Below are positions 1-64,000 of a stretch of DNA of 64,000 bases, one piece after another (the stretch's first letter is position 1; each line of letters opens with the position of its first letter). The position numbers and the translations under genes were made by a program. The notes under the pieces were generated by a model. That model was not told the origin of the DNA and searched no databases. It saw only the letters and a list, made by a program, of their open reading frames with translations. This DNA is from Natronolimnobius sp. AArcel1. GTDB taxonomy: Archaea > Halobacteriota > Halobacteria > Halobacteriales > Natrialbaceae. The DNA is taken from positions 372,001 to 436,000 of the forward strand of contig NZ_JAAKXY010000004.1 in the NCBI RefSeq assembly GCF_011043775.1, written 5' to 3'.

Positions 1-1
1 C

Positions 2-58
2 GCCTCGAGTGAGTCCGATCCTGACTCCAATTCTGATCCGAAAACCGAAAACGACTGA
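2..58 (+). CDS. C-terminal tail of an acidic protein (partial at window edge)
   Basis: One plus-strand frame is open from the first bases to a TGA at 56-58. It encodes 18 residues rich in Asp, Ser and Glu, ending in KTEND, which is a typical haloarchaeal acidic C-terminus. The gene would run towards the minus-strand cheF and end 45 bases before it. The location beside the archaellum block would fit a chemotaxis gene, but 18 residues are too few to identify anything. Confidence 0.3.
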   Translation, partial: ASSESDPDSNSDPKTEND

Positions 59-102
59 GTAGAGAAGGCGGTTGCATACCGAAACTGCGAGACGAGTTGT
101 TG

Positions 103-1029
103 CTACCGATTGTTCGCTCGAGTCTCCTCTAAGGCCTCGAGTGTGCCGCCAGCGTTGACATCTTCAATGCGCTGGCTGACAATAATCCGGCCGGTGGCTG
201 TCAGCGAAATTCCCGAGCCGTTCTCGACGATCAGGCCTTTGTTCTTGACGGAGTTCAAGACGTTCGTTACGTAGGCCGGGTCGCCATCGAGCATGTTCGT
301 AAAGTCGATGTCGCCACCGGTTGCGTGGACGCCGACGAGGACGCGCTTTTCGGGATTCGAGAGTTCGATATCTTCGGTTTCCTCGCGCAGTGCGTCGTAC
401 TCGAGGCGGAGGAATCTGGCGAGGAGGTTGACGTACTGGCTCTTTGCGGGGGCGATCAGTGAGGTGGTGGTCTTGCCCGTGTCGGGGTCGGCGTGTTTGA
501 CGACGAGCGTGACGCGGTCGTCGCTGGTGCCGATTTTGTTCGTCCGGTCGATCTGCATGACGGTTTCGACATCGAACCCGAACGTACCGCCTTTCGAGCG
601 CACCTCGATTCGGTGGTCGTCGAGGCGGATCTTCCCTGGAACGACCGGTGAATCTTTGACGCGCCCACCGACGCGAGCAGGATGTTTCACCGCAGCTTTC
701 TGTCCGTTGAGCAGGCAGCGAAACAGGATCGTGACAAACGTGTCGACGGTCTCGCCGCGGCTTTCGATAACGGCGCTCTGCGTTCCCTCGTCGGTTTTGT
801 ACCCAATCGTCAGTGTATCATCGAAGAACTGCTTGACGTGGGGTGGAACGGTACCAACATTGATGTCTATAACCCGCGACAACGGGACGGTCTCTTTGGC
901 ATCCTCTGCAACGAGGACGACGCGTTTTTTCGTCGCGATAACCCGGCCAGTAAGTGGCGTTGCATCGCCGTCACTCCCGCGAGGAAAGAAAAAGCGGCCG
1001 GTGAAATCAGCGACGATATCCTCTGTCAT
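103..1029 (-). CDS. cheF: CheF-family archaeal chemotaxis protein
   Basis: The 308-residue product matches the CheF family (DUF439) of haloarchaea. CheF is a cytoplasmic adaptor that links the bacterial-type Che proteins, especially CheY, to the archaellum motor. Recognisable parts are the N-terminal beta-rich half (GRVIATKKRVVLV, VPLSRVIDINVG), the block with LNGQKAAVKHPARVGG, and a C-terminal winged-helix-like region (PEKRVLVGVHATGGDIDFTNML) that ends by predicting a new helix pair. It is the last gene of the arlCE-arlH-arlI block, 78 bases after arlI. An AT-rich stretch just upstream (about 1045-1070) could be its own promoter. A second copy lies at 20918-21781, as in Halobacterium, which also has two CheF proteins. 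Confidence 0.88.
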   Translation of the reverse strand: MTEDIVADFTGRFFFPRGSDGDATPLTGRVIATKKRVVLVAEDAKETVPLSRVIDINVGTVPPHVKQFFDDTLTIGYKTDEGTQSAVIESRGETVDTFVTILFRCLLNGQKAAVKHPARVGGRVKDSPVVPGKIRLDDHRIEVRSKGGTFGFDVETVMQIDRTNKIGTSDDRVTLVVKHADPDTGKTTTSLIAPAKSQYVNLLARFLRLEYDALREETEDIELSNPEKRVLVGVHATGGDIDFTNMLDGDPAYVTNVLNSVKNKGLIVENGSGISLTATGRIIVSQRIEDVNAGGTLEALEETRANNR

Positions 1030-1107
1030 ATGTGTGGTACTCGAGTGAATTATCTTAGCAGTTAGGTATCCATTCGCGAGACAACTGCTGAATTATTGCG
1101 CCCGACA

Positions 1108-2781
1108 TTAGTCCGGTCGGGTGATGTGGAACGGCAAGCCTTCGACGCCGTCGCGCTGGAAGCCCTCGATTGCTGCGTTGACCTCGTGGTACTCGAGGAT
1201 GTTCTCCTGAATCATGCGCTCCATGATGTCGGCGCGGAACTGGAGGTCGTCGTAGATATCTCGAGTTTCAGCGTAGCCAAGCAGGGTTGCGATCTGGTCC
1301 TCTAAGACGTAGGAGTTGTTCATCCCCTGGAAGACGATTTCGTCCTCGACGGGGTCCCAGTAGAACACCTGCCGGGTGACGACGCCGTCCATCTGTTCGG
1401 AGTAGCCTTCGATCTCTTGAACCGACGTAACGCGACGCAGGACGTCGTCACCCTGCTTGACCCGGTTCTGGAACAGCGCCACGTCGGCGTTGTCCATGAA
1501 CGTCTCGGGGACGTTAATCGGGTCCCCAGTAAAGCGCTGGATCATGGAGACGATATCGCTCGCGTGGAACGTCAGCATGACGGGGTGGCCGGTCTGGGCC
1601 GCCTGGAACGCCATCCGACCCTCCTCACCACGAACCTCACCCACGACAATGTACTCGGGGCGAGACCGCAGCGCCGCCTCGACCAGTTTGAACATGTCCA
1701 CGTCGACGCTGTCTTCGCTCTGGCTCTCACGGGTCAGAAGCTGCTGCCAGGTGTCGTGGGGCGGCAGCACCTCGGCGGTGTCCTCTGCCGTGTAAATCTT
1801 CGAATCCCGCGGAATAAACGACATGATCGAGTTCAGCGTCGTCGTCTTCCCCGATGCCGTCTCCCCGACAACGAACACCGTCTGCTCGTTCTCGAGGCAG
1901 AGCCAGAGATACGCCGCGAGTTCGGGCGAAAGCGTCCCCCAGTTGGTAATCTGGGCGACCGACAGGGGCACCTCAGTCCCCTGACGGATCGTCAGCGAGG
2001 GTCCTTTGACACTTACGTCCTCGCTGTAGATGACGTTCAGACGAGACCCATCGGGCAGCGTCGAGTCGATAATCGGCTCGGCGTCGGTCATCGGATTCCC
2101 GATTCGTTCACCCATATTCGAGAGCCAGCGGTCGAACTGCTCGCGTGTCCCGAAATCAATCGAGGTCTCGACCATGCCGTACACACCGTGATCGACGTAG
2201 CACTCGCTTGGGCCGATCACGTGAATGTCCTCGTTCTCCGGGTCACGCATTACTGGCTCGAGCGGACCGAGACCGACGATATCCCGATTCAGCCGGTAGC
2301 GAATGTTCTCGTAGGTCTCCTGTGGAACCTCTTCGATACCGGGATGGTACCGAACTTTCAGCTCCTCGAGCAAATTATTCGTCTCTTCGCCTTTGATGTG
2401 GGTCGATTCGCGAAGCAGTTCCTCGATCCGGTCGTCGTACTCGGCTTCTTTTTCGGGGGCCTTTTTCGAGGCGCTGCGACGAAGCAGCGAGTCTTTGACG
2501 TTCTCGAAGACGGACTGTTCTTCCTCCGAGAGCGTCGGTTCGACCGCGAAGTACTGCATTTTTGTCCCGACGTCGCCGTAGACGTGACTGAAGATCGGCC
2601 CGCCAACCGGATACAGAATATTCGGGTGAGCGACTTCGTGTTCCGAAGACGGTTCGTCGACTAACTGTGGAAACTCGCCGGTAATCTGTCTAAATTTCTT
2701 TAGATGCTCCCGAAGATGTGGGCGACGGGCGGCGATCTCTTGCAACTCGTCGGACGGCTTCGGCGTTCCCATTTCGGTCAT
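1108..2781 (-). CDS. arlI: Archaellum motor ATPase ArlI (FlaI)
   Basis: This 557-residue secretion-superfamily (VirB11/PilT-type) ATPase powers both assembly and rotation of the archaellum on the cytoplasmic side of ArlJ. The Walker A motif is VVGETASGKTTT near the middle. A Walker B-like segment follows in IVVGEVRGEEG, and His-box residues in QTGHPVMLTFHA. The N-terminal 200 residues are the family-specific domain with REHLKKFRQITGEFPQL. Length agrees with haloarchaeal ArlI. The start at MTEMGTPKPSD lies 15 bases after the arlH stop, so the genes are clearly co-transcribed. A second in-frame ATG three codons on is also possible. Confidence 0.97.
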   Translation of the reverse strand: MTEMGTPKPSDELQEIAARRPHLREHLKKFRQITGEFPQLVDEPSSEHEVAHPNILYPVGGPIFSHVYGDVGTKMQYFAVEPTLSEEEQSVFENVKDSLLRRSASKKAPEKEAEYDDRIEELLRESTHIKGEETNNLLEELKVRYHPGIEEVPQETYENIRYRLNRDIVGLGPLEPVMRDPENEDIHVIGPSECYVDHGVYGMVETSIDFGTREQFDRWLSNMGERIGNPMTDAEPIIDSTLPDGSRLNVIYSEDVSVKGPSLTIRQGTEVPLSVAQITNWGTLSPELAAYLWLCLENEQTVFVVGETASGKTTTLNSIMSFIPRDSKIYTAEDTAEVLPPHDTWQQLLTRESQSEDSVDVDMFKLVEAALRSRPEYIVVGEVRGEEGRMAFQAAQTGHPVMLTFHASDIVSMIQRFTGDPINVPETFMDNADVALFQNRVKQGDDVLRRVTSVQEIEGYSEQMDGVVTRQVFYWDPVEDEIVFQGMNNSYVLEDQIATLLGYAETRDIYDDLQFRADIMERMIQENILEYHEVNAAIEGFQRDGVEGLPFHITRPD

Positions 2782-2796
2782 ACGCGACCAGCCTCG

Positions 2797-3555
2797 TTAG
2801 GCGACACTGCGGTTCTCGATGACGATTCCCGTTCCCGAGCGAACCGAATACCCGACTCGGTCGCCAACCTGTTCACCCATGCCCGCAAACCGCTTGATGA
2901 ACAACTGTCGGCGAATGTCGTTTCCAACCTCGATCATCTCGAGTTCGATAAACACGTCAGCAATCGACCGGAACGGGCCAATTGCTTCCTCGCCGACGGT
3001 CGATGGGTCGACCGTCAGCACGACAACTTTCCCCTGTGAAATGATGTTCCGAAGGAACGAAATGATCTCGAGGGCGGCCTGACGTTCCTCGTTCTGGCGG
3101 ACCAGCGCCTCGAACTTCGGATCATTTCGCAGGATGGCATCGAACGTGTCGATAATGACGATATCTGCGGACCAGAGCGTCTCCTCTTCCATGAGATCCG
3201 TCAGCAGATCCTGCCGATTGTCTTCCTCACTCGAGGAGGATAACACGCTGCCGCTGTCTAAGTCGCCATGGAGAAAGAGCATGTTCTCGAACAGCAGATG
3301 CTCCTCGACGTTGTAGTTTAGCGAGTCCATCTGGTTGATAAAGCCCTTGACCTCGAGTTCGGTCGAGAGGAAGGTGACGGATTTGCCGGTCTCACACAGG
3401 CCGTAGGCAACGCGCTGTGAAATCGCGCTCTTGCCAGCCCCGTAGTCGCCTTCCATCAGGACGATACTGCCCGTTGGTATGCCGCCACCGAGTTCTTTGT
3501 TCAGCCGGTCGCGGTCGTCCAGTCCGATAGAGAAGATGTTGTTTGCTTTACTCAT
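2797..3555 (-). CDS. arlH: Archaellum KaiC-like ATPase ArlH (FlaH)
   Basis: ArlH is a RecA/KaiC-like ATP-binding protein that docks on ArlI and regulates the switch between archaellum assembly and rotation. The Walker A motif is MEGDYGAGKSAISQR near residue 35 and the Walker B motif is IVIIDTFDAIL. An in-frame GTG at 3561 directly abuts the arlCE-like stop, but the ATG at 3555 (MSKANNIFSIGLDD) matches the normal N-terminus and is preferred, giving 252 residues. The C-terminal part IFIELEMIEVG to the end is family-like. It is translationally linked to the gene upstream. Confidence 0.96.
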   Translation of the reverse strand: MSKANNIFSIGLDDRDRLNKELGGGIPTGSIVLMEGDYGAGKSAISQRVAYGLCETGKSVTFLSTELEVKGFINQMDSLNYNVEEHLLFENMLFLHGDLDSGSVLSSSSEEDNRQDLLTDLMEEETLWSADIVIIDTFDAILRNDPKFEALVRQNEERQAALEIISFLRNIISQGKVVVLTVDPSTVGEEAIGPFRSIADVFIELEMIEVGNDIRRQLFIKRFAGMGEQVGDRVGYSVRSGTGIVIENRSVA

Positions 3556-3561
3556 AGTCAC

Positions 3562-5940
3562 TCACTGCGTTTCTGTGTCCTCATCGTGTACGAGCAGCAA
3601 CTGCACCGACTCGAGGGTGAGGTCGCCGTTTTCATCGGGGATGAACAGAGGCTTGAGATGGTCCTCACGTGAGTCTTGTGTCTCGACTGTGGTCGACCCG
3701 ACGCTGCCGGTTCGGCGCGACCGACGGGTAAACTCGCGTGTGTTGTACCGCTCGAGGCCAGCCTCCGAAAGGACGACATCCGAGTCGACCCAGATCATCT
3801 GGCCGTTTTCGGCCTCATCGCTTTTGGGGCGCTCGCGAAGCATCGTCGTGTTGTCTGTCCAGGTTGCCTGCGTCTCGCTGGTGTCGTCTCCGGCGTTCGC
3901 CTCGGCTACTGAGGTCTCTGACTCGGGCCCGGACTCATCGATCTGAATCGTCTGTGCACCGGAACCAGTCGCATCGTGTGTCTCCGCAGGCGTCTCGTTC
4001 GCCTCACTCGAGTCGTCTCCTGGCTCGGTCTCTGCATCGGCGTTAGCGTCGGTCACCGTGTCTGTGTCAGACGCCTCGGTCTCGTCATCGACCGTCTCGA
4101 CAGCCGTGTACTCGAGTTCGTCGACTGGGTCGACGGTATCGTCGTTGTTTGACTCTGGCTCGACGCCAGCAACAGACTCGGCGTCCGCATCGGCCGTCGT
4201 CTCGGGGTCTGCGTTGTCCGCCGCCGTTGCGCCGTCGGAGGCTGCCTCGTCAACGTCTGCCTCGTCGTCGCGTTCGGCGACAGCTTCGCCCTCGAGGTCG
4301 TCGAACAGTTCGTCGACCGCGTCGTCATCGTCTGGCGCGTCAGGGTCATCGTCTGCATCGACCGTCTCCGCACCATCGGCTGCGTCTGCGTCAGCAGGCT
4401 CAGCGTCGTCGATGAACTCGACTTCGACATCGGCATCGTCTGCGGACTCTGTATTGTCGACTGTGTCTGCGTCTGCGTCTTCTTCGTCCTCTTCGTCTTC
4501 CTCAAGGACCAGTCCACCGATTCCTTCCGTCTCGAGCCAGTCCTCGTAGGACTGACGGTCTTTCTCCGGCGTTTTGATCTGGCTGATGCGCCAGAGGCTT
4601 CGTTTGTGGTCAACGCCGAGTGCGGAGCGCGGTTCCGGATCGTCGACGTCAGGACCGCCGCCAAAGCCGTTCAGCGTCGTCTGCAGGTGGGCCGCAACCG
4701 GCGAACTCACCCACTGAATCGACTCGTAAAACGAAATCGTTCGCGCTGCGCCGTTGAGGCCGGCTTCACCGACGAGATAATCGAGCCAGTCCATCACCGC
4801 AAACTGCGTCTCATACTCCGAGGGAATCGACTCGAGGTATGGCCGGCCGCCGTCGTCCCACGGAATATCGGCGTCCATTGCGGGCGCTGTGGGTGTCGTG
4901 GCTGCGGTCTCTGCCTCGAGTGCATCCTCGCCAGCCGATTCGTCGTCGAACAGCGTGTCGTCCGCCTCGGCTGTCGACGTATCCTCCTCGAACTCGAGGG
5001 AGTCGTCGGCTGCTGGCGCGTCTGTCGCGTCGGCGTCGTCGAACGGATCGTCCGCGGCGTCAGCCTCGGCCGCCTCCTCCTCGTCCCACTCTGCCTCGCC
5101 CGAGTCAAACTCGGATTTCAGTTCGTCAAACGAGAGGTCGCCGTCGTCCGTGCTGTCCGTCTCTTCTTCGAGATCGCCAAACTCGTCGTCGCCCTCGAGG
5201 TCGTCGTCTTCGAACTCGTCGTCGAACGCAAAGTCCTCTTCGTCGTCTTCCTCGCCAATGCTCTCATCGAGAAAGTCCTCAGCCTCGGCGTCAGCGATAT
5301 CTTCGTCGATATCCTCGTCTGCGTCGTCGTCAATGTCGCTATCAAAGAGGCTCTCGCCGCCAAAATCGCCCGATCCCTGTGCGCCACCACCGCCGCTGCC
5401 GTGCTGGAAGGAATCACTCAGCGAGTCGCCTTCGACGAAGGGGTTGACTCCTTGTGTGACCATCTCGTACACCTCGAGCAGTTTGCGGATATCCTCCTCG
5501 ATTTCGCCGAGTGAGTCACTGATCTTCTCGTTTTCGCTCTGAACGGTGTTGACCGTCGAGGAGAGCGAGCCGACTTCGTTTTCGATCTCGTCGACGCGCG
5601 ACTGGAGTTCACTCGAGGGACCGTCATCGCCTCCCATCTCGTCCATGGACATCTGGCCGCCCATCTCATCCATGCCACCCATCTCATCCATGCCACCCAT
5701 CTCATCCATGCCGCCCATCTCGTCCATCCCACCCATGCCGTCGCCGAGGAAATCGTCGCCGCCGCCATCACCGCCGCCTCCGCCGGTGTTCGCGCCGGGC
5801 ATCAATCCCTGATCGCTCGTACTTCCAGCAAGGTCGCCACCCATGAGTTCATCATCAGTAGTGGCACTCGAGCCGGAGCCGGTGTTTTGCCCGTTGCCGT
5901 CGTCGTCGCCGAGTAGATTTCCGATTATGGACAGTAACAT
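3562..5940 (-). CDS. arlCE: Very large ArlCE/ArlD-type archaellum cytosolic protein
   Basis: The 792-residue protein combines a FlaC/E-type coiled coil (about 110-170, with ENEKISDSLGEIEEDI and VTQGVNPFV) with a FlaD/E domain (about 362-460, with YLESIPSEYETQFAVMDWLDYLV). In other archaea these proteins form the cytosolic ring between the motor and the Che system. Long Asp/Glu-rich linkers (about 200-345 and 480-690) make it roughly twice the usual size. The N-terminus carries four MGGMDE repeats (about 68-98), and the last 90 residues form a separate conserved-looking segment with basic patch FTRRSRRTGS. It heads the arlH-arlI-cheF block. A shorter paralogue is at 9181-10281. Which of the two is ArlD and which ArlCE is not settled here. 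Confidence 0.88.
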   Translation of the reverse strand: MLLSIIGNLLGDDDGNGQNTGSGSSATTDDELMGGDLAGSTSDQGLMPGANTGGGGGDGGGDDFLGDGMGGMDEMGGMDEMGGMDEMGGMDEMGGQMSMDEMGGDDGPSSELQSRVDEIENEVGSLSSTVNTVQSENEKISDSLGEIEEDIRKLLEVYEMVTQGVNPFVEGDSLSDSFQHGSGGGGAQGSGDFGGESLFDSDIDDDADEDIDEDIADAEAEDFLDESIGEEDDEEDFAFDDEFEDDDLEGDDEFGDLEEETDSTDDGDLSFDELKSEFDSGEAEWDEEEAAEADAADDPFDDADATDAPAADDSLEFEEDTSTAEADDTLFDDESAGEDALEAETAATTPTAPAMDADIPWDDGGRPYLESIPSEYETQFAVMDWLDYLVGEAGLNGAARTISFYESIQWVSSPVAAHLQTTLNGFGGGPDVDDPEPRSALGVDHKRSLWRISQIKTPEKDRQSYEDWLETEGIGGLVLEEDEEDEEDADADTVDNTESADDADVEVEFIDDAEPADADAADGAETVDADDDPDAPDDDDAVDELFDDLEGEAVAERDDEADVDEAASDGATAADNADPETTADADAESVAGVEPESNNDDTVDPVDELEYTAVETVDDETEASDTDTVTDANADAETEPGDDSSEANETPAETHDATGSGAQTIQIDESGPESETSVAEANAGDDTSETQATWTDNTTMLRERPKSDEAENGQMIWVDSDVVLSEAGLERYNTREFTRRSRRTGSVGSTTVETQDSREDHLKPLFIPDENGDLTLESVQLLLVHDEDTETQ
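5657..5734. repeat. 18-bp tandem repeat inside the arlCE-like gene
   Basis: Four nearly perfect direct copies of an 18-bp unit begin at 5660, 5678, 5696 and 5714 (core cccatctcatccatg on the plus strand). Each encodes MGGMDE on the minus strand. A degenerate copy is at 5634-5648. Unit length is a multiple of three, so slippage would change protein length without breaking the frame. Confidence 0.9.
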
Positions 5941-6273
5941 AGTTCACTCACCACCATCGCCACGACGCAGCCTCGCACAGCCCATCGGGCGAAGTCCCGT
6001 TCGACCGAAGAAAGGTACGTCCCGATTCGGGCTGCGACGAGTAGTCATTGAAGAAAGCTATATGAACGAACCTATTAAGCCATTATGGCTATTCAGGTAA
6101 TCAAACCTATTTCCGTACTGAAATTCTCTCGAGGAGCAGCCATTGCCTGTGACACGGTCGTTCGCTCCGTGCGTTTGCGTCCAATATCAGATTCAGACCA
6201 CAGTGATCGACCGATGAATACGGACAAAGCATTCTTTTTCCTGTATCTCCAAAGACGCTAGCAGTGGCTGGCT
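5941..6273. promoter_or_regulatory. Divergent intergenic region, arlCE-arlH-arlI block and DUF7500-type gene
   Basis: About 330 bases without a gene lie between two divergent starts. An AT-rich section at 6050-6115 holds TATA-like strings usable on the minus strand (near 6057-6066 and 6072-6081) and a repeated aacctatt. If used, these give a 5' leader of more than 90 bases for the arl block. The side facing 6274 has a pyrimidine run, attctttttcctg, but no clear TATA box. No small open frame there looks like a gene. Confidence 0.4.
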
Positions 6274-7086
6274 ATGACAAAGGGTAACGAGGGTTCGGAC
6301 CCGAAAGAAAACGCCGACGTGCCGCCCGTCCTCCCGAATGAGAAACAACCGTCGACCTCCTCGAGGTCTCGGGGTGCGCTCTCACCGGAGGATCTCGATT
6401 TCACGGATAGTCCGTACGTCGATGAAATCGACGACGGGCGCTACGTCGTCTCGGCCGACCGGCGACCGTCCAGTGGACCCAGTGGCACCCAAGGAGCACG
6501 TAACGCGACGTCCACCCAGGCCAGCGCGAACGACTCGGCGACACAACAGGCAACATCAGATACACATGGCGGATCCGGCGACAATCCAGGCTCGAGCGCT
6601 CACGGTGGTGATACACCTGCAGCCGAGAGCAATCCACCCGATCCAGCACCCACACAGTCACAGCCAGCAGCCTCACCGCTCGAGAGTTCCCCCCACAACT
6701 CGAGTGCGTACCAATCACCACAGTCGCCACAGCCACCACAGGAACCATCACGCCCACAGAGTCCCGAAGCCGCACGCTCGCTTCTCGCCAGCGAACTCGA
6801 GCACGTCGAGACGCGCTATGCGATCGATATCGTCTCACGCTTTGGCGACGAAACCGCCCGCCACCGGACTGCCTCCGACGACGCCGTTGGGACGTTCAAC
6901 AGCCTCCTGTTCTGGTATGCTCGACACGTCTCTGGGCGAACGCCGACGAACCGTGCAGCCGAGTTGTTACTCGAGAAATCCGATTTTACACCCGCCCTGT
7001 CGAAACGCCAGGTCGAACGCGCGATGCGAACACACGACCTCGATGGCTCGAGCACTCTCGATGAGTTACTCGAGGCACTCGAGTAG
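6274..7086 (+). CDS. DUF7500-type haloarchaeal archaellum-locus protein, function unknown
   Basis: The product has 270 residues. The N-terminal segment LSPEDLDFTDSPYVDEIDDGRYVVS is a conserved haloarchaeal motif that I associate with DUF7500. It is followed by about 110 low-complexity residues rich in Ser, Pro, Gln and Thr, and then a compact C-terminal domain of about 100 residues (SLLASELEHVETRYAIDIVSRFG to the end) that looks helical. No signal peptide or membrane segment is seen. The gene is on the plus strand between two minus-strand archaellum blocks and ends 15 bases from the small membrane-protein gene, tail to tail. The location suggests an archaellum accessory or regulatory role, but no function is known. 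Confidence 0.72.
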   Translation: MTKGNEGSDPKENADVPPVLPNEKQPSTSSRSRGALSPEDLDFTDSPYVDEIDDGRYVVSADRRPSSGPSGTQGARNATSTQASANDSATQQATSDTHGGSGDNPGSSAHGGDTPAAESNPPDPAPTQSQPAASPLESSPHNSSAYQSPQSPQPPQEPSRPQSPEAARSLLASELEHVETRYAIDIVSRFGDETARHRTASDDAVGTFNSLLFWYARHVSGRTPTNRAAELLLEKSDFTPALSKRQVERAMRTHDLDGSSTLDELLEALE

Positions 7087-7101
7087 CGGAGTGTGCGGTG
7101 C

Positions 7102-7242
7102 TCAGGCCGCTGCGCCGTTGAGGAAAATGACGATTGCCATGAATATCGAGAGGACAATCGCAAACGCGAACAACAACACTGCGCTGTGTACCGAACTGAT
7201 CGCGCGGGCAGAATCCTGAAACCGTGGCCGAGTTGGAGACAT
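7102..7242 (-). CDS. 46-residue single-span membrane microprotein
   Basis: The start MSPTRPRFQDSARA at 7242 was preferred over an upstream ATG at 7314 because the upstream part lacks protein-like composition. The product has a short basic N-terminus, one hydrophobic span of about 23 residues (AVLLFAFAIVLSIFMAIVIF) and ends at AA. The gene follows arlJ by 104 bases on the same strand, so it may belong to the arlF-G-CE-J transcript. No family was recognised. A short hydrophobic reading frame can occur by chance, but length, composition and tight packing against the next gene favour a real one. Confidence 0.6.
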   Translation of the reverse strand: MSPTRPRFQDSARAISSVHSAVLLFAFAIVLSIFMAIVIFLNGAAA

Positions 7243-7346
7243 CGTAGGCGGAGTTTTTGACTGGAGGATGTTTGCTTTTGTGGCCCGACGAGATACTCGA
7301 GAGAACGGATCCACTCGGTCTGGGTGGCTTGGAGGCGCTCGAGCGA

Positions 7347-9074
7347 TTACAGATCGATTGTGATGAGCGCGTCGATGAGCCGTTCGGTAAGCGCGCCGGT
7401 CACTGCGCCGAGCCAGAGCAGCGCCGTAAAGTGAATGTAGGAGTTGCCAAAGTGCCCGCCATCGGCCACGCGAAGCATGAGCGAAGAGATGAGCGCGTTA
7501 AAAATCAACACGAGCACGATCAAGAATCGGAGGACGAGAATATCATACTGCTCAGTGTGGATCAGGCCACCACCGATATCCTGCCCACCGGTGTCGATAT
7601 CGAAACTCGAGAGCAACACGGCGAGCTCGAGGCCGATGTAGAACGCAAACGCCGACGCAGCGGTGATGCCGTACAGGACACCGATCAGCGTCATCGTCTG
7701 TTGCTTGCGCTCTTCGCGCAGGTTGATAATCACGCTCATGTTCTGGCTGATGAGTTCGCCCAGCCGTTTCGGGCCACCACCCATCTCACGGCCGACGAGA
7801 TACATCTCACTGAACTTCTGGATCAAAAACGAACTTGCATCACCGGTGAAGTATCGCCATGATTTCTCGGTGCTCAGGCGCATATTCAGCCGCCGGTAGA
7901 GATCGTTGACGTTCTCTGTCAACGGTCCGAAGTCTTTCGTCCGCAGCGACGAGAGAACTTCGGAGGTCGTACTCTGGCGGGCACTCTCACTTGTCCCAAG
8001 CGCCCGGATAAAGTTCGGAAACGCCCGATCTCGATTGAACGTCTTGCGCTCTGCGTACCAGAAGACGATACCGGGGATCAACAGCGGACTCGTTGCGAGT
8101 GGCAAGTAGAGCAACAGTGGCAGCATGTGGATATACTGCTGGCCTGGCAAGATGTTGAACGAGACGAGCGTCATGATGAGCACGAAGACGCTGCTCAGGA
8201 GCACGCCGGCTAGGACCGACCCGAGCATGAGCTTCTTCGTTCCCGTCCGATACCCCTCCTCGAGATACCAGAGCGGGTCGTCGGGAACGACTGCGCGGAC
8301 GACGAACAGAAAGCCAAGCTGGACGAACACGAACAGGACGATCACGAGCGTCACGGTGAGCGTCGGATCGGTGCCGGTCAGCAGCGGCAGGACGACCGCG
8401 AACACGAGCGCGAACGTCATCGAAATGACCAACGCAAGATAGAGGTCCTTGAGCACGTCCAGATTGCTCAGGGACTGCCTGTAGACCGTCGAGTACTGCT
8501 CGATGAGGACTTCCTGTTCCTGATGAAGGAACTCATCGAGTCCCTGTCCCGCGTTAAGCGTGTAAGCCATCCGCTCTAAGAGGTCAGATACCGAATCGCT
8601 TGGAACCTCTTTCGCACGACGGCGACAGGCGTCATCTAAGCTCAGGTGCCAGACATCGACCAGGTCGACGACACGTTGCATCTCGGCTGCCAGTTCACCG
8701 TACTCGTCTTCGTTTGCGAGATTTCGAATCACTTCCATGCGGTCGATATTCGTCGTCGACAGCACCGTCATGTGGATAATGAACAGATGGAATCGATTCT
8801 CCATCTCGATGCGGCGGCTGTCGACAGCCAACCGCGGATAGCCAATGGCAGAGCCGAGCGCTAACAGGCCAAACACCGGAATAAGCAACTTGACGAACAA
8901 CAGTGCATCGATGAGAATTGCAACGGTGACCGACCCAATGAAAAACAGCGTTGCTGGGAGCAACACTGCCAGTACGTACAGCCGCACCGGCATCTCCATC
9001 TCGTCGTATGCGCGGATAATCGACCGACTGAAATCGGTGACACCCGTCTTATTCGTCGCCGTGCTCGTTGCCAT
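7347..9074 (-). CDS. arlJ: Archaellum membrane platform protein ArlJ (FlaJ)
   Basis: ArlJ is the polytopic membrane core of the archaellum motor, related to type II secretion F proteins. The 575-residue protein has an N-terminal hydrophobic pair (about 30-75), a cytoplasmic T2SF domain (about 80-200), several membrane spans around 215-345, a second T2SF domain (about 350-460) and C-terminal spans (about 470-570). Length and layout are normal for haloarchaeal ArlJ. It follows the shorter arlCE-like gene by 106 bases and is detached from arlH-arlI, which usually precede it directly. Confidence 0.96.
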   Translation of the reverse strand: MATSTATNKTGVTDFSRSIIRAYDEMEMPVRLYVLAVLLPATLFFIGSVTVAILIDALLFVKLLIPVFGLLALGSAIGYPRLAVDSRRIEMENRFHLFIIHMTVLSTTNIDRMEVIRNLANEDEYGELAAEMQRVVDLVDVWHLSLDDACRRRAKEVPSDSVSDLLERMAYTLNAGQGLDEFLHQEQEVLIEQYSTVYRQSLSNLDVLKDLYLALVISMTFALVFAVVLPLLTGTDPTLTVTLVIVLFVFVQLGFLFVVRAVVPDDPLWYLEEGYRTGTKKLMLGSVLAGVLLSSVFVLIMTLVSFNILPGQQYIHMLPLLLYLPLATSPLLIPGIVFWYAERKTFNRDRAFPNFIRALGTSESARQSTTSEVLSSLRTKDFGPLTENVNDLYRRLNMRLSTEKSWRYFTGDASSFLIQKFSEMYLVGREMGGGPKRLGELISQNMSVIINLREERKQQTMTLIGVLYGITAASAFAFYIGLELAVLLSSFDIDTGGQDIGGGLIHTEQYDILVLRFLIVLVLIFNALISSLMLRVADGGHFGNSYIHFTALLWLGAVTGALTERLIDALITIDL

Positions 9075-9180
9075 CTCTGTGTTTACTCCAGTTTCGAGTG
9101 CCTGCTCGGCCGCATCGAACAGTCATCGCTCCGTAGCCCGACGTTCTGAGGCACCCGATACAAAACTTCTGGCCCCATTG

Positions 9181-10281
9181 CTACTCCGTGGCAGTATCTG
9201 CGAGGACGTCATCTGCGCCCTCGATCAACCCCGGCTTCCGCTCCGGCGTCGCAATCCAAGCAATATACTGGAGACTGCGCTTATGTGCGTCCGGCGTGAG
9301 CACGGAGCGCGCCTCGAGGTCGTCAGCCTCGAGTTCCTCGTGAGAGTCGCTGAATCCCTGCAGGAGCGAGAGGAGGTATGTCTCGACACCCGGCGAGATC
9401 CACTCGACCGACTGGTAGTACGAAATCGTCCGCGCCGCGTCCTCAAAGCCCGCCGTATCGACGAGATAGCGCACCCACTCAAGGGTCGCAATCTCCGCGT
9501 CGGGCCGGGACGGATGGCGAACCAGATACGGCGGCTCGCCAATCTCACCGTTCTCGCCGAGTTCGACCGCAGGGCCTGACTCTTCCTCGAGTGAGTCCGC
9601 CTCGACAGCGTGAGCATCCGGGTCCGCCTCCGCCTCGAGCGGCTCCTCGAAGTCGTCGGCCGCCTCTGTGTCCTCGAACGGATCGTCGTCTTCAGCGTCA
9701 GCGTCGTCTTCCAGGTCGTCCTCGAATTCGTCGTCGAGTGGTTCGTCTTCCAGCTCGTCTTCGAACGGGTCTGCATCGTCGTCGACCGCATCGAACTCGT
9801 CGTCGAAGTCGTCGGCCGACTCGTCCAAGTCCTCGAGGTCGTCATCAAGGAAGTCCTCAGCCTCGGAGTTCATGATGTCGTCGTCGATATCGTCCTCGGG
9901 GTTGTCACCGCCGAAAACGCCACCCTCGGTTGCGGTCTCGAAGGCGTTGCCAATCTCTTGATCGCCGACAAAGGGGTTGATCCCCTGCGTGACGATTTCG
10001 TACATATCGACGAGGCGGTCGACGTTTCGCTCGACGGTTTGAATCGAGTCGCTGATTTTCTCGTTTTCCCCGCGGACGGTTTCGACTTTGCCTGAAAGGG
10101 AGTCGATCTCTTTTTCGACTTCGTCGAGACGATAGGAGAGTTCATCCTCGTCGTCGTCGCCGTCGTCATCATCGGCGAAGATTGCATCGTCGCCCATCAG
10201 CCCATCCTCTGCACCACCTAGAAGGTCGTCGCCGCTGTCGTCCGGTTCGGTGCCGTCGTCGCCGTCGAGTAGTCCGCTCAT
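9181..10281 (-). CDS. ArlCE/ArlD-type archaellum cytosolic protein (shorter paralogue)
   Basis: The 366-residue acidic protein has the same architecture as the 792-residue protein of the locus. It has a coiled coil at about 47-105 (ENEKISDSIQTVERNVDRL, VTQGINPFV), an Asp/Glu-rich linker of about 120 residues, and a C-terminal FlaD/E domain (about 247-350, with YLVRHPSRPDAEIATLEWVRYLV). The start at MSGLLDGDDG (10281) avoids overlap with arlG, ending 22 bases upstream. The role inferred from the family is cytosolic ring assembly and coupling to the Che proteins. It sits between arlG and arlJ, not upstream of arlF as in Haloferax or Halobacterium. Confidence 0.9.
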   Translation of the reverse strand: MSGLLDGDDGTEPDDSGDDLLGGAEDGLMGDDAIFADDDDGDDDEDELSYRLDEVEKEIDSLSGKVETVRGENEKISDSIQTVERNVDRLVDMYEIVTQGINPFVGDQEIGNAFETATEGGVFGGDNPEDDIDDDIMNSEAEDFLDDDLEDLDESADDFDDEFDAVDDDADPFEDELEDEPLDDEFEDDLEDDADAEDDDPFEDTEAADDFEEPLEAEADPDAHAVEADSLEEESGPAVELGENGEIGEPPYLVRHPSRPDAEIATLEWVRYLVDTAGFEDAARTISYYQSVEWISPGVETYLLSLLQGFSDSHEELEADDLEARSVLTPDAHKRSLQYIAWIATPERKPGLIEGADDVLADTATE

Positions 10282-10303
10282 TGTGTGCTCACCTTGTCTC
10301 CGT

Positions 10304-10804
10304 TCAGTCGTCGCTTCCAGCGTAGAACGCGACGCTGTCTTCGTTGTCCTTGACAATCGCCGTCACTTCTGTATCGCCCGTCAGTGACTCGTCCTCCTCG
10401 ACGAGATTCGCTTCCTCGAGATCGATTGTCGCTTCGATGACGCCACCGGGTCGCCACGAAGACGCCTCGACATCGACGCGCTCGACTGTGGTCGCATCGC
10501 TCGAGACGTAGCGTCCATCAAGCAGCAAGTCGATCGTGGAGGTATCCGCCTCGAGACTCGAGGAGCCGACGTTTTTCACCAGAATAGTCACGTTGTTCTC
10601 CTCCTCGTCGTAGATCGATCCGGGGTGGCGCTCGTCGCTCGCAACCGCAATGTCAGTCTCGATCTCCTCGGCGACGTTCGAGCCACTGGTCTCGATCGCA
10701 TTGCTGAGGTTATCCACCTCGAGAACGACCGTGCCAGCGATACCAGCCGCGACGATCATGCTCGCGACGAACAGGATGATATGGGAAGCCGGGACGCTTG
10801 CCAT
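10304..10804 (-). CDS. arlG: Archaellum stator protein ArlG (FlaG)
   Basis: The 166-residue protein has an N-terminal archaellin-like hydrophobic helix (HIILFVASMIVAAGIAGTVV) and a C-terminal beta-sandwich domain. ArlG forms a pseudoperiplasmic filament capped by ArlF that anchors the motor to the S-layer. The start ATG at 10804 lies immediately next to the arlF stop codon, so the two are translationally coupled. Length is typical. Confidence 0.93.
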   Translation of the reverse strand: MASVPASHIILFVASMIVAAGIAGTVVLEVDNLSNAIETSGSNVAEEIETDIAVASDERHPGSIYDEEENNVTILVKNVGSSSLEADTSTIDLLLDGRYVSSDATTVERVDVEASSWRPGGVIEATIDLEEANLVEEDESLTGDTEVTAIVKDNEDSVAFYAGSDD

Positions 10805-11350
10805 CTAGTCGCCCTCCACGTCGCTCTCGAGTTGCTCGATTGCGGCCGATTCCGTGATGGCGGTCTCGGTGACGATCTTTACGTCCGCTATGTCGTCTGG
10901 GTCCGTCTCATCGTCCGTGACCGCAGCGTCAATCTGGTCGCCGTCGACATCGAACTCGAGAACCGTTCCGGGCGACCAGAGAGTTGAATCCGGTCGCTCG
11001 TCCTCGCCGTCATCAGCAATGACGGTCGTCTCGAGGTCTTCGTGTGGGATGAAGACGCCGTCGATCAGAAGGTCAGTGGTACTAACGTCGAGGGAGTTGG
11101 TGCCATCGTTTGTGACGGTGACAGTGAGGTCACCGTTTTCGTCGTCCTCGCTATCTGTCTCGTAGGGGTCCTGCTCGGCGCTCGTCACGTTGATTGCCGT
11201 ATTCGCCTGATCGCGGGTCTGGTCGGCCTGGGCGGCGAAGGCATCGCCAGTATCCGAGCCGGTGGCGAACACCGTCGGAAAGATGACGCTGGCCGCGATG
11301 AGAAACGCGATGAGCATGACGGCAGCGGCGGCGCTCGTACTAAACCCCAT
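10805..11350 (-). CDS. arlF: Archaellum stator protein ArlF (FlaF)
   Basis: The start at MGFSTSAAAAVMLIAFLIAA (11350) gives 181 residues and the normal ArlF N-terminus. A longer frame to 11572 encodes non-haloarchaeal-looking sequence and was rejected. After the N-terminal membrane helix the protein has an extracytoplasmic beta-sandwich (about 50-170), which in other archaea binds the S-layer. It is the first gene of the arlF-arlG-arlCE-like-arlJ block. The right end of the tnpB element is only about 190 bases upstream, so the insertion may have changed the promoter of this block. Confidence 0.93.
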   Translation of the reverse strand: MGFSTSAAAAVMLIAFLIAASVIFPTVFATGSDTGDAFAAQADQTRDQANTAINVTSAEQDPYETDSEDDENGDLTVTVTNDGTNSLDVSTTDLLIDGVFIPHEDLETTVIADDGEDERPDSTLWSPGTVLEFDVDGDQIDAAVTDDETDPDDIADVKIVTETAITESAAIEQLESDVEGD

Positions 11351-11544
11351 TCCGTTATTCGGGTGAGAGGAAAGCCACATGCAAAAACGCTCTGGCCAGT
11401 TGACTGTCACCGACGGCGACCTGTTTTGGGTTCGTAACCAAGTGCTCGAGCGGTCGTTCTGTGGGTTTGAATCCCGCACTGTCGAACTCATCCGGTCGGT
11501 GATTCTGGCCGATGAGTGGCGACGAGTGACTCGATTGACTTCCA

Positions 11545-11564
11545 CCTCCGCCTGAAGGCGGAGG
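11545..11564. other. Right-end hairpin of the IS element (end of predicted omega RNA)
   Basis: A perfect 8-bp stem reads cctccgcctgaaggcggagg on the plus strand. In IS200/IS605 elements this end is bound by the single-strand transposase and closes the 3' part of the guide (omega/re) RNA. On the minus strand the guide would begin just downstream, at about 11540 and lower. Confidence 0.75.
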
Positions 11565-11597
11565 AATCCCACGGAACCGCACCGCTGAGTTGGGATA

Positions 11598-12920
11598 TTA
11601 AGGTTTGCAGTCTACCACCTCTGCCCGAGGTTGGAATCCTCGGGTGAGGTCATGAAGGTAGACTGAAGGCTGAGCCAACCAGCCGGTACTCCTATCCTCG
11701 TCCAAACTGGCCGAAGACTCGGAGTTACTTTCGTTGTTGGTGTCGAGGCGGATGTTCTCCGCCCCATTCACGTCAGCGTTGAACGCCGCATCGCACTCCT
11801 CACACACGTACAAGCCGCGTTCAACACGTTGACTATCGTCTTCTCTACCGCACACGCAACACGTCTTGCTCGTGTTTCGCTCTGAAACTTCTACGACTTC
11901 GATGCCCTTAACCTTCGCTTTGTACGTGAGAATCGACGTGAAGCGGTCAAACGCCCACCCGTGTAAGTCAAGGTTCCCGTGCTTCCCCCAGTTCTTCGAC
12001 TCGCCATTCTCGTCCTCGCGGACACCAGCGAGTTTCCCGATGTTGATGCGCCCCACACCGTTTTCGATACATCGCTGGACGATGTGTTTAGCGAGGCTGT
12101 GGAAGAAGTGGGTTCGACGCTCCGACCACTTCGCGTGGAGACGAGTGGCCTCAGAACCTCCTGAATCGTCGCACTTGGCAATCTCTTTCGGGAAGTAGTA
12201 CCCATCTTGTTTCAGACGGTTGCCGGGGTACAGGTCGGCCTGTTCGGTACTGTACGCGACCGCCGCGAAGTTGCAGATACCGAGGTCGATGCCCGCTGTC
12301 TCGGTGCCGGGTGCGGTGGGCGTCTCGATTTCGTATTTACAGACGAGGTGGAGTTCCCACCGCTGTTTCGCCTTGTCGTAGACGGCGCGGACTTGTTGCA
12401 GGTTCTCGACGGTGACGCCGGGGCGAGTCTCGTACTCAACGAGGATGTATTCCCACGCTTTCGGGTGTTCCTTGTGATTCGCACCCTTTGAGAGTCGGAC
12501 ACGGTTGTTTTTGGCGTTGTGTTTGATGCCGTTCTGTTTCCACGTCAGCGTACTGCGTGGGTGTTCTTCGTGGACGCGGTTGCCGTTGTCGTCGTAGTAG
12601 TTTTTCTTGCGGTAGCCGGGCGGATTCGCTCGACTGTCGGATTTCCTCTTTTCGTACCACGAGTTGAAGGATTCAGCGAGTTCCTCCAGAACGCGCTGAC
12701 TGGACTGACTGTGCAGTCCCTTGTATTTGGGGTGAGTCTTCAACTCGTCTTTGAGGTCGCCGTGGTCGGGAATCACGCCCGTTTCCTCCCAGACTTCTCG
12801 GGAGTGGTAGTTGGCGACGTTCCAGAGTTTGCTGGCGCTCCACCCGTGCCGGTCGAGCGAGTCCTCTACCTGACCGTGGTTGAGGATTTTCGCCCGATGG
12901 GTTCGGTGGACTTCCAGCAT
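11598..12920 (-). CDS. tnpB: TnpB RNA-guided nuclease-family protein of the IS1341-type element
   Basis: This is an OrfB/TnpB protein of 440 residues from the ATG at 12920 (MLEVHRTHRAKILN). A GTG seven codons upstream is possible. TnpB proteins are Cas12-like nucleases guided by RNA from the element's right end. Numbering from 12920, RuvC-I is GIDLG (Asp212) and RuvC-III is NADVNGAEN (Asp383), with a zinc ribbon between them (CCVCG and CEEC). At RuvC-II the expected Glu is Gly295 in INIGKLAGVRED, with Glu302 seven residues later. The same shift is my recollection of other haloarchaeal copies (IGDLSGIRED). Whether this enzyme cuts is therefore open. The C-terminus GFQPRAEVVDCKP is typical of intact haloarchaeal copies. 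Confidence 0.92.
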   Translation of the reverse strand: MLEVHRTHRAKILNHGQVEDSLDRHGWSASKLWNVANYHSREVWEETGVIPDHGDLKDELKTHPKYKGLHSQSSQRVLEELAESFNSWYEKRKSDSRANPPGYRKKNYYDDNGNRVHEEHPRSTLTWKQNGIKHNAKNNRVRLSKGANHKEHPKAWEYILVEYETRPGVTVENLQQVRAVYDKAKQRWELHLVCKYEIETPTAPGTETAGIDLGICNFAAVAYSTEQADLYPGNRLKQDGYYFPKEIAKCDDSGGSEATRLHAKWSERRTHFFHSLAKHIVQRCIENGVGRINIGKLAGVREDENGESKNWGKHGNLDLHGWAFDRFTSILTYKAKVKGIEVVEVSERNTSKTCCVCGREDDSQRVERGLYVCEECDAAFNADVNGAENIRLDTNNESNSESSASLDEDRSTGWLAQPSVYLHDLTRGFQPRAEVVDCKP

Positions 12921-13036
12921 TCTGAACGTCTGTATAAGCACTTATACTCACTTCTCTTGTAAAGATTGGGTTTGAGAACGGTGGAATATCCAGCTGAGCT
13001 ATCGACGGTGGGTTGTGGAGGTGTTGTCGGATTCAT

Positions 13037-13056
13037 CCCGCGCCTAAAGGCGCGGG
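13037..13056. other. Left-end hairpin of the IS element
   Basis: A perfect 8-bp stem, cccgcgcctaaaggcgcggg, lies about 115 bases upstream of tnpB. Such sub-terminal hairpins mark the left end of IS200/IS605-type elements. A smaller inverted repeat (gtataag-ca-cttatac, 12932-12947) just before the tnpB start may hold its TATA box. Confidence 0.72.
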
Positions 13057-13233
13057 TATTCTCCTTGCGTTCGTATAAGGGTGAGTCAGAACGAACTCAG
13101 TTGTGGGGGTGTTAGTCAGGGAATGACACAAGCGTACAGCACGAATGCAGTCCTCGGAACGGTGGTTGGAATACGTACCCTCGAATCTGGGCCGGGACAA
13201 GACCGACCACTGTTGAGAAAATACTGTGGATTG

Positions 13234-13716
13234 TCAGGGTGGATTGCTCCCTGCGTTTAAGGGTGAAAGCGATTCGGCATGGTAGGCAACTCGCCACAGT
13301 TTGAGGACTGCCCGCGTAACCAGGTTCTCCGGTGATTGGGTAATACAAGAATCCTCAACCTCACTCGGGTCCGAGGATGCATTTGGCGGCGGGTGGTAAT
13401 GTTCGAGATCACGGACGTTGACGTACTCGTTGTTGTGTGGATGGGTCCCCCATCGAAGATTCACGTCACATGAATCTGTATAGTGAAACTTGTAATCATC
13501 TTGTGTCGTCCACTGGACGTCAATGCGCGCTGTGTCGGCTCCACAAAGACCATCATCGAACGTAACTTCGAGCGTACTTGGATTGAGATAGTCGTCTAAC
13601 TCTGCGGTCGCTAGCGGCTCATTGTCGGTGACCACCTCTCGAATGGCGAGAAGAGCAGACCGATCAATCGGACCTCGAAGCGAGTGGTCTTCCGTCGTCG
13701 TGTTGCGCCCTCCCAT
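13234..13716 (-). CDS. TumE-like (DUF6516-type) protein, candidate toxin partner
   Basis: The 160-residue protein contains a beta-strand and histidine pattern typical of TumE/DUF6516 proteins: ARIDVQWTTQDDYKFHY, then NLRWGTHPHNN, then HYHPPPNASSD, ending in a helix (LVTRAVLKLWRVAY). TumE is the proposed toxin of the TumE/TumA type systems, known mainly by family context. The start lies three bases after the stop of the upstream HTH gene, which is the usual spacing of a co-translated antitoxin-toxin pair. It ends about 170 bases before the IS left end and lacks CTCGAG hexamers. Toxicity is inference. Confidence 0.6.
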   Translation of the reverse strand: MGGRNTTTEDHSLRGPIDRSALLAIREVVTDNEPLATAELDDYLNPSTLEVTFDDGLCGADTARIDVQWTTQDDYKFHYTDSCDVNLRWGTHPHNNEYVNVRDLEHYHPPPNASSDPSEVEDSCITQSPENLVTRAVLKLWRVAYHAESLSPLNAGSNPP

Positions 13717-13719
13717 CTG

Positions 13720-14310
13720 TTACTGAGCGAGCGCGCTTCCGTTCAGTTGTGACTCCTCGCCGACGAACCGTTCAGCGTTGGCGATTGACAGCGCAGCGTT
13801 GGCGAACGCGAGGTTCCGACGCGTCGTCTGCCATTCTCGAATCGTTTCGGAGTCGAGATCGTCGTGGGTTGTGGCCGCCTCGGACAGGGTTTGATTCGTT
13901 CGATCAACGAGTAATTCCGCTGGTGATTCGACACCGTATTCGGCCTGAAAGTCGCTAATGCGCTCTCGCATTTCCGAAACGCGGGCGATCAACTCGTCCG
14001 TCGAGACGTGTTCTCGAATATCCGCCGCCTGCTCGACGACGAGTGACTCGGGTGACCGGCGGTAGGTCGTCCCACCGTTCTCACTGGTGTCGGTCGTGAC
14101 GAATCCGTCATCGGCGAGGACGGTGAGGTGTTTTCGTGCCGTCTTCGGCGACGTGCGTGCAGTATCGGCAACGGCATCCGCGGAAACCGGGGTGTAGGCG
14201 CGACTAATGACTTCCCGGACGCGCTCGTAGGGAGTCGTCCCGTCTTCCCACGCCGCACCAACCGCCTCGTTGACATCGTCAAATTCGTCGGGGGTAGTGG
14301 AACCAGTCAT
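13720..14310 (-). CDS. Winged-helix regulator (DUF7342-type), first gene of the HTH/TumE-like cassette
   Basis: The 196-residue product from ATG 14310 (MTGSTTPDEFDDVNE) has an N-terminal winged helix at about 25-85, with the recognition part SADAVADTARTSPKTARKHL and wing TDTSENGGTTY. A long helical C-terminal half follows. I associate it with the DUF7342 family of haloarchaeal HTH proteins. A longer frame upstream is poor in protein-like sequence and was rejected. It precedes the TumE-like gene by three bases and would act as antitoxin or autorepressor of the pair. An AT-rich stretch at about 14325-14350 (gtctttagtaacg) is the likely promoter region. Confidence 0.75.
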   Translation of the reverse strand: MTGSTTPDEFDDVNEAVGAAWEDGTTPYERVREVISRAYTPVSADAVADTARTSPKTARKHLTVLADDGFVTTDTSENGGTTYRRSPESLVVEQAADIREHVSTDELIARVSEMRERISDFQAEYGVESPAELLVDRTNQTLSEAATTHDDLDSETIREWQTTRRNLAFANAALSIANAERFVGEESQLNGSALAQ

Positions 14311-14537
14311 ACGCGCATTTCGCACTGAGGTAACATAGGTCTTTAGTAACGTAGTATGTTCCTTCAGAATATCCGCCACTTTCCCTCGCTTCGTCGCTTT
14401 CCACCACGGCAGAGACGATCTCCTATCCGTCAGTTCCAATGGGGCCGCGACTCGAGTGGTGGTCCTGCCAGTACATCGGTACAACAGTCTGTCCCAGACG
14501 GTACAACTCACCAAGAACTACAAAGAAACAACAGACG

Positions 14538-15104
14538 TCACAGACGCACACTCGAGCCTTCGTTCTCGAGCGTACTGGGGACGGTAATCGCCGTCGTGGT
14601 CTGGACGCCCTGGCCGGTCATAATCGTCACCGACGCGTCGTCATCGGCCTCGAGTGGCCGATCAACCGCGTCCTCGACGTCGATCGACAGCGTGGCGCGG
14701 TCGGAACCGCTCTCGAGGACCGTCCCGTCGTCGCCGTCGACGGTGATATCCTCGTCGTCGAGGACGAGATACGTCTGCCCGCCGGGGCCGACGTAGTTGA
14801 TCGTCGCCTCCTCGAGATCGATCGCGCTCGAGCCGGCGCCGGGGCCGACGGTGATCTCGAGGGTTGGGATTTCGTTGTCGTCCTCGATGGTCCCGACGGC
14901 GGTGTAGACGTCGAGCGAGTCGGAGACCTGCGCGGTGCTTTCGGCACCGGTGGCTTCAGCCTGTGTCTGTAAGGAACCGGCAACGCTGAGCAGCACGGCT
15001 GCTGCGATGGCCGCGACGAGTACCATCGCGACGAAGATAATCAGCGTGCCAATACCGACTTGCCCGCGGTCGCTGCGGGCGTCGTTTGAATCCGACTCTC
15101 TCAT
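14538..15104 (-). CDS. flaB: Archaellin-type protein, short divergent copy
   Basis: The 188-residue protein has the class III signal peptide and N-terminal helix shared by archaellins ([18 protein letters not shown]). The peptide before QVGIG would be removed by the prepilin/archaellin peptidase PibD/FlaK. It is about 130 residues shorter than its neighbours and its C-terminus (STLENEGSSVRL) differs from their [11 protein letters not shown]. The start is the ATG at 15104. A TTG one codon upstream is less likely. Only 44 bases separate it from the preceding archaellin gene and no repeated promoter precedes it, so the two are probably one transcript. It may be a minor or terminal filament subunit. 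Confidence 0.9.
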   Translation of the reverse strand: MRESDSNDARSDRGQVGIGTLIIFVAMVLVAAIAAAVLLSVAGSLQTQAEATGAESTAQVSDSLDVYTAVGTIEDDNEIPTLEITVGPGAGSSAIDLEEATINYVGPGGQTYLVLDDEDITVDGDDGTVLESGSDRATLSIDVEDAVDRPLEADDDASVTIMTGQGVQTTTAITVPSTLENEGSSVRL

Positions 15105-15148
15105 CAAGTATGTGTTTGCGTATTGAAAATATGGTCGACAGACCTAGA

Positions 15149-16090
15149 TTAGAGTGTGACTGCGGAGGACTCCGTCAGCGTCGACGGTGCCATCAGCAGT
15201 TCAACGGTCTGGGAGCCGTCAGCGGTCGTGATCAGGAACTCAGCGTTCTCACCGGACTGGATTGGTGAGAAGTCATCGTCACCTCGCAGTTCGAGATCGA
15301 TCACAAGCTGAGTGTCGGACTCGAGAACTGGGTCAAAGTCAGTGCTCGTGTCGTAGGTGTCACCATTCTCGAGTTCCTCGATATCGAGGTCATCAAGTTC
15401 CTCAACCGTACCGCGCTCGGTCTGGTCACCGACGAACTCGAAGGTGGCAGCGCTCAGGTCGACTGGGTCAGAGCCAGGTCCGAGCGAAACCATCAGTGAA
15501 GCAGATTCGACGTGGTGGTCAGTCTGGAGGGAGAGTACTTCCACATCCACACTGTCATCCTCTTCACCAACTAAATCAATGATAACTTCGTCATCAGAAT
15601 TTATATTTGCTTCAGTAACTTCGATCGTCGTTTCGAAGTCAAGATCATCATCGAGGTTAGTATTATCGCTACCATCGATTTCAATGGTCACTTCATTGTC
15701 ATCCTCACTCATATCGACATTATCAACGGTGTGTTCTGGATCCTCACTCGCATCAGTATCTGTACTTCCTGCTCCGTCAGGATACGTGATATCAACATCA
15801 GTTATCTCTTCACTGTGTTCATCTCCAACAATAATATCAAGGTCCCCTTCAAATGTTCCGTGATCATCAGGCTCTGCGACATCACCTGTTGCAGAGTCAA
15901 TCTGGACGACGTTCGAAACCTGTGCCGTACTCTCTTGACCCGTTGCTTCTGCCTGGGACTGGAGCAGTCCCGCTGTGTTGATCAGGACACCTGCCGCAAT
16001 CGCGGCGACAAGCACCATCGCAATGAACACGATGAGGGTACCGATACCCACCTGACCGCGCTCTTCGTCATCTGTTACTCGTTCAAACAT
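15149..16090 (-). CDS. flaB: Archaellin (major-type filament subunit)
   Basis: The 313-residue product starts at [18 protein letters not shown] (16090). A longer in-frame extension was rejected because the other copies start at the same motif. Residues 1-60 form the signal peptide and the hydrophobic filament-core helix. The C-terminal 110 residues (from [19 protein letters not shown]) are almost identical to the next two copies. The central part (about 65-200) is unrelated in detail, acidic, and of lower GC in DNA. It is preceded by a two-unit promoter repeat. Confidence 0.96.
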
Positions 16091-16146
16091 GGTTTGTTGT
16101 GGTTTTGCGTCCGGAACACGCAGGTGACCCGATGGTCCCGCTGGTA

Positions 16147-16228
16147 GTTGCCGGAACGTATCAGCTACTTCCAACTAATCTGTATTAAGTCTGTTCGCCA
16201 TTTTTACACTATATAGGTCTTATTGCCG
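16147..16228 (-). promoter_or_regulatory. Promoter-like repeats upstream of the 16090 archaellin start
   Basis: On the plus strand, two units of the pattern TATA-like string, about 5-9 bases, then TTGCCG or TTCGCC occur at 16182-16199 and 16208-16228, a spacing of 29. Read in the transcription direction this is CGGCAA followed by a TATA-like box. A conserved block beginning gttgccggaacgtatca lies at 16146-16178, probably within the 5' leader. Further upstream DNA (16230-16376) is AT-rich without a clear unit. Confidence 0.65.
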
Positions 16229-16376
16229 ATATAGAAGGATGAATTATCGAATATAAGCAGCTATAGAGCGATCTGGGCGCCATAGCTACTAAAACTAGTG
16301 AAGATTCGATATATAATAAGAATCGATAGATCGGAGATATCCAGAAAGAAAGATTCTGAATCAGTTACTGCTGCGG

Positions 16377-17348
16377 TTAGAGCGTGACTGCGGACTGCTC
16401 CGTCAGCGTCGAGGGAGCCATCAGCAGTTCAACGGTCTGGGAACCGTCAGCGGTCGTGATCAGGAACTCAGCAGACTCACCCGAGTGGATAACGGAGAAG
16501 TCATCGTCGCCATCGTGGAGCGTCAACTCAATCTCGAGTTGGTTATCGGACTCAAGCACTGGGTCGAAGTCCGAAGACGTGTCGTAGGTATCGCCGTTCT
16601 CGAGTTCCGCAATGTCGAGGTCATCAAGTTCGTCGACAGTACCGCGCTCGGTCTCGTCACCGACGTACTCGAAGGTGGCTGCGCTCAGATCGACTGGGTC
16701 AGAGCCAGGACCGAGCGAAACCATTAGTGAGGCCTCAGTGACAACGTGTTCCTGAGCAGTTCCGTCACCACTACTAACGATTTCAGCACTTGCATCCTCG
16801 AAGCCTTCGTCAGTCGCGCCGTCACCTTCACCATCAATTTCGACAGTGATTACTCCATCTTCGACATCTTCACTTTCAATAGTAGATGTGGTGTCGTCAC
16901 CTGACTCCTCAGCTTCAACTTCTACATCGTAATCGTCGTCAGTAAGGTCCAGGTTAGTGAACGCATCAGTATCAATATCACTGAGATCTTCCCCTTCCTC
17001 TAGTTCAACCGTTTCGACAGAATCAGAACTATCGTGCAGTATAAGATCAAACTCAATCTGATCAAGATCATCATCACCATCCGCGACCTCAAACTCAAGG
17101 TCTACATTCTCGAGTGGGTCAATGTCAATCTCTTCTACATCCCCTGTTGCAGAATCAATTTGCACGACGTTGGAAACCTGTGCTGTACTCTCTTCACCCG
17201 TTGCCTCTGCCTGGGACTGGAGCAGCCCCGCCGTGTTGATCAGGACACCTGCCGCAATCGCGGCGACAAGAACCATCGCAATGAACACGATGAGGGTACC
17301 GATACCCACCTGACCGCGCTCTTCATCATCTGTAATTCGTTCAAACAT
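16377..17348 (-). CDS. flaB: Archaellin (major-type filament subunit)
   Basis: The 323-residue product starts at [18 protein letters not shown] (17348). N-terminal residues 1-60 and the C-terminal 110 residues match the neighbouring copy nearly exactly, including [20 protein letters not shown] and [13 protein letters not shown]. The centre (about 65-200) is a different acidic sequence rich in Asp, Glu and Thr. Cleavage after the RG of ERGQVGIG is expected. Its four-unit promoter array at 17441-17547 suggests independent transcription. Confidence 0.96.
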
Positions 17349-17404
17349 GGTTTGTTGTGATTGCTGCGTCCGACACCTCCCCACGGCGTTGCGCGCGCTG
17401 GACA

Positions 17405-17547
17405 GTTGCCGGAACGTATCAACGCTTTCTAACTACCGTGTAATAAGGCTACTCGCCGTTCTGACACTATATAACTCTACTTGCCGAAAGGGATAGCACT
17501 TAAATCTGCTTGCCAGAATCTCTTCTTTCACTTAACCCTATTTGCCG
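17405..17547 (-). promoter_or_regulatory. Four-unit promoter-like repeat array upstream of the 17348 archaellin start
   Basis: TTGCCG-type hexamers on the plus strand begin at 17453 (tcgccg), 17481, 17510 (ttgcca) and 17542, spaced 28, 29 and 32. Each is preceded by an AT-rich TATA-like string: taataagg, ctatataact, cttaaatct and cttaaccct. In the direction of transcription, each unit is CGGCAA followed by a TATA-like element. The conserved leader block lies at 17405-17436. The second unit has the best TATA box (tatata). Confidence 0.7.
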
Positions 17548-18009
17548 ACCGGAAGGACACTATACACTAACCATTGAAATATTTCTGCCACATTCTGATT
17601 GAATAGTTAGTGCACTACTGTGGTTGAGCGGACACTACTAACACAGGAATCAAAGGGAAACAATAGTAGTCTGAGATACCAGCATCCCACTGCGTGACTC
17701 AGGACAGTCACACAGCAGAGTGACGATGGAAAATCCGCGCACACGACCACCTACGAACAAAAGTCACACGTAGAATAGAGTAACGCCAGTAAGTAATAGA
17801 GGATATAGTAGCCACTGGAAACCAATGACTCCCGATCGCCAGACCGTGGTACGACCTGCGTGAAGGGTTACAATTGCTACTAGAGAATCCCTAAGAAGCA
17901 GTGAAGATATCCATGTACGATGGATAATGAGGGAGTTGCAGAGATGACTCTCATCAAAACACGAGTCACCCACGCGTCGAAAAATAAAATAACTGAAACC
18001 GTTCTCGGT
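17548..18009. other. Non-coding spacer between two archaellin genes
   Basis: About 460 bases between the promoter array and the stop of the next archaellin gene. It is AT-richer than coding DNA. One 69-residue minus-strand frame (17764-17973) exists, but its sequence is Leu/Ile/Trp-rich without haloarchaeal composition and I do not believe it. I see no RNA gene or repeat. It may be the remnant of a lost gene or archaellin copy. Confidence 0.5.
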
Positions 18010-18981
18010 TTAGAGCGTGACCGCAGAGGACTCCGTCAGCGTCGAGGGAGCCATCAGCAGTTCAACGCTCTGGGAGCCATCAGCAGTCGTAATCTGGAAC
18101 TCTGCAGATTCACCGGCTGCGAGTGGGGAGAACATGTCGTTGTTCTCGTTGAGGTGTAGTTCAATCTCGAGTTGGTTGTCGGACTCGAGAACGCCCTGGA
18201 AGTTCTCGGCGCTGTCGCCCAGCGTCTCACCGTTGCCGTTCTCAAGTTCGTGGACATCTAAGTCCTCGAGTTCCTCAGCAGTACCACGTTCGGTGTAGTC
18301 GCCGACGAACTCGAACGTTGCTGCACTGAGGTCAACTGGATCCGAACCAGGACCGAGCGAAACCATCATCGAAGCCTCATGGACCATATGTTCGTCTGTG
18401 CCATCACCTTCGCTGGTGATTTCTGGAGCGTCTGCACCACTGTTGAGGCCGTTATTGTCTTCGTTGTCGTCGATTGCAACAGTGATGGTTCCATCCTCAA
18501 CATCTTCTGCTTCAAATGCGCTTGTTTCAGGGCTGTCTTCGTTACTTTCAAATTCAATGTAATACCCACCAGCACTGAGGTCTAAGTTAGTGAAGTCGGA
18601 GGTGGAAACTGCATTTAGACCTTCATCCTCGGCAATTTCAACAGTTTCTATAGAGTCATCATTATCGTCCTTTAGAACGATATCAAAGCTAATATCGTCT
18701 ATTTCACCTTCTGCCCCTTCCTGTAATTCGAAGTCAATGTCAACGTTCTCGAGCGGACCGATCTCGTCAACATTGCCAGTTACAGAGTCAATCTGCACAA
18801 CGTTAGAAACCTCTGCCGTACTTTCTTCACCAGTCGCCTCTGCCTGCGACTGCAGAAGTCCGGCCGTATTGAGTAATACACCTGCCGCAATCGCTGCGAC
18901 GAGCACCATAGCGATGAACACGATGAGGGTACCGATTCCCACCTGACCGCGTTCCTCGTCATCTGTAAGTCGTTCGAACAT
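18010..18981 (-). CDS. flaB: Archaellin (major-type filament subunit), first gene of the array
   Basis: The 323-residue product starts at [18 protein letters not shown] (18981). It has the class III signal peptide, a hydrophobic core helix at about 14-45, and the conserved C-terminal 110 residues ([19 protein letters not shown] onwards, ending [11 protein letters not shown]). The centre differs from the other copies. It lies first in transcription order and has the most regular promoter array (19071-19180). It is probably a main filament subunit, by position and by similarity to the next two. Confidence 0.96.
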
Positions 18982-19035
18982 TGTTGTGAATATCTGCGAC
19001 CGACACCCTTCCGACCACCACACCGTGGTACAGAC

Positions 19036-19180
19036 GTTGCCGGCGCGTACACTCCGCTTCTAACTACCCGTTATTAAACTTGTTCGCCAACCTGACACTA
19101 TATAAGTCCACTTGCCGACCACCAATCACTGATAAAGCTACTTGCCGATGTTCCGTCCCCCTACTTAGGTATTCTTGCCG
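19036..19180 (-). promoter_or_regulatory. Four-unit promoter-like repeat array upstream of the 18981 archaellin start
   Basis: Units on the plus strand lie at 19071-19088, 19097-19117, 19128-19147 and 19161-19180. Their hexamers (ttcgcc, ttgccg, ttgccg, ttgccg) begin at 19083, 19112, 19142 and 19175, spaced 29, 30 and 33. Each is preceded by a TATA-like string (ttattaaac, ctatataag, tgataaag, cttaggt). The second unit has the best TATA box (centre about 19102), placing a transcript start near 19073. The leader block (gttgccggcgcgtac) starts at 19036. Confidence 0.7.
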
Positions 19181-19313
19181 TTTCGCTCCCCCCTAAGACC
19201 CATCTCCCCTTACCATTCGAACAGAAACCCCTCAGAATTCAGACTCCAATCGCCAGCCGCCGCGGCCCCACCGGCCGAGACACTTATCCCACTGCTGAGA
19301 CCATATCTCCAGC

Positions 19314-19508
19314 ATGAACATCATCGATGGGGAGAAGGTGGAATGTGGGCGCTGCGACGAGGTCATCTCACTCGAGGATGCAAACGTCCTCGGGAAGACG
19401 AACAATCGCTCCTATGCAAAGCCACTGTGTGATGGCTGTCTCAAGAAAGTCGGCGTCCCCAAGGGCTACGAACTCGAGCGCGACGTGAGCTACCTAATCG
19501 AAAACTGA
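19314..19508 (+). CDS. Small zinc-ribbon-like protein, 64 residues
   Basis: The product contains two Cys pairs, CGRC at about 11-14 and CDGC at about 39-42, that would bind one zinc ion. The intervening sequence is VISLEDANVLGKTNNRSYAKPL. There is no membrane span. It is divergent from the first archaellin gene, and its promoter must lie between 19180 and 19310. The fold could serve nucleic-acid or protein contacts. The family was not recognised beyond a haloarchaeal small CPxCG-like type. Confidence 0.8.
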   Translation: MNIIDGEKVECGRCDEVISLEDANVLGKTNNRSYAKPLCDGCLKKVGVPKGYELERDVSYLIEN

Positions 19509-19661
19509 CGACGTTCCCCGCGACGGAGAGACTGTTTCTATCGACCAACAGTTCTGATCAGTCACGCAACAGCGTCGAATCCACCAGTGAGAAAAATCAA
19601 CAGCGACGGCTACGCTCGAGATCAGTACTGAGAGTACAGTGTATACTATGAGCAACCGATA

Positions 19662-20168
19662 TCAACGGACCGCCTGCGTCGGAACGTGTGGAACGGACTC
19701 GACCCACGTCACTGCCTCAAGGATGGATACGAGATCGTCGATTCGCTGATCAAACACATTCAGCGGATGCGAATCGAGAAACGTGGCTGTCTCTCGTTGT
19801 ACTGTTTCTCCATCATAGTCAATCTGGAAGTGGCACTCACCGAGGTCCGCGTGCGTTTCGTCCTGATGCCAGCCGATCATGAGGTCCCGTTTGGGTTCGA
19901 CCCACTGAATCGCGTAGAAATCGTACGCGTAGGACGGCGGGAAATCGAACGAGACCTGCAACTCCGCTTCGGTAACTGGGTACGACGTGCCGAGAAACGC
20001 CTCCGGCGTGACCGTGGCGTGGACGCCAACTTTGTTCCCTCGAGACGTCTGATACCGGACCTGTTCGATTGGAGAGTCCTCGTCGGGGACCTGTGTCTGC
20101 AGCCGGTTGTGGATTCGGGTGAGAAGCGTTCGTGTATCGAGGTTCGCACGATTTGCAAGGAAAATCAT
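19662..20168 (-). CDS. Diverged TumE-like partner protein, second cassette
   Basis: The 168-residue protein has the strand order ELQVSFDFPPSYAYDFYAIQWVE, then IGWHQDETHADLGECHFQID, then a C-terminal helix. This resembles the TumE-like protein at 13234-13716 (VQW..., WGTHPH..., HYHPPP) in strand order and position of His residues, although direct sequence identity is low. It starts nine bases after the stop of the upstream HTH gene, like the first cassette. Function and toxicity are inferred only. It contains CTCGAG, so it looks more ameliorated than the first pair. Confidence 0.6.
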   Translation of the reverse strand: MIFLANRANLDTRTLLTRIHNRLQTQVPDEDSPIEQVRYQTSRGNKVGVHATVTPEAFLGTSYPVTEAELQVSFDFPPSYAYDFYAIQWVEPKRDLMIGWHQDETHADLGECHFQIDYDGETVQRETATFLDSHPLNVFDQRIDDLVSILEAVTWVESVPHVPTQAVR

Positions 20169-20177
20169 CGGACTATC

Positions 20178-20735
20178 TTACTGCGAGAGTGAGACTGACG
20201 AGTTTGATGAGCCGTTTTGCACCGGATACAGTTCTCGAGCATCGTCATAGAGTTCAAGTGCGTGTTTGAGCAGGCGCTTGTTGTCCTCGTAGCGGTCCCA
20301 CTGTCGAAGCACACGGTTGCGTTCCCGAATGGCGTCGCTGTCGAGCCCATCATCGGTAAGCGTCGATTCCAACTCACCCCGCGATTCAACGGCGAATTCG
20401 TGCTTCCAGTCGTCGATTTCTGCCTGGATAGCTGCGAGTTCGTCGCGGAGTTCCTCTCGCGTGTGGCTGTTGATCAGCGCAGTCACTTCGTTGACGTACC
20501 GAAGTTGATAGTTCGGTGCATACTTCGTGTTGCCGTCATCACCGTCGACAGCCTGCACTTGCCCGAATTCGACGAGCATCTCGAGTTCGTCTTTCGCGGT
20601 CTGCCACGAGGAGATCTGCGCTTCCTCGCGCACCCACTCGACGGAGCGTGGTTTAGTGAGGGCCGTAGCGATCTCTCTGACGCGCTCCCGTGCAGTAAGA
20701 TCGTCCGTCCACGAGCCGAGGCCGGAATCAGTCAT
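20178..20735 (-). CDS. Winged-helix regulator (DUF7342-type), second cassette
   Basis: The 185-residue protein has an N-terminal winged helix at about 12-75 (RVREIATALTKPRSVEWVREEA, AKDELEMLVEFGQV, wing DGDDGNTKY). A long helical C-terminal half follows, with the conserved ELRDELAAIQAEIDDWKHEF pattern also seen in the 13720-14310 protein. It is the first gene of a pair with the 19662-20168 gene. An AT-rich stretch (tattatatttttgg, about 20758-20772) directly upstream is a good promoter candidate. Confidence 0.78.
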   Translation of the reverse strand: MTDSGLGSWTDDLTARERVREIATALTKPRSVEWVREEAQISSWQTAKDELEMLVEFGQVQAVDGDDGNTKYAPNYQLRYVNEVTALINSHTREELRDELAAIQAEIDDWKHEFAVESRGELESTLTDDGLDSDAIRERNRVLRQWDRYEDNKRLLKHALELYDDARELYPVQNGSSNSSVSLSQ

Positions 20736-20917
20736 ACACAGGAGTACGCGCCTGTATCTATTATATTTTTGGATGGGTCACACATATACGAGAGGGAGAC
20801 AACGCAGTCATCATCGGCTACGACCTCGTCGCGAGAAAAACGCCGCTCTCGAGGAGACGAAAGTACGCACCAACACTCGAGAACACGGCCCCTCGAGCAC
20901 CCACAAAACCTGAACCG

Positions 20918-21781
20918 CTACTTGCTGTTCATCGCTTCGCTCGCAATATTCCGTCCGCGTGGCTTCAACGCGACTTCCCGGCGAACTCGTACTTCCTCTA
21001 ACACGTCCAACTCGATCAGGCGCTCGTAAATCTCCTCGACTTCGTCGGTGTTGATGTCCAGAAACTCGGGGACTTCGAACGGCGAGACGCCGGAGTAGAT
21101 AGCCATCAGTACCTCCTCTTCCTTACCGGATAAATCGATCTGTGAGGCGTTTTTCTCGGCCCCGCGGTCCAGCACGGACTTCATGATGGCACAGTTTTGC
21201 GAGCCACCGGAGATGTACGTCTGGACGCTCGAGCCGTTATCGGTGTGTTCAGCTTCGATGACGGGGCGCTCTTGGGAGAGCACGGTTCGTTCCTCGCTGG
21301 TGACGGTGCCGACATCGTCGACTTCAATCTGGACGAATGAGCCGTTCTCGACGGCGAAGTTCGCAACGCCAGTGTCGATTTTGACGCGGGCTTTGCTCCA
21401 GGAAGTATCCTGAACGACGCCGCCTTTGACAGCGGGGTGTTTGAGCAAGAGGATTTCACCGTCCAGCATGGCTTTCTGGATCTGAAGTTCGAACTCGTGG
21501 ACCTCGGCCATCGAGATCAGGTGCACGTCCGCGCCGACGTTGATGCTGATGTAATCAGAAACCTTCGCGACAGTCTGATTGACGTCGTAGCGGCCCTTGA
21601 TCGAGATGATCTCCGAGAGCGGGATCGTCCGCTTGCCGTCATTGCTCGCGATCACCAGTCGCTTGTTCGAAAGGACGATTCGCCCGTTTGTCCAGTTGGT
21701 ATCCGACAGCTTCCGGCCATCGCGCAGTACCTGCGTGAACTTCCCCGTCACATCCGCGAGTTTCTGTTCGGACTTACTCAT
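20918..21781 (-). CDS. cheF: CheF-family archaeal chemotaxis protein, second copy
   Basis: The 287-residue protein matches CheF from the N-terminus (VTGKFTQVLRDGRKL, TNGRIVLSNKRLVIA) through the conserved LLLKHPAVKGGVVQDTSW to a winged-helix-like C-terminus (EEEVLMAIYSGVSPFEVPEFL). CheF adaptors link CheY, CheD and CheC to the archaellum. Its ATG overlaps the stop of the upstream HEAT-repeat gene by four bases (ATGA). This matches Halobacterium, where CheF genes neighbour a HEAT-repeat partner. Confidence 0.9.
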   Translation of the reverse strand: MSKSEQKLADVTGKFTQVLRDGRKLSDTNWTNGRIVLSNKRLVIASNDGKRTIPLSEIISIKGRYDVNQTVAKVSDYISINVGADVHLISMAEVHEFELQIQKAMLDGEILLLKHPAVKGGVVQDTSWSKARVKIDTGVANFAVENGSFVQIEVDDVGTVTSEERTVLSQERPVIEAEHTDNGSSVQTYISGGSQNCAIMKSVLDRGAEKNASQIDLSGKEEEVLMAIYSGVSPFEVPEFLDINTDEVEEIYERLIELDVLEEVRVRREVALKPRGRNIASEAMNSK

Positions 21782-23049
21782 GCGAAGTCACCACTCATCG
21801 CGCCTGCACCGCCCAGTTTCGACAGCGCAGAAAAGCCACGCTTTCGAAGCCGGTCACTCTCAGTTCGATCGACAAACGACGAAATCCGGGTGCGAGACTG
21901 CTCCCCACCGATTTTCCCCAGCACGAACAGCGCCTTCACGCGTGTCTCCTCGTCGCGGTGGGAGTCATCAATCAACTCGAGTAGTCGCTTCTCGAGCCCA
22001 TCGCCGTCGAGCAACGAGAGGCTGGTCGCGGCGAACTTCGAGGTCATTTCGTCGTCGTCAGCGAGCGTTTCGATCAGCGCGTCCTGGGCGACAGTTCGGT
22101 ACTCGTCGCTTGCAATCCGGCCAAGGAGCCACGCTGCGTTGCGTCGCTGGGCCGTCTCCGTACTCCGATCGAGAATATCGATCAGCGGCTCGATTGCCTC
22201 ACTGGCGGTTGCCTGCTCGAGTTCGCCGACGATCTTCTCGCGAACCTTGTGACTCGCAGAGGCCGGGGCTTCGGAGAGTAACTGCACCAGCGAGAACATC
22301 GCCGTTCGCCGGACGGCATCGGAGTCATCGCGTAGCGCCTCAGCAAGGACTTCAACGGCACGCACGCTGCCGAGACGTCCGAGGGCGTCGACGGCGATTC
22401 GGCGAACTGTTTCGTCCTCATCGTTTGCAACCTCGATCAGTTCACGCAAGGCGTTGTCCGTCCCGATATCAGCGAGTGCGTACGCAATCTCAATCCGGAC
22501 GTCGTACTGATCGTTGTGAAGCCGCTGTGAGAGTGCCGGAACGGCTTCGGGGGCTTCGATTCGACCGAGCGCACGGGCGACCCGTTTTCGAACTCGCGGG
22601 TCCGGATCGGCAAGTCGCTCGGCGAGTGCGTTCAACACGTTGTCCTCGCCGATGCGTCCAAGGCCGGTCGCGGCCGCCATGCGCAGTTCGGGCCGGTCAG
22701 CAGAGAGCCCGCGTGCGAGCAGTTGGGCTTTCTTCCACTCAGCGATGTTATCAATATCCTGGCCAGAGACCTCGCCGATAAACTGCTCTAAGGCGTCCTG
22801 TCCAAACTGGTCGAGCGCGTCGATAGCGGCTGCACGCACGCTATCGGCGTCATCCTCCTGTGAGACGTCGACGAGGGCGTCGATAATCTCATCTCGAGGA
22901 TAGCCATACTCCTCGCCCTCGCTGGTTTTCGACTCTAAACTGCCGATGATTTCGGCAGCGCGCGTGCGGATGTCGTCGTTTGGACTTTCCTCGAGATAGG
23001 TGAGGAGTTGCTCGAAGTCAGCGTTGCGCTCGAGTTCGAATAGCGTCAT
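21778..23049 (-). CDS. HEAT-repeat protein, likely CheF partner
   Basis: The 423-residue protein is made of about 10 HEAT/PBS-lyase-like helical repeats, visible as SVRAAAIDALDQFG, ELRMAAATGLGRIGED, RVRKRVARALGRI, DVRIEIAYALADIG and TVRRIAVDALGRLG. The repeat solenoid is a protein-binding scaffold. In Halobacterium a similar protein (OE2401F) binds CheF and the Che system and is needed for taxis. Here the gene is translationally coupled to cheF, supporting the same role. Confidence 0.85.
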   Translation of the reverse strand: MTLFELERNADFEQLLTYLEESPNDDIRTRAAEIIGSLESKTSEGEEYGYPRDEIIDALVDVSQEDDADSVRAAAIDALDQFGQDALEQFIGEVSGQDIDNIAEWKKAQLLARGLSADRPELRMAAATGLGRIGEDNVLNALAERLADPDPRVRKRVARALGRIEAPEAVPALSQRLHNDQYDVRIEIAYALADIGTDNALRELIEVANDEDETVRRIAVDALGRLGSVRAVEVLAEALRDDSDAVRRTAMFSLVQLLSEAPASASHKVREKIVGELEQATASEAIEPLIDILDRSTETAQRRNAAWLLGRIASDEYRTVAQDALIETLADDDEMTSKFAATSLSLLDGDGLEKRLLELIDDSHRDEETRVKALFVLGKIGGEQSRTRISSFVDRTESDRLRKRGFSALSKLGGAGAMSGDFA

Positions 23050-23167
23050 GCTCCCTGATCACCTGCTCGAGTCCGGACACGTCACTCGGCCGTGACTGGC
23101 GAACTGTTGGTCGGTCCGATGATCGATACGACGATCGTGTGCGTAGGTTCGGTCCGTCGCCGTCCGG

Positions 23168-23920
23168 TTACGCACCGCCATCGTGCTCCTCGTCGTCAGT
23201 CGTCGCCTCGGCGTCATCATCGCCGATGTCGTCTCCGTTGCCATCGCCGTCGCCGTCGGTATCAGTCTCGGCCTCCGGAGTCGAATCGACGGTCGTATTT
23301 CCATCGCTGTCCTCGCCGTCTGCATCGTCATCCTCGTAGGCTTTCGACTCCACGATAGCACTCCAGAGTTGGTTTTCGTCAATCTCACCGTCTTCGAGCA
23401 ACTCGATCCACTCAGTTTCAATTCCCCACCCGGTGGTTTGGCCGTCAAAGCCGTCGACAACCTCCGTGTAGAGTGCCTGAACGTCCGATCCACGCTCGAG
23501 GAGTCCGCCGCTGTAGACCTGGTAGATGATTCCAATCTCGTCGTCGGATTCAACCTCGTCTTCGGCGTCAGATTCGTAGAACAGACTGAGCGTGTTCTCC
23601 TCAGTATCGTGATACAGCTCATCGACGGAGATGTCGTTTTGCTCGAGGAGGTAGTAGAACTCGCCGGGAGTCCCGTCTGGATCGTCACCCGGTGATTCGG
23701 GCTCGACCGACGCTTGGTTGCCCGTGATACTCGCGACCGAGTCTACACAGCCGGCCGTCGTACTGAGTGAGACGAGCCCGACGGCAGCGAGTGCGTGCCG
23801 GCGGGTCAGACCACGACTCGAGCCGGTCGCAGCCGGCGGTCGTCTCGAGTTGTCATCACCGTCAGCTTGGTCGCCCCCACCATCAGACTTGCCCAGTGTA
23901 TTCACAGGACCCGTTGGCAT
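23168..23920 (-). CDS. Tat-exported lipoprotein, DUF8159-like
   Basis: The 250-residue protein has an N-terminal segment with a twin-arginine motif (LTRRHALAAVG) and a lipobox ending TTAGC, so it is probably exported folded and lipid-anchored. The mature domain (about 75-170: FYYLLEQNDISVDELYHD, EIGIIYQVYSGGLLERGSDV) matches the DUF8159 family as I know it. It ends in an acidic Asp/Glu/Thr-rich tail. The first 35 residues before the RR pair are long for a signal, so a later start is possible. The function is unknown. Confidence 0.75.
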   Translation of the reverse strand: MPTGPVNTLGKSDGGGDQADGDDNSRRPPAATGSSRGLTRRHALAAVGLVSLSTTAGCVDSVASITGNQASVEPESPGDDPDGTPGEFYYLLEQNDISVDELYHDTEENTLSLFYESDAEDEVESDDEIGIIYQVYSGGLLERGSDVQALYTEVVDGFDGQTTGWGIETEWIELLEDGEIDENQLWSAIVESKAYEDDDADGEDSDGNTTVDSTPEAETDTDGDGDGNGDDIGDDDAEATTDDEEHDGGA

Positions 23921-24056
23921 CGTTACGATATCGTCACACCAATCAGTGAAAAGCGCGTCGGCCGTCCCTGTGGGTTCCTCTCACGATTCGTGACGTATTT
24001 GCCCAGAGAGTATATTACACACCCGCTCAAAAACTTCCGACAGACTGGTGCAGTCA

Positions 24057-26825
24057 ATGTACGTGAACGTGACGCCGATCACCCGCTTCTTGGCCAGCGG
24101 CCGCGACGCCCTCGCTGGCCGGATTGTGTTCCGTTCGTTTCGCCTCGGACGTGCTCCCGAGGGTGACTCGGCTGTTGCCCACCGCGGCGCCATTGTGTCG
24201 TGTATCTCGCGCGCGTTTGCGCTGGCTGTCATTACCCTCGCCTTGATTGGGCTGGGGCTGAGTGCAAGTGCTGTACTCGCCTCGAGCGGGGCGAGTGGTG
24301 CTGTCGTGAGTGCAGATGCCGGTCCGGAGACGGATCACACGGGGGTTGCAGATATCGAGGACGCTGATCGAGATGACCCAACAGCTGAGCTACTCTCGAG
24401 TGGGGTCGCGTCGGCCCAAAGCGATAGCCCGATTCAGACAACGCCGCCGGACGACGAACGTGTTGTAGTTCGGTTTGATGACGACCACATCAGCACCGCC
24501 GCGGTCGCCGAGGAGCTGCCGCCTGAGCCGGCGATCACCGTCGAAGACGACGGTCCGGAAATCGTCATTGACGACCACGACGACTACGATTTACCCGTCA
24601 TGCAGACAACAGACGGCGAGGTCGCAAAAGCCAATGGAGATACGATCCATCCGGTCAACGACAATCCAGATTTGGTTACGTTTGACAACGAGACCGAAAC
24701 TGTCGGTGACGAACTCGAGGTCGACCGCAGCAGTGGAGAGGTCCAGACGATCGAGGGGGACGAGGTTAGGGTGGACGACGACCGCGTGGTCTATCCGGAG
24801 TACAACACGCGCGATTACTCCCTCGAAATCACCGAGGTTGAGGACGTCGACGAAGGGGAGACGCTCAGTGTCACCGCAACGGTCAACAACTCGCGGTGGG
24901 CCCACAGTGACGACGACACGGCCTCGTTGAATCTCTCCGGAGGGGAGCGCGACTTCCTTGCGGACGAGGAAAGCATCGACCTCGAGGACGACGATGAGAC
25001 AGAGCTAAGCTTCGAGTACGAAACGGGGGCCGGCGATCACGACATCGACGAAGCGGAAGTCACGATCGAACACCAAAACGGCGGCGACACCGTCAACGGA
25101 GACAGCGACACGGCGGATCTCACCATCGGTGCGGCAGGCGTGGCCGTCACGATCACCGAGACGAACACGCCGGTCGAGGGGTCAGATCTGGTTGTAGACG
25201 CTGACATCACCCGGTACGGAGACGTGCCGGAGGGAACGCAAAGCTACCCGATCAGCCTCTTTGTCGACGGATCACAAGCACAGACGGAGGTGCTCTCGTT
25301 ATCCCCAGGCGAGTCGACGACACAGACGTTTACGTACGAGACAACCGAAGACGACGTCCCCGAACTCGAGGCTGAAGTCGCAAGTCGCGTTGACTCGAGT
25401 TCAGAAACGGTCTCGGTGATGACCGTCGAGGAACACAAAGACAACATCGGCGCAGAAATCACGGAGACGACGATTGGTAACATCAGTGAGCCACTGACCG
25501 TCGATACGGCATTTACGTACGACGATGAGCTTCCCTCCGGCCAGACCGAGTTCGATGCGAACCTGACGATTGACGAGACTGTCGTCGATCAGCAGACGTT
25601 CGAGTTCGGCGGGGTGCCATCGACGGACGACCCCGTGACAGAGACGTTTACGTACGACCGCGACGCTGAAGACCCGCCGGTGACTGACTTCGCAATCGAA
25701 ACCCCGGGCGGAAACGAGTCGGTCAGTCTCGATCACGACACTGCAATCTCGTTCTCGAACGTTACCGACCCCGCCGCACGAAACGAGACACTCGAGGCGA
25801 CCGTCACGCTCGAGAACACCGGCGAAGTCCCGGGCCAAGAAACGCTCAACATTTCAGCGCTGAATCCGTCGGCTGTCGACTCGAATGCGACGATTGAGAC
25901 GACCGCCGAACTGAACCCGGGCGAATCAGTCAGCGAAGACGTCACGTTCGATCTGAGTGACAATGCGCCGCCACAACTCGAGTTAGAAGTACAGACGAGT
26001 ACAACGACGGAGACAACGACAGCCGAAGTTCGGGATAACGAACCGGAATTCGAGATTACAGACACGGCTGTAACGGAAGCCGACAGCGACGAAAACGCGA
26101 CGCTGCTAACCGTTGCCTCAACGGTCGAGAACACAGGCGGCGTCGCTGGCACACAGGACGTATCGCTCAGTTTCGACGATGAGACCGTCCACACGGAGTC
26201 TGTCAGCCTCGAGCCTGACGAAGAAGCAACGATCACGACCGAAGTCGAGGTGACGGAGGACCAGACGTACGGCTACGGCACGACGACGGAGGACGATTCG
26301 GTGAGTGAAACCACTGATGTCGCATCGTCGGCCACCGCCGATACGGGCGGCATACTGAGTCTCCTCCCTGTCGGCAGCATCCTCACACTGTTGCTCGCGC
26401 TCTCGGTTCTCGGTGCACTCGTCGTTGGGGCGGCGGTTATCAAACGGCGAACCGATCCGACCGATCTGCCAGACGGACTCCAGGATCGCATGGCAGCACT
26501 CCAGCCTGCTGCCCAGCGACTCCAGAACGCCGCTCGCAATCTCGTCTCGAACGACGGCACAGGAACCGTCGTCGTCCAGAACAACCTGCCACGCGACGCG
26601 CTGGTTCGCATCCGCGTTCGCTCCGGTGACGAGATTCAGTTCTTAGAGGACTTCGAACTCGCCGCCGAGGAACGTCGCACACTCGAGTGTTTACCGACTG
26701 ATACCCAGTTTGAGGTTGGCTCAGGTGTCGATGACATCGCGGCGCATGAAGAGCGCTTCGACGGTGGGACGAGCGAAGTAGGCGTTATTCTTCGCCCGGA
26801 AGGAATTACGATCAAACCACTCTGA
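24057..26825 (+). CDS. Large CARDB-like surface protein with C-terminal membrane anchor
   Basis: The product has 922 residues from ATG 24057. A GTG three codons upstream is less likely. An N-terminal hydrophobic stretch (ISRAFALAVITLALIGLGLS, about 45-75) is a signal or anchor. Several adhesion-type beta-sandwich repeats follow, each with a pattern such as LTVASTVENTGGVAGTQDV. Near residue 765 is a membrane span (ILSLLPVGSILTLLLALSVL), then a basic cytoplasmic stretch and a C-terminal domain of about 100 residues rich in beta strands (TVVVQNNLPRDALVRI). A TATA-like tatatta at 24011-24017 fits. It is probably a surface or S-layer-linked protein. The ligand is unknown. Confidence 0.8.
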   Translation: MYVNVTPITRFLASGRDALAGRIVFRSFRLGRAPEGDSAVAHRGAIVSCISRAFALAVITLALIGLGLSASAVLASSGASGAVVSADAGPETDHTGVADIEDADRDDPTAELLSSGVASAQSDSPIQTTPPDDERVVVRFDDDHISTAAVAEELPPEPAITVEDDGPEIVIDDHDDYDLPVMQTTDGEVAKANGDTIHPVNDNPDLVTFDNETETVGDELEVDRSSGEVQTIEGDEVRVDDDRVVYPEYNTRDYSLEITEVEDVDEGETLSVTATVNNSRWAHSDDDTASLNLSGGERDFLADEESIDLEDDDETELSFEYETGAGDHDIDEAEVTIEHQNGGDTVNGDSDTADLTIGAAGVAVTITETNTPVEGSDLVVDADITRYGDVPEGTQSYPISLFVDGSQAQTEVLSLSPGESTTQTFTYETTEDDVPELEAEVASRVDSSSETVSVMTVEEHKDNIGAEITETTIGNISEPLTVDTAFTYDDELPSGQTEFDANLTIDETVVDQQTFEFGGVPSTDDPVTETFTYDRDAEDPPVTDFAIETPGGNESVSLDHDTAISFSNVTDPAARNETLEATVTLENTGEVPGQETLNISALNPSAVDSNATIETTAELNPGESVSEDVTFDLSDNAPPQLELEVQTSTTTETTTAEVRDNEPEFEITDTAVTEADSDENATLLTVASTVENTGGVAGTQDVSLSFDDETVHTESVSLEPDEEATITTEVEVTEDQTYGYGTTTEDDSVSETTDVASSATADTGGILSLLPVGSILTLLLALSVLGALVVGAAVIKRRTDPTDLPDGLQDRMAALQPAAQRLQNAARNLVSNDGTGTVVVQNNLPRDALVRIRVRSGDEIQFLEDFELAAEERRTLECLPTDTQFEVGSGVDDIAAHEERFDGGTSEVGVILRPEGITIKPL

Positions 26826-26831
26826 AGGGAG

Positions 26832-27077
26832 TTAGTGTGTCAGAACTAGCAACTTCTCGGTAGTACTGGCGAGACAGAACGGCCGATCCGGTGGCGACTC
26901 GAAGGAGTGTGTTTCGCGTTCGGTCACGAACAGGCGGTCGAACGGCTGGTTACAGGCTGGACATCGAAGCCCCTTCCGATTCTCGAGAGTTCGCGTCTCG
27001 CCGGTGTCATTGTGCAGTTTTAACAGAGCGCGGTAGTCGTGGATACTGAAGCCATCCGTGAGGTCAATTCGAGTCAT
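26832..27077 (-). CDS. DUF7385-type small zinc-binding protein
   Basis: The 81-residue protein has IHDYRALLKLHNDTGETRTLENR, then a CPAC pair in RCPACNQPFDRLF, and a C-terminal PFCLAS. This is the layout of the haloarchaeal DUF7385 family, which I recall as a flagellar-like or HTH-linked protein of unknown function. Three Cys are visible, so a zinc site is plausible. The gene is convergent with the CARDB-like gene, six bases between stops. Confidence 0.78.
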   Translation of the reverse strand: MTRIDLTDGFSIHDYRALLKLHNDTGETRTLENRKGLRCPACNQPFDRLFVTERETHSFESPPDRPFCLASTTEKLLVLTH

Positions 27078-27528
27078 ATCGGAAGATTTGTTGCCGGTAA
27101 TTCATAGCCATCGGCCGATTGTCGCCTGACTGATACTGCAGTGAGACCAAAGATGACCCCCAGCCAGGGCTGCGCGCGAGGTGTTTTTCGTGTCGAGTTT
27201 CTCGCTGACCGGCCATAACAGTATTATATCTCCACCCTGACCACGAAAAAGACTATATTCGTACCATTATCGGCGCGATGGGAAGAGGATGTGTTTATTT
27301 TCCGGCATCATTTGTGTCGCGCGAACACATTCAGTGAAAAATAGAGTTATTATGTCCGGACACCGGAGTTGAACTATCGGAATCTGTGACGTTCTCTTCC
27401 CTGTGGTTTAATATCTGTCAGTCTAACCGGTTTAGTCGTCGTGCGGGATCTCGCACTCGAGTCAACTCGGCAGTGTGTGGCCGAGAGGGTGACGCGAACC
27501 CGCCTACGAACCCCCATGGTGAACGGTA
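27078..27528. other. Intergenic region before the PadR-like gene
   Basis: About 450 bases with no gene that I can support. The section 27210-27360 is AT-rich (attatatct near 27222, atagagttatt near 27343). A small hairpin lies at 27441-27456 (gtgcg-ggatct-cgcac). A TATA-like tttaatatc at about 27408 could serve the gene at 27529, but it is 120 bases upstream. Confidence 0.5.
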
Positions 27529-28035
27529 ATGCGTGAGGAGACAACCAATACATCGTCCGTGTTCGACGATCTGTCAGACACGGCAGTGGACACTCAGTCG
27601 GAATCGTACGAAAGCCCTCTTGGCTCACTCGAGGGATCGAAACACACGACCGAATCGGTCGAGCGCGAACTCGAAGCCCTGATGGAGCAGGTAAACGGGA
27701 CGCTCGCGACCGAGGACGTGCAGTTCGATGAGGCGATGATCAAGGAGAATCTCGAAGAGATTTTGCTCTTGCTCATCGCCGTTCGTGGGGAAGCCCACGG
27801 CAAGGAACTGCTCTCTGATTTGACACAGTTGTTCGACGCAACGCTCAGTCCGGGGACGGTCTATCCCGCACTGCACGCGCTGAACGAAGCGGACGTGCTG
27901 GCGATGCACACCAAAGTGCGAACAAAAGAGTATTCCATCGACGACGGGGCACACGTCCGTGAGACCGTCGAGCAGACGATGGTACAGCACCTGGCGTTTG
28001 GACTCTTACTGTACGCATTTCTCGGCCGACTCTAA
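27529..28035 (+). CDS. PadR-like winged-helix transcriptional regulator
   Basis: The 168-residue protein has a low-complexity N-terminal 60 residues followed by a PadR-type winged helix: ENLEEILLLLIAVRGEAHGKEL, then LSPGTVYPALHALNEADVLAMH and the wing VRTKEYSIDDGA. Such regulators bind DNA as dimers through the last helix. No effector site is visible. It stands alone between long non-coding DNA and a convergent gene. Confidence 0.85.
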   Translation: MREETTNTSSVFDDLSDTAVDTQSESYESPLGSLEGSKHTTESVERELEALMEQVNGTLATEDVQFDEAMIKENLEEILLLLIAVRGEAHGKELLSDLTQLFDATLSPGTVYPALHALNEADVLAMHTKVRTKEYSIDDGAHVRETVEQTMVQHLAFGLLLYAFLGRL

Positions 28036-28113
28036 TCGGACGATTGCTGTCTGGACGACTTTCTTTCGCGCTGTTTCCGCGTTCCAATGGAGAGAGACGT
28101 CCTCGAGATCGAT

Positions 28114-28554
28114 CTACTGGCCGTCCTCGAGGCTCTTCGCGATATCGCTCAGGCTCTTGCTTGGTGGCTCGGAAGCGTCGTAATAGTTCGTTTGTCCAGG
28201 CTCGCGCAACCCGTACGAAAAGTCGGGTTCGATGACGTCAACGAGGATTGAGCTACCGGGTGAAATGCCGTGGTCGTCGGCCCAGTCTCCAAGCAATTCG
28301 CGCCCGCTGCTTGGGTCTCGAGCGGTGTCAGGTGTCTCGTAGATGCCGGGGATCGAGAGGCCGTCACCGGTCAGTGGGCGCTCGATGCGAGCAAACCGCT
28401 CGTCACCATCGAGAGAGATGCGGACAACCTCGTCGGTCGGGAAGGCACCAGTGTCTGTGGCTGGCAGTTCGATACGAACGCCGGTTGCTGTCTCGGTACA
28501 CGTTGCACGGACGGTCTGCACTGATGGGTGATCGCTTGCAATTCGGTCTGCCAT
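28114..28554 (-). CDS. DUF7112-type haloarchaeal protein, unknown function
   Basis: The 146-residue acidic cytosolic protein contains VRIELPATDTGAFPTDEVVRISLDG and GELLGDWADDHGISPGSSILVDVI. I associate it with DUF7112. The second half resembles a beta-barrel loader motif with GSSILVDVIEPDFSYGLR. It follows the S6e gene on the same strand by 27 bases, so the two are likely co-transcribed. Role unknown. Confidence 0.75.
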   Translation of the reverse strand: MADRIASDHPSVQTVRATCTETATGVRIELPATDTGAFPTDEVVRISLDGDERFARIERPLTGDGLSIPGIYETPDTARDPSSGRELLGDWADDHGISPGSSILVDVIEPDFSYGLREPGQTNYYDASEPPSKSLSDIAKSLEDGQ

Positions 28555-28581
28555 GTGAGAAGTGAACGGAAATCGGCGTCG

Positions 28582-28977
28582 TTACTCGTCGTCGCCGTCG
28601 CCGAGCAGTTCGTCGACATCGGTGCTACCGCGGCCGGTGATCGAGGCGTTGATCTGTGCAACAGCGTCAGAGACTTCACGACCACGGACCGTGATACGGC
28701 GGCGCTCGCCGTCACGCGCTGGCTTGTAGCCAGTCTGGCGACCAGTCATCAGCACTTCGCTCAGGTTTGCACCGCCAACGTCCGGGCTGAGCGGGCGCCC
28801 AGCATCGTCGGATCCACCGGTGATCTCGAGCGTGTAGCCGTCAAGTCCAACGGCGGAGCCGTCGACTTCCTCGCCGATCGACTTGCCAATGAACCGGTTT
28901 GCATCCTGTTCTTCTGCCTCGAGCTGGTAGGACGACCCGTCTTCTGGGTCGCCAACGACGACAGTGAAACTTGCCAT
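28582..28977 (-). CDS. rps6e: 30S ribosomal protein S6e
   Basis: The 131-residue protein starts at [20 protein letters not shown] (28977). A longer extension to 29034 is not family-like and was rejected. It has the archaeal S6e signatures [36 protein letters not shown] and [19 protein letters not shown], followed by [13 protein letters not shown]. It is a component of the small ribosomal subunit. The length is normal for an archaeal S6e. Confidence 0.97.
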
Positions 28978-29072
28978 GTGGGACGGAAGACGGTCGCTGC
29001 TCAAAAGAACATCGATCGAACGCGGCCGACCCACCGCTGAGACTCAAGTGCCCTGTGCCCGTTTGTTGGGGC

Positions 29073-29351
29073 GTGTCTCTCGATTCTGATCGGCTTGAAA
29101 CACGCCTGAATGAGGCGTTTGGTGGGTCAACAGGTGAGGCTCGAGTCGTCTCGCGCCAGGCGACAGATCTCGCGGAGTCAGGCCAGTACGAGACCGATAC
29201 CGGAATCCAGCTGACCGCCGATATCGTCCTCGAGGAACTCACTGATGCGCCGGGCGGAACGCCCGCAGACCGATGGAACTGGTGGATCGGCGCACTCGAG
29301 ATTGCCTACGGTGGCTATCGAGTGTTTGGCATCCGCCAGTATCGGAGGTGA
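29073..29351 (+). CDS. Conserved haloarchaeal protein of 92 residues, unknown function
   Basis: The likely start is GTG 29073 (VSLDSDRLETRLNEAFGG). An earlier ATG at 28971 would overlap the divergent S6e start and add non-haloarchaeal-looking sequence. The product has LNEAFGGSTGEARVVSRQA, GQYETDTGIQLTADIVLEELTDA and WNWWIGALEIAYGGY. Aromatic-rich C-terminus and no membrane span. No family recognised. Confidence 0.68.
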   Translation: MSLDSDRLETRLNEAFGGSTGEARVVSRQATDLAESGQYETDTGIQLTADIVLEELTDAPGGTPADRWNWWIGALEIAYGGYRVFGIRQYRR

Positions 29352-29404
29352 CAACCTGTGCGAACGAAACGACTTTTATGGGTACCTGACCAAGTAGTCA
29401 GCTA

Positions 29405-30106
29405 GTGACCGATCCCGACGTTCGCAACGCGATTATGACAGCGACCTACGAGGCCCTGTGTGCCCATGGGTATACCGACCTCACGGCACAGGATATCGCT
29501 GATAGGACTGACAAGAGCAAGTCGCTGCTGTTCTACCATTACGACTCCAAAGACGACCTGGTAGCGGATTTCCTCGTATTCCTACGCGAACTGTTCGACG
29601 AGCGATTCGACGACACCGACGACCAATCGCCGGCGGATCGACTCGCGATGTTCGTCGACTGGTATCTCTACGGTTCGACCGACGGCGACGAACGCCAGTC
29701 GTTCCACACGGCGATGCTCGAGTTGCGAACGCAGGCACCGTACAACGACCAGTTCCGACACGAACTCCGGAAAACGGACGATCACCTCCGAGAGATTCTC
29801 GAGACCATCCTCGAGGATGGCATCGAGGAAGACGAGTTCACGGATCACGATCCCGAAGAAACTGCCGCCTTGCTCATCGCCGCAATCGACGGCGCGCGAA
29901 TGCGCCAGCTTACACTGGATCGCGATGAGTACCTTGGTACCGTCCGCTCGGCGATCATCACCCGTGTGTTCGATGATCTGCTGGCAGACAACGTTTCGTT
30001 CCCAACAGAACCGGTTTCGAACGAGTTGCGGACCAGCAATCTCGAGACATCCACTGATGCTGCGGCTACAACCCAGTCGACAGACGAATCCACCGACGAG
30101 TCATGA
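29405..30106 (+). CDS. TetR/AcrR-family transcriptional regulator
   Basis: The 233-residue protein starts with GTG at 29405 (decoded Met). The N-terminal TetR helix-turn-helix (about 8-50) reads ATYEALCAHGYTDLTAQDIADRTDKSKSLLFYHY. A helical ligand-binding domain follows (about 60-200). The C-terminal 30 residues are low complexity. It overlaps the next gene by four bases (ATGA), so both are translated together and the regulator may control its own pair. A TATA-like tttatggg lies near 29375. Confidence 0.9.
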   Translation: MTDPDVRNAIMTATYEALCAHGYTDLTAQDIADRTDKSKSLLFYHYDSKDDLVADFLVFLRELFDERFDDTDDQSPADRLAMFVDWYLYGSTDGDERQSFHTAMLELRTQAPYNDQFRHELRKTDDHLREILETILEDGIEEDEFTDHDPEETAALLIAAIDGARMRQLTLDRDEYLGTVRSAIITRVFDDLLADNVSFPTEPVSNELRTSNLETSTDAAATTQSTDESTDES

Positions 30107-31092
30107 CCGAACACCCTCCAACAGCCGAACACCGTTTCGCCCACACGCACGAGCCACCAACAGTAGGACTCACGCGCTCGTTTGACGACCTCTCGCCGAC
30201 GGTTCGAACGATTGCCACCGACGCGGTCGTCTCGCGTGATCACTCCGTTCCCGTTGCACTCTGTGCCATCGCCGGCACAGTCGCGACCCACATCGAAGAT
30301 CAGGTCGCTACCGGCACCGTGTTGCAGACAACGGCAGACAACACTGTCCCTGAAACCCCCGCCGAACGCCTCGAGGCCGCGTCGCCGACTGAACTCGAGG
30401 GCGTCCTCGAGGCCGCGTCGCTGCTCGAGGCGTACGTCCAGATTCGTGTAGCGCTGCTCGAAAGCGACCGCTACAGCGAGGATGAACAGCGAGACGCCGC
30501 CATTTTAGCCAGTGACTTCCTGCACGCGGCGGCGTATGAACCAATCGCAGACTGTGGCGTTCCCGCTCGTCGCGCCAGCGAACTGTATCAGGTGCTCACC
30601 TCCGGCTCCGGAACGCTTGCCGTGCAATTCTTGCACGCCGAGGGCGCAGAGACAGAACAAGAATTGTCGGCTGTCGATGCCAACGGCGACACCGACGGCA
30701 GCGCTCACGCCGATAACACGAACGAGTCAATGCCGCCCCAGGCTGTCCTCGGCGGCATCACGGCAACACTCGGGGCAACCGCAGTCGGTGCGTCGGCAGA
30801 GATCCGAACCGCACTCGAGCGCTACGGCCAATCGCTGTCCGCTGTGCTGTGTCAGGCATCGTCGGAATCAGTTCCGGCCGATCGCCACGAAACGACGGTC
30901 CGTGCCCTCGCCGGCGAGACGGGGCCGACGCCTACTGAGACGGACAACTGCTGTCCAACCACGGAAACTCACCTCGAGCGCGCCCGCGAGGCCTGCCACA
31001 CGCTCGAGGGCTGTCTTGGCTCGACAGGAGATCGCGGACCGCTTGCTTATCTCGAGCGGGCAACACGTATCCCGTTCCATCACGAATCCTAA
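30103..31092 (+). CDS. Polyprenyl-synthase-like protein without canonical DDxxD (DUF7114-type)
   Basis: The 329-residue protein is almost all helical and contains RDAAILASDFLHAAAYEPIAD, which corresponds to the metal-binding region of trans-prenyl synthases but lacks DDxxD. VRALAGETG and the paired helices (LEGVLEAASLLEAYVQIRVALLES) fit that superfamily. I associate it with DUF7114. It is probably a degenerate, non-catalytic relative. The preceding TetR regulator overlaps it. Confidence 0.65.
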   Translation: MTEHPPTAEHRFAHTHEPPTVGLTRSFDDLSPTVRTIATDAVVSRDHSVPVALCAIAGTVATHIEDQVATGTVLQTTADNTVPETPAERLEAASPTELEGVLEAASLLEAYVQIRVALLESDRYSEDEQRDAAILASDFLHAAAYEPIADCGVPARRASELYQVLTSGSGTLAVQFLHAEGAETEQELSAVDANGDTDGSAHADNTNESMPPQAVLGGITATLGATAVGASAEIRTALERYGQSLSAVLCQASSESVPADRHETTVRALAGETGPTPTETDNCCPTTETHLERAREACHTLEGCLGSTGDRGPLAYLERATRIPFHHES

Positions 31093-31103
31093 TACGATTC
31101 CCT

Positions 31104-31442
31104 ATGACTGACCGCTCTCGGCCACTCTGGCCTGCGTACCTGCTGACGGTGTTTGCAGCCGGCCTTGGCCACTGCTATCTCGGGCAGTGGAAACGCGGCG
31201 GGAGCTGGTTCGGCCTGTACGTCATCGCGCTTGCCTTTTTGAGCGCGCGGACGCTCACGGGCGCACTCGAGCCGGGCGAACCCTTTGTCATCACCGCCCT
31301 CCAGTTCGATTCGGTCGAGTACGTCGACGTCGCCGTCCCGCTTGCGGTCCTGATCATCTGCGTACTCGATATCTATCTCATTGGGCTTACCCGACGGACC
31401 GACGTCGCGGCCAGCGGGAACGGCGGCGGCGTTGCCGAGTGA
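31104..31442 (+). CDS. Small membrane protein, TM2-like
   Basis: The 112-residue protein has three hydrophobic spans (about 10-25, 36-52 and 74-95). The motif GLGHCYLGQWKRGGSWFGLY is reminiscent of TM2-domain proteins (Gly-x-Gly-x-x-Tyr-x-Gly). It starts 11 bases after the preceding gene, so it is probably co-transcribed. A short Gly-rich tail follows. Function is unknown. Confidence 0.75.
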   Translation: MTDRSRPLWPAYLLTVFAAGLGHCYLGQWKRGGSWFGLYVIALAFLSARTLTGALEPGEPFVITALQFDSVEYVDVAVPLAVLIICVLDIYLIGLTRRTDVAASGNGGGVAE

Positions 31443-31574
31443 GACGGATTGGTGTCCCGATGTCACTGTGCAACCGCCGCCCGAGTCGCGGTTGCGCCGG
31501 AACTGGGGACAGTACCCGTCTGCGAGCGCCCCAAACACGAAGAGCCAAACCCCTCGAGTGGCTACGACGAGTGA

Positions 31575-32813
31575 ATGGAGGTCGAGTTTCTCGGTGGTGC
31601 GGGTGAGGTCGGGCGAAGCGCACTCGTAATCGATGATACCCTCCTGCTCGATTACGGGATGGATTCGGGGAATCCGCCTGCGTTCCCGCTGGGAGATGTC
31701 GACCCGGAAGCTGTCGTCGTCAGTCACGGCCACCTCGATCACGTCGGCTCGATTCCAACGTTGTTGTCGGGTGATGCCCGGCCGGCGATCCACTGGACGC
31801 CACCGACGTATGAACTGACGATGACACTCGCACGCGACACGCTGAAGCTTCACGGCGGGACGTACGATTGCCCGTTCACTGAGGCGGAACTGGCCCGCGT
31901 AACGCAAGTCTCTGAAACGCACGGCTACCGCGAGACGTTCGAGGCTGCGGGGTACGAGGTGACGTTCTTTGAATCCGGCCACATCCCGGGCAGCGCACAC
32001 GTCCTCGTAAGCGACGGCGAGACACGACTGCTCTACTCCGGCGATTTCCACACTGAAGACCAACAACTGCTCTCGGGGACGACCGCTAGACCCGACGCCG
32101 ATACCGTCATCTGCGAGAGCACGTACGCGGACACGACGCGAGGACCCCGCCAGCAGACCGAAGCCAAATTCGCCGACAGCCTCGAGCAGACGATCTGGAG
32201 TGGCGGCACTGTCGTCGTCCCCGCGTTCGCAATCGGGCGCACCCAGGAGATGCTCTGTCTGTGCGAGCAGTACGACCTCGAGTGCTACGTCGACGGGATG
32301 GGCAAACGCGTGACAGAGATTTTCCTGCGCGAGGGCAACCGTGAGTTCCTGCGCGATCCAGAGCTGTTGCGTCGCGCGAAAGGCAACGCCCGCTTTGTCG
32401 ATGGCCGCGACGGACAACGCAAGCGCATTGCCGAACAGAACACCGTCATCATCACCACCAGCGGGATGCTCCACGGCGGCCCCGCGATGACGTACATTCC
32501 GGAAATTCGCTCGCATCCGACGAACAAGATCGCCATGACGGGCTACCAGGTCGAGGGTACCCCCGGCCGAAGCCTCCTCGAGACTGGGAGCGCCGAAATC
32601 GACGGCCGGATGCTGCGCGTCAGCGCCCAGGTCGAACAGTACGATTTCTCCGCCCACGCCGACCGCGAGGGCCTGCTCGCATTCCTCGAGTCCTACCGGG
32701 ACAGTGAGGTGCTGGTCAATCACGGCGACCGCTGCGAGGCGTTCGCCGAGGAACTGTGCGCAGATGGTTTCGAGGCGCGAGCGCCAGAGCTTGGGGAGCG
32801 TCTCAAGGTGTAA
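31575..32813 (+). CDS. Metallo-beta-lactamase/beta-CASP ribonuclease (aCPSF2-like)
   Basis: The 412-residue protein has the metal-binding motif SHGHLDHVG (about 49-57), a later GDFHTED and a beta-CASP domain with ESTYADT and YDFSAHADREG. No KH domains are present, so it fits the archaeal CPSF2-like group better than CPSF1 or RNase J. Such enzymes process or degrade RNA 3' and 5' ends using two zinc ions. It follows the TM2-like gene by 130 bases. Archaeal RNase J is the main alternative. Confidence 0.85.
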   Translation: MEVEFLGGAGEVGRSALVIDDTLLLDYGMDSGNPPAFPLGDVDPEAVVVSHGHLDHVGSIPTLLSGDARPAIHWTPPTYELTMTLARDTLKLHGGTYDCPFTEAELARVTQVSETHGYRETFEAAGYEVTFFESGHIPGSAHVLVSDGETRLLYSGDFHTEDQQLLSGTTARPDADTVICESTYADTTRGPRQQTEAKFADSLEQTIWSGGTVVVPAFAIGRTQEMLCLCEQYDLECYVDGMGKRVTEIFLREGNREFLRDPELLRRAKGNARFVDGRDGQRKRIAEQNTVIITTSGMLHGGPAMTYIPEIRSHPTNKIAMTGYQVEGTPGRSLLETGSAEIDGRMLRVSAQVEQYDFSAHADREGLLAFLESYRDSEVLVNHGDRCEAFAEELCADGFEARAPELGERLKV

Positions 32814-32885
32814 GCGCGGTAGAAAGGGAAATTACTTGTAAATAAGCATAGATTAGATTGTTGTTAGGTGTAGTTGGATTATAGT

Positions 32886-33314
32886 ATGAATCCGTATACC
32901 CTCCCTGTTTGTGCTGCGTTAATTGGCGTCCTTATCCCTATTCAGCGGCATTCAACCGCCATCTGGTTAGAACTGTCATCCTCGGGACCGTCAGCCGGGA
33001 CGCTGACACAAATGACGCTTGGTGGCCGGTTCGCGGTGTTTGTCGCCGTCTACGGCGTGTTGCTCGGACTTGCCACGCTGGTTGGCCGCCGCGGAGAATC
33101 AACGGTAAGCGACCGAGATGTTGTTCTCCTGACCGGGATCGCTACTGCGATCTTCGCACTCGTCAGTACCATCCTCATCTTCTGGACCCTCGGAAACGGC
33201 ATTGAGGCTGAATTGCTTGTGTTGGCCGCTGGTTTCGGCATGGCCATTAGTGCTGGCATCCAGTCAGCAGTCGTCTCATTTGCCGGGATTTGCCTGGGCC
33301 GTCGGTACCGCTGA
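32886..33314 (+). CDS. Four-span membrane protein, unknown function
   Basis: The product from ATG 32886 has 142 residues. An upstream TTG four codons earlier is less likely. Hydrophobic spans lie at about 4-18, 45-60, 75-95 and 105-130 (AIFALVSTILIFWTLG, LAAGFGMAISAGIQSAVVSF). No family recognised. It is preceded by an AT-rich stretch (aattacttgtaaataagc, about 32830) that could be its promoter. Confidence 0.7.
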   Translation: MNPYTLPVCAALIGVLIPIQRHSTAIWLELSSSGPSAGTLTQMTLGGRFAVFVAVYGVLLGLATLVGRRGESTVSDRDVVLLTGIATAIFALVSTILIFWTLGNGIEAELLVLAAGFGMAISAGIQSAVVSFAGICLGRRYR

Positions 33315-33442
33315 CACGCCGGTCGCTTTCATAGGGATCGCTGGTGAACGTGTCATATGTCGCCACTCGAGACGCCAGACCACCACAACTCTCGCCATCG
33401 CTGTCAGCTACGTCGAACAGGTCCCCACACTCGAGGTGCACT

Positions 33443-33982
33443 ATGAGTCGCGTTCTGGTTGCCGCCGGCTCGAGCGAAGGCCAAACAACAACGATTGCCG
33501 AGCGGATCGGTGACGTACTCGCCGAGGAGAGCCACGAACCGACGCTCGTCCACCTGAAACACCCGCCCGCTGATCTCGATCTCGAGGACTATGACAGCGT
33601 GATCATCGGCGCGTCGATCCACGCTGGCACCCACCAGCGGTACGTGACGGCATTCGTCCGCGAACACCGAGAGGTGCTGAACCAACTGCCGACGGCATTT
33701 TACTCGGTGAGCCTCACTGCAGCGTCAGCCGATCCGGAGAGCCAAGCAACAGCCAGGGAACTGCTCGAGGAGTTTCTCGAGGAGACGGACTGGGAACCGG
33801 ACGTGACATTGGCGGTAGCGGGCGCGCTCAGGTACACTCAGTACGGCCTGCTCAAGCGCGTCGTGATGCGACGGATCGCGGGCAAGGAGAGCGGTGATAC
33901 CGACACCTCGCGGGACTACGAGTACACCAACTGGGACGACGTGGTGATGTTCGCACGGCAGGTCTCAGCGTTGTTGCGGTGA
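33443..33982 (+). CDS. Flavodoxin-domain protein (HemG-like)
   Basis: The start at MSRVLVAAGSSEGQTTTIA (33443) gives 179 residues. It has the FMN phosphate-binding loop at SSEGQTTTI, then YDSVIIGASIHAGTHQRY and FYSVSLTAA, as in menaquinone-dependent protoporphyrinogen oxidase HemG. Haloarchaea use many proteins of this type, so the substrate is not certain. Longer upstream extension was rejected because it lacks the flavodoxin N-terminal strand. Confidence 0.85.
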   Translation: MSRVLVAAGSSEGQTTTIAERIGDVLAEESHEPTLVHLKHPPADLDLEDYDSVIIGASIHAGTHQRYVTAFVREHREVLNQLPTAFYSVSLTAASADPESQATARELLEEFLEETDWEPDVTLAVAGALRYTQYGLLKRVVMRRIAGKESGDTDTSRDYEYTNWDDVVMFARQVSALLR

Positions 33983-34027
33983 CTCGTTGGGATAGAGAAG
34001 GCTACAGGCGGAACAGGCCGAGGCGGT

Positions 34028-35389
34028 TCACAGGAGCCCAACCGAACTCACCACGAACAATGCGAGAAGGGCCACCGCGAGCGCGGTTCCAACTGCCAGC
34101 GGCACGTTCTCGGCGGCTTTCTCGTGGATCGCCATCTCCTCGTACTCCTCGCGGAAGGTCTCGAGATTCGTCTCGTCGTAGAAGTACTTCGTTTTCAGCG
34201 CGAACCGTTCAGTGACCGCACAGCCCGTACAGACTGGCTCGGACTCGAGGCGCTCCACTCGAATGTGGTCGTCGCAGTTGATGCTGCCGCAGTTGTCGCA
34301 GTAGGTGACCTGATCCGCGCTCGTTCCGCAGTGAACGCACTCGTGGAACTCGTTCGCCGTGGTTGCTCTCGAGGGGCCAGCGGCGTAGTAGGCGAACTCG
34401 TAGTCGTACTCGCCAAGCGTGAGTTGCGAGCGGATGTGCGGGACGTAGACGGGGTCGATATCCCGCACGGTAACGTCCGACACCTTCGGCGTGCAGGTCT
34501 TCTCATAGTCGACGTTGTTCCCGCCCGTGTAGTGAACCGTCGTCGTGTGTGCCTGCCGAAGTCGGTCAACGGCCCACTCCTTATACTCGGTCTCGGTCTG
34601 GCCGAATCGCTTGCGCTCGCACAGATCGAACCGAGTCTCGAGATCGTGCTCCTCGAGTGCAATCCGCGCGTTCCGACTCCCGGCACCCGTCACAAGTGAC
34701 TGGACGGTCGCGCCGGGCACTCGAGGCGAGTCGCCATCGGCCAGCAACACGAGGTCGTCCGTTTCGTCGACACGGTGAATCACGCCGACGGAGGTTTCGA
34801 ACGTCGCGTTTGTCTCCGCCGAGACCGTGACGGTCGGCTCGAGGACGAGCGCCGTATCGGGCGTCGGAATCGTCGCCGGCTCGAGGTTCTCGACGGGCTG
34901 GACGGCCTCGAAAACAGGTGCGTTTCGGTCGGCAGTGGGGTGAGTTGGCCGGAGGGATTCGTCACAGAGGATTTCGATACGGCCGTTGTAGAGATCCATT
35001 CCGATCTCGTCGCCGATTTCGCGGAGATCGGTGCCGTCAAGCAGTTCGATGCCGCCGTCTGTCGTGCCGCCGAGGTCGGCCGCGTACTCCTGTGCTGGAG
35101 CGGTAAAGCGCCCGGTCGTGACGACCATGCCCCGTTTCGGGCCATCGTAGTCGTAGGTCGCGACCGCCGAGTGAAGTTTCTGGACGACCGGTCTGCTGAC
35201 CGTCTCGGTGTGTTTGCACTCGACGACGACGGCTCGCCGCGTCCCGTCGACGACTTCTTCCATCAGAATGTCCCGTCCCTCGTCTGCGGCTCGAGTCGAC
35301 TGGCGGACGTTTTCGTACCCCAGATGCCGAAACACGTCCTCCATCAAATCCTCGAACTCGTACCCCGAAAGCTCATCGAGCAGCGCCAT
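34028..35389 (-). CDS. Membrane-anchored Mrr-like endonuclease-fold protein with zinc ribbons
   Basis: The product from ATG 35389 has 453 residues. A TTG at 35410 is less likely. The N-terminal domain (about 5-110) has the Mrr-type restriction-endonuclease core: YEFEDLMEDVFRHLGY, GRDIL with Asp40, and VVVECKH with Glu57 and Lys59. A central domain of unknown type follows. A Cys-rich region at about 360-400 (CVHCG, CDNCG, CTGC) can bind zinc. The last 27 residues contain a membrane span (VGTALAVALLALFVVSSVG). A membrane-tethered nuclease fold is unusual for restriction. Confidence 0.8.
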   Translation of the reverse strand: MALLDELSGYEFEDLMEDVFRHLGYENVRQSTRAADEGRDILMEEVVDGTRRAVVVECKHTETVSRPVVQKLHSAVATYDYDGPKRGMVVTTGRFTAPAQEYAADLGGTTDGGIELLDGTDLREIGDEIGMDLYNGRIEILCDESLRPTHPTADRNAPVFEAVQPVENLEPATIPTPDTALVLEPTVTVSAETNATFETSVGVIHRVDETDDLVLLADGDSPRVPGATVQSLVTGAGSRNARIALEEHDLETRFDLCERKRFGQTETEYKEWAVDRLRQAHTTTVHYTGGNNVDYEKTCTPKVSDVTVRDIDPVYVPHIRSQLTLGEYDYEFAYYAAGPSRATTANEFHECVHCGTSADQVTYCDNCGSINCDDHIRVERLESEPVCTGCAVTERFALKTKYFYDETNLETFREEYEEMAIHEKAAENVPLAVGTALAVALLALFVVSSVGLL

Positions 35390-35498
35390 TCGTTCAGACG
35401 ATTCTTTCAATCACTCGTAGATAATGGTTCGGGCAGACGAAACCGGCAGCCGTTGCCGTCCCTGGAACGTCTTTTGAACCGGTCGTGGTCCACACGCT

Positions 35499-35948
35499 AT
35501 GTCTCCCGATGCAGACAACGGCCCCGGCGACAGCACAGGCCCCGACCTCGAGGCCCTCGAGTTGACGGAAACTGAAGAAGACGCCTTGCACGACCTGCAG
35601 TTGGGCATCGAGCACGTCCACCGCGCCTACGGCACCTTACTCGAGTTTCACCATCAACTCGGTCATGCGATGGATCGGATGAGCAACGCTGAGGAGGAAC
35701 TGCGCGAGGCCGGCCACGACCAGTGGGCGAATCGCCTGCGCGACGAGCACCTGCCGGCGGGTGCGATCAGCGATCAATGGACCTACGAACTCGTCGAAGA
35801 ATTCTCCGCAGAGTTTCTCGAGGACGTCGACGCCTTCGAGAGCGAAGTCAGAGACGAACTGGCGGACGGCATCGACCACGTAAGCGAGCGCAAGCAGCAA
35901 CGACAGCTCCGAGAGCGAATGCAGGATAACTCGAGCAGTGAGGAGTGA
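35499..35948 (+). CDS. Helical acidic protein, 149 residues, unknown function
   Basis: The product is predicted to be nearly all helical: DALHDLQLGIEHVHRAYGTLLEFHH, ELREAGHDQWANRLRDE, and VDAFESEVRDELADGIDH, ending in a Gln/Arg-rich coil. No membrane span or cofactor motif. It is divergent from the Mrr-like gene with a 110-base shared upstream region. I do not recognise the family. The layout resembles haloarchaeal stress-type proteins, but that is weak. Confidence 0.75.
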   Translation: MSPDADNGPGDSTGPDLEALELTETEEDALHDLQLGIEHVHRAYGTLLEFHHQLGHAMDRMSNAEEELREAGHDQWANRLRDEHLPAGAISDQWTYELVEEFSAEFLEDVDAFESEVRDELADGIDHVSERKQQRQLRERMQDNSSSEE

Positions 35949-36059
35949 CTGATCGCCGGAGACGCCGCTGAACACGGATCGCGGAGTGCAACGGTCGACC
36001 CGCCTCGCCGACTGCAGAGAGTGAGAAGTATTTTCGCCAGCCTCGTTGTACCGCCGTCC

Positions 36060-37232
36060 ATGAGCGACCAGTACGACGTCATCGTGATCGGGGTCGGCGG
36101 CATGGGCAGTGCAACCGTCGCCCACCTCGCAGACCGTGGCGTCGACGTGCTCGGCCTCGAGCGCCGCGATATTCCTCATAGCTATGGATCGTCTCACGGC
36201 CACTCACGCATCTTTCGGCTCGCCTACGGCGAGGGCTCTGGGTACGTCCCGCTCCTCCAGCGCGCCGAGGAGTTGTGGGAAACTCTCGAGGACGAACACG
36301 ACCGGCAACTGCTGTATCGAACCGGCTCGATCGACGCCGGACCAGCCGATTCGGACTTCCTTGGGGAGTCACAGCGGTCGTGCGATAAACACGACCTCGA
36401 GTACGAACGGTTCTCGAGCGACGAACTCACGGAGCGCTATCCCGGCTATCAGCTCCCCGAGGACTACGAGGCGATCTACCAGCCCGACGGCGGCTTTCTG
36501 GCCCCCGAGGAGTGTACCGTTGCCCACGTCAATCGCGCCCACGAGGCGGGAGCGACGATCCGTGCCCGCGAGCGCGTCGTCGACTGGCGGGCGCTCGAGA
36601 GCAAGAGTGACAGCGAGGATGATGGAAGCGACCAACACGGCGGCGTCCGTGTCGAGACCGACCACGACGCCTACGAAGCCGACAACCTCGTGATCACGGC
36701 AGGCGCGTGGGCCGCCCGCTTCGTGGACGCACTCGAGGACGTCCTCGTTCCCGAGCGACAGGTAACAGCGCGTCTCCAGCCGACCGAGCCTGCGCAGTTC
36801 GACCGCGAGCAGTTTCCCGTCTGGAATCTCGAGGTACCCGACGGGCGCTACTACGGCTTTCCCGTCCACGGCGTGCCTGGATTTAAATTCGGCCGCTACC
36901 ATCACCGCGAGGAGACGGTTGCGCCCGACGCATTCGAGCGCGAACCGACACAGGCCGACGAGCGACTGCTTCGAGAGTTTGCGGACACGTACTTCCCGGC
37001 CGGCGCAGGGCCGACAATGGGGATGGATACCTGTCTCTTTACGAACACGCCCGACGAGCACTTTGTTCTCGATACCCTCTCAGCACATCCGCAAGTCACC
37101 GTCGGCGCGGGCTTTTCTGGCCACGGCTTCAAATTCGCCAGCGTCATCGGTGAGATTCTGGCCGATCTGGCGCTCGAGGGTGAGACCGACCACGATATCT
37201 CCATGTTCGGATTGGATCGGTTCGCAGAGTAG
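36060..37232 (+). CDS. solA: N-methyltryptophan/sarcosine oxidase-family FAD enzyme
   Basis: The start at MSDQYDVIVIGVGGMGSATV (36060) gives 390 residues with the dinucleotide-binding GxGxxG in the first 20 residues, as in SolA and monomeric sarcosine oxidases. Downstream motifs include SSHGHSRIFRLAYGEG (FAD cofactor region), LITAGAWAARF-like VITAGAWAARF and FSGHGFKFASVIGEILADL. It oxidises N-methyl amino acids to an imine plus peroxide. The insertion SKSDSEDDGSDQHGG is acidic and haloarchaeal. The substrate remains uncertain. Confidence 0.88.
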   Translation: MSDQYDVIVIGVGGMGSATVAHLADRGVDVLGLERRDIPHSYGSSHGHSRIFRLAYGEGSGYVPLLQRAEELWETLEDEHDRQLLYRTGSIDAGPADSDFLGESQRSCDKHDLEYERFSSDELTERYPGYQLPEDYEAIYQPDGGFLAPEECTVAHVNRAHEAGATIRARERVVDWRALESKSDSEDDGSDQHGGVRVETDHDAYEADNLVITAGAWAARFVDALEDVLVPERQVTARLQPTEPAQFDREQFPVWNLEVPDGRYYGFPVHGVPGFKFGRYHHREETVAPDAFEREPTQADERLLREFADTYFPAGAGPTMGMDTCLFTNTPDEHFVLDTLSAHPQVTVGAGFSGHGFKFASVIGEILADLALEGETDHDISMFGLDRFAE

Positions 37233-37272
37233 GTGAGAAAATTGATTGGCCCTCGAACCGCTCGAGTCGCAG

Positions 37273-38214
37273 TTAGAACTCGCCCATCACGTCGTCGACG
37301 AACCGGTCGATTGTCTCGGGATCGTTCTTCGGGACGCCGATCTGGAAGCGATCAACGTTGAGAGCCTGATACTCCTCGATACCAGCGGCGACCTCCTCCG
37401 CGGTGCCGATGAGTCCCCGGAACTCGTCTCGAGGCGTCGTGTCTTCGTCAGTTTCCTCGAGCAGGTCCTCGTAGACCGCGTGTGCGTCGTCGGTGTCGTC
37501 GCGGATAATTGTCGGAATCGTGACTGTTGTGTCGATCTCGTCGTAGTCGCGACCGGCGTTTTCGCAGTGCTCACGGAGGACAGAAAGCTTGTGTTCGTAC
37601 TGCTCAGGCGTGACGCCCGGGAGGTTCCACCAGTCAGCGTACTCGGCAGTGAGCCGGAGAGTAAGCTGTTCGCCGCCACCGCCGACCAGAATGGGTACGT
37701 CGTCGGGTTTGGGGTTCAAATAGAGGTCATCGACGTCGTAATACTCTCCCTCATAGCTAACTGGTGACTCCTCAGTCCAGACGGTCTCACAGAGCTTGAT
37801 AGCATCCCGAAGTTGTCGAATCCGCTCGTCTGCCGGCGGAAACTCCATGTCCATCGCATCGTACTCGTCCTCGTACCAGCCCGCACCGATACCGAGCACT
37901 GCACGCCCCTCCGAGAGCGCATCGAGCGAACTGACGACCTTCGCGAGATAGACTGGATTCCGATAATGAACGCAGGTCACGAGCGCGCTCAGCGTGATCT
38001 CGTCCGTCGCGGCTGCAACCGCTGACAGTCCCGAATAGCACTCCACAAACGGCTCGTCCCGATGCCCATGAAACGGGAGTTGCCAGAGATGATCCATCAG
38101 CGAGAGCCAGGTGAAGCCGTCGTCCTCGAGTCGTTGTGCTCTGTCGATGAGCGCCGCAGCGGGGGAGCGGTCGTCGTGGGTCGCGAACGAACTGTGGTGG
38201 TAGCCAAACTCCAT
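37273..38214 (-). CDS. LLM-class (luciferase-like) F420-type oxidoreductase
   Basis: The 313-residue protein has a luciferase-like TIM barrel: FGYHHSSF at the start, WLSLMDHLWQLP, ALVTCVHYRNPVYLAK and GIGAGWYEDEYDAM. The PILVGGGGEQLTLRLTAEYADWWN motif is typical of F420-dependent members. Cofactor F420 or FMN cannot be told apart with certainty. The substrate is unknown. A second LLM-type gene precedes it by 63 bases on the same strand. Confidence 0.88.
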   Translation of the reverse strand: MEFGYHHSSFATHDDRSPAAALIDRAQRLEDDGFTWLSLMDHLWQLPFHGHRDEPFVECYSGLSAVAAATDEITLSALVTCVHYRNPVYLAKVVSSLDALSEGRAVLGIGAGWYEDEYDAMDMEFPPADERIRQLRDAIKLCETVWTEESPVSYEGEYYDVDDLYLNPKPDDVPILVGGGGEQLTLRLTAEYADWWNLPGVTPEQYEHKLSVLREHCENAGRDYDEIDTTVTIPTIIRDDTDDAHAVYEDLLEETDEDTTPRDEFRGLIGTAEEVAAGIEEYQALNVDRFQIGVPKNDPETIDRFVDDVMGEF

Positions 38215-38277
38215 GGGTGTTCATTCTCGACTGGGAAGTAATACGGTCGGGAGGGGGCAAGACCGTCGCCAAGCGGC

Positions 38278-39192
38278 TCACACGGCATCGATGATTTCAT
38301 CCGCAAACCGCGAGAGCGCCGCTTCACTGTCGTCGTTGCCAATCCCGACGATGACGTGGTCGACGCCGTAGTCTGCGAGTTGGCGGAAATAGTCTTGGAA
38401 CCACTCGACACCGGCTCGGTACCCGAGGTGCAGTTGCTCCGGCTGAGCAGTAGGGTCCTCGGCCAACTCCACGCGAACCGCCATCGCATAGGGCTTGTCG
38501 CCCGCCTTCTCGCGCCAGTCGAACAGATAGTCCGCGAGCGTGCGCTCTGGAAGATGGTAAAAGAGCCAGCCGTCGCCGTGTTCGGCGATCCACTCACGAG
38601 ATTGGCGGGCGTTCCCCGTCGGCAGCATCGGAATCGTCTCCGTCGTCGGCTCTGGCACGACTGAGAGTTCGCCGGTTAGGGACCCCCACTCGCCCTCGAG
38701 CGAGGGTGCATCCTCGCGCCACATGGTTCGAATCGCCTCGAAGCGTTCTCGGAAGGCCTCACCGCGCTCGGCTTTCTCGAGGCCGAATGCGGGAAACTCG
38801 GGGTCGCGGTCGCCCGAGGCCACGCCGAGGACGAGTCGCCCGTCGGAGAGTTGATCGACAGTCGCTGCCGACTTCGCGACGTGAATCGGATGCCGGAGCG
38901 TGAGGACGATGCTTGCCGTCCCAAGTGCGATCTCGTCCGTGTGTGCGGCGACGTGAGAGAGCCACGGCCACGTATCGAACGTCTGGCCCGCATCGCCGAA
39001 TTTCGGCCAGTAGGTCGGTACGTCTCGAGCCCAGAGCCCGTCGAACCCGACCGCCTCGGCGTGTTTCGCGAGGTGGAGTTCGTCGTGTCTATCGGGCGTG
39101 GAGCGGTTCGTCCCCGTCAACGGAAAACTCGCACCGAAGGTCATCTCCTCGGTCTCGAAGAGTCGCTGATAGCCGGCGTTTTCGTGGGACAT
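38278..39192 (-). CDS. LLM-class oxidoreductase (BA3436-type)
   Basis: The 304-residue protein starts MSHENAGYQRLFETEEMTFG. It has FPLTGTNRSTPDRHDELHLAKHAEAVGFDGLWARD, consistent with the BA3436-type luciferase-like family. Later LTLRHPIHVAKSAATVDQL, VLGVASGDRDPEFPAFG and WLFYHLPERTL. It is the upstream gene of the pair. Substrate unknown. Confidence 0.86.
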   Translation of the reverse strand: MSHENAGYQRLFETEEMTFGASFPLTGTNRSTPDRHDELHLAKHAEAVGFDGLWARDVPTYWPKFGDAGQTFDTWPWLSHVAAHTDEIALGTASIVLTLRHPIHVAKSAATVDQLSDGRLVLGVASGDRDPEFPAFGLEKAERGEAFRERFEAIRTMWREDAPSLEGEWGSLTGELSVVPEPTTETIPMLPTGNARQSREWIAEHGDGWLFYHLPERTLADYLFDWREKAGDKPYAMAVRVELAEDPTAQPEQLHLGYRAGVEWFQDYFRQLADYGVDHVIVGIGNDDSEAALSRFADEIIDAV

Positions 39193-39266
39193 GGATTCGC
39201 TCGAGCTATCGGCTCGGAGCGGATGTCGCTACCGGTTCGCGCCGTCTATGAGTCGTCGGGCACCGC

Positions 39267-40328
39267 TCAGATATCGACGGCAAACGGTGCGAACTCGCCG
39301 GCGCGACTCGCGAAGCCGCCAAGCAACGTCGCCACGTCCTCGAGGTCGTCGGTGTCGATTACCTCGACAGGGGTGTGCATGTACCGGTTCGGAACGGAGA
39401 CGACCTGCGATGGGATCCCACCCGCTGCCGTGAAGAAGCCATCTGCATCCGTTCCCGTCCCGAGACCGAGCGCCTCGAGTTGCACATCGACCTCGCGGTC
39501 TGCGGCGACCGAACGCAATGCCTCGAAGAGCACGGGATGATTCGAACTGCCGCGGCCGAGCGCGGGTCCACCACCGAGGTCCATCCGACTCGTCTTCTCA
39601 CTCGGCGCGGAGGGATAGTCGACTGCGTGCCCGACGTCGACGACCACGACGGCATCCGGCTCGAGATCGAACCCGACCATCTTCGCGCCCTCGCGGCCGA
39701 CCTCCTCCTGAACGGTTGAGACGGCGTAGACGGTCGCTTCGGTATCGGTTTCGACTGCATTTCGAAAGCCCTCGGCGGCGGCCCACGTCCCGACTCGATT
39801 GTCGATTCCGCGGGCGGCGAGACGCGTCTCCGAGAGCCACGAGACCGTCGATGAGAACGTGATGGGATCACCGATCTCGAGGCGCCCGCTCGCTTCAGCC
39901 TCACTTTCGGCGCCGATGTCGATCCAGAGGTCTGAAATCTCTGGGTCGTCGTCGCTCTCGTCGCGAAGGTGGATCGCAGTCTGTCCGACGACTCCCTCGA
40001 CGGGGCCGTCTGCGGCGTGAATCGTGACGTGTTGGCCCTGCGAGACCGACGGGTCGCTGCCGCCGATGCGCCCCGGTCTGACGAAGCCGTCGTCGTCGAT
40101 AGCGCGGACGATAAAGCCGATTTCGTCGGCATGCCCCGTCAGGACGACCTCAGGTGCGTCGGGATCGCCCTCGTGGACAGCGATAGCGTTCCCGTAAGCG
40201 TCTGTCCGTACGTCGTCTGCGAACTGGTCGACGTAGTCCAGCCAGACGCGCTGACCGCGAGTTTCGTACCCTGACGGCGAGGGCGTCTCGAGCAGTTCGA
40301 CGAGGAAGTCACGTGACGAAGCGTCCAT
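39267..40328 (-). CDS. M42-family metallopeptidase
   Basis: The 353-residue protein carries M42/M20-type metal ligands: LTGHADEIGF (His and Asp), GIDNRVGTWAA (bridging Asp), EEVGREGAKM (catalytic Glu pair), VVDVGHA and a C-terminal MHTPVEVIDTDD. M42 peptidases are large tetrahedral aminopeptidases that trim peptides. The C-terminal motif RYMHTPVEVIDTDDLE is well conserved. The gene is monocistronic, upstream of the aconitase block. Confidence 0.92.
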   Translation of the reverse strand: MDASSRDFLVELLETPSPSGYETRGQRVWLDYVDQFADDVRTDAYGNAIAVHEGDPDAPEVVLTGHADEIGFIVRAIDDDGFVRPGRIGGSDPSVSQGQHVTIHAADGPVEGVVGQTAIHLRDESDDDPEISDLWIDIGAESEAEASGRLEIGDPITFSSTVSWLSETRLAARGIDNRVGTWAAAEGFRNAVETDTEATVYAVSTVQEEVGREGAKMVGFDLEPDAVVVVDVGHAVDYPSAPSEKTSRMDLGGGPALGRGSSNHPVLFEALRSVAADREVDVQLEALGLGTGTDADGFFTAAGGIPSQVVSVPNRYMHTPVEVIDTDDLEDVATLLGGFASRAGEFAPFAVDI

Positions 40329-40425
40329 GGTTCATTCTTGTGGACAGCGTGTCGAATACGTGACGGTACAAAATAGCGGAATCTGGCTGCCAGTGCAAAA
40401 ATCGAATCAGTTCGGAACGCGCCGA

Positions 40426-42399
40426 TCAGTCGTCAGCCGGCGCAGCGCCGCTGCCACTTTCTTCGGCCTGTGCTTTCGTCCAGGCGAGTTTGCCACCGGC
40501 GGCGAGGATGTCGCGTTCGCGCTCGGAGGCGTCGAGCGTGGCGGTGTACTCCTCACCGTTGACTTCGACCGTGAACTCCTCCTGACCGGAGGTGACGCCC
40601 TCGTAGACGTCGTCGACGATTTCGATCTCGTCGCCCTGATCGATGTCGTCGTAGGTGTCCTCGTCAATCGTCAGCGGGACGATCCCGAAGTTAAAGAGGT
40701 TCGCGCGGTGGATGCGTGCGAAGCTCTGTGCGAGGACGCCCTCGATGCCGAGATACATCGGACACATCGCGGCGTGTTCTCGAGAGGAGCCCTGGCCGTA
40801 GTTTTCGCCAGCGACGAGGAAGCCGCCGTCGGCGTTTTTCGCGCGCTCGGCGAAGGTGTCATCGACGCGGGAGAGGGTGAACTCGGAGAGTTTGTCGATG
40901 TTCGACCGGTACATCAGGATATCCTGCGTTGCAGGGATGATGTGGTCGGTCGTGATGTTGTCTTCCATCTTGAGGTGCACGTCGCCCGTGATATCGGAGC
41001 CGAGCTGATCTTTCAGCGGCACGTCACCGATGTTTGGCCCTTTGACGAGTTCGTCGTCGATGGCCTCTTCGGGCGTGATGAGGTCCGTCTTCGAACCGTC
41101 GTACTCGTCTGGCAGCTCGATGCCTGGATCCTCGAGGTCGCCGAGTTCGTCGGCGAGGTTCCGTGGATCGATGATTTCGCCTTTGATCGCCGCAGCGGCA
41201 GCGACCTCTGGCGAACAGAGATAGACGTTGTCATCTTCGATACCCGAACGGCCCTCGAAGTTGCGGTTGAACGTTCGCAGCGAGACCGAATCGGAAGCCG
41301 GCACGTGACCGATCCCGATACAGGCACCACAGGTTGCCTCGGAGAAGTTGACGCCAGCGGCCATCATCTCCGCGACCCAGCCCTCGCGAGCGAGCATCTC
41401 ACTCGCTTGCTTGGAGCCAGGTGCGACGATCATCTCGGTGGCCGGGTTGATCTCGCGACCCTCGAGCATCTTCGCGGCGGGGAGAACGTCCTCGTAGCCG
41501 CCGTTCGTACAGGAGCCGACGATGACCTGCTCGACGGACTCGCCCTCTACTTCGCTGACGGGGACGACGTTGTCCGGCATCGATGGCTGCGCGATCAGCG
41601 GCTCGAGATCCGAGAGATCGACAACGATTTCGTCGTCGTACTCGGCGTCATCGTCCGGCTGGATCTCCTCGTATTCCTCCGCGCGGTTGACGCGCTCGAG
41701 GTAGTCTTTGGTCTGCTCGTCGGTCGGGAAGATCGACGAGGTGGCACCGAGTTCGGTGCCCATGTTCGTGATCGTCATCCGCTCGGGCGCGGTGAGCGTC
41801 TCGACACCGGGGCCGGTGTACTCGAGAATCTTGCCGACGCCGCCTTTGACGCTGAGTCGGCGGAGCATCTCGAGGATGACGTCTTTTGCGGTGGCCCACT
41901 CGGGGAGTTCACCCTCGAGGCGGACGTTGACGACTTCTGGCATCTCGATGTAGTACGGTGCGCCGCCCATGGCGACGGTGACGTCGATCCCGCCCGCACC
42001 GATTGCGAGCTGGCCGAGGCCGCCGGGGGTCGGCGTGTGGCTGTCGGAGCCGAGCAGCGTCTTCCCGGGCGCGGCGAAGTTTTCGCGGTGAACGTTGTGG
42101 CAGATGCCGTTACCGGGGCGAGAGAAGTGTGCCCCGTAGGTTCCGGCTGCAGAGCGCAGGAAACGGTGGTCGTCGGTGTTTTTAAAGTCGAACTGATACG
42201 TCTGGTGATCGCAGTACTGGGCTGCAATCTCGGTCTGGACTTCGTCCAGTCCCATCGCTTCGAACTGGAGCCAGACCATCGTCCCGGTCGTATCCTGGGT
42301 GAGCACCTGGTCGATCTCGATCCCGATTTCCTCGCCGGTCTCGAGTTCGCCCTCGACGAGGTGGTCGTCAAGTACCTTTTCGGTGAGAGTCTGTCCCAT
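40426..42399 (-). CDS. acn: Aconitate hydratase
   Basis: The 657-residue aconitase interconverts citrate and isocitrate in the citric acid cycle. The [4Fe-4S] cluster Cys are in VGSCTNGG (one) and EATCGACIGIGH (two). The active-site segment GSSREHAA is near the C-terminus, and HTPTPGGLGQLAIGAGG near residue 115. The size fits the mitochondrial-like archaeal group. A plus-strand frame of 707 residues spans the same DNA and is an antisense artefact. Confidence 0.97.
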   Translation of the reverse strand: MGQTLTEKVLDDHLVEGELETGEEIGIEIDQVLTQDTTGTMVWLQFEAMGLDEVQTEIAAQYCDHQTYQFDFKNTDDHRFLRSAAGTYGAHFSRPGNGICHNVHRENFAAPGKTLLGSDSHTPTPGGLGQLAIGAGGIDVTVAMGGAPYYIEMPEVVNVRLEGELPEWATAKDVILEMLRRLSVKGGVGKILEYTGPGVETLTAPERMTITNMGTELGATSSIFPTDEQTKDYLERVNRAEEYEEIQPDDDAEYDDEIVVDLSDLEPLIAQPSMPDNVVPVSEVEGESVEQVIVGSCTNGGYEDVLPAAKMLEGREINPATEMIVAPGSKQASEMLAREGWVAEMMAAGVNFSEATCGACIGIGHVPASDSVSLRTFNRNFEGRSGIEDDNVYLCSPEVAAAAAIKGEIIDPRNLADELGDLEDPGIELPDEYDGSKTDLITPEEAIDDELVKGPNIGDVPLKDQLGSDITGDVHLKMEDNITTDHIIPATQDILMYRSNIDKLSEFTLSRVDDTFAERAKNADGGFLVAGENYGQGSSREHAAMCPMYLGIEGVLAQSFARIHRANLFNFGIVPLTIDEDTYDDIDQGDEIEIVDDVYEGVTSGQEEFTVEVNGEEYTATLDASERERDILAAGGKLAWTKAQAEESGSGAAPADD

Positions 42400-42684
42400 A
42401 GCACCCAGAAATGCGCTTTCCGGCGTGATAAATCCAGCGTGTTACTATGAGGATTGACCGTGTGAAACCCGTCCTCGACGGAATTGTATGCGCGTTACGT
42501 ACCCAAGTAGTAGACATTCATCCAATTTTATGTCTTATTGCCAGACTCGAGTGGACAGTTGTAGGATTGGTACGAGACGACTGCAGTCGTCGAAATCGAT
42601 GTGAGCGACGGGCGATGAGCCTCAAGCGAGGCCGCGGGGACGAACGAACACGCTTTTTTAGCGTCCATCCCGTCGGCTACGGAC

Positions 42685-43167
42685 ATGTTCCGTTCTGGCG
42701 CGTTCGTCGCGGACCACATCTCCCCGACGACCGACGAGCAAGTCCAACCCAATGGGGTCGACCTCACCCTAGATATCGTCTTCGAACAACTCGAGCCGGG
42801 TCGAATCGGCCGCGATGGCAAAGAGATCGGTGACCGTGTCGCTCGCCCACTCGAGGAACTCGAGAAGAAAGAACCCGATACGTACTACCTCCCGAAGGGC
42901 GTCTACGTTGCCCGCTACGGCGAGCGCATCGAGATTCCGGAGGGCCACGTCGGCTTCGTCTACCCCCGCTCGTCACTGATGCGCAACTCCTGTATGCTCA
43001 ACACGGCCGTCTGGGACGCCGGCTACCAGGGCCGTGGCGAGGGTCTCCTGCAGGTCCACCACGATATCCAGATCGAACGCGGCGCGCGGATCGCCCAGAT
43101 CGTATTCGCTGAAGCGAGCCACGACGACGTCTACGACGGAAGTTATCAGGGCGAAAATCTCGAGTAA
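42685..43167 (+). CDS. dut: dUTPase/dCTP deaminase-family protein (Dut)
   Basis: The 160-residue protein has the trimeric dUTPase-type motifs VQPNGVDLTLD, HVGFVYPRSSLMRN, and NTAVWDAGYQGRGEG with the catalytic Asp, then IAQIVFAEA near the end. It hydrolyses dUTP to dUMP and pyrophosphate. A dCTP-deaminating sibling is the alternative, because the families share these motifs. A run of T (ctttttta) at 42653-42660 upstream may be part of the promoter. Confidence 0.88.
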   Translation: MFRSGAFVADHISPTTDEQVQPNGVDLTLDIVFEQLEPGRIGRDGKEIGDRVARPLEELEKKEPDTYYLPKGVYVARYGERIEIPEGHVGFVYPRSSLMRNSCMLNTAVWDAGYQGRGEGLLQVHHDIQIERGARIAQIVFAEASHDDVYDGSYQGENLE

Positions 43168-43273
43168 CTGCTTCCCGTTACTTCCAGACTGAAGGTAGCG
43201 TTCGCCTCGATTTTCTACACCGTCCATCGATCAGATATCTATACTTATTACAGCGGGAGCAGTGCTGTGTCCT

Positions 43274-44605
43274 ATGAGTTGCCCTCCAGCGCTCTCTCGG
43301 CGTCGACTTCTCGCCAGCGCCGGCGTCACGACGATGACGGCGCTTGCTGGCTGTACAAGAATCTACAGCACCCTTCCGGATCGAATTACCTACGCTCGGA
43401 CAAGACGGCGTGAGATCCCCACCGTCCCTTCGCCGGTCTTCGGAACCGACGCTCACCTCCACGATCTAGCGGACGAGACCGCAGAGTACGTCGATCCGGG
43501 GCTCGAGGCGTGGGAGCGGGTGGGTGAACGCGAACACAGGGTCCACTACACTCAATCAAGACTAGAACGTGCCGCCGAGTTCGCTGCGGAGCGCGACTGG
43601 GAGTCGCCGACCACCGAGACCGTTCAATCAGGTCGTGCACACCTCTGGAATGCTGCGGGCAGCTACGCCTACGCGACGGCTCAACTCGACGAATTCGACC
43701 GTGATCCGACAGCTGGTGCTGCCGACTCTCTCGAGGAAGCCGAGACTCGCCACCAGGAGTTCGAGTACGCGACCGGTGATCCGGCGATATTCCTTGCCTA
43801 CGGACGGTACGTCGAACGAGAACTTCAGCAGGCGCACAGTCTGCTCTCCCGTCGAGTCGACGCCGAGGTAGAAGACCGACGGGAACGGACGAGTCGCGCC
43901 GAGCGGATCGCAGAGCTATACAGCGGCGTTCGCCAGGCACAAGCGCGAATCGACAGCGCTGTTGCCTATCGCGAGGCTCTCCGGGAGCACGACCCCGGCA
44001 GTGATCCGTTCGGCGAGGCAATGGCAGACGCTCGAGCGATCCTCCACGACCGGGTCGACCCCCTGCTCGAGAGTCGCGAGGAGTGGTCCGAGCGCATCGG
44101 CGAGTTTGACGGTGACGGGATCGGTGAGTCCGAAACCGGCCGTCGAGACGTCCATGACGCGCTTTACTCGCGGTCCAGCTACGGCGAGTCGGCGGTCAGC
44201 GACGCCAATCGACGCGTTGACGGCGGTTACGATGTCTACGGAACCGTTGAACTCGCCAACGGATGGCTCCACCTGGCCGCTGCTCGCGCTGAGTGCGAGC
44301 GGATCGAGTCCGACGGGATCGACTTGCTCGACAGTGGCGCGATCGACGCCGCCAAACGCGCTGCGATCGACCGACTCGAGGGCGTCCTCGCCGATGACCC
44401 GGGTCAACTCACGCTGTTTTTCGCTGCGGAAGCACGCAGCTGGATCACTGCCGGCGACAGCGGAATCGAACGGAGTTCGCTCGATGACGCCGAAGAAGAG
44501 TGGCGCTGGAGTCAGGCCAACGGCTACGCCCGGTACCTGCTCGCGAAGGGTATCCTCGAGCGGATCGACGAGGCAGTCGCCGTAGTTACCGACACCGGTG
44601 AGTGA
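43274..44605 (+). CDS. Tat-exported lipoprotein, helical, unknown function
   Basis: The start at ATG 43274 (MSCPPALSRRRLLASAG) is preferred over a GTG four codons upstream. The signal has a twin-arginine motif and a lipobox TALAGC (Cys at about 28). The mature 415 residues are mostly helical and acidic with Arg-rich patches (DRRERTSRAERIAELYSGVRQAQAR). No family recognised. It may bind a surface ligand or act as a scaffold. Confidence 0.8.
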   Translation: MSCPPALSRRRLLASAGVTTMTALAGCTRIYSTLPDRITYARTRRREIPTVPSPVFGTDAHLHDLADETAEYVDPGLEAWERVGEREHRVHYTQSRLERAAEFAAERDWESPTTETVQSGRAHLWNAAGSYAYATAQLDEFDRDPTAGAADSLEEAETRHQEFEYATGDPAIFLAYGRYVERELQQAHSLLSRRVDAEVEDRRERTSRAERIAELYSGVRQAQARIDSAVAYREALREHDPGSDPFGEAMADARAILHDRVDPLLESREEWSERIGEFDGDGIGESETGRRDVHDALYSRSSYGESAVSDANRRVDGGYDVYGTVELANGWLHLAAARAECERIESDGIDLLDSGAIDAAKRAAIDRLEGVLADDPGQLTLFFAAEARSWITAGDSGIERSSLDDAEEEWRWSQANGYARYLLAKGILERIDEAVAVVTDTGE

Positions 44606-44692
44606 GACACCGCTGAAACGAAACGCGAGACGGATGAAGAGATCCTTTTTGCTGCCTCGGGTCCGAACACTTGCTATGGTCGGTGACCGTCG

Positions 44693-45253
44693 ATGATGGC
44701 GACCACCCACGTCTTCGCCGCCCTCGCAGTCGTCGCGCCAGTCGCGTACGTCGTTCCCGAATTCGCGACGCCGCTGGCCGTCGGCGCGATTCTCGGTGGG
44801 CTCGCCCCCGATTTCGACCTCCCGCTCGAGCACCGCCGAACGTTTCACTTTCCGCTGCTCGGGCTCGCGGGTGCCGTTCCCGCGGTTGGACTCGCGGTCG
44901 TCGTGCCCTCGAGCGGAACCGCCGCGCTGGCCGCGTTCGCCGTCGCCGCGTGGCTCCACGCTGCAAGCGACGCTCTCGGCGGCGGGCCGGAGATGGACCC
45001 GTGGAATGGCCGAACCGAGCGCGCGGTGTACGATCACGCACACGGGCAGTGGATTCGCCCTCGACGGTGGATCCGCTACGACGGTGCGCCCGAAGATGCC
45101 GCGCTGGCGGTTGCGCTCGCAGTACCCGGACTGGTGGTCTTCGATGGCTGGGTCGCTGCACTCGTTCTCGGTGGTATCACCATCTCTGTCGGCTACGCGC
45201 TGGTTCGACGCCGCGTCGTCGACTGGACCGGCGAATGGGACTGGCTCGAGTGA
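44693..45253 (+). CDS. YdjM-type membrane protein (metal-dependent hydrolase family)
   Basis: The 186-residue protein has MATTHVFAALAVVAP at the start, then GGLAPDFDLPLEHRRTFHFP (Asp/His motif), HAASDALGGGPE and 4-5 hydrophobic spans. These features match the LexA-regulated YdjM family of membrane proteins annotated as metal-dependent hydrolases. The reaction is unknown. Confidence 0.82.
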   Translation: MMATTHVFAALAVVAPVAYVVPEFATPLAVGAILGGLAPDFDLPLEHRRTFHFPLLGLAGAVPAVGLAVVVPSSGTAALAAFAVAAWLHAASDALGGGPEMDPWNGRTERAVYDHAHGQWIRPRRWIRYDGAPEDAALAVALAVPGLVVFDGWVAALVLGGITISVGYALVRRRVVDWTGEWDWLE

Positions 45254-45366
45254 CGGTTGCGCCGAATCCGGACCGGGACTGGCTCGAGTAGCTGGGTACC
45301 CCAATCACGGAAACGTACCCAGGCGCGAGTCGGAACGCTGATACCATCAGTGTCCGAGACACTCGT

Positions 45367-45831
45367 ATGGTCGATACGTTCCTCGCGCAGACAACACACC
45401 TGGTGTTTGCCGCGATCTGGGCCGGCAGCGTCTTTTACGTCGCGTTTGTCGTCCTGCCACTCGCCCGTGACGGCGAGTTCAACTCGACGAAACCACTCGA
45501 GGTACTCTCGGGGAAACTAACGATGATTTCGCGGGTGAGTGCGCTCGTGTTGTTACTCTCCGGTGGTCACCTCGCAGGCACGCGGTACACGTCTGAAACG
45601 CTCATTGAGACGACGAACGGCCAACTCGTTATCTTGATGGTCGTCCTTTGGCTTGTCCTCGCGGCACTCGTCGAGATCGGTGCCAAGCGCTTCGAGTCCG
45701 GACTCAACGGGAAGAAACTGCGCGAACCAGCGGCGAACGCGCTGGGACTGTACCGGCTGGCGGCCGTCGTCGCGATTGCGCTGCTCGTTGTGTCCGGCGC
45801 GATTACGACCAACCTCGCCGCAGTGTTCTAG
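45367..45831 (+). CDS. CopD-like four-span membrane protein
   Basis: The 154-residue protein has four spans (about 7-28, 50-70, 85-103 and 128-150), with HLVFAAIWAGSVFYVAFVVLP at the start. It resembles the CopD/integral-membrane family used for copper transfer, but no metal-binding His/Met cluster is clear. It follows the previous gene by 113 bases. The name is therefore structural, not functional. Confidence 0.72.
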   Translation: MVDTFLAQTTHLVFAAIWAGSVFYVAFVVLPLARDGEFNSTKPLEVLSGKLTMISRVSALVLLLSGGHLAGTRYTSETLIETTNGQLVILMVVLWLVLAALVEIGAKRFESGLNGKKLREPAANALGLYRLAAVVAIALLVVSGAITTNLAAVF

Positions 45832-46084
45832 TCGAATTGATTCACAGAGTGCTCGAGTCGACTGGAACCTCTTTGTGTCGGTTCTGATTTGTTTTGACAG
45901 CCAGCACTGGTATGTGTCGAACTACCATTGCGCCAGTTCAGCAGGGACAGCCCTCAAGAACCAACTATTTGGGTATTCCCGAACACCTCGAGTCCGTTAG
46001 ACACTACTCACATAGTTGTCATTCAGCCATAGAAAGCGGACATTCTTGCGAAAGATACTTAGTGGGTTACTGTAACGTACTCCC

Positions 46085-46522
46085 ATGATGCTCAGGGGAA
46101 AAGACGTTGCACTCTCGCTGCTCGCAGTCGGCACGGCCGCCGTCGCGGGCTACGTACTTCGGTCCGAGCACTCACAGCCGACCGCCGCGCACTCGAAAGC
46201 AGACCTTGGCGCACGAATCATCGACTCACACGACATTCCAAGCGGCGCAACCGTCGTCGAGGCCTCCTCCCGGCGACTCGACGATATCCCGGGCGCACGC
46301 CGCGCGCTCAAACGCGCGATCAGAAACGACGCTCGAGACGAGTGGGAACACGTCACGCTCGAGCGCGAGGGTGCCTGGTCGGTCGTCGATACTGTTCGGA
46401 GTTCCCTGCCGTACTACGATGGGTCTGGGACGGAGTACAACGGCGTCTACGTCCGCTACCGTGACCAAGTCGTCGTGCTCGATGCGATTGGCTGGGCGCA
46501 TCTGCAGGAGCCACTACAGTAA
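46085..46522 (+). CDS. Membrane-anchored small protein, unknown function
   Basis: The 145-residue protein has one N-terminal span (VALSLLAVGTAAVAGYVLRS, about 7-26) and a soluble C-terminal domain (RIIDSHDIPSGATVVEASSRRL and VYVRYRDQVVVLDAIG). A TATA-like agatacttag lies at 46044-46053, 25-35 bases before the start, indicating a near-leaderless transcript. No family recognised. Confidence 0.75.
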   Translation: MMLRGKDVALSLLAVGTAAVAGYVLRSEHSQPTAAHSKADLGARIIDSHDIPSGATVVEASSRRLDDIPGARRALKRAIRNDARDEWEHVTLEREGAWSVVDTVRSSLPYYDGSGTEYNGVYVRYRDQVVVLDAIGWAHLQEPLQ

Positions 46523-46667
46523 CTGCCGGTCGCGCTCTGTCAGTCTCGCTCTCGCCCTCGAGTGGACGAGCCTTCTCAACCACACCGAATTCACTCACTT
46601 ACTCCCTCCCAGTCCTCCGCCACGGTGAATCACAACCACTACCTCCCAGCCCCGCAGAGGTGGCCGT

Positions 46668-47567
46668 ATGCAACTGGGCGTAATCGGACTCGGACGGATG
46701 GGACAGATCGTCGTCAACCGCACGCTCGAGGCAGGCCACGACGTCGTTGCCTTCGACCTCGATGCAGAAGCCGTTGCGACCGCGGCTGATGCCGGCGCAA
46801 CGGCCGCAGACTCACTCGAGGACCTGCTCGAGCGACTCGGCGACGAGAAGCGCATCTGGCTGATGGTCCCCGCGGGCGAGGCAGTCGACGTGACACTCGA
46901 GGAACTCGAGCCACACCTCGAGAGCGACGACGTGGTTATCGACGGCGGAAACTCGTACTTCGAGGACTCGGTGCGGCGAGCCGAGGCCTGCCCGGCGGCG
47001 TATCTGGACTGTGGCACCTCCGGCGGCCCGGCGAGTGCAGAGTTTGGCTTCTCGCTCATGGTCGGTGGCCCCGAATGGGCCTACGAGGAGTGCGTCCCCG
47101 TCTTCGACGCTGTCGCGACTGGACCCGACGGCCACGAACGCATGGGTCCGGAAGGTTCGGGCCACTACGTGAAGATGATCCACAACGGCGTCGAGTACGC
47201 CCTGATGCAGACCTACGGCGAAGGCTTCGAACTCCTCCACGAGGGTCGCTACGATCTCGACCTCGAGAACGTCGCCTCGGTCTGGAACAACGGGGCCGTC
47301 ATCCGCTCGTGGCTGCTCGAACTCTGCGAGGAAGCGTTCCGCGAGGAAGGCTCGGATCTGGGCGACGTTGCAGACCGCATCGAGGGTGGCTCAACCGGAA
47401 CCTGGACCGTACAGGAAGCCCTCGAGCAGGAGGTTCCCCTGCCGTTAATCTACACGGCGTTGTCCGAGAGATTCGGCTCTCGAGCGGATGATGGACGGTT
47501 CTCTCGGCGGCTGGCGAACCGACTCCGATACGGCTTCGGTCGTCACGAAGTCCCGCGACGCGAGTAA
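46668..47567 (+). CDS. gndA: 6-phosphogluconate dehydrogenase, decarboxylating, NAD-type
   Basis: The 299-residue enzyme oxidises and decarboxylates 6-phosphogluconate to ribulose 5-phosphate in the oxidative pentose phosphate pathway, which haloarchaea use. It has the Rossmann motif GVIGLGRMGQ with Asp after strand 2 (VAFDLD), consistent with NAD. Substrate-binding motifs are DCGTSGGPASAEFG and GSGHYVKMIHNGVEYALMQ. It is short, as in the archaeal type. The C-terminus is basic. Confidence 0.95.
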   Translation: MQLGVIGLGRMGQIVVNRTLEAGHDVVAFDLDAEAVATAADAGATAADSLEDLLERLGDEKRIWLMVPAGEAVDVTLEELEPHLESDDVVIDGGNSYFEDSVRRAEACPAAYLDCGTSGGPASAEFGFSLMVGGPEWAYEECVPVFDAVATGPDGHERMGPEGSGHYVKMIHNGVEYALMQTYGEGFELLHEGRYDLDLENVASVWNNGAVIRSWLLELCEEAFREEGSDLGDVADRIEGGSTGTWTVQEALEQEVPLPLIYTALSERFGSRADDGRFSRRLANRLRYGFGRHEVPRRE

Positions 47568-47960
47568 CCGAACTGTCTCACTGTCTTGGTTTTCGCGGTC
47601 TTGGTTGTCGCTGTCTTGTTCGTCGCTGGTCTCTCTTCCTCGAGGACGTGCCACAACTGGGTGAGAGACACCACTGTTGCAAGTGAACCAGCGAATAGAG
47701 AGGGAGGGGGTCTGGACTGAGAGCGCTGTGGAGTTCATCGGGGAAGTTCGAAAGGAGAGGAATGGACCGATAACCAGCCTGTAGAGAGATATATTGGGTA
47801 TGGACTCGAGAAGGAGTTGTCAGCGCTTTAGATGAAATTCTGCACTGTTGTTCACTAGTTCGTTCTCTACACTAGATTCACATGAAACAGTGGTGTGTGT
47901 GAGTTCACTTGTATCAGATGAAAACATGGTTTTAAATAGTATATCTCTCTTGGTAGAGAT
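47568..47960. other. Candidate replication origin, left half
   Basis: The 390-base non-coding region upstream of orc1/cdc6 holds two 20-bp ORB-like repeats: 47669-47688 (minus orientation) and 47876-47895 (plus; attcacatgaaacagtggtg). Between and beside them are AT-rich sections at 47780-47800 and 47920-47960, candidates for the unwinding element. A degenerate half repeat lies at 47841-47860 and another at 47903-47920. The consensus over all copies is GTTCAC-x-TG-x-AA-x-x-GTGGTG. Confidence 0.75.
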
Positions 47961-47962
47961 AT
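47941..47962. promoter_or_regulatory. Inverted repeat overlapping the orc1/cdc6 start
   Basis: A perfect 8-bp inverted repeat, atatctct (47941-47948) and agagatat (47955-47962), lies between the TATA-like tttaaata (47930-47937) and the ATG at 47961. A third agagatat copy is at 47785-47792. The position fits an autoregulatory operator on a leaderless promoter. Confidence 0.6.
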
Positions 47963-49187
47963 GCCGCGGTTCGAGCGGAAGCAGAATATCTTCCGAAACA
48001 AGGATGCGTTGGGGGAGTCGTACCAGCCGGAACGGATCGAAGAACGCGACGAGGAGATTGAAGCGTACATGGACGCACTCCAGCCAATCATCGACGGCTG
48101 GGAGCCAAACAACGTCTTTCTCTACGGCAACACCGGCGTCGGAAAGACCGCCGTCACAGACTATCTACTCGATGTACTACAGGAAGACGCCACCGAGTAC
48201 GACGATATCGATCTCTCCGTGCTCAGCGTCAACTGCAAAACCCTGAACTCCTCGTATCAGGTCGCAATCGAACTCGTGAACACGCTTCGCCCTGATGGCG
48301 CAGAGATCAGCACCACTGGCTACCCCCAACAAACTGTTTTCAAAAAACTCTACAGCGAACTCGAGGCTCTCGGTGGAACAGTCGTCATCGTCCTTGATGA
48401 GATCGACTCGATTGGCGACCGGGACGAACTCCTATACGAACTCCCACGGGCGCGCTCGAACGGCTACCTCGAGTCGACGAAAGTCGGCCTTATCGGGATC
48501 AGCAACGACTTCAAGTTTCGCGAACAACTCGATCCGCGAGTGCAGGATACGCTCTGTGAACGCGAACTGCAGTTTCCACCGTACGAAGCCTCCGAACTGA
48601 CGAACATTCTCGAGTCGCGGGCAACGGTCGCCATCGCCGACGGCAGTTACGACAGCGGGGTGCTCAATCTCTGTGCGGCACTCGCCGCTCGAGACAGCGG
48701 GAGTGCGCGACAGGCCCTCGACTTGCTCCGGCTCGCAGGCGAAGTCGCAGAGAACAACGACGAAGAGATAATCCAAGAGACACACGTCGATCAGGCACGC
48801 TCGAAACTCGAGCAAGAGCGCGTCGAAGAGGGCATGCGCGAGTTGACGACGCACGGGCGACTCGCCTTGCTCGCTGTCGTCTCGAAAGCAGCCAAAGAAT
48901 CGACACCCTGCCGGACGCGAGAACTGTATCAGGAGTACGAAACGCTCTGTGAGTCCTCGGGAACAGACTCGCTTGCCCAGCGGTCGGTGCACAACCACCT
49001 CTCGGATCTCCGGATGCTCGGCATCCTCTCGGCCAAGGAGAATCGCAGCGGCTCCCGCGGGAACTACTACAGCTACGAACTCGACGTGCCGTTCTCGAGT
49101 GCGGTCGACGCGATGGCCGACGTGCTCTATCTCGACGACGAAATCGAGACGATCCGCGAAATCGCTCGGATGAACGGCGTAGCCTGA
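47961..49187 (+). CDS. orc1/cdc6: Orc1/Cdc6 replication initiator
   Basis: The 408-residue initiator ATPase binds origin repeats and loads MCM. The Walker A motif is YGNTGVGKTAVTDYLL near residue 50, the Walker B motif is VIVLDEIDSIGD, and sensor 2 includes ARDSGSARQALDLLR. A C-terminal winged helix follows (LAQRSVHNHLSDLRMLGILS). The N-terminus starts directly (MPRFERKQNIFRNKDALGES), which supports the ATG at 47961. It lies inside a group of ORB-like repeats. Haloarchaea have many Orc1 paralogues, and the copy here cannot be assigned to a numbered one. Confidence 0.95.
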   Translation: MPRFERKQNIFRNKDALGESYQPERIEERDEEIEAYMDALQPIIDGWEPNNVFLYGNTGVGKTAVTDYLLDVLQEDATEYDDIDLSVLSVNCKTLNSSYQVAIELVNTLRPDGAEISTTGYPQQTVFKKLYSELEALGGTVVIVLDEIDSIGDRDELLYELPRARSNGYLESTKVGLIGISNDFKFREQLDPRVQDTLCERELQFPPYEASELTNILESRATVAIADGSYDSGVLNLCAALAARDSGSARQALDLLRLAGEVAENNDEEIIQETHVDQARSKLEQERVEEGMRELTTHGRLALLAVVSKAAKESTPCRTRELYQEYETLCESSGTDSLAQRSVHNHLSDLRMLGILSAKENRSGSRGNYYSYELDVPFSSAVDAMADVLYLDDEIETIREIARMNGVA

Positions 49188-49531
49188 GACAGGCAGGAAC
49201 CGACAAGACACAGCTCGGCATGCGACCCCACACCACTGTTTCGAGTGAACACGAGAAAAATAGCCCCACACTCGCATCTGTTTTCACTTGCAATAGTGGT
49301 GTGACACACTCCTCGAGCAGGGAACAAGACGCTCCAGAATCAGACTCGAGTCGGTGACTCCATCGCCCATGTCTGTGCGTGTTCACGTGCAGTGGTGGTG
49401 TGGGTACTTCACATGCAGTGGTGGTGTCCCGTGGACAGTTCACATGAAAGAGTGGTGTGTTCTGGACGAACTTCGTGTTCCGTCCTCCAAAGCGTGCAAC
49501 TCAAAGATTGTCTATCACTTCGCGTACAGCC
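49188..49531. other. Candidate replication origin, right half with ORB repeats
   Basis: Five 20-bp ORB-like repeats lie downstream of orc1/cdc6: 49231-49250 (minus orientation), 49282-49301, 49381-49400, 49407-49426 and 49438-49457 (plus orientation). The last three are close together (26 and 31 bases between starts). The copies differ mainly at positions 7, 10-14. Together with two upstream copies they place the initiator gene within its own binding sites. No gene in the spacer is supported. Confidence 0.78.
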
Positions 49532-50773
49532 CTAAAGCGGCTCTCGCAACGCCCACACGTCCGCAGTCGGCTCGAGTCGGTGTGGCTCCGCGCCACGCTC
49601 AGTCAGGATTCCCGTGTGATACAACATGGCTTTCAGCTGGAAGACGGTCGGTGAGTGATAGACAGATCCGTCTGCAAGCGCCTCACGTCGAAGGTCGCCG
49701 TTCTCGGTGAGGACGCGACGACGGGCGTCGTCGGTCCCGCGGATGAACAACTCGATAGCCAGCGTCGGCTGGACGGTATGGAGGTGCACCACGAGATCGA
49801 CGAGCGACGGCTCGGGCTGCCAGTCGTCGTGCATCGTCTGCAGTTCCGTCACGAGCCACTCCGTCGCCGGGTATTCGAAGACGACCCGACGAGCGAGGTG
49901 TCCCCACGCCGGTGCGAGATCAATGAATCGCGTTCGGGAGCGATACCAGTCCTCGAACGCCTCGAGTGCGGCTTCGACAGAGCCATACCGATCCTTTCCA
50001 AAGCGGACCACCTCCGCGCCGAGCGAGGTGAGTTCGACGCGCGGGCCGTCCTCGATCAAGCCAAGAAACGCTGCTCCTTGTCGCGCATCGTCGACCGCGC
50101 TGACGACCTTGTACGCCGACAGGAGTTCGGCGGTGTCGCCATCCGCGTAGTGTGCCAGCGGATAGCCCAGATAGTTCTTCGGATGATTCAGGCTGAAGGA
50201 TTTGTCCGCAACACCCTGTGCACCGGCCTGAAACCGAAGCGCCGTCGCCTCACTCGAGGATCGATTTCCAACAACGCGGGCTGGCTCGAGGACGGCAACC
50301 TCGCCGTTCGAATCGACACCGAGGACGCCGACGTTGAGTTCACGCGCAAGCGTGCGGTCGGTTTCGGAGATTGCACGTGCCGGGGCCGCGACGTAGGCGG
50401 CGTTGGCCTCGTGAAGTCGGTCGTAGGCCTGGACGATCCCACGCTCCGTATCGACGCCGGCGCTCGTGACGCCTTTCGCTTCGATGGCGACCAGCGGCGG
50501 TTCGTCCCCGACGCGTTCGACTGCGAGTACCTCGGACTCGAGTGGTGAGACCCCGACGAGGTCGGGAAAGCCACCGCCGATCTCGACGTGGTTGAACGGC
50601 GCAAGACAGTCCCGAACGGCCGGGTCGATGGGAGAGCCGGGACGCCACTCGTCCTGTGAGAACTGCGTATCGGCGACGACGTACGACGACGGCTCGTTGT
50701 CGTTCGGAAAGAGCCGCCGCTTGGTGTGGGCCAGCACCTGCGGTTCCGACAGCGGCTGTGCCGCACTGCTCAT
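49532..50773 (-). CDS. Origin-adjacent protein with PD-(D/E)XK nuclease motifs
   Basis: The start at MSSAAQPLSEPQVLAHTKRR (50773) gives 413 residues. Region 65-120 has a PD-(D/E)XK-like pattern: FPDLVGV (Pro-Asp at about 70), VAIEAKG (Glu98, Lys100) and RGIVQAYDRL with Gln115. A C-terminal helical domain of about 200 residues follows. No defined family was recognised. The gene converges on orc1/cdc6 across the ORB cluster. Haloarchaeal origins often carry conserved linked genes of unknown role. Confidence 0.7.
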   Translation of the reverse strand: MSSAAQPLSEPQVLAHTKRRLFPNDNEPSSYVVADTQFSQDEWRPGSPIDPAVRDCLAPFNHVEIGGGFPDLVGVSPLESEVLAVERVGDEPPLVAIEAKGVTSAGVDTERGIVQAYDRLHEANAAYVAAPARAISETDRTLARELNVGVLGVDSNGEVAVLEPARVVGNRSSSEATALRFQAGAQGVADKSFSLNHPKNYLGYPLAHYADGDTAELLSAYKVVSAVDDARQGAAFLGLIEDGPRVELTSLGAEVVRFGKDRYGSVEAALEAFEDWYRSRTRFIDLAPAWGHLARRVVFEYPATEWLVTELQTMHDDWQPEPSLVDLVVHLHTVQPTLAIELFIRGTDDARRRVLTENGDLRREALADGSVYHSPTVFQLKAMLYHTGILTERGAEPHRLEPTADVWALREPL

Positions 50774-50873
50774 GGAACTGGAATGGCCGAGCTCGGCCAA
50801 TAATGTTCCGGCGTGCGTGACAGTCAGCTCGCTCGAGACCAAACGTTTGTATCTCCATCCCGTACGAACACCT

Positions 50874-51281
50874 ATGAGCGACACCGATGCAGTACTCGTC
50901 TTCGACGACGACTGTGGCTTCTGTACGTGGTGGGCCGACTATGTCGAGGCGCGCTCGGCGATTACGCTCGTTGGCTTCTCCGAACTCACCCCCGAGTTAC
51001 GCGAACGCCTGCCCGAACACTACGAGGCCTGCTCACATCTCGTGACCGACGACGAGGTCTACTCCTGTGGCCGCTCTCTCGAGGAGGCCATCGCACGTGT
51101 CGATGATCACGGTCCGATCCGCAATTCGGTCGATTTCTTCCGAAACTTCGAAGATTACGAACGGCTGCGTGAAACCGGCTACCGCTGGGTTGCGGACAAC
51201 CGAGACAAGTGGGGCCAGGTCATGTCAAAGACGCCGCCCGTGCGACGCGAATCCGACGCTGAATCCGAATCAGACCGGTGA
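50874..51281 (+). CDS. DCC-family (DUF393) thiol-disulfide oxidoreductase-like protein
   Basis: The start at MSDTDAVLVFDDDCGFC (50874) gives 135 residues. The N-terminal FDDDCGFC is the family motif with two Cys. The rest has YEACSHLVTDDEVYSCGRSLEEAIA. DCC proteins are thioredoxin-like and often of unknown redox partner. An earlier in-frame ATG overlaps the divergent gene and adds unlikely sequence. The divergent gene starts about 100 bases away. Confidence 0.88.
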   Translation: MSDTDAVLVFDDDCGFCTWWADYVEARSAITLVGFSELTPELRERLPEHYEACSHLVTDDEVYSCGRSLEEAIARVDDHGPIRNSVDFFRNFEDYERLRETGYRWVADNRDKWGQVMSKTPPVRRESDAESESDR

Positions 51282-51342
51282 GTCGCCCTCTGTCCCTCGA
51301 GTTGGGGCTCAAGGGTCCACCACGCAGTGTCACAAGCAGTGA

Positions 51343-51657
51343 CTATCGGAGTCGAACGGCAGTCCCGTAGGCCATCACTTCGGAGCCACCGTCGGTGATC
51401 TGTGAGGTCTCGAGGCGGACGTTGACAACGGCATCTGCACCCAGTCGCTCGGCGTCTTCTTCCATGCGCGTGATCGCTTCGTCGCGGGCTTTCGAGAGGA
51501 GGTCGGAGTAGGCTTTGAGTTCGCCACCGAAGACGTTGCGAATGCCCTGTGTAATGTCTTTCCCGGCGTTTTTGGCTTCGACGGTGTTGCCGCGGGCGAT
51601 ACCAGGCACCTCAACGATTTCGCCATCCGGGACGGTTTCGGTGTTTGCGATGTACAT
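51343..51657 (-). CDS. YbjQ-family (DUF74) protein
   Basis: The start at MYIANTETVPDGEIVEVPGI (51657) gives 104 residues. An ATG at 51684 adds nine residues. It has the conserved GNTVEAKNAGKDI, GGELKAYSDLLSKARDEAI and LGADAVVNVRLETSQI. YbjQ proteins form pentameric rings and are annotated as heavy-metal-binding, but their role is unclear. Confidence 0.88.
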   Translation of the reverse strand: MYIANTETVPDGEIVEVPGIARGNTVEAKNAGKDITQGIRNVFGGELKAYSDLLSKARDEAITRMEEDAERLGADAVVNVRLETSQITDGGSEVMAYGTAVRLR

Positions 51658-51785
51658 GCCAGACACAGCACGCGCTGCCCGCATAGGCGTTCCGCGCAGT
51701 TTCTGGGGACGAAATTGGTACTCGAGGATGCCGGTCCAGCGATCCGCGAGAAGACTGACCCTGACTTCCGCACGCTCTCCCCTCG

Positions 51786-52577
51786 CTACGGGCCGCTATA
51801 CTCCTCGAGCCACGACTCCACCGTTCCCTGCAATGCGCCGGTCGTACTCCCGAGATTGAGCATCCCGTAGCCCGCCTCGGCCTTTTCGTTGACATCCGCC
51901 ATCCCAAAGCCAAGCCCACCAAGTGGCACGTCTGCCTCGAGTGCCTGCTCGCGTATCGTCTCAACGTGTGACTCGACAGCCTCGTGTGTCGGCTCGCCGG
52001 GATGGCCCGTCGAGACAGCGAGATCCAGCGGACCCGCAAAGACAAATCCGAGGTCGGGCACCTCGAGAATCTCCTCGAGATTCGAAACGGCAGTCGGATT
52101 CTCGATTGTTACCCCGACGACGATCTCTTCGTCCTCGGTTGCGACGTACTCCTCAGCCATCCCCCAGCGACTCGCACGCGGACTGGCAAAACCCCGGGCT
52201 CCGGGTTCGCCGTCGTAGGTAAATCGCGACGCTTGAACCGCCTGCCGAACCTCTTCGGCCGACTCAATGCGCGAGACGAACAAGTTCCGTGCCCCCGCGT
52301 CCAGTGCCTTCCGAACCATCCCGGGATCGGGTTCGGGGAGTCGAACGAGCAGTTCCGTCCCGGACACGTCTGCGGCCCGCAGCAGGTCCTCGAGTCGCTC
52401 GCCATCGAACGGACTCGGACCGGCGTGCTCGAGATCGATCCAGACGAAATCCAGCCCGAGTTCGCCGTAGAACTCGACGAGCGTCGGTGAGTACGTGTTC
52501 TCGAGAATTCCGAGTGCAACGTCGTCTGACTCGAGGGTCTGGCGAAGGTCGTTCGACCGCGATGAGTGTGTCGGCAT
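51786..52577 (-). CDS. HpcH/HpaI-family aldolase
   Basis: The start at MPTHSSRSNDLRQTLE (52577) gives 263 residues. A longer frame to 52688 is rich in Arg and Cys and is not family-like. It has the family core DFVWIDLEHAGPSPFDGERL, RLPEPDPGMVRKALDAGARN, GIESAEEVRQ-like RIESAEEVRQ and FAGPLDLAVSTGHPG with metal-binding Glu and Asp. The family performs metal-dependent retro-aldol cleavage of 2-keto-3-deoxy acids. The substrate here is unknown. Confidence 0.88.
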   Translation of the reverse strand: MPTHSSRSNDLRQTLESDDVALGILENTYSPTLVEFYGELGLDFVWIDLEHAGPSPFDGERLEDLLRAADVSGTELLVRLPEPDPGMVRKALDAGARNLFVSRIESAEEVRQAVQASRFTYDGEPGARGFASPRASRWGMAEEYVATEDEEIVVGVTIENPTAVSNLEEILEVPDLGFVFAGPLDLAVSTGHPGEPTHEAVESHVETIREQALEADVPLGGLGFGMADVNEKAEAGYGMLNLGSTTGALQGTVESWLEEYSGP

Positions 52578-52702
52578 AAACGACGGGCACCGCGACTGGA
52601 CATAAACCTTCCAGCGGCGTCTGCACCGTCTGGGTCGCGAATCCGTTTCCGAGCGGTGTATCGAACATATGTGTTTTTGTGCCATCATGTAGTTGGGTAC
52701 GC

Positions 52703-53272
52703 ATGGACAGCAAGCACCTCGGCGTCATTGCAGTACTCATTGGGATCCTCGGATTCGGACTGCAGCACGCGCCGTCGCTGCTCCTCGAGAGCGCAGTACA
52801 AGACGGATTCGGCGGGGTGATTCCATCGGTCGGAACGACTGGGCAGAGCCTCGTCGTCTATAACGGCGTTGTCGGAGCCGTCGCCCCGCTTGTCACCGTC
52901 GGCGTGGCAGCCGGGGGTGGCTATTTCGCCGCCAACCGACTTGAGATTGCGCGAGTGTACCGAGCGTTCGTCGGGGCCGTCGCTGTCGGCAGTTCGGCCG
53001 GTGTGTTGCTCATCAGTTCGCCGCTGTACCTCGAGTCGGCACTGGCTGGCGGCGTCGAGACAGTCGTTGCACTCGTCTCGCTCGCGTCGGTGATCGTCTC
53101 TGTGTCCCTCCTCGTTACTATCGGCGCACTCGCCGGTGCAGCGATTTCGCACTTCCGGCAGACAACGCCCGGTGGCGACGATCCGGCGGTAACAGGCAGT
53201 CACTCCCCGTCAGCCACCAGTACGAACACAGACGCGACTGACTCGAGCGGACAAACTGACTCACTTCATTAG
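52703..53272 (+). CDS. Five-span membrane protein, unknown function
   Basis: The start at MDSKHLGVIAVLIGILGFG (52703) gives 189 residues. Spans are at about 8-22, 50-70, 85-105, 118-135 and 140-150. A Ser/Thr-rich tail follows. No family recognised. An alternative ATG lies eight codons upstream. Confidence 0.75.
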   Translation: MDSKHLGVIAVLIGILGFGLQHAPSLLLESAVQDGFGGVIPSVGTTGQSLVVYNGVVGAVAPLVTVGVAAGGGYFAANRLEIARVYRAFVGAVAVGSSAGVLLISSPLYLESALAGGVETVVALVSLASVIVSVSLLVTIGALAGAAISHFRQTTPGGDDPAVTGSHSPSATSTNTDATDSSGQTDSLH

Positions 53273-53313
53273 AACCGAACCGCTGCCCTGTCAAGCACGA
53301 ACAGGTTGCAGGG

Positions 53314-55023
53314 TCACGGCGACACTGACTCGAGAATTAGCCCTTCGTCGCCGACGGCAACTGCTCGGTCGCTCCCGAGTGCAATCGCGCGTAGCGGACG
53401 CGAAGTCTCGAGATCCGAGCGCTCCCAGTCGCTTGCGTCTCCGCTGCGCTCGTAGACGTCTCCAGCAGTGGTACAGACGAGTGTTCGTCCCCCATCGCCG
53501 CGGCGAGCGAGTCCCGAGATACCGTCCGCAGCAACGCGCTCCGAAGTCCACGTTCCCGGCCCGTCGTAGCGGTGGACGACACCGTCGTCAGCGCCGACTA
53601 GACAATCGCTCTCCCCTGCCGTCGCAATAGCCGCGAGCGTCCCGTCGGCTCCCTCGAGCCCAACACGGTCGAACGACTGGCCGCCCTCGAGAGTTTCAAA
53701 GACGCCGTCGTTGGTGTCACAGCAGTAGCCGACCAGCGATCCGTTGTCCTCCGTTTCGACGAGTTCCACCGCCGCCAGACTCGAGCCACTGCCCGGCGTC
53801 ACGGGGTCGTCCCACTCGAGCGCGCCCTCGTCGTACTGGCCGCGAAGCACCTCGCCAGAGCCGTTGATCAGCAAGACAGTTTCCGCGCCCGCTGGGCCAC
53901 CAACGGCGATACCCGCGAGATTGTCGGTGCGGCCTGCGGGTGCCGTGTAATCCGTGTGACGGGTGCTTTCAGTCTCGAGACGGCCGAGCGCGCCGTTGTC
54001 ACCGGCGACCCAGACGGCGTCGCCGTCGCTCGTCGCGTCGACGCCGTGGAGGGTGTTGCCCTGCGCGGTGGGGCCATCCTCGAGGACAGGGTCCCATCCC
54101 CCGCCGGTATCCGCGACGACGAGGCCGTCAGTTCCGACTGCGTAGCTGGTTTGTGCTCCGACGATGACAACGTCGAGAAGTGTCGACTCAGCAGTTACAT
54201 CCGCTACGTCGACGGAATGCCATCCGCTGCGCTCGTCGTCCGTGTCCTCGTTTTGCCGCCCAGTATCGCCGCCGTCGTGCTCACGATCTCGCTGGGTTGG
54301 GTGCGCCTGTGCTCGAGTCTCTCCCTCGCTGTGGTCGGCAGCCTCATCATCTTGATCGCCAGCTCCGTCGGCGTGATCAGCAGTCCCATCGGCGTGATCC
54401 ACAGCCCTGTTGCTCTGATCCACAGTCGTCTCCTCTCCTGTGCTCGCAGCGTGTCCAGCAGCAGCCTTGCGGGCGCTCTGATCGGCCGACTCTCCCGCTC
54501 TAGTGGCTGCGGATTCGGCGTCGGTTTCTACTGTGGACTCCGTCTCGGACTCAGCTTCAGCCCCGGTTTCGGACCCAGTTTCAGCCCCGGTTTCGGATTC
54601 GGCTTCTGACTCGAGTTCCGATGACGACCCGGTTTCGGCCGCCGGCTTGGGTCCCGATCCCGGTTGCGACTCCGGTTCGCTTTCGACATCGCTTCCCGAC
54701 GAAACGGCATCACCGCCTCTCGGGCTGGTATCACCACCACCTGCGTCAGTGGTTGCAACAGTAGAGTCCCGAACCTGCGTCGCCGACTCAGACGGCGCTG
54801 CTGAGGCGGCTTCGCGCTCGTGGCGGCGTAATTTCCGCCAGTAGAGCACTATCGGCGGGATGACGTACGTAACAAGCGCGAGAAGCGCAAACCAGTTGTT
54901 GACGAACGTCAGCATCCCGAACGCGGTCAATCCGACCGTCGAGACGGTGTGGATCCACGTCTTCGTATACTGGCGGAAGAAGGGCACGAAGCCGCTTTCG
55001 TCCGGATCGGTGTTCGTAGCCAT
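53314..55023 (-). CDS. Membrane-anchored beta-propeller protein with acidic linker
   Basis: The product from ATG 55023 has 569 residues. Two N-terminal membrane spans (about 20-65) are followed by a 170-residue Ser/Glu/Asp/Thr-rich linker with repeating SETGAEAES-type sequence. The C-terminal 300 residues have six or more blades of a beta-propeller, each with a SYAVGTDGLVVADTGGGW-like pattern, including DGVVHRYDGPGTWTSERV. The repeats resemble BNR/Ycf48-like photosystem-assembly propellers. The location of the propeller (inside or outside) is not certain. Confidence 0.75.
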   Translation of the reverse strand: MATNTDPDESGFVPFFRQYTKTWIHTVSTVGLTAFGMLTFVNNWFALLALVTYVIPPIVLYWRKLRRHEREAASAAPSESATQVRDSTVATTDAGGGDTSPRGGDAVSSGSDVESEPESQPGSGPKPAAETGSSSELESEAESETGAETGSETGAEAESETESTVETDAESAATRAGESADQSARKAAAGHAASTGEETTVDQSNRAVDHADGTADHADGAGDQDDEAADHSEGETRAQAHPTQRDREHDGGDTGRQNEDTDDERSGWHSVDVADVTAESTLLDVVIVGAQTSYAVGTDGLVVADTGGGWDPVLEDGPTAQGNTLHGVDATSDGDAVWVAGDNGALGRLETESTRHTDYTAPAGRTDNLAGIAVGGPAGAETVLLINGSGEVLRGQYDEGALEWDDPVTPGSGSSLAAVELVETEDNGSLVGYCCDTNDGVFETLEGGQSFDRVGLEGADGTLAAIATAGESDCLVGADDGVVHRYDGPGTWTSERVAADGISGLARRGDGGRTLVCTTAGDVYERSGDASDWERSDLETSRPLRAIALGSDRAVAVGDEGLILESVSP

Positions 55024-55105
55024 AGCCACCTCTCGAGTGTGCGGGAATCGGCTGTGCTACCGGATACGCGGTCAAAAGGCTGATGCAGGCGACCGCGACG
55101 CCAGC

Positions 55106-56599
55106 CTAGAGATAGCCCAGATCCGCCAGTCGCTCTTTCGTTCCGTCTCGCATCGGCGTCTCATCCGCTGTCATTGCTGTAGACGTGCCGAACGGCTCGA
55201 AGCGCTCCTCGAGTCGGTCGCGCATCGCTTGTACCTGCTCCGGTTCCGCCTCGCTTACGTCCGTCCGTTCCATCGGATCGGTCTCGAGGTGGTGCAGGCG
55301 CTCGAAACCGTCGTCGCCGCAGACGTATTTGTACTCCTGCGTTCGGACGGCGCGCAACCGCCGGTCGTACTCGCGGACGCGGTCCGGAATATCGCCGAAT
55401 CGGGCCTCGAGGCGGTCGATAGAGGGCTGTGGGGCGACGTACTCCGAGAAGACGGCCTCACGTGAGTCGGCGTCCGAATCGGGATGGAGCGACTGACCCG
55501 CCTGCTGCTCGCGGAGGGATGAATCGTCGATTCCCGCAGAGTCGAGCAGCGTCGTGGGAAGGTCGAGCAGTTGCACGAGGTCACGGGAGCGGCCGCCGCC
55601 GGTAAATGGCCCCCCGTGGAGGACGAGCGGAACGTTGGTCAGCGTGTCATAGAGGTTGTACTGGTGCCCGAAGAAGCCGTGTTCGCCGATGTGTTCGCCG
55701 TGGTCGCCACAGACGATGAACAGCGTGTCCTCCCACTCGCCTGCCTCCTCGAGTGCCGACCGGAGAGCCGCGAGTTGGTCGTCGACGTAGGCGAGTTCCG
55801 CCCGGTAGAGTCCACGGAGCATGTTGAATTCGGCTTCCGAGAGGTCATAGTCCCGGCAATCGTACGCGCGTGGGTCTTGCCTGATCGCCGTTGCCTCCTC
55901 GTAGCTTGCGTCCTGGGGCAGGAATTCCTCGGCGTACTCCCGCGGCGGATCGTACTCGACGTGAGGTTCGATAAAGTTACAGAACAGGAAAAAGGGACGC
56001 TCGTCGGCTCGAGTCTGGAGCCAGTTGTCAATCCAGGATGTGGCCCGATCCGAGCCATCGTCACCCGCGGGTTGGAACAGTTCGCTGTAGAGGATGTTGG
56101 CTGCGTTGACGACCGGGTTGCCGTCGAACAGATGTGTTCGGGTTGCCTCGAGTTTCTCGCGGAGGTCTTCGCCGCGGACGACCGCGCCCATGTCGGCGTC
56201 GGACTGGACGTACTGCCAGCCCTTGCGCAAGTCGTCGAAGCCGCGGTGAAAGCCGAACTCCTCGGTGATCCAGGTGTTGTTCGAGATGCCGAGTGTCTGA
56301 TAGCCGTTGGCCGCAAACGCCTCGGGGAGGGTTCGAAGGTCAGGGTTCAGCGAGAAACTGTCGCCGTGGGTGCCGTGGTCGGACGGGTAGAGTCCGGTAA
56401 ACATCGAGGCGTGAGAGGGAAGCGTCCACGGTGCAGTCGCGAAGGCGTTCTCGAAGGTTGTCCCCTCCGCCGCGAGAGAGGTGAACGTTGGCGTTGTTTC
56501 CGGCCCGACGCTTTTCGCCCGCGCAGTATCGAGAACGACGAGAACGACGTTCCGAACAGTCGAATGTGAGGGTGATTCACGTCCGTTAGACTCAGCCAT
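55106..56599 (-). CDS. Sulfatase-family hydrolase with Thr in the nucleophile position
   Basis: The start at MAESNGRESPSHSTVRNVVL (56599) gives 497 residues. Longer frames to 56995 lack family features and run through the divergent gene. It has the metal site VVLDTARAKS, the nucleophile region WTLPSHASMFTGLYPSDHG, and later FIVCGDHGEHIGEHGFFGH. The usual Cys-x-Pro-x-Arg is Thr59-Leu-Pro-Ser-His, as in phosphoglycerol-transferase-like members rather than classical sulfatases. Substrate unknown. Confidence 0.85.
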   Translation of the reverse strand: MAESNGRESPSHSTVRNVVLVVLDTARAKSVGPETTPTFTSLAAEGTTFENAFATAPWTLPSHASMFTGLYPSDHGTHGDSFSLNPDLRTLPEAFAANGYQTLGISNNTWITEEFGFHRGFDDLRKGWQYVQSDADMGAVVRGEDLREKLEATRTHLFDGNPVVNAANILYSELFQPAGDDGSDRATSWIDNWLQTRADERPFFLFCNFIEPHVEYDPPREYAEEFLPQDASYEEATAIRQDPRAYDCRDYDLSEAEFNMLRGLYRAELAYVDDQLAALRSALEEAGEWEDTLFIVCGDHGEHIGEHGFFGHQYNLYDTLTNVPLVLHGGPFTGGGRSRDLVQLLDLPTTLLDSAGIDDSSLREQQAGQSLHPDSDADSREAVFSEYVAPQPSIDRLEARFGDIPDRVREYDRRLRAVRTQEYKYVCGDDGFERLHHLETDPMERTDVSEAEPEQVQAMRDRLEERFEPFGTSTAMTADETPMRDGTKERLADLGYL

Positions 56600-56758
56600 A
56601 ACGATACTACCTCCGCCGCTCCGAGGGAAGGTCATCAGCCCCGAATATGCCGGGGCCATATTACATCTTACACGCTCATGTAGACTCTCACGGTCGCTGA
56701 ATACTTGCGTGGCAATATCAGTCCGAACGCTTACTCGAGTGTCACGCAAAGACACCCC

Positions 56759-58108
56759 ATGGACAACCCGAACATCGTTCTGGTGCATTGTCACGACCTT
56801 GGAAAGTATCTGGGGTGCTATGACAGTGCGGTCGAGACGCCACAGGTTGACGCCCTCGCCGACAGCGGCGTTCGATTCGACCGCCACTTCGTGACCGCAC
56901 CGCAGTGTTCGCCGAGTCGCTCGAGCCTGATGACGGGACGTCACCCTCATCAAAACGGCATGCTCGGACTCGCACACGGCAACTGGGAACTGCACGACGA
57001 CGAGCAGGTGCTCCCGGAACTATTGCGTGAGGCAGGCTACGACACGCACCTTTTCGGGCTTCAGCATATTACCGAGTACCCCGACCGACTCGGCTACAAC
57101 CAGATGCACTCCGACGAGCCGCTGACGGCTGATGCGCCGCCGTCTGTCCACGAGTCCGCCCGTGCACGCGAGGTCGCCGACGAGTTCGCCACAATGCTCG
57201 AGGATGGTGACCACGACGATCCGTTCTTCGCCTCTGTCGGCTTCTTCGAACTCCACCGTGTCGAGGAAAACGGTGACTTCGGCTTCGAGGGCGAGCGCTA
57301 CGGCGCGCCCAACCCCGAGGATGTCGAACCACTTCCGTTCTTACCCGACGAACCCGGGATTCGGTCCGATATCGCCGAAATACACGGCATGCTCAGTGCA
57401 ATCGACGACGGCGTCGGAACCATCACCGACGCACTCGAGTCGGCCGGACTGACCGAAGACACGCTGGTCGTCTTTACGACCGAACACGGGCTCGCGATGC
57501 CGCGGGCGAAAGGCTGTTGCTCGGACCAGGGAATTGGCGGCGTCTTGCTGTGGTCACATCCCGGTACAATTGAGCCGACGGTCGTCGATGACCTCGTGAG
57601 CAACGTTGACGTCTTCGCAACGTTGCTCGAGGTCGCTGACGCTCCTCACCCCGAGACTGAACTCGCTGGCCAGAGCTTTCTCCCGCTGCTCGAGGACGAC
57701 GTCGAGGAGTTCCGCGACCGAATTTTTGCTGGCATGACCTGGCACGACCGGTACAACCCGATGCGAGCGATTCGAACTGACCGCTGGAAGTACGTCCGCA
57801 ACTTCTGGCACCTCCCCGACGTCTACCTCACGAGAGACATCTTCTGCAGCGCCGCCGGCAACGAGGTCCGAAAAACGAGTTACGGCGAGCAACGGCCCTA
57901 CGAGGAACTGTACGATCTCGAGGCGGACCCGCTCGAGAAGGAGAATCTGCTTGCGGATGGCGACCTCGAGGATTCGCCAGCCAAGACTGCGCGTGACCGA
58001 TTGCGAGCGGACTTGCTCGAGTGGATGGAGTCGACGGACGATCCGCTACTCGAGGGACCGGTTCTGCCTGACGATTGGGACGAGATTCAGCTGCAGAATG
58101 AGGTCTGA
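56759..58108 (+). CDS. Sulfatase with canonical Cys nucleophile motif
   Basis: The start at MDNPNIVLVHCHDLGKYLGC (56759) gives 449 residues. The motif QCSPSRSSLMTGRHPHQNG has Cys50 in the C-x-P-S-R pattern that is converted to formylglycine in classical sulfatases. Metal-site residues include HDLG in the first strand and TTEHGLAM. It is divergent from the second sulfatase-family gene across 159 bases, and the two probably share a control region. Substrate unknown. Confidence 0.9.
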   Translation: MDNPNIVLVHCHDLGKYLGCYDSAVETPQVDALADSGVRFDRHFVTAPQCSPSRSSLMTGRHPHQNGMLGLAHGNWELHDDEQVLPELLREAGYDTHLFGLQHITEYPDRLGYNQMHSDEPLTADAPPSVHESARAREVADEFATMLEDGDHDDPFFASVGFFELHRVEENGDFGFEGERYGAPNPEDVEPLPFLPDEPGIRSDIAEIHGMLSAIDDGVGTITDALESAGLTEDTLVVFTTEHGLAMPRAKGCCSDQGIGGVLLWSHPGTIEPTVVDDLVSNVDVFATLLEVADAPHPETELAGQSFLPLLEDDVEEFRDRIFAGMTWHDRYNPMRAIRTDRWKYVRNFWHLPDVYLTRDIFCSAAGNEVRKTSYGEQRPYEELYDLEADPLEKENLLADGDLEDSPAKTARDRLRADLLEWMESTDDPLLEGPVLPDDWDEIQLQNEV

Positions 58109-58118
58109 CGCGAGTGGT

Positions 58119-58625
58119 CTACGGAAGAAGCAACTCCAGCGACCCAAAGACAATCCAGACGATTGCGACGTAGTTCAACAGCGTCGAGGTGAACGCATAC
58201 ACGGTTGCCCGTCGAATCGAGTAGCGCGCGATTCCCGCTGGGATCATCACGAAACTCCCAACATAGGGCACCAAATTCGTCACGAAAATGCCCGCCCCGC
58301 TGTAGCGTTTGAACACGTCATTTGCCTGCTCGAGTTGCTCGTCACTGATTGAGACACGCGGAATCGCGTGGATGACGTCGACGCCGCGGGTTGCGGCCAG
58401 CCAATAAATGACAAGCTGACCGCTGACGTAGCCGATTGAGGCAACGAGGATAACGAGCCAGATTGACTCCTGGGAGGGTGACACCGCGATATACCCCGGT
58501 AGAAAGACCGACGTCGGAAACGGCTTTCCAATGATCGCCCCTTTCAGGACGAACAGCGCGAACAGCGCTGGGAGGTCGAACGTGACCAGCAGGGAAAAGC
58601 CAAGATCAGTAAGCGAGCTGAACAT
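58119..58625 (-). CDS. VTT/DedA-family membrane protein
   Basis: The start at MFSSLTDLGFSLLVTFDLPA (58625) gives 168 residues. It has the VTT-like features LKGAIIGKPFPTSVFLPGYIAV, YVSGQLVIYWLAA, YSGAGIFVTNLVPYVGSFVMIPAGIAR and four to five spans. DedA/VTT proteins are lipid scramblase-like or transporter-like. It converges on the sulfatase gene with 10 bases between. Confidence 0.82.
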   Translation of the reverse strand: MFSSLTDLGFSLLVTFDLPALFALFVLKGAIIGKPFPTSVFLPGYIAVSPSQESIWLVILVASIGYVSGQLVIYWLAATRGVDVIHAIPRVSISDEQLEQANDVFKRYSGAGIFVTNLVPYVGSFVMIPAGIARYSIRRATVYAFTSTLLNYVAIVWIVFGSLELLLP

Positions 58626-58724
58626 TATTTCCAGAGAGTGGTGGCCGTACTCGTACGTGACGTTACCGGCCGGAGTATTTGAGTTCCGCGGTCTGTCAGA
58701 AAAACTCAACAAACCATCATTTAA

Positions 58725-59681
58725 TCACGTCGGTCGCGCGTCTCCCGACTCGAGGAGTCGCTCGAGCGAGTCGCCCAGAATTGTTCGGAACCGGTCGTAG
58801 TCGGCCTCGAGTGCAACCGTGCCGTTGACCGGTGTGTCAGTACTTCCACGGGCGTCCGGAACGAGCGCGCCACGCGCGAGGTCACCGTCGGTGCCGACCG
58901 TCAGCGGATACTCTGCCGTCTCGAGGACATCCTCGTCGATCAGTTCCGCGATCACAAGAGCGTCGTGAATCGCCGCCGACTCGATGCCGTAGCGCTCGAG
59001 CGTGGCGTCGTCGTAGTAGGTGAGCCACTCGGCGATTGAGCGACCAAGTGGGTCGTCCCGCGAGAGTGCCTCGAGGCGGTCAGGCGGGAACGTTGCGTTT
59101 GCCGTCACGTCGAGGCCGACAATCGTCGGCTCACACTCTCCAACGACTCGGTGGGCCGCGTGGGGGTCGGAGTGGAAGTTTGCCTCCGCCAGTGGGGTGA
59201 CGTTGCCCTGAGCGAACGCCGCCCCGCCCATGATGATGAGTTCGTCGAGCAACTCGGGGAGGTCCGGCTCGAGGGCGTGTGCCAGCGCGACGTTCGTGAG
59301 TGGCGCAATCGCCGCCAGCACGAGGTCGCCGGCGTGTTCGTGGGCCTGCTCGACGATGAACTGCGCGGCGTGGGTGTCGACCGGGTCGGTCGCCGCCGTC
59401 GGCTCCGGCACCCCGCCGCGGATGCCACCCTCGCCGTGGATGTGCTCGGCCGTCTCGAGGGAGACGTTCTGTGGTCGATCAGCGCCGACGGCAATCGGGA
59501 CATCTGCTCGGTCGACGAACTCGAGGATACCCCGAGCGTTTGCCGTCGTCTCGGAAACAGGCGCGTTCCCGTGGGCAGTCGTGAGCCCCACCACCTCGAG
59601 TGCAGGGTGCTCGAGTGCCAGGAGTATCGCAACCGCGTCGTCACAGCCGGGGTCCGTATCGATCAACACCGGTCGTGTCAT
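58725..59681 (-). CDS. Nucleoside hydrolase (inosine/uridine-preferring type)
   Basis: The start at MTRPVLIDTDPGCDDAVAIL (59681) gives 318 residues. The DTDPGCDDA calcium motif at residues 8-16 and the later ELIIMGGAAFAQGNVTPLAEANFHSDP and FLDVT-like GLDVTANATF are canonical. It cleaves the N-glycosidic bond of nucleosides for salvage. Nucleoside specificity is not resolved. Confidence 0.93.
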   Translation of the reverse strand: MTRPVLIDTDPGCDDAVAILLALEHPALEVVGLTTAHGNAPVSETTANARGILEFVDRADVPIAVGADRPQNVSLETAEHIHGEGGIRGGVPEPTAATDPVDTHAAQFIVEQAHEHAGDLVLAAIAPLTNVALAHALEPDLPELLDELIIMGGAAFAQGNVTPLAEANFHSDPHAAHRVVGECEPTIVGLDVTANATFPPDRLEALSRDDPLGRSIAEWLTYYDDATLERYGIESAAIHDALVIAELIDEDVLETAEYPLTVGTDGDLARGALVPDARGSTDTPVNGTVALEADYDRFRTILGDSLERLLESGDARPT

Positions 59682-59789
59682 ACCGTGTCGTGGGGCAGCT
59701 GGACGCATAAAACGCCGGGAGACGGCAGCGACGCGTCAAATGTGTTCGGACAAACGCTTACCAGCGTTCATGATGACACAGTGAACGCT

Positions 59790-60128
59790 ATGGCAGACGA
59801 ACTCGAGGATCCCGCGACCGAACTGCCCGCAACTGCTGGGACACTCGCTGAGGAGTATCCCGACGTCTGGGACGCCTACGCCGACCTCGGCGAGGCCTGT
59901 GCTGAGTCCGGGCCGATTGACGACGAGACGAAACGGCTCGTCAAACTCGGGATGGCCGTCGCCGCCCAGTCCGAGGGCGCCGTCCACTCCCACACCAGAC
60001 GCGCACTCGAGGAGGACGTTCCGCCCGAAACGCTGCGCCAGGTCGCCGTCCTCGCGATTCCAACGGCTGGCTTTCCCCAGGCGATGGCCGCACTCAGCTG
60101 GATTACGGACATCACCGAGGAAGAATAG
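59790..60128 (+). CDS. Carboxymuconolactone-decarboxylase/AhpD-like protein without the Cys pair
   Basis: The start at MADELEDPATELPATAG (59790) gives 112 residues. It has the CMD fold core KRLVKLGMAVAAQSEGAVHSHTRRALEED, GFPQAMAALSWI. The usual CxxC-x-x-x-H motif is replaced by AVHSHTRRA, so disulfide chemistry is unlikely. Possible GTG start is three codons upstream. Divergent from the nucleoside hydrolase. Confidence 0.87.
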   Translation: MADELEDPATELPATAGTLAEEYPDVWDAYADLGEACAESGPIDDETKRLVKLGMAVAAQSEGAVHSHTRRALEEDVPPETLRQVAVLAIPTAGFPQAMAALSWITDITEEE

Positions 60129-60202
60129 GAGTCCGACTCGCTCGAGGGCGAGTTCGACGCCCCTAACACGGTGTTTCGCGTAGGCAGCCCAGAGACTGAC
60201 CG

Positions 60203-61063
60203 ATGTCGTCCAGTTCACTGCACGCGTTCCGGGTCGCCTACGACGGCACCGGCTACTACGGCTTCCAGCGCCAGCCCGACGTTCCCACCGTCGAAGATTC
60301 CATTTTCGACGCGCTCCGTGGTCTCGAGGTGCTCGCACCCGACGCCGCCAAACCCGCCGGCTACGCTGCAGCAGGGCGAACCGACGCCGGTGTCTCGGCA
60401 CTCGCCCAGACGATTACGCTCGAGGCTCCCGACTGGCTCACGCCGCATGCGCTGAACAGCACCCTCCCAGCCGACGTTCGCGCGTGGGCGAGCGCGGACG
60501 CGCCCAATGACTTCCACGCAACGCATCACGCGAGCCGGCGGACGTACACCTACTACCTGTACGCGCCCGAAACCACCGTGGACGACAACCGATTCGCTGC
60601 GGCCTGCGACGCACTCTCCGGCCCGCACGATTTCCACAACCTCACGCCGGACAATCACAACACCGAGCGCGCGCCAACGCTCGAGGCGGTCCGCGATGGC
60701 CACTATCTCGTCCTCACCGTCACCGCCGGTGGCTTCGCCCGCGAACTCGTGCGCCAACTGGTCTCACTCGCCCACGATGTTGGGACTGGCAGGGCGACCC
60801 TCGAAACACTCGAGCGCGCGCTTGACCCCGACCCGCTGCCTGGGCATGAGGGAATCGCCCCCGCACCGCCGGAGCCACTTGTCCTGACCGGCGTCGACTA
60901 TCCCGACCTCGAGTTTGCGGTCGATCCGGACGCGGCCGACAGCGCCCAGAAGGTCTTCGAGACACGCCGACTCGAGCGCCAGACCGCGGCTCGAGTGGCC
61001 AGCCATATCGAATCGGGAATCGATGGCGACGCGAACGAGCATGATGGAGACGCCCTCGAATGA
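60203..61063 (+). CDS. truA: tRNA pseudouridine synthase TruA
   Basis: The 286-residue enzyme converts U38-U40 of tRNA to pseudouridine. It has FRVAYDGTGYYGFQRQPDVPTVE near the start and the catalytic-loop motif GRTDAGVSALAQ with the nucleophilic Asp. RRTYTYYLYAPETT and GGFARELVRQLV follow. It ends in an acidic tail. It starts 75 bases after the CMD-like gene. Confidence 0.93.
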   Translation: MSSSSLHAFRVAYDGTGYYGFQRQPDVPTVEDSIFDALRGLEVLAPDAAKPAGYAAAGRTDAGVSALAQTITLEAPDWLTPHALNSTLPADVRAWASADAPNDFHATHHASRRTYTYYLYAPETTVDDNRFAAACDALSGPHDFHNLTPDNHNTERAPTLEAVRDGHYLVLTVTAGGFARELVRQLVSLAHDVGTGRATLETLERALDPDPLPGHEGIAPAPPEPLVLTGVDYPDLEFAVDPDAADSAQKVFETRRLERQTAARVASHIESGIDGDANEHDGDALE

Positions 61064-61123
61064 GGTCCCGCTGTAGGCGGTCGTGTACAAGCGTTTTTCA
61101 CGGCAGGCTTCACACGAGCGAGC

Positions 61124-61366
61124 ATGGAACTGTCGCCGGAGGAGTACGGTGCGTACTGGCGGGCCTCGTTTCGGATCGCAGCAGGACTACTCGTCATCAT
61201 GATCGGACAAACGGCGACCGCGCCGCTGTTTGGCTACGGGAACGTCGGTGCAACCGCGTTCGGGGTGTTCTTGCTCGTCGCGCTCGTCCTCGCAGGATCG
61301 TTCATCACGGTGCTCGGTGTTTCTCGCGTCGTCAGAACCGCAGTCGACGCTGAGATGCGCGGCTGA
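61124..61366 (+). CDS. Two-span membrane protein, 80 residues, unknown function
   Basis: The product has hydrophobic spans at about 18-35 and 45-65 (ASFRIAAGLLVIMIGQTATAP, VFLLVALVLAGSFITVLGV) and a short acidic N-terminus (MELSPEEYGAYW). No family recognised. It follows truA by 60 bases. Confidence 0.72.
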   Translation: MELSPEEYGAYWRASFRIAAGLLVIMIGQTATAPLFGYGNVGATAFGVFLLVALVLAGSFITVLGVSRVVRTAVDAEMRG

Positions 61367-61422
61367 GACGACACCGACAACTGAATCGCAACGCCTTACG
61401 CCACGCATCTCCGAGGGCGACT

Positions 61423-61914
61423 ATGACCTCGAGTTCGGACATGATCCGTGTCGTCTGGGGAACTGGGTCCGGTCCCACGGCGATGTCATCATACGACACC
61501 GCACTGGCAGCGGCCGGTGTCGAAAACTACAATCTCGTGTCGGTTTCCTCGGTTATTCCGGCGGACACCGACGTCGAGGCCGTCGGCACCGCACCTGATC
61601 TCGGCCCCGCAGGCGAGCGACTCACCGTCGTCGAAGCACGAGCCACCACCGCCGGACCCGGTCGCGCTAGCGCAGCACTGGCCTGGTCGCAGTCCGTCGA
61701 CGACGGCCCTGGCCTGTTCTACGAGACCGCCGGCGAGATGGACCGCGAGGATGTCGAGCGCCGCGTTCGCGAGGGACTGGCCGCCGGTCAAGAGCTTCGA
61801 GACTGGGAGTTCACCGAGCCTCGAGTCTGCGTCGAGAGCAATCGCGCTGAGTCGGGTACCTACACGACGGCACTCGTACTGGCAGTATACGGCGATAGCG
61901 ACCCAATCATCTAA
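61423..61914 (+). CDS. pdaD: Pyruvoyl-dependent arginine decarboxylase
   Basis: The 163-residue protein has the self-cleavage region NLVSVSSVIPAD, where a Ser-Ser bond is cleaved to form the pyruvoyl cofactor. The rest (ARATTAGPGRASAALAWSQ, ESGTYTTALVLAVYG) matches the family. It makes agmatine, used in archaea for agmatidine in tRNA-Ile. The length is normal. Confidence 0.94.
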   Translation: MTSSSDMIRVVWGTGSGPTAMSSYDTALAAAGVENYNLVSVSSVIPADTDVEAVGTAPDLGPAGERLTVVEARATTAGPGRASAALAWSQSVDDGPGLFYETAGEMDREDVERRVREGLAAGQELRDWEFTEPRVCVESNRAESGTYTTALVLAVYGDSDPII

Positions 61915-61984
61915 TTGCTGCGGTGATTGTCTGAAGGCGAACGCTTTTGACCCGTCGGCACTTTGATAGCGGTACGCATTTCTC

Positions 61985-62404
61985 ATGAACGGAAATACGC
62001 CGTACGCAGGGATACCAGGGGAGACAGCTGCTGGGAAGCGTGCCGCGGCGGACGTTCCGAACCTCTCGAAGGATGAAAAGCGACTCCTCCATCGAGACGT
62101 GTCCCGCATCGCCGCACAGACACGTGAGTTCCTCCCGAACGAGTACATTGTCGATTCCGAAATCTCAACCGGTGCCACCGGCCCGCAGGTGACCGTCGCG
62201 GTCCGCCCACCAATCGGCCACGCCGTCAGCGCCGGCTTTACCCCAAATCTTGACGACGGTGACTCCGAGAGCGACACACCTGACCTCACCGACGGCGTTA
62301 TCGCACCCGACGAACGCAGCGAAGTTGCCCGTGGACTCGCCGCAAGCGCCGCCCTGCAGGTCAAACAGGCCATCGGCAACAACGTGACGCCAACGGCTCG
62401 ATAA
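61985..62404 (+). CDS. DUF5811-type haloarchaeal protein
   Basis: The 139-residue acidic cytosolic protein has YAGIPGETAAGKRAAADVP, LSKDEKRLLHRDVSRIAAQTREF and a helical C-terminus (SEVARGLAASAALQVKQAIG). I associate it with DUF5811. Function unknown. A TATA-like ttttgaccc is at about 61942. Confidence 0.8.
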   Translation: MNGNTPYAGIPGETAAGKRAAADVPNLSKDEKRLLHRDVSRIAAQTREFLPNEYIVDSEISTGATGPQVTVAVRPPIGHAVSAGFTPNLDDGDSESDTPDLTDGVIAPDERSEVARGLAASAALQVKQAIGNNVTPTAR

Positions 62405-62443
62405 CTCGGCCCACCCGCTCGAGGTCACATCTCTTCCCCCGTC

Positions 62444-62842
62444 TCAGTACAGTAACTGCTCGAGTTGGTGCTGTCGACGCTCAAGGTCGATTGCTGGCTC
62501 AATCTCCGGGTCCGCACAGAGATGATCAATCACCAGTAACGGATCCGCTCCCGCCCGTTCGACCGCCCGCAGGAGTGATTCGATTGCCTCTCGATTCGTC
62601 GCCACCGAGGAACACAAGCCGAGTGCGAGCGCGAGTGGGATCGCCCGCTCGAGGCGCGTCGGGAAGGCGTCGCTGATGCGCGAAAAGTCAGGTTCATCTG
62701 AGGCGTGGCGCTCGGCAGCAGCCTCGTGCGAAAGACATCGGGTACAGATGCTCGCAGCATCGTCAGGAACGTGGCTCCGATACTCCGCAGGCAGCGCAAA
62801 CGGAATCGTCGGTGCGTCGCAACTGGCACACGAACTGGTCAT
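62444..62842 (-). CDS. DUF6276-type zinc-binding haloarchaeal protein
   Basis: The 132-residue protein has a CASC pair near residue 4 and a CTRC pair near residue 32, a possible zinc site, and FSRISDAFPTRLERAIPLALAL. I associate it with DUF6276. Function unknown. It is convergent with the DUF5811-type gene and lies downstream of atpD. Confidence 0.8.
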   Translation of the reverse strand: MTSSCASCDAPTIPFALPAEYRSHVPDDAASICTRCLSHEAAAERHASDEPDFSRISDAFPTRLERAIPLALALGLCSSVATNREAIESLLRAVERAGADPLLVIDHLCADPEIEPAIDLERRQHQLEQLLY

Positions 62843-62907
62843 AGCAGTAGTATGGTCGGCAGTACCAACAAGATACGCGTTACGTCCCCCAAATTCGGCG
62901 CGCGGCG

Positions 62908-63645
62908 TTACTGATTCGCTGCCGGTGACTGAGCCGACGTATCCGGCTGGACGTCCTCGAGGTCGTCCCCGTCAGCTGCCGCCTCGGCTTCTTCCTCTGC
63001 TTGACGCGCTTCTTTCTCTTCCTGTTCTTTCTTCTCTTTGATCTTCTTCAGACGGAACGTCTCCTCGCGTTCCTGTTCCTCAAGTTTCTGCTCGATGTAC
63101 TCCTGGCCCTCGTAGAGGTCTGGAAGGACCTTGAACTCGAGTGCGTTGACGCGGCGTTTCGTAGTCTCGATCTCGCGAAGCATCTTCTTCATCGCCGTCT
63201 CGACCTCTGCGGCGAGGATAATGCTCTCGAGGAGGTCCTCGTAGGCTTCCGCGGCTTCGTCGATCCGAGCCGAGGTCCCCATGATCCCGTAGCCACGCTC
63301 ATCGAGGCTCTTCGAGACGCGTGAGGATTCGATCTGTGGGACGACGACGCCCATGATGTTCTTCGATTCAGTCGTGATCTCGGGGTGTTCCTGCAGTGCT
63401 GCAGCGGCCCCGCGAACGGCGACGTCGCCCTCCATGGCACGCGCCATGTTGATCTTCTTCTGGGCGTCCTGATAGTCGTCTGCGAGGTCGCCACGAACGT
63501 CCTGGGCCTTGTCCAGGATGTCCATGAATTCCATGATCAGCCCGTCCCGTTTCTTCTCGAGTGTCCCGTGCCCCCGCTCGGAGAGTTCGATCCGATCCTC
63601 GATCTCCATTAGGTTCTTGCGGGTGGGCTTGACGTCCTTGGCCAT
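62908..63645 (-). CDS. atpD: A-type ATP synthase subunit D
   Basis: The 245-residue central-stalk subunit has [63 protein letters not shown] and a Lys/Glu-rich helical tail. It forms the rotor shaft that couples ATP turnover to ion flow. Length and tail are typical for haloarchaea. Confidence 0.96.
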
Positions 63646-63738
63646 CTTGAGGGGAGGTTGCGCTCCCAGTCGGATAACTGTTTACAGTTTCAGTCACGTC
63701 TGAAGAGGGTCAACGTAGTAGGGACCACTCTCGAGTGA

Positions 63739-64000
63739 CTAGTAGAGAAACTCCGCACCGAGAATCGGGACGCCAACACCCACGGCCAGAAGCCCACCCA
63801 GCGTGTATCCCGCGCCACGCAATAGCAGCCGACGTCGGGTTTCGCTTTCCGTCGCATCCGAGAGCAGGAACGTTGAGGCACCCTCGCCGTCAATTGTCAC
63901 CTCTGCGTCGACCCCAGCTTGCGGCCGGTGTGCAGTCCCGACAGCGTAGCAGTGCCCGCCAACGTCGAGGCGTTTCTCCGTGTAGCGCTTGTTGTTCAGA
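63739..64000 (-). CDS. C-terminal part of a membrane protein (partial at window edge)
   Basis: Reading the minus strand from 64000, one frame stays open for 86 codons to a TAG at 63741-63739. It encodes RYTEKRLDVGGHCYAVGTAHRPQ, then TFLLSDATESETRRRLLLRGAGY and a final span (LGGLLAVGVGVPILGAEFLY). The pattern of a beta domain plus terminal membrane span resembles the GIDE-type (E3-ligase-like) membrane proteins of haloarchaea. The start lies outside the window. Confidence 0.65.
   Translation of the reverse strand, partial: LNNKRYTEKRLDVGGHCYAVGTAHRPQAGVDAEVTIDGEGASTFLLSDATESETRRRLLLRGAGYTLGGLLAVGVGVPILGAEFLY

Follow-up and report, generated by a model that had tools for sequence, protein, structure and literature searches.

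The three archaellin genes of this locus are each preceded by a series of short units that resemble core promoters and recur at nearly constant spacing, which raises the question of whether these are stacked promoters, the operators of a regulator or something else. The window, that is, the whole 64-kb stretch of DNA analysed here, corresponds to positions 372001-436000 of contig C4 of a haloarchaeal genome of 4.56 Mb. It holds archaellin genes A, B and C and the archaellin-like gene D (Table 1), and the archaellin assignment made by the initial annotation from the sequence is borne out by the PF01917 match. Genes resembling arlF/arlG and ArlC/DE lie downstream (9181-11572) and a CheF gene and a HEAT-repeat gene lie upstream (20918-23049), neighbours that identify the locus as an archaellum-chemotaxis region. 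A TnpB-like protein with OrfB_IS605 and Cas12f1-like TNB domains (11598-12941) is inserted between the archaellin genes and arlF, while the archaellin genes are bordered on either side by a DUF7342 helix-turn-helix protein with a small gene next to it (13720-14514 and 20178-20735); none of the relatives examined has these pairs in the corresponding region, and they are therefore probably mobile or toxin-antitoxin-like. Gene D, correctly described at the outset as having no array, possesses a TATA/BRE match of its own at -26 from the ATG (15130-15140, minus strand; 99th percentile of the control) and may be transcribed on its own as a leaderless message, which renders uncertain the read-through from gene C that had also been proposed.

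All ten hexamers previously noted before genes A, B and C are present, eight of them exactly at the coordinates given and two displaced by one base: the unit 1 hexamer of gene A occupies 19084-19089 (start given as 19083) and that of gene C 16195-16200 (start given as 16194). Counting back from the base that precedes the ATG, hexamer starts lie at -199, -166, -136 and -108 for gene A, at -199, -167, -138 and -110 for gene B, and at -138 and -110 for gene C. The spacings, from the gene outward, are 28, 30 and 33 (A), 28, 29 and 32 (B) and 28 (C), in agreement with the range of 28-33 bases first reported.

Table 1. Archaellin genes, array units and predicted start sites, in window coordinates.
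Feature	Coordinates	Strand	Details
Archaellin gene A	18010..18981	-	323 aa; PF01917 E 3.5e-28
Gene A predicted start site (A at 19048) and start-site box	19036..19048	-	ACGCGCCGGCAAC
Gene A unit 1 (proximal)	19074..19089	-	TGGCGAACAAGTTTAA; likely productive core promoter; AA at -11/-10, A at predicted +1
Gene A unit 2	19102..19117	-	CGGCAAGTGGACTTAT; GC at -11/-10
Gene A unit 3	19132..19147	-	CGGCAAGTAGCTTTAT; CG at -11/-10
Gene A unit 4	19165..19180	-	CGGCAAGAATACCTAA; weakest; native core-promoter score -0.2
Archaellin gene B	16377..17348	-	323 aa; 69% identity to A; archaellin N-terminal domain TIGR02537
Gene B predicted start site (A at 17417) and start-site box	17405..17417	-	ACGTTCCGGCAAC
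Gene B unit 1 (proximal)	17443..17458	-	CGGCGAGTAGCCTTAT
Gene B unit 2	17471..17486	-	CGGCAAGTAGAGTTAT
Gene B unit 3	17500..17515	-	TGGCAAGCAGATTTAA
Gene B unit 4	17532..17547	-	CGGCAAATAGGGTTAA
Archaellin gene C	15149..16090	-	313 aa; 59% identity to A; TIGR02537
Gene C predicted start site (A at 16159) and start-site box	16147..16159	-	ACGTTCCGGCAAC
Gene C unit 1 (proximal)	16185..16200	-	TGGCGAACAGACTTAA
Gene C unit 2	16213..16228	-	CGGCAATAAGACCTAT
Archaellin-like gene D	14538..15104	-	188 aa; without array

The units exceed chance expectation and the observation is real. The strict pattern CGGCAAGNNGNNTTAT has three matches in the 4.56-Mb genome, all before the archaellin genes of the window, and the relaxed pattern YGGCRANNAGNNTTAW has 13 genome-wide (none for the reversed control), six of which fall at these genes while two belong to a second cluster of archaellin genes, on contig C8. 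The test to rely on is a position weight matrix trained on 74 units from other genera with the window's genus left out; the matrix behind the count in relatives given below contains the window's own sites. With this held-out matrix the ten units score 14.5-25.2 and make up 10 of the top 11 among the approximately 128,000 positions on both strands of the 64-kb window, while the highest score in a 400-kb sample from other parts of this genome is 14.0, below all ten. The initial annotation would have been undermined by a motif equally common elsewhere; the genome scan and the held-out matrix show instead that it is rare. The second cluster carries a two-unit array (C8:72657-72705) with a spacing of 33 bp rather than 28, accounted for by five extra bases before the TGTCA element of unit 1. 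A further sequence, TAGTGTCA, is well conserved between units 2 and 1 (17459-17470, 19090-19101 and 16201-16212, minus strand) and its distance to unit 1 is unaffected by the 5-bp insert; it may represent a distinct site for a protein at about -50.

Unit-like sites also occur singly. One, TGGCAATAAGACATAA, lies at window position 42543 on the minus strand with a held-out score of 16.6, and isolated sites elsewhere often stand where an ordinary gene has its core promoter, the distance from hexamer to start codon being about 42-44 nt. Strong single units (C8:71577-71714 and C8:81566-81703, minus strand; C7:49269) precede a short repeated hairpin-like element, ATGGCAAGGGGGTGGGGGATTGTCGTTGCC...CACCCCCTTGCC, placed 27-29 bp after the TATA box of the unit copy. 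This element has five copies in the window's genome and two in a congener, gave no confident Rfam match and is perhaps a genus-specific small RNA family.

A scan of 209 archaellin upstream regions with the motif model detected 98 units, distributed over 32 promoters, where Markov shuffles lead one to expect 0.5; all 98 are in the coding orientation, compared with three on the opposite strand. Such arrays are found before archaellin genes of at least seven genus groups of the Natrialbaceae, a lower estimate; the promoters come from the window's genus, Halostagnicola, Halobiforma, Natrialba and further groups of this family. Complete four-unit arrays with matching spacings are found in these four genera and in genome G014, while the motif scan shows no array at the archaellin loci of Halorubrum, Halobaculum and Halobacterium. 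The spacing is 28 or 29 between units 1 and 2 (27/30), 29 or 30 between units 2 and 3 (20/21) and 32 or 33 between units 3 and 4 (15/15). Between genera the units are 68-79% identical, as against 26-39% for the ten bases before each unit, and the pattern persists in 27 promoters with less than 60% identity to one another. Conservation of the proximal unit only, which would have told against the arrays, is thus not what is seen, the distal units being equally conserved. The proposal that the units lie on the same face of the DNA did not hold up: 28 or 29 bp correspond to 2.7-2.8 turns and 33 bp to 3.1 turns, and 31 bp, the spacing closest to three turns, occurs in none of 65 neighbour spacings, so that helical phasing was rejected. 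No description of such arrays was found in the openly available literature searched. Two Halostagnicola genomes (loci L199 in G035 and L200 in G072) carry one unit before orthologous genes of about 510-520 aa that resemble membrane signal transducers and lie about 15 kb from the archaellin genes; these single units are about 1480-1560 from the locus start, on the motif's strand.

What a unit consists of was assessed with a native core-promoter matrix derived from 82 apparently leaderless upstream regions of the same genome, in which the TATA box lies 27-33 bp before the start codon (modal distance 30 bp). Slid along the units, this matrix gives positive medians at one register only, with the TATA start at hexamer + 11 (6.4, 3.6, 6.2 and 5.3 bits for units 1-4), all other tested registers being negative. 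The corresponding percentiles against the control, which rest on 82 promoters, are 95-99th across units 1-4 and 99th for unit 1, and a BRE and a TATA box at native spacing are accordingly present in unit 1 and in units 2-4. The most invariant adenines of the unit occupy positions -6 and -3 relative to the TATA box, which have been named as the strongest BRE determinants (PMC5512572). The hexamer overlaps the core promoter with its 3' half on the BRE, leaving just upstream of it a GGC (at about -40 to -38) that is invariant in the units and is not a feature of native promoters. The single native register together with this GGC therefore defines the unit as GGC, BRE and TATA, and every unit is promoter-like in sequence.

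Promoter-likeness is shared by all units, whereas the elements expected at a start site are not. At -11/-10 native promoters are slightly enriched in A/T (fraction 0.56/0.60), in line with a 'WW' -10 element that has been put forward for haloarchaea (PMC4983044). The A+T fraction at these positions is 0.88/0.97 for unit 1, 0.03/0.07 for unit 2 and 0/0 for unit 3, the place being occupied in units 2 and 3 by the invariant GGC of the next unit; unit 4 is unconstrained (0.53/0.67). A start-site box, A(C/T)(G/T)...C(C/G)G, follows the unit 1 hexamer by 41 +/- 1 bases (30 bp from the TATA start) in 28 of the 32 promoters, but it follows unit 2 in only 4/30, unit 3 in 0/21 and unit 4 in 2/15. In genes A, B and C unit 1 has both AA at -11/-10 and an A at the predicted start, a combination present in no distal unit. 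This sequence evidence points to one productive promoter per gene. The sequence CCGGCAAC at -62, considered as a fifth unit, was rejected since it has no TATA box in register and is the start-site box.

We weighed several explanations of the arrays, of which the one we favour, at close to an even chance, is that each archaellin gene has one productive promoter and an upstream array of BRE-TATA docking sites that do not initiate. Unit 1, with its BRE, TATA box, AA at -11/-10 and conserved start-site box, would be the productive core promoter, preceded by one to three head-to-tail BRE-TATA copies; the first transcribed base would be the A located 30 bp beyond the beginning of the TATA box (Table 1), and the leader would be about 67-69 nt long. 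In the upstream copies GGC, BRE and TATA are retained, but elements for melting and start are lacking, their place being occupied by the next unit, which suggests that these copies serve for docking and not for initiation. TFB and TBP, probably joined by a further factor that recognises the invariant GGC immediately preceding the BRE, would fill neighbouring units cooperatively, and occupancy of the array would then control the loading of unit 1. The protein bound, the cooperativity and the sign of the effect are what we infer here, activation being more likely than repression. The distal units are under selection for sequence, direction and distance, and yet seem unable to start RNA, and the orientation bias of 98 to 3 fits a polar, asymmetric TBP-TFB complex and not a homodimer binding a dyad. 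Some points count against the proposal: the GGC, invariant in the units, is foreign to the native BRE, so that TFB alone is insufficient to explain the motif, and copies of any operator overlapping BRE and TATA would also look promoter-like. It has been proposed that haloarchaea use their sets of TBP and TFB to choose between classes of promoter (PMC2121645). A dedicated, array-specific TFB is unsupported, since 79 TFBs of 10 genomes, placed in one tree, form no array-only clade common to the array-bearing genera; reuse of a shared TFB at the arrays is possible. The bolder version, in which the distal units are true TBP-TFB assembly sites without initiation and the array is an archaeal enhancer of reiterated core promoters feeding basal factors to a single productive promoter, can be offered only tentatively.

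In the main competing explanation, itself doubtful but of real weight, the units are operators of a sequence-specific regulator bound head-to-tail. At unit 1 its site would overlap BRE and TATA, so that the regulator would block TFB/TBP as a repressor or hand them over as an activator, and the distal units would look promoter-like merely as copies of an operator fitted to a promoter. Such a regulator would account for the invariance of GGC and TAG, both outside the native BRE/TATA consensus, and for exact spacing with unconserved spacers; hindrance of TFB or TBP is moreover common among archaeal repressors (PMC5512572), and the absence of a CsmR-type operator from the array promoters (see below) would leave room for another regulator in its place. 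However, the neighbourhood of the archaellin genes holds no regulator gene specific to array bearers: a PadR-like gene (27529-28035) occurs both with and without arrays. An asymmetric site in constant orientation is also unusual for winged-helix homodimers, and the distal units score as native core promoters with their BRE determinants intact.

The initial annotation had described the arrays as stacked core promoters or cooperative operators, and the promoter-like character of the units stands, whereas activity of units 2 and 3 as promoters does not. If each unit made its own transcript, output would be additive or starts condition-specific, and the BRE and TATA box of each unit and a period of 28-30 bp nearly equal to the TATA-to-start distance of 29-30 bp would be in keeping with this. 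The G/C bases at -11/-10 in units 2 and 3 and the scarcity of the start box after the distal units nevertheless make stacked active promoters unlikely, and independent promoters give no reason for so fixed a spacing; we regard this reading as improbable. Least credible by far is that the arrays are a by-product of recent duplication of archaellin genes with their promoters, the distal units being functionless: genes A-C are indeed paralogues with similar promoters, but the preservation of units over spacers between genera, and of the pattern in 27 promoters of low mutual identity, speaks strongly against it.

Among known systems of archaellum control, CsmR of Haloferax volcanii binds the semi-palindrome TATCA(N4)TGATA beside the TATA box of archaellum and chemotaxis genes (PMC13286277); its operator is a single site that controls a haloarchaeal archaellin promoter from just upstream of BRE/TATA, as the array may do. 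With up to two mismatches, this site is found in 37 of 43 archaellin promoters, mostly of Halorubrum, Halobaculum and other non-Natrialbaceae (mean 1.81 mismatches vs 3.53 when shuffled). Only 1 of 24 array promoters matched, equal to shuffled sequence (mean 3.42 vs 3.43), a contrast that is weak inside the Natrialbaceae, where four array-less promoters passed the intergenic filter; a CsmR site hidden within the array was rejected on this basis. The array thus stands where the other haloarchaeal control element is missing. In Methanococcus maripaludis EarA uses four repeated short sites upstream of the BRE of the fla promoter (PMC5512572). The comparison with EarA drawn by the initial annotation is apt as an analogy of layout but does not extend to membership: EarA sites are 6-bp boxes outside BRE/TATA, the repeats here include both, so that the arrays do not have the EarA-type layout of repeats outside the core promoter, and EarA is stated by the CsmR authors to be absent from haloarchaea (PMC13286277).

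Archaellum control in haloarchaea beyond Haloferax is largely open, and the sole characterised haloarchaeal regulator site, that of CsmR, is missing here; the array offers a precise, testable element common to several genera. If the distal units do load TBP/TFB without starting RNA, basal factors can act as upstream regulators in archaea, which would be a possible reason for the many archaeal TFB copies.

The Ss-LrpB and BarR operators of Sulfolobus resemble the array in having several regularly spaced sites in one promoter; known Lrp sites are palindromic, whereas the array units are asymmetric and all in one direction. For Ss-LrpB cooperative binding has been modelled, according to a title cited in PMC4977709. 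A further counterpart of a unit is the haloarchaeal core promoter itself, composed of BRE, TATA, -10 WW and start: unit 1 shares all of these elements and units 2-4 share BRE and TATA at the native register. The array differs from it in reiterating the promoter two to four times in fixed register, in distal copies without the -10 and start elements, and in the extra invariant GGC that precedes each BRE.
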